Assembly: GCA_021812735.1 (NCBI GenBank)
Contig: JAKAMV010000486.1
Span: 1-7,516 of the forward strand
Direction: 5' to 3'
Source: Chloroflexota bacterium
Lineage (GTDB): Bacteria; Chloroflexota; Limnocylindria; Limnocylindrales; CSP1-4
DNA length: 7,516 nucleotides
Under the pieces are notes generated by a model. That model did no database searches, was not told where the DNA came from, and saw only the letters and a program-made list of their open reading frames with translations. The translations under genes and the position numbers were made by a program. Shown here piece after piece: positions 1 to 7,516 of the stretch. Every line of letters starts with the position of its first letter. The stretch's first letter is position 1.

Positions 1-20
1 GACTCAGTCGGAGGCAAGTG

Positions 21-566
21 ATGGAAATGGATCCGGTCTCCAGGGCTCGCGAACGCGGGCTGGTGATCCTGCGGGTGGTGCTCGGCCTCGGGTTCCTGTA
101 CGCGGGACTCGAGAAGCTGCTCGACTTCAGCGGGACGGGGCCGTTCTCCGCCGCGGGCTTCCTGGCCCACGCGACGGCGGGCACCGTCCCCAACATGGTC
201 GGCCACGACGCGGCGACGATGGTCCACAACCCCACCCACCAGCTGTGGGTGGACCTGGCGGCGAACGCGACCGCGGTGGGGATCATCAACGTCCTCGTGG
301 TCTCGGGCGAGATCGCGATCGGAGCGGCGCTGATCCTGGGCATCGCCACCCGCCTGGCGGGCTCGCTGGGCGCGCTGATGATGTTCCTCTTCTGGCTCGC
401 CAACTGGAGCTTCGCCAACGGGATCATCAACGAGCAGTTCGTGTACGGCCTGCTCGCCGGCGTGGTCGCCTATGCGTCCGCCGGCCGCGCGTTCGGGATC
501 GACGCGGTCCTCGAGAAGACCGAGCTCGTCAGGCGAGCGCCCGCGCTGAGGCTCGTCCTCGGCTGA
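21..566 (+). CDS. DoxX-family integral membrane protein
   Basis: This is a 181-residue protein of the DoxX / thiosulfate:quinone oxidoreductase small-subunit-like family. Four hydrophobic segments are visible at about residues 13-31, 84-107, 109-130 and 138-157. The conserved family landmarks are YAGLEKL at the end of the first helix, an NPTHQLWVDLAANA stretch before the second, and LANWSFANGIINEQF between the third and fourth. Family members sit in the cytoplasmic membrane. Some pair with thiosulfate or other sulfur oxidation and redox stress, but most are uncharacterised, so the substrate cannot be stated. The ATG at 21 is preferred because GGAGG at 10-14 lies 6 bases before it; the overlapping GTG at 18 is only 3 bases away. 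There are no cysteines. A perfect hairpin follows the stop, so this gene probably ends its own transcript. Upstream control lies outside the window. Confidence 0.88.
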   Translation: MEMDPVSRARERGLVILRVVLGLGFLYAGLEKLLDFSGTGPFSAAGFLAHATAGTVPNMVGHDAATMVHNPTHQLWVDLAANATAVGIINVLVVSGEIAIGAALILGIATRLAGSLGALMMFLFWLANWSFANGIINEQFVYGLLAGVVAYASAGRAFGIDAVLEKTELVRRAPALRLVLG

Positions 567-581
567 CCCGGGGCGCGTCCT

Positions 582-622
582 CCCCTGACCGCCGGCGGCG
601 CAAAGCGGCTGGCGGTCAGGGG
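582..622 (+). terminator. Hairpin terminator candidate after the DoxX gene
   Basis: CCCCTGACCGCC at 582-593 is exactly complementary to GGCGGTCAGGGG at 611-622, giving a 12-bp perfect stem with a 17-base loop that can itself form a CGC/GCG mini-stem around AAA. It begins 15 bases after the stop at 566. No T-tract follows, as is common in high-GC bacteria, so termination is inferred from structure and position. It could also be an RNA-stabilising 3' end. Confidence 0.65.
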
Positions 623-918
623 CCACGCCGTTGACGGCCTGCGCAGGGCCGTCTGGTCGTTCCCGCCGGTCCTCCTGGCGGGTGTGACGGGGCGCAGGGT
701 CGGCGCGGGTCTTGTTTGTCCAGCCGGCAGCGGCCGGAGGCGCCGAGCGTCAGGATCCGCTGAGGCGCTGCACGGCCTTCGCGCGGGCCGGCGCCCGCCG
801 CGACACTGCCCTCGACCACGGGCAGCCGCCCCCCCGAGGCCGACGCAGGCCGGTTCCCGCGGGCTGTCGTGCTGCCGGCCACGACGAGCATCGCGGCCGC
901 CCCGGGATCTTGGCGTGT
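623..918. other. Intergenic stretch with no convincing gene
   Basis: I see no supportable gene here. Open frames run through both strands (for example 684-1004 and 712-1050), but they are Arg/Pro/Ala-rich, have no ribosome binding site or recognisable domain, and overlap the control sites further right. Small structures are present: GCCGT-TG-ACGGC at 627-638, whose centre matches that of the operator dyads at 996-1026, and a CCCGCC/GGCGGG hairpin at 662-682. It may be decayed sequence or simply a spacer. Confidence 0.6.
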
Positions 919-947
919 GCTCAGCCGGGCCTCAGCCTGCGCTCAGG
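919..947 (+). promoter_or_regulatory. Triple 11-base-phased CTCAG direct repeat (response-regulator-type site)
   Basis: Three 7-base units occur with 4-base spacers: GCTCAGC (919-925), CCTCAGC (930-936) and GCTCAGG (941-947). The CTCAG cores begin at 920, 931 and 942, so the period is exactly one helical turn. Such 7+4 direct repeats are the known binding architecture of OmpR/PhoB-family response regulators, for example Mycobacterium tuberculosis PhoP with TCACAGC-type units. The site lies about 120 bases upstream of the P-type ATPase start. The same architecture recurs at 5225-5253 and 6946-6974. Identity of the regulator is unknown. Confidence 0.7.
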
Positions 948-995
948 TCCCTGGATGACCATCGCGTCGGCCATCCCGGAGATCTACTACGGCGC

Positions 996-1026
996 TGTCG
1001 TTGACGACAAGGTGTCGTTGACGACA
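996..1026. promoter_or_regulatory. Tandem 14-base dyads, probable repressor operator
   Basis: TGTCGTTGACGACA occurs twice, at 996-1009 and 1013-1026, with a 17-base period. The identity extends one further A to 15 bases. Each copy is a dyad TGTCGT-TG-ACGACA. Read across the pair, ACGACA (1004-1009) and TGTCGT (1013-1018) form another dyad with a 3-base spacer. The sites cover a candidate promoter, which favours a repressor. TGTC/GACA half-sites loosely resemble operators of the BlaI/CopY type, but I cannot assign the regulator family from this alone. Confidence 0.7.
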
Positions 1027-1028
1027 AT
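1001..1028 (+). promoter_or_regulatory. Candidate sigma-70-type promoter of the metal ATPase gene
   Basis: TTGACG at 1001-1006 is a good -35 hexamer (5 of 6). It is followed after 16 bases by GACAAT at 1023-1028 (4 of 6 to TATAAT). The -35 lies inside the first operator dyad and the -10 overlaps the end of the second, so occupancy by a dimeric regulator would cover both. A start point near 1035 would give a leader of about 33 bases before the ATPase ATG. The second TTGACG (1018-1023) has no suitable -10. Confidence 0.5.
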
Positions 1029-1067
1029 GAAGCTCCCGAATGACTGGTAGAGGAGCGCAGGCAGGCC

Positions 1068-3545
1068 ATGACGAGCGGTGTCTACGAAGCGGGAGGCCTG
1101 CTGCGCGCGAGCAGCGCGGCGGGCCTTGAGGACTTCCTCCGCCGGCAGCGCGGAGTCCTCGACGCCGACGCGAACCCCGTCTCGCAGACGGTCACGGTGC
1201 ATTACGACGAGTCCGTCCTGTCCGGCGACGCGGTCCGCGGGCTGATCGAGCGCTTCGGCTGCTCGTGCGGTGGCGAGATGGTCCCCTGCCGCATCTGCCG
1301 GGACGAGCAGCCGGCCGTCATGGGCAGCGCCATTCCGGGCGGCCACGTCCACCCGCGCGCCGAGGAACGCGCAGGACACGCCATGGCCGGAATCGGGATG
1401 CCGGCTGCGTCGGCTGCCGATCACGCGGTGGCGATGCCGGCCGCCCCGTCGGCCGGTCACGCCGGCCACGCGATGGCGGGGCACGGCGAGGCGGCGGTCG
1501 GCGAGATGGCCCAGACGGCCCACGCGATGGGCCACGGCGCCGGGATGTCGATGGACGGCATGGTCCGCGACATGCGCAACCGCTTCCTCGTCGCGCTCAT
1601 CCTTGCGTTCCCGGTTACCGCGTACTCGCCGCTGGCGACCGGTCTCGTGGGCGCGCCCCTGCCGACGCCGTTCGGGGTCGATCCCAAGCTGGTGATGTTC
1701 GTCTTCGCCACGCCAGCGGTCCTGTGGAGCGGCCAGATCTTCTTCGTCGGCGCGTGGCGGGCGCTTCGGAACCGGACCCTCGACATGTCGGTGCTGGTGG
1801 CGCTCTCGGTCGGCAGCGCCTACGTCTTCAGCCTGGCCGGCACGTTCCTCTACGCCGGCGACGTCTTCTACGAGGCCTCGATCGACCTGCTCGTGTTCGT
1901 CCTCCTCGGCCACTGGTTCGAGATGCGGGCCCGATCGGGGGCATCGAACGCCATCCGGGCGCTGCTCGACCTCGCGCCACCGAAGGCGACGGTCATCCGG
2001 GACGGCGAGCCGGTCGAGGTCCCGACCTCGGAGGTCGCGGTCGATGACGTCGTCCTCATCCGGCCGGGCGACAAGATCCCGGTCGACGGGATCGTGATGG
2101 ACGGCGCCTCGAGCGTCGACGAGTCGATGCTCACCGGCGAGAGCGTGCCGGTCGAGAAGGCGGTCGGGGCGACCGTCACCGGCGCCTCGATCAACAAGAC
2201 CGGCACGTTCCGGTTCCGTGCGACCAAGGTGGGCGCGGACACGGCGCTGGCCCAGATCGTCAAGCTCGTCCAGCTCGCCCAGAACTCCAAGGCGCCGGGC
2301 CAGCGGCTGGCGGACCGAGCCGCCCAGTGGCTCGTCGCCGCGGCGGTGGTGCTCGGACTCCTGACGTTCTTCGGCTGGCTGACGATCGGCGGCGCGAGCT
2401 TCGTGTTCGCGCTGACGCTTGCGATCACGGTCGTCGTCATCGCCTGCCCCGACGCCCTCGGCCTGGCGACGCCGACCGCGATCATGGTGGGGACGGGCCT
2501 TGGCGCGCTCAACGGGATCCTGTTCAAGAACGCGACCGCGCTCGAGCAGGCCTCGAAGGTCGGCGCGGTGATCTTCGACAAGACCGGCACCCTCACCGTC
2601 GGCCAGCCCCGGGTCGTCGATCTCGTCGCGAGCGCGAACCCGGTCGACGAGGACGAGCTCCTTCGCCTCGCAGCCTCGGCCGAGGCCTCGAGCGAGCACC
2701 CGCTCGGCGCGGCGGTCGTCGACGCCGCCCGGGAGCGCGGCCTGGCGCTGACCGATGCCGCCGACTTCCGGGCGATCCCGGGCCACGGCCTCGAGGCCCG
2801 CGTCGACGGCCGGGCCGTCCTGGTCGGCAACGCCAAGCTGATGCGCGACCGGGAGATCCCGTTCGACAGCCTGGGTGCACGGGCCACCGAGCTCGAGGGG
2901 GCCGGGCGGACGGTCGTGCGGGTCGCCGTCGACGACGAGGCGGCGGGCCTGGTCGCGATCGCGGACGCGGTGCGCCCGGGCGCGAAGGAGGCGATCGGCC
3001 GGCTGCACAACCTCGGCATCGAGGTCGCCATGCTGACGGGCGACAACCGGGCGACCGCAGAGCGGATCGCCGGCGAGCTCGGCCTCGACACCGTCTTCGC
3101 CGAGGTCCTGCCCGGCCAGAAGGCCGACAAGGTCAAGGAGCTCCAGGCGGCCGGCAAGCTCGCGGCCATGGTCGGCGACGGGATCAACGACGCACCGGCG
3201 CTCGCCCAGGCCGACGTCGGGATCGCGATCGGCGCGGGCGCCGACGTGGCGGTCGAGACGGCTGACGTCGTGCTGATGAAGAGCGATCCGCTCGACGTCC
3301 TGGGCGCGATCGCGCTGTCGCGCGCGACGGTCCGGAAGATGCGCCAGAACCTGTTCTGGGCGGTCGGCTACAACACCGTCGCCTTCCCGATCGCGATGGG
3401 CCTCCTCTACCCCTCGATCGGGCTGCTCCTGAGCCCGGAGATCGCCGCCATCAGCATGGCCGGCAGCTCGCTCCTGGTGGCCGTCAACGCCCTGCTCCTG
3501 AAGCGCACCAAGCTCGAGGGGATCCGCCGCTATGGCGCGGCGTGA
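1068..3545 (+). CDS. CopB-like P1B-type heavy-metal (probably copper) ATPase with CPD motif
   Basis: This 825-residue membrane pump uses ATP to move a metal ion, most likely copper outward. Order of parts: HMA-like fold at about residues 10-63, lacking the usual CxxC loop; a Cys cluster C65, C67, C74, C77; a His/Met-rich linker at 93-169 (9 His, 10 Met); transmembrane region from about 173; GHWFEM before the actuator domain; TGES at 356-359; transmembrane CPD at 460-462; DKTGTLT at 504-510; SEHPL at 542-546; GDGIND at 703-708. The late helices carry N-x6-YN and MAGSS...NA signatures typical of Cu-transporting members. The His-rich N-terminus resembles CopB (P1B-3), yet CopB has CPH and CopA has CPC, so CPD is atypical and ion choice is uncertain. 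The ATG at 1068 follows GAGGAG at 1050-1055, a long 12-base spacing. It probably shares a transcript with the YHS gene 115 bases downstream. Confidence 0.95.
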
Positions 3546-3660
3546 GCGCGCTCGGGGCCGCGCCCACCCCGGGCCGCCCTACGAGAGAGTCTCGAAACGC
3601 CGGCCGACGGCCGCCGCATCGGGCCAAGAACCACCCCCAAGATAAGGAGGCACACCTGCC

Positions 3661-3855
3661 ATGGCTGACACCGTCAAGGACCCGGTCTGCGGCATGGACA
3701 TCCGCATCGAGGATGCGGCCGCAACCGAGGTCCACGAGGGACGAACCTTCCACTTCTGCAGCAAGGGCTGCCACCAGGCCTTCGTCGGCGACCCCCATCG
3801 CTACGGCCACCCGGGCACAGAGCACGGCGGCCACGAAGGCCACGGCCACCACTGA
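3661..3855 (+). CDS. YHS-domain small metal-binding protein with His-rich tail
   Basis: This is a 64-residue soluble protein. The YHS domain fills residues 5-48: DPVCGM near the start, then FHFCSKGCHQAF and the closing DPHRY. The three cysteines (in VCGM and FCSKGC) match the family's metal-binding pattern. YHS domains are often found in or beside copper and other heavy-metal ATPases and are thought to bind the ion. The last 15 residues are a His/Gly tail with six His, which would add further metal sites. AAGGAGG at 3644-3650 sits 10 bases before the ATG. The gene follows the ATPase on the same strand after 115 bases with no strong terminator between, so co-transcription is likely. A short CGAGA/TCTCG dyad at 3582-3594 is the only structure in that gap. 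A role as metal buffer or donor to the pump is inference. Confidence 0.88.
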   Translation: MADTVKDPVCGMDIRIEDAAATEVHEGRTFHFCSKGCHQAFVGDPHRYGHPGTEHGGHEGHGHH

Positions 3856-3917
3856 TCCCGAGCCCGCGGGCGCGGAGGCTCATCGCCCGAGCGCCCGCAC
3901 GCATCCGCTGCAGTGGC

Positions 3918-3945
3918 GGCATCACACGCGGCCGCGTGTGATGCC
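3918..3945. terminator. Perfect 28-bp palindrome between convergent genes, bidirectional terminator candidate
   Basis: Bases 3918-3945 read the same on both strands over 28 bp. The centre is GCGGCCGC (3928-3935) and the arms are GGCATCACAC and GTGTGATGCC. In RNA from either strand it would fold to a 12-bp stem with a GGCC loop. It lies 62 bases after the YHS stop and 165 bases beyond the end of the opposing permease gene, a fitting place for a two-way terminator. There is no flanking T- or A-tract, and a DNA-binding role is also possible. Confidence 0.55.
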
Positions 3946-4005
3946 CACCCGCCCTCGGCACTCCGCCCCGGTCACGTCCTCCGGGTTCGCCGCCCTTGTG
4001 GACCC

Positions 4006-4025
4006 GCCGCCGGACCCGCGGCGGC
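4006..4025 (-). terminator. Secondary hairpin downstream of the permease gene
   Basis: GCCGCCG (4006-4012) pairs exactly with CGGCGGC (4019-4025) across a 6-base loop. It lies about 86 bases past the stop of the minus-strand permease and could stop or stabilise that transcript. GC-rich 7-bp stems are common by chance in this composition, so support is weak. Confidence 0.3.
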
Positions 4026-4110
4026 CTAGCGACCCGTCCGCGGGACGACGTCGTCGCCTGAGGACGATCGCCGGGGTCGGCGGGGGCCGTCGAGCGCGCC
4101 CCTAGGCGTC

Positions 4111-5142
4111 CTACGACCGGCCCCGCGGCTCGCGAAGCGACACGAGCGCGACGCCTCCGAGGAGCGCTGCGGCCCCGGCGAGCTCGGCAGGCTCGAGCCG
4201 ATTGCCGGCGAGGATCCCGGAGACGACGCCAACCACCGGGACCAGGAACAGCGACGTCCCCAGCGCCGTGAGCGAGGCGCGGCCCAGCAGCCAGAACCAG
4301 ACCGCGTAGGCGAGGCCCGTGCCGAGGACGCCCAGGACGAGCAGCGAGGCGATGGTTGCCGGCGGCCAGGACACGTTGCCCCACGGCTCCAGCCTCGCGC
4401 TCGCCGAGACGAGCATCAGCCCGCCAAGCAGGAGCTGGGCGCTCGCCGTCGCCGGCACGTCGATGGTCGAGCCCAGCCGACGCATGACCACCGTGCCCGC
4501 GGCCGGCGCTGCAGCTGCCAGGAGCGACAGGGCGACGCCATCGATGCTCGTCGAGCCTGAAGCCGTCGACGCCACCAGCACCAGGCCGGCCATGGCAACG
4601 CACAACCCGATGAGAGTTCGGGCCGGCGCCCGCTCGCCGAACAGGGCCCAGGCTGCGGCCGAGAGGAGGACTGGCTGGCTGCCGGACAGGGTTGACGCGA
4701 CAGCCGCCACTGACTGCCCGGCGGCGAGGTACATGGCCCCGAACGCCAGCGCCACGTTCGTCGCCGCCAGCGTCGCGACGGTCCGCAGCGGGGGCACGCC
4801 GCACGGCCGGCCAGACCGGTCGGCATGTCGTGCGCTCGCCCGACCGCGCCGCGCACTCCACCGGGTCAGCGCGATCCAGACGCCCAGGACCGCCCCGCCG
4901 ATCAGGGCCCGCAGCCCTGCGAGGAGGAGGGGCGTCGCGCTGGGCAGGGACGCCTGGATGAGCACATAGCAGAGTCCCCAGATGGCCGCCACGAGGGCGG
5001 CCAGGCCGGACGGCAGCCGGCTCACGCGCCGAGGCGGCCGCGCCGGGCGAGCCGTCGGTTCCCACTCTGCAGCCGCACTTGGGGTGATGGCGTGCTGAGC
5101 GACGCCCAACGTGGAGCCCAGGCGCACGTATCGGCCCTTCAC
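4111..5142 (-). CDS. EamA/DMT-superfamily permease
   Basis: This integral membrane protein has two EamA repeats and about ten hydrophobic helices, running from GLAALVAAIWG near residue 46 to LLGGVALVSL near the C-terminus. The second repeat shows the usual pattern: GTGLAYAVWFWLLG, a Thr/Ser-Leu-Phe-Leu-Pro helix, then RLEPAELAGAAALLGG. The drug/metabolite transporter superfamily exports or takes up small metabolites; the substrate cannot be read from sequence. The longest frame gives 343 residues from a GTG at 5142, but the first 39 residues are basic, unlike a transporter segment, and have no clear ribosome binding site. The GTG at 5025-5023 would give 304 residues, closer to the usual length of about 300, though it too lacks a clear site. 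The gene is transcribed against the YHS gene and away from the DUF5676-like gene, and may be unrelated to the metal genes. Confidence 0.88.
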   Translation of the reverse strand: MKGRYVRLGSTLGVAQHAITPSAAAEWEPTARPARPPRRVSRLPSGLAALVAAIWGLCYVLIQASLPSATPLLLAGLRALIGGAVLGVWIALTRWSARRGRASARHADRSGRPCGVPPLRTVATLAATNVALAFGAMYLAAGQSVAAVASTLSGSQPVLLSAAAWALFGERAPARTLIGLCVAMAGLVLVASTASGSTSIDGVALSLLAAAAPAAGTVVMRRLGSTIDVPATASAQLLLGGLMLVSASARLEPWGNVSWPPATIASLLVLGVLGTGLAYAVWFWLLGRASLTALGTSLFLVPVVGVVSGILAGNRLEPAELAGAAALLGGVALVSLREPRGRS

Positions 5143-5224
5143 GCGTGCAGCATCGGTCCGTGGCCGGAGGGACAGGTGAGCTACGCCTGAGAGGCCGGGT
5201 TGCGCACGGCCATGGCTCCCCCGT

Positions 5225-5253
5225 TCTCAGCAGGACCTCAGCGTGGGTTCACC
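5225..5253 (+). promoter_or_regulatory. Second triple 11-base-phased direct repeat
   Basis: Units TCTCAGC (5225-5231), CCTCAGC (5236-5242) and GTTCACC (5247-5253) are separated by 4 bases each; the cores start at 5226, 5237 and 5248, exactly 11 apart. Two units are nearly identical to those at 919-947, and the third matches the GTTCACC unit known for the Streptomyces PHO box. The site lies 95 bases upstream of the DUF5676-like gene, in the divergent gap with the permease. A TAACTC at 5260-5265 could act as a weak -10. Binding of an OmpR/PhoB-type regulator is inferred. Confidence 0.68.
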
Positions 5254-5285
5254 GCCGGCTAACTCGAACGAGCGACGCTCTCAAC

Positions 5286-5324
5286 CGTGGATGGCCCCGG
5301 GCGGCTGCCCGGCCGTCATCCACG
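5286..5324 (+). promoter_or_regulatory. Long leader hairpin upstream of the DUF5676-like gene
   Basis: CGTGGATG (5286-5293) pairs with CATCCACG (5317-5324), and inside it CCGGGC (5297-5302) pairs with GCCCGG (5307-5312) around a GGCT loop. The two stems are separated by a small internal loop. The structure ends 10 bases before AGGAGG (5335-5340). In the mRNA it would form a stable 5' leader stem that could protect the message or influence initiation. Terminator or attenuator activity is possible but there is no T-tract. Confidence 0.45.
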
Positions 5325-5348
5325 CCAGCACCGCAGGAGGCAGCACAC

Positions 5349-5618
5349 ATGAACCGCCTGCCGTTCGCGCCGCTCGCGGCGGCAATCGTCGCCGTCGGCG
5401 AGGTCGCCTACCTCCTCTGCCTGGCGTCCGGAGCGATCTGGCCCGACGTGTTCGGGATGTGGCGCTCGTTCCCGACGCTCTTCCCGGGCTTCACCTGGCT
5501 CGATCCGGTCAGCGTGGTCCTCGGCCTCGTCGAGATGGCCCTGTACGGCCTCGCCGTGGCCGCGGTCGCGGCCGCGGCCTGGAGCCTCGTCGTCGACCGC
5601 CCGGCGAGAACCGCCTGA
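5349..5618 (+). CDS. Small two-helix membrane protein, DUF5676-like
   Basis: This 89-residue protein has two predicted membrane helices, about residues 9-30 and 53-82. Between them lies a short loop with PTLFPGFTWLDP and Gly/Trp landmarks. The helix-loop pattern (FPG(F/Y), then a Pro and a second helix with G-x2-E and a late Trp) resembles DUF5676 proteins, which are small membrane proteins often seen next to copper-transporting ATPases. This assignment is from pattern memory, not a search. The ATG at 5349 follows AGGAGG (5335-5340) with 8 bases between, an excellent site. The stop is only 7 bases before the flavoprotein start, so the two are almost certainly co-transcribed and probably translationally linked. 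No catalytic residues are evident. A role as membrane partner of the flavoprotein or as a metal-stress membrane protein is inference. Confidence 0.8.
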   Translation: MNRLPFAPLAAAIVAVGEVAYLLCLASGAIWPDVFGMWRSFPTLFPGFTWLDPVSVVLGLVEMALYGLAVAAVAAAAWSLVVDRPARTA

Positions 5619-5625
5619 CACGCCC

Positions 5626-6831
5626 ATGTCGCGACCAAGGGTCGCCGTCATCGGGGCCGGACCGGCCGGCAGCACCGCCGCCCGGCTCCTCGCCGAGCGC
5701 GGCGCCGACGTCACCCTCTTCGAGGCCCGCCGCCTGCCGCGCCCCAAGGTGTGCGGCGGCGGCCTGACCCCGAAGGCCCAGCGGCTCGTCCCGCGCGAGG
5801 CGCTCGAGGTGGTCGAGCGCCGGATCGACCGGGTGGAGCTCCGGACGCCCCACCTCGGATCGTTCCGCATCGACGCGCCCGAGGCGACGATCGCGATGGT
5901 CGAGCGGACACGGTTCGACCTCGCCCTGGTCGAGGCCACGGCGCGCGCCGGGGCCGAGGTCCGGGATGCGTCGCCGGTGCATGACATCGTCGAAGACGAG
6001 ACCGGCGTGGCGATCCGAACGGCGGCCGACCGGTTCGCGGCGGATGCCGCGGTCGTCGCCGACGGCGAACCGAGCGGCGTGTCCCGCCGGCTAGGCCTCG
6101 GTGGCTCAGCGCACCGGCTCGCCCTGGCGCTCGAGGTCGACCTGCCGTTCTCCTCGGTCGTCGCGCCCGATACGGCTGTGCTGGCCTTCGGTCTGCGGGG
6201 CGGCTACGGCTGGTACTTCCCGAAGGGCGACCATGCCAGCGTCGGCGTGGGCTCGTATCGCACCTCCGAGCATCGCCGGCTGCGAGGCGATCTGGCTCGC
6301 CTCGCCCTCGGTCTCGGCCTCGATGTCAGCGCTGGGCGCGTGCGCGGGCACTGGATCCCCCAGGGGCTCCGCACAGGCCCGCTCGCCTCGGACCGGGTCG
6401 TCCTGGCGGGCGACGCGGCCGCGACGGCCGATGCCCTGTTCGGCGAGGGGATCGCGTACGCGCTCCTGTCTGGGATCGCGGCGGCCCAGTCCGTCGGCGA
6501 CTGGGCCGACGGCGCGATCGGCTCGCTCCGCGACCACGACCGTCGGCTGCGCCTCGTGATGTCCCCGTCGCTCGACCGCCTCCGCATGGTCGCGCTCGCA
6601 GCTGAGGCGTCCATCACCTTGGCGCTCCTCGGCGTGCGGCTGAGCCACGGCGTGCGTGAGCGGGCGATCGACGCCATCGCCGGGCGGTCGGCGCCGTTCG
6701 CCATCGACGGCCGGTGCGAGCTCGCTTGTGCCTGTGGGCTGCATGCCGCCGAGCTCGCGCCGCGGGCGCTGTTCGTCGAACCGGCGGGCTGTGATCGCTG
6801 CACATGGTGCCTGGCGGCGTGCGCCGTCTGA
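5626..6831 (+). CDS. FAD-dependent oxidoreductase, geranylgeranyl reductase family, with C-terminal 4-Cys motif
   Basis: This 401-residue flavoprotein belongs to the geranylgeranyl reductase / FixC-like group (COG0644 type). The N-terminal Rossmann motif VIGAGPAGS (residues 8-16) is followed by an acidic E33 that would bind the ADP ribose. The family's KVCGGGL motif is at 41-47, and the second FAD motif VVLAGDAAATADALFGEG has its GD at 262-263. Members reduce isoprenoid double bonds or pass electrons to quinones; the substrate here is unknown. The last 40 residues are unusual: C364, C368 and C370, then C389-x2-C392-x2-C395-x3-C399, the spacing of a [4Fe-4S] ferredoxin motif, two residues from the C-terminus. 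The motif is in frame with no sign of frameshift. The ATG at 5626 has no clear ribosome binding site and likely relies on coupling to the upstream gene. A strong hairpin 55 bases after the stop probably ends the operon. Confidence 0.88.
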   Translation: MSRPRVAVIGAGPAGSTAARLLAERGADVTLFEARRLPRPKVCGGGLTPKAQRLVPREALEVVERRIDRVELRTPHLGSFRIDAPEATIAMVERTRFDLALVEATARAGAEVRDASPVHDIVEDETGVAIRTAADRFAADAAVVADGEPSGVSRRLGLGGSAHRLALALEVDLPFSSVVAPDTAVLAFGLRGGYGWYFPKGDHASVGVGSYRTSEHRRLRGDLARLALGLGLDVSAGRVRGHWIPQGLRTGPLASDRVVLAGDAAATADALFGEGIAYALLSGIAAAQSVGDWADGAIGSLRDHDRRLRLVMSPSLDRLRMVALAAEASITLALLGVRLSHGVRERAIDAIAGRSAPFAIDGRCELACACGLHAAELAPRALFVEPAGCDRCTWCLAACAV

Positions 6832-6885
6832 CGCCTCGGCGGCGCGCCGGACCAGCTCCCGACCGTGCCGGCCAGCTGATCCGAG

Positions 6886-6908
6886 CCGACGCGGAGCTCC
6901 CGCGTCGG
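6886..6908 (+). terminator. Hairpin terminator candidate after the flavoprotein gene
   Basis: CCGACGCGG (6886-6894) pairs perfectly with CCGCGTCGG (6900-6908) around a 5-base loop, AGCTC. It lies 55 bases after the stop at 6831. A second, imperfect stem at 6848-6883 (CGGACCAGCT against AGCTGATCCG, one mismatch) precedes it. No T-tract follows. It separates the flavoprotein operon from the next repeat-controlled unit. Confidence 0.55.
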
Positions 6909-6945
6909 GCGGAGGCAGGCGGGCGGTGCCGAGTGGGACCGGAAG

Positions 6946-6974
6946 TCTCATCCACGGCTCACTCTGGATTCATC
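6946..6974 (+). promoter_or_regulatory. Third triple 11-base-phased direct repeat
   Basis: Units TCTCATC (6946-6952), GCTCACT (6957-6963) and ATTCATC (6968-6974) have 4-base spacers, with TCA cores exactly 11 bases apart. They are more divergent than the copies at 919-947 and 5225-5253 but keep the same YTCA core, phase and number of units. The site follows the flavoprotein terminator and would control the small genes ending at 7416. A further TTCAT at 6993-6997 is out of phase. Confidence 0.55.
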
Positions 6975-7027
6975 GGCGGCGGCCAGCGTCGGTTCATGAT
7001 CAGCATCGCTGGCGAACGCTGAACCCG

Positions 7028-7177
7028 ATGGGCTCGATTCGCGCCGCCATGAGCGCAAGCGCCGTCGTCGGCCTGGCTACCGGCGGCATGACGCCTCCAG
7101 CAGCAACGGGGGTGACGGGTGCGACCGGATCGGCCGTCCCCACGCGCTCGAGCACCGGCATGGGAGGAGGCTCATGA
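7028..7177 (+). CDS. Doubtful 49-residue Gly/Ala/Thr-rich small ORF
   Basis: ATG at 7028 opens a frame of 49 residues ending in TGA at 7175-7177, which overlaps the next ATG as ATGA, the classic sign of translational coupling. Against it: no ribosome binding site precedes 7028 (nor the in-frame ATG at 7049), about a quarter of codons end in A or T, clearly more than in neighbouring genes, and no domain is recognisable. The N-terminal third is mildly hydrophobic, the rest Gly/Thr/Ser/Ala. It may be a small membrane-linked peptide, or just the leader of the next gene. Confidence 0.22.
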   Translation: MGSIRAAMSASAVVGLATGGMTPPAATGVTGATGSAVPTRSSTGMGGGS

Positions 7178-7416
7178 CCCGGGAGCACCGACCGGTCCGG
7201 AGGTTCCGCGCCCACGTCCCGGTCAGCACCGACGCGCGGACGAGTGACCGCCGATACGAGCGCCTGCTCGAGGCCCACCCGGGCATCCACCGGGCGGTGG
7301 CCGCAAGGGAGGGACGCCTGCTCATCATCGACTACGACCCGCTCGTCCTCGGGCTCGCCGACCTCGCCGCGATCGTCAGGCTCGGTGGAGTCCCGGTCGC
7401 GCCCGGTGACGGCTGA
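7174..7416 (+). CDS. Small Cys-less protein with HMA-like pattern
   Basis: This 80-residue soluble protein has a basic first 27 residues, then a segment at about 28-75 with the beta-alpha-beta-beta-alpha-beta pattern of heavy-metal-associated (HMA) domains. It reads YERLLEAHPGIHRAV, then RLLIIDYDP, then LADLAAIVRLGGVPV. It lines up in pattern with residues 20-64 of the ATPase in this window, including the 'YD' after the third strand and 'L..I...G' in the second helix. It has no cysteine, so the usual CxxC metal site is absent; His35 and His39 are the only candidate ligands in that region. The GGAGGAGG at 7163-7170 is a strong ribosome binding site just before ATG 7174. Similar Cys-less HMA-like proteins occur near metal ATPases, but the function is not known. 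The fold is inferred from pattern only. Confidence 0.72.
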   Translation: MTREHRPVRRFRAHVPVSTDARTSDRRYERLLEAHPGIHRAVAAREGRLLIIDYDPLVLGLADLAAIVRLGGVPVAPGDG

Positions 7417-7433
7417 CCTCGAGGGCGATCGCG

Positions 7434-7452
7434 GTCCGGATATGACCCGGAC
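7434..7452 (+). terminator. Weak hairpin after the HMA-like gene
   Basis: GTCCGG (7434-7439) pairs with CCGGAC (7447-7452) around a 7-base loop, starting 18 bases after the stop at 7416. It is a 6-bp stem followed by an A-rich stretch rather than a T-tract. It may end the upstream transcript, but the evidence is thin. Confidence 0.3.
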
Positions 7453-7456
7453 AACA

Positions 7457-7472
7457 ACTACACACCTGTCGT
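7457..7472. promoter_or_regulatory. Imperfect dyad with TGTCGT half-site before an off-window gene
   Basis: ACTACA (7457-7462) and TGTCGT (7467-7472) form an inverted repeat with one mismatch and a 4-base spacer. TGTCGT is the exact half-site of the ATPase operator at 996-1026. AGGAG at 7507-7511 near the window edge looks like a ribosome binding site for a gene starting just outside. The stretch 7453-7480 is the most AT-rich of the area, fitting a promoter. The same regulator could act here; with one half-site degenerate, this is tentative. Confidence 0.4.
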
Positions 7473-7516
7473 AACATCGGGCGACCCTCGCGCACCACAC
7501 GGTGATAGGAGCCCGG

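Follow-up and report, generated by a model that had tools for sequence, protein, structure and literature searches.

Phased YTCA direct repeats in a Chloroflexota genome as probable operators of a PhoP-related response regulator with a copper-rich target set

Introduction

The nearest precedents for the repeats described here are CopRS of Corynebacterium glutamicum in function, PhoP of Mycobacterium tuberculosis in site and recognition helix, and PhoB of Escherichia coli in promoter geometry. CopR/CopS, a two-component system for copper, switches on its own genes together with those of a multicopper oxidase and a Cu ATPase. When reverse-complemented, its site TGAAGATTTnnTGAAGATTT reads YTCA-n7-YTCA and has the same 11-bp period as the repeats here; in the accessible portion of the report it comprises two units at one genomic place, far from the mapped cg3286 start (PMC3140484). 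PhoP reads direct 7-bp TCACAGC repeats with a 4-bp spacer, according to the excerpted account (PMC4832192). The pho box of PhoB is likewise built of 11-nt direct repeats and shares with the sites here the spacing between last unit and -10 element, whereas its motif is CTGTCAT and the genes concerned, in the part of the source at hand, are phosphate genes (PMC4415409). AgrR, CopR and PcoR resemble the present case in belonging to the OmpR family and having metal-resistance targets, and AgrR also in having a site at its own promoter and a proposed type II activation; their core site, as given in the available sections, is an inverted repeat (6-4-6), to which some promoters add a direct repeat (PMC7380067).

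We analysed a 7,516-nt stretch of DNA from a Chloroflexota bacterium (GenBank assembly GCA_021812735.1, contig JAKAMV010000486.1), referred to throughout as the window. An original prediction, made from the letters of the window, had taken its phased YTCA repeats for OmpR/PhoB-type sites of one shared response-regulator regulon. In contrast to what the accessible CopRS report describes, the sites here have at least three units, stand at many promoters and keep a fixed distance from the -10 (PMC3140484), and they are plain direct 11-bp repeats where the available account of CopR, PcoR and AgrR gives an inverted-repeat operator (PMC7380067). Genome-level evidence was drawn from relatives, the nearest of which, G001, shares 42% of sampled 31-mers with the window. 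The regulator's own site, the controls and the placement of sites in relatives support the predicted regulon at the level of sequence, and with a probability of roughly 0.8 we read the repeats as operators of a single PhoP-related OmpR/PhoB-family regulator that would activate a copper-rich gene set.

Results

A pattern scan of the window found exact matches to YTCA-n7-YTCA-n7-YTCA starting at 920, 5226 and 6947, all on the plus strand, just where 11-bp-phased sites had been proposed (919, 5225 and 6946). Allowing up to one mismatch gave five matches, compared with a mean of 0.03 and a maximum of 1 in 200 dinucleotide shuffles. One of the two non-exact matches is a shifted reading of the array at 5225; the other is a minus-strand site (5191-5166) directed towards an EamA gene, which the original prediction had overlooked and which raises the number of promoters in the window from three to four. 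Its statement that there are always three units is right for 919 and 6946 and wrong for 5225, where four are found (CTCA 5226, CTCA 5237, TTCA 5248 and CTAA 5259). With at least two units at one fixed period (7 bp plus 4 bp), the repeats have the form of OmpR/PhoB-family direct-repeat operators.

The first operator (919..948, plus strand; CTCAGCC, CTCAGCC, CTCAGGT), an exact match with a matrix score of 29.3, lies upstream of a gene (1068..3545, plus strand) whose earlier label of ATPase can be narrowed to heavy-metal/copper P1B ATPase (TIGR01511, 603 bits, cut-off 397), with the membrane motif CPD instead of CPC. Its predicted -10 (957..962, plus strand) places A958 at +13 and T962 at +17, with a predicted start near 969. 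The gene for a YHS-domain small protein (3661..3855, plus strand; PF04945) follows downstream and is probably carried on the ATPase transcript. The ATPase leader (996-1026) also holds two tandem palindromes, TGTCGTTGACGACA, spaced 17 bp, possibly a second operator. As a second operator of the whole regulon the palindrome TGTCGTnnACGACA was rejected: G001 has only the pair in the ATPase leader, and matches of any kind turn up in 15 of 61 genomes.

The second operator is the four-unit array (5225..5264, plus strand), upstream of genes for an 89-aa protein (5349..5618, plus strand), which has no family match, is hydrophobic by eye and is probably a membrane protein, and for an FAD-dependent oxidoreductase (5626..6831, plus strand). 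The latter, previously called a flavoprotein, belongs to the geranylgeranyl reductase family (TIGR02032, 186.8 bits, above the cut-off of 158.8). Read in the register first proposed (units 1-3), this site is without a -10; one unit downstream (units 2-4) a predicted -10 (5274..5279, plus strand; A5275, T5279) is in phase, with a start predicted near 5286, and its bases are identical in G001.

The third operator (5166..5191, minus strand; CTCA 5191-5188, CTCA 5180-5177, CTCC 5169-5166) is the one-mismatch site, and its CTCC unit is CTCA in G001, which makes it an exact match there. The predicted -10 (5149..5154, minus strand; A5153, T5149) puts the predicted start at 5142, exactly where the GTG of the EamA-family transporter gene (4111..5142, minus strand; PF00892) begins, so that this transcript would be leaderless.

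The fourth operator (6946..6975, plus strand; CTCATCC, CTCACTC, TTCATCG) stands upstream of a gene for an 80-aa protein (7174..7416, plus strand) with no family match; its predicted -10 spans 6984..6989 on the plus strand (A6985, T6989). The predicted transcription start of this third plus-strand promoter, 6996, is exactly the A of the ATG of an 8-codon frame (6996-7022), which is kept in G001 with one residue changed. A 49-aa frame at 7028-7177 was discarded as a gene candidate, a 1-base gap in G001 breaking the frame. The names DUF5676-like and HMA-like, formerly given to the 89-aa and 80-aa proteins, are unsupported because, at the thresholds applied, neither protein matches any Pfam or NCBIfam model.

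All four window promoters are present in G001, which has 29 exact triple-site matches and none to the reversed-pattern control. Two of its roughly 100 contigs, C17 and C72, hold 23 of the 29, and four matches on contig C96 overlap inside a tandem repeat. A matrix built from the 23 C17/C72 sites scored 14 or more at 55 positions on these two contigs (45 after merging overlaps), against 2 in the reversed sequence. When the window and 20 other stretches were added to C17 and C72, 144 places reached this score, 127 of them no more than 400 bp from the start of a gene on the same strand.

Placement was assessed for 140 sites, the window's four being excluded, with crude gene calls based on GC frame. 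Intergenic positions with a co-directional next gene account for 51% of sites and 7.6% of random positions, and those with an opposed next gene for 15% and 7.6%. For a further 26% the position is within the first 40% of a frame on the same strand (17% of random positions), partly because start calls are over-long. Only 2.9% fall inside opposite-strand genes, where 42% of random positions do. Equal frequency in coding or random places, named beforehand as the outcome that would speak against the prediction, is thus contradicted both here and by the 29 matches against none in the reversed control.

Downstream of the repeats we found a second constant element. Offsets were counted from the A of the third YTCA, and positions +13 and +17 fall outside the matrix. 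Among the 121 sites scoring at least 18 with full flanks, A occupies +13 in 96 and T occupies +17 in 107. Over all 144 sites, A-N3-T stands at +13 in 104 and at other offsets in 0-7, except for +24, one unit further on, with 16, as expected from four-unit arrays; 40 sites are without A+13/T+17 in the first register. An in-phase A-N3-T is present at all four window promoters. A sigma-70-type -10 has its two key bases, A and T, at this spacing, so transcription is predicted to start near +24. ATG or GTG triplets cluster at +24 and +25, occurring at 40 of the 104 sites with an in-phase -10 (frame not checked for each), and many of the transcripts are therefore probably leaderless. The -10 has no conserved T at -12 (T in 10 of 121 sites). 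In the K-12 record of E. coli phoA, A and T occur at the same +13 and +17 after the last TGTCA, a pair that we take to be the phoA -10. The fixed distance from last unit to -10 (104 of 144 sites) thus equals that of a PhoB-type promoter, and the repeats seem to stand in for the -35 box, as PhoB sites do.

A candidate regulator is encoded in G001 on C72 (53570-54316), where a site precedes the called start of an OmpR-type regulator gene by 35 bp and a histidine kinase gene (by eye) comes after it; the kinase of its paralogue on C17 (125576-126331) matches Pfam HisKA/HATPase. The original prediction had proposed to look for a response regulator and sensor kinase whose own promoter carries this repeat, and such a pair was thus found near related loci in relatives. 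A search of 101 family genomes, with at most 29 candidates scored per genome, detected an orthologue in 22 (27 copies, 79-100% identity). The copy in a named MAG, Chloroflexi bacterium (L078), is 82% identical. A site scoring at least 12 lies within about 400 bp of 23 of the 27 copies, 22 of them scoring at least 14 and L190 13.5; on the reversed control 2 of 27 reach 12 and none reaches 15. Since copy L195 is cut by a contig end, 26 copies are assessable, 23 with a site at their own promoter; the other three (G012, G019 and G020) are preceded by a multicopper oxidase gene that has the site at its promoter, some 1.25 kb upstream. G001 contributes two of the 27 copies; its C72 promoter site helped build the matrix, and its C17 promoter site did not. 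All 23 self-sites have an in-phase -10, in L201 and L202 one unit further on.

The regulator scores below cut-off against the heavy-metal response regulator model TIGR01387 (234.2 bits, cut-off 279.2), the PhoB model TIGR02154 (226.2, cut-off 296.2) and its best NCBIfam model, NblR (243, cut-off 300), and the kinase's best NCBIfam match is a heavy-metal family, also below cut-off (196 bits, cut-off 293). The closest solved relative of the regulator is M. tuberculosis PhoP (PDB 5ed4, 3r0j). The first-unit consensus here, TCTCAGC, matches the PhoP unit TCACAGC in 7-bp direct repeats with a 4-bp spacer and differs in the third base, T here and A in PhoP (excerpts of PMC4832192). All 26 copies compared (L213 left out) share the recognition helix N[IV]LEVY[VI]RYLR. 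The Asn, Glu and two Tyr that contact bases in PhoP are retained, and position 213 keeps the Val of PhoP in 25 copies and has Ile in one, so that of the six base-contacting helix residues 4 are identical in the G001 C72 copy and 5 in the 25 Val213 copies; Ser216, which in the accessible PhoP account helps to hold a water contacting the third base of the unit, is Val here (PMC4832192). We infer that the change from Ser216 to Val may be tied to the third-base change from A to T. The target set of PhoP differs from the targets here.

Targets were grouped by what lies downstream of sites in the fetched stretches, counting an in-phase -10 in either register. Such a -10 is present at every site before the regulator (10/10), P1B ATPases (9/9), YHS proteins (8/8), FtsX/MacB permeases (6/6), TRASH-like proteins (6/6; Pfam match below cut-off), lipoproteins assigned by eye (6/6), multicopper oxidases (5/5) and HMA proteins (3/3), at 3 of 6 before the cupredoxin group and at 2 of 10 before cytochrome b. 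Some targets, labelled by eye as oleate-hydratase-like or as peptidases, are not metal genes. Some site-driven genes look like lipoproteins, and two prolipoprotein diacylglyceryl transferase-like genes (by eye; G001 C17, 77540-78355 and 139307-140350) flank the site-rich part.

As with CopRS, the predicted targets include the regulator's own gene, a multicopper oxidase and a Cu ATPase. The bias towards copper proteins, together with the oxidase-regulator operons, suggests copper, or a related metal or redox stress, as the signal, but both regulator and kinase score too low for the heavy-metal models. It is possible, though we lean against it, that the regulon is real and answers instead to envelope or redox stress or to a metal other than copper, as the HtpX-like and M23-like peptidases, DoxX and PspA-like proteins (by eye) and FtsX permeases among targets or neighbours would fit. 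The window ATPase points the same way, with CPD (2445-2453) where copper pumps usually carry CPC. In a survey of nine P1B ATPases downstream of sites (window, G001 C17 and C72, L218, L223 and L228), six have CPD, with CSC or CAC and an N-terminal CxxC, and three have CPC; in a literature search, no paper among the matches listed contained 'CPD motif'. Against a signal other than copper, the recurrent targets are Cu ATPases, cupredoxins, multicopper oxidases, YHS, TRASH-like and HMA proteins, the regulator gene lies directly behind the multicopper oxidase gene in three genera, and the kinase's nearest model, below its cut-off, is of the heavy-metal family.

Sites and regulator occur together across the family. 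The 22 genomes with the regulator have a median of 9.5 exact triple sites (total 237, reversed control 8) and the 79 without it a median of 1 (total 120, reversed control 33), with a similar reversed control in both groups; the genomes are drafts, mostly incomplete. Because they are related to one another, p-values overstate independence. A composite pattern of repeats plus -10 gave 209 matches in 37 of the 101 genomes against 1 reversed match. In G001, 23 of 24 composite sites fall on 2 of the roughly 100 contigs.

Composite sites occur in 21 of the 22 genomes with the regulator and also, with 37 matches, in 16 of the 79 without a detected orthologue, and these 16 count against an exclusive link between regulator and site; several of them are incomplete, while G059 and G004 are 90-92% complete. 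Phylum-wide, 135 of 301 genomes have a composite and 24 a reversed-control match, and YTCA-n7-YTCA pairs precede 10 of 79 named regulator relatives (including L078, a probable family member) against 1 of 79 in the control, so the layout is wider than this regulator. With the matrix, upstream of the 79 named relatives only L078 and L132 reach 15 (reversed 0), and 2 against 1 reach 12. In L132 (Paenibacillus cellulosilyticus, another phylum; about 9840-9900) a distant regulator has three YTCA units and a same-register -10 at its own promoter.

Both the regulator-less genomes and the pairs before other regulators across phyla would fit a reading in which another factor, whether a different OmpR-type regulator or an alternative sigma factor, binds the sites and the candidate is merely one of its targets. 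We consider this unlikely. G001 encodes 30 PF00486 proteins; within 1 kb ahead of the domain, or a shorter span at contig ends, a site scoring at least 14 is confined to the two paralogues, and the runner-up scores 10.4. All 26 assessable regulator copies stand under a site, directly or through the operon, and both the site and the helix are close to those of M. tuberculosis PhoP.

Discussion

Taken together, these observations argue for control of the repeats by one relative of M. tuberculosis PhoP, whose gene lies at another place in the genome together with that of its sensor kinase. Binding, activation and oligomer state are proposed here from sequence features. Phosphorylated regulator molecules would line up head to tail, each on one 11-bp unit, the gene-proximal unit ending about 11-12 bp before the -10 element; the bound regulator would take the place of the -35 box, bringing RNA polymerase to a minimal -10 (NANNNT). 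It would thereby activate its own gene and a scattered set rich in copper proteins.

Repression in place of activation is very unlikely, even though OmpR-family regulators can do either, as MtrA and CzcR illustrate in the available part of PMC7380067: the geometry equals that of an activated PhoB promoter, and a -10 without conserved T-12 is what an activator-dependent promoter is expected to have. A few genome matches are simple tandem repeats (G001 C96, G045 C71), but an origin of the sites in chance or tandem-repeat DNA can be dismissed in view of the shuffle and reversed-pattern controls, which already refute it for the window sites.

Activation by a PhoP-related regulator is a switch of known type; this regulator and its target set appear undescribed, as far as we searched, and a literature search for a copper response-regulator regulon of Chloroflexota found none among the matches listed. 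Tentatively, and at somewhat less than even odds, the finding may point to an accessory metal/redox region with its own transcription code, in which one regulator and tens of like-built promoters move together. The promoters would then share a single build of at least three 11-bp units, 12 bp, A-N3-T and, often, a leaderless start codon, and the presence of the regulator would predict the whole promoter set.

For this group of Chloroflexota, the repeats would provide a readable promoter code that marks the operator, the -10 and often the starts of transcription and translation. Many small metal proteins and proteins of unknown role, two of them in the window and without a family match, would also gain a probable regulator, and the repeats suggest a route by which copper genes came under a PhoP-like recognition helix.
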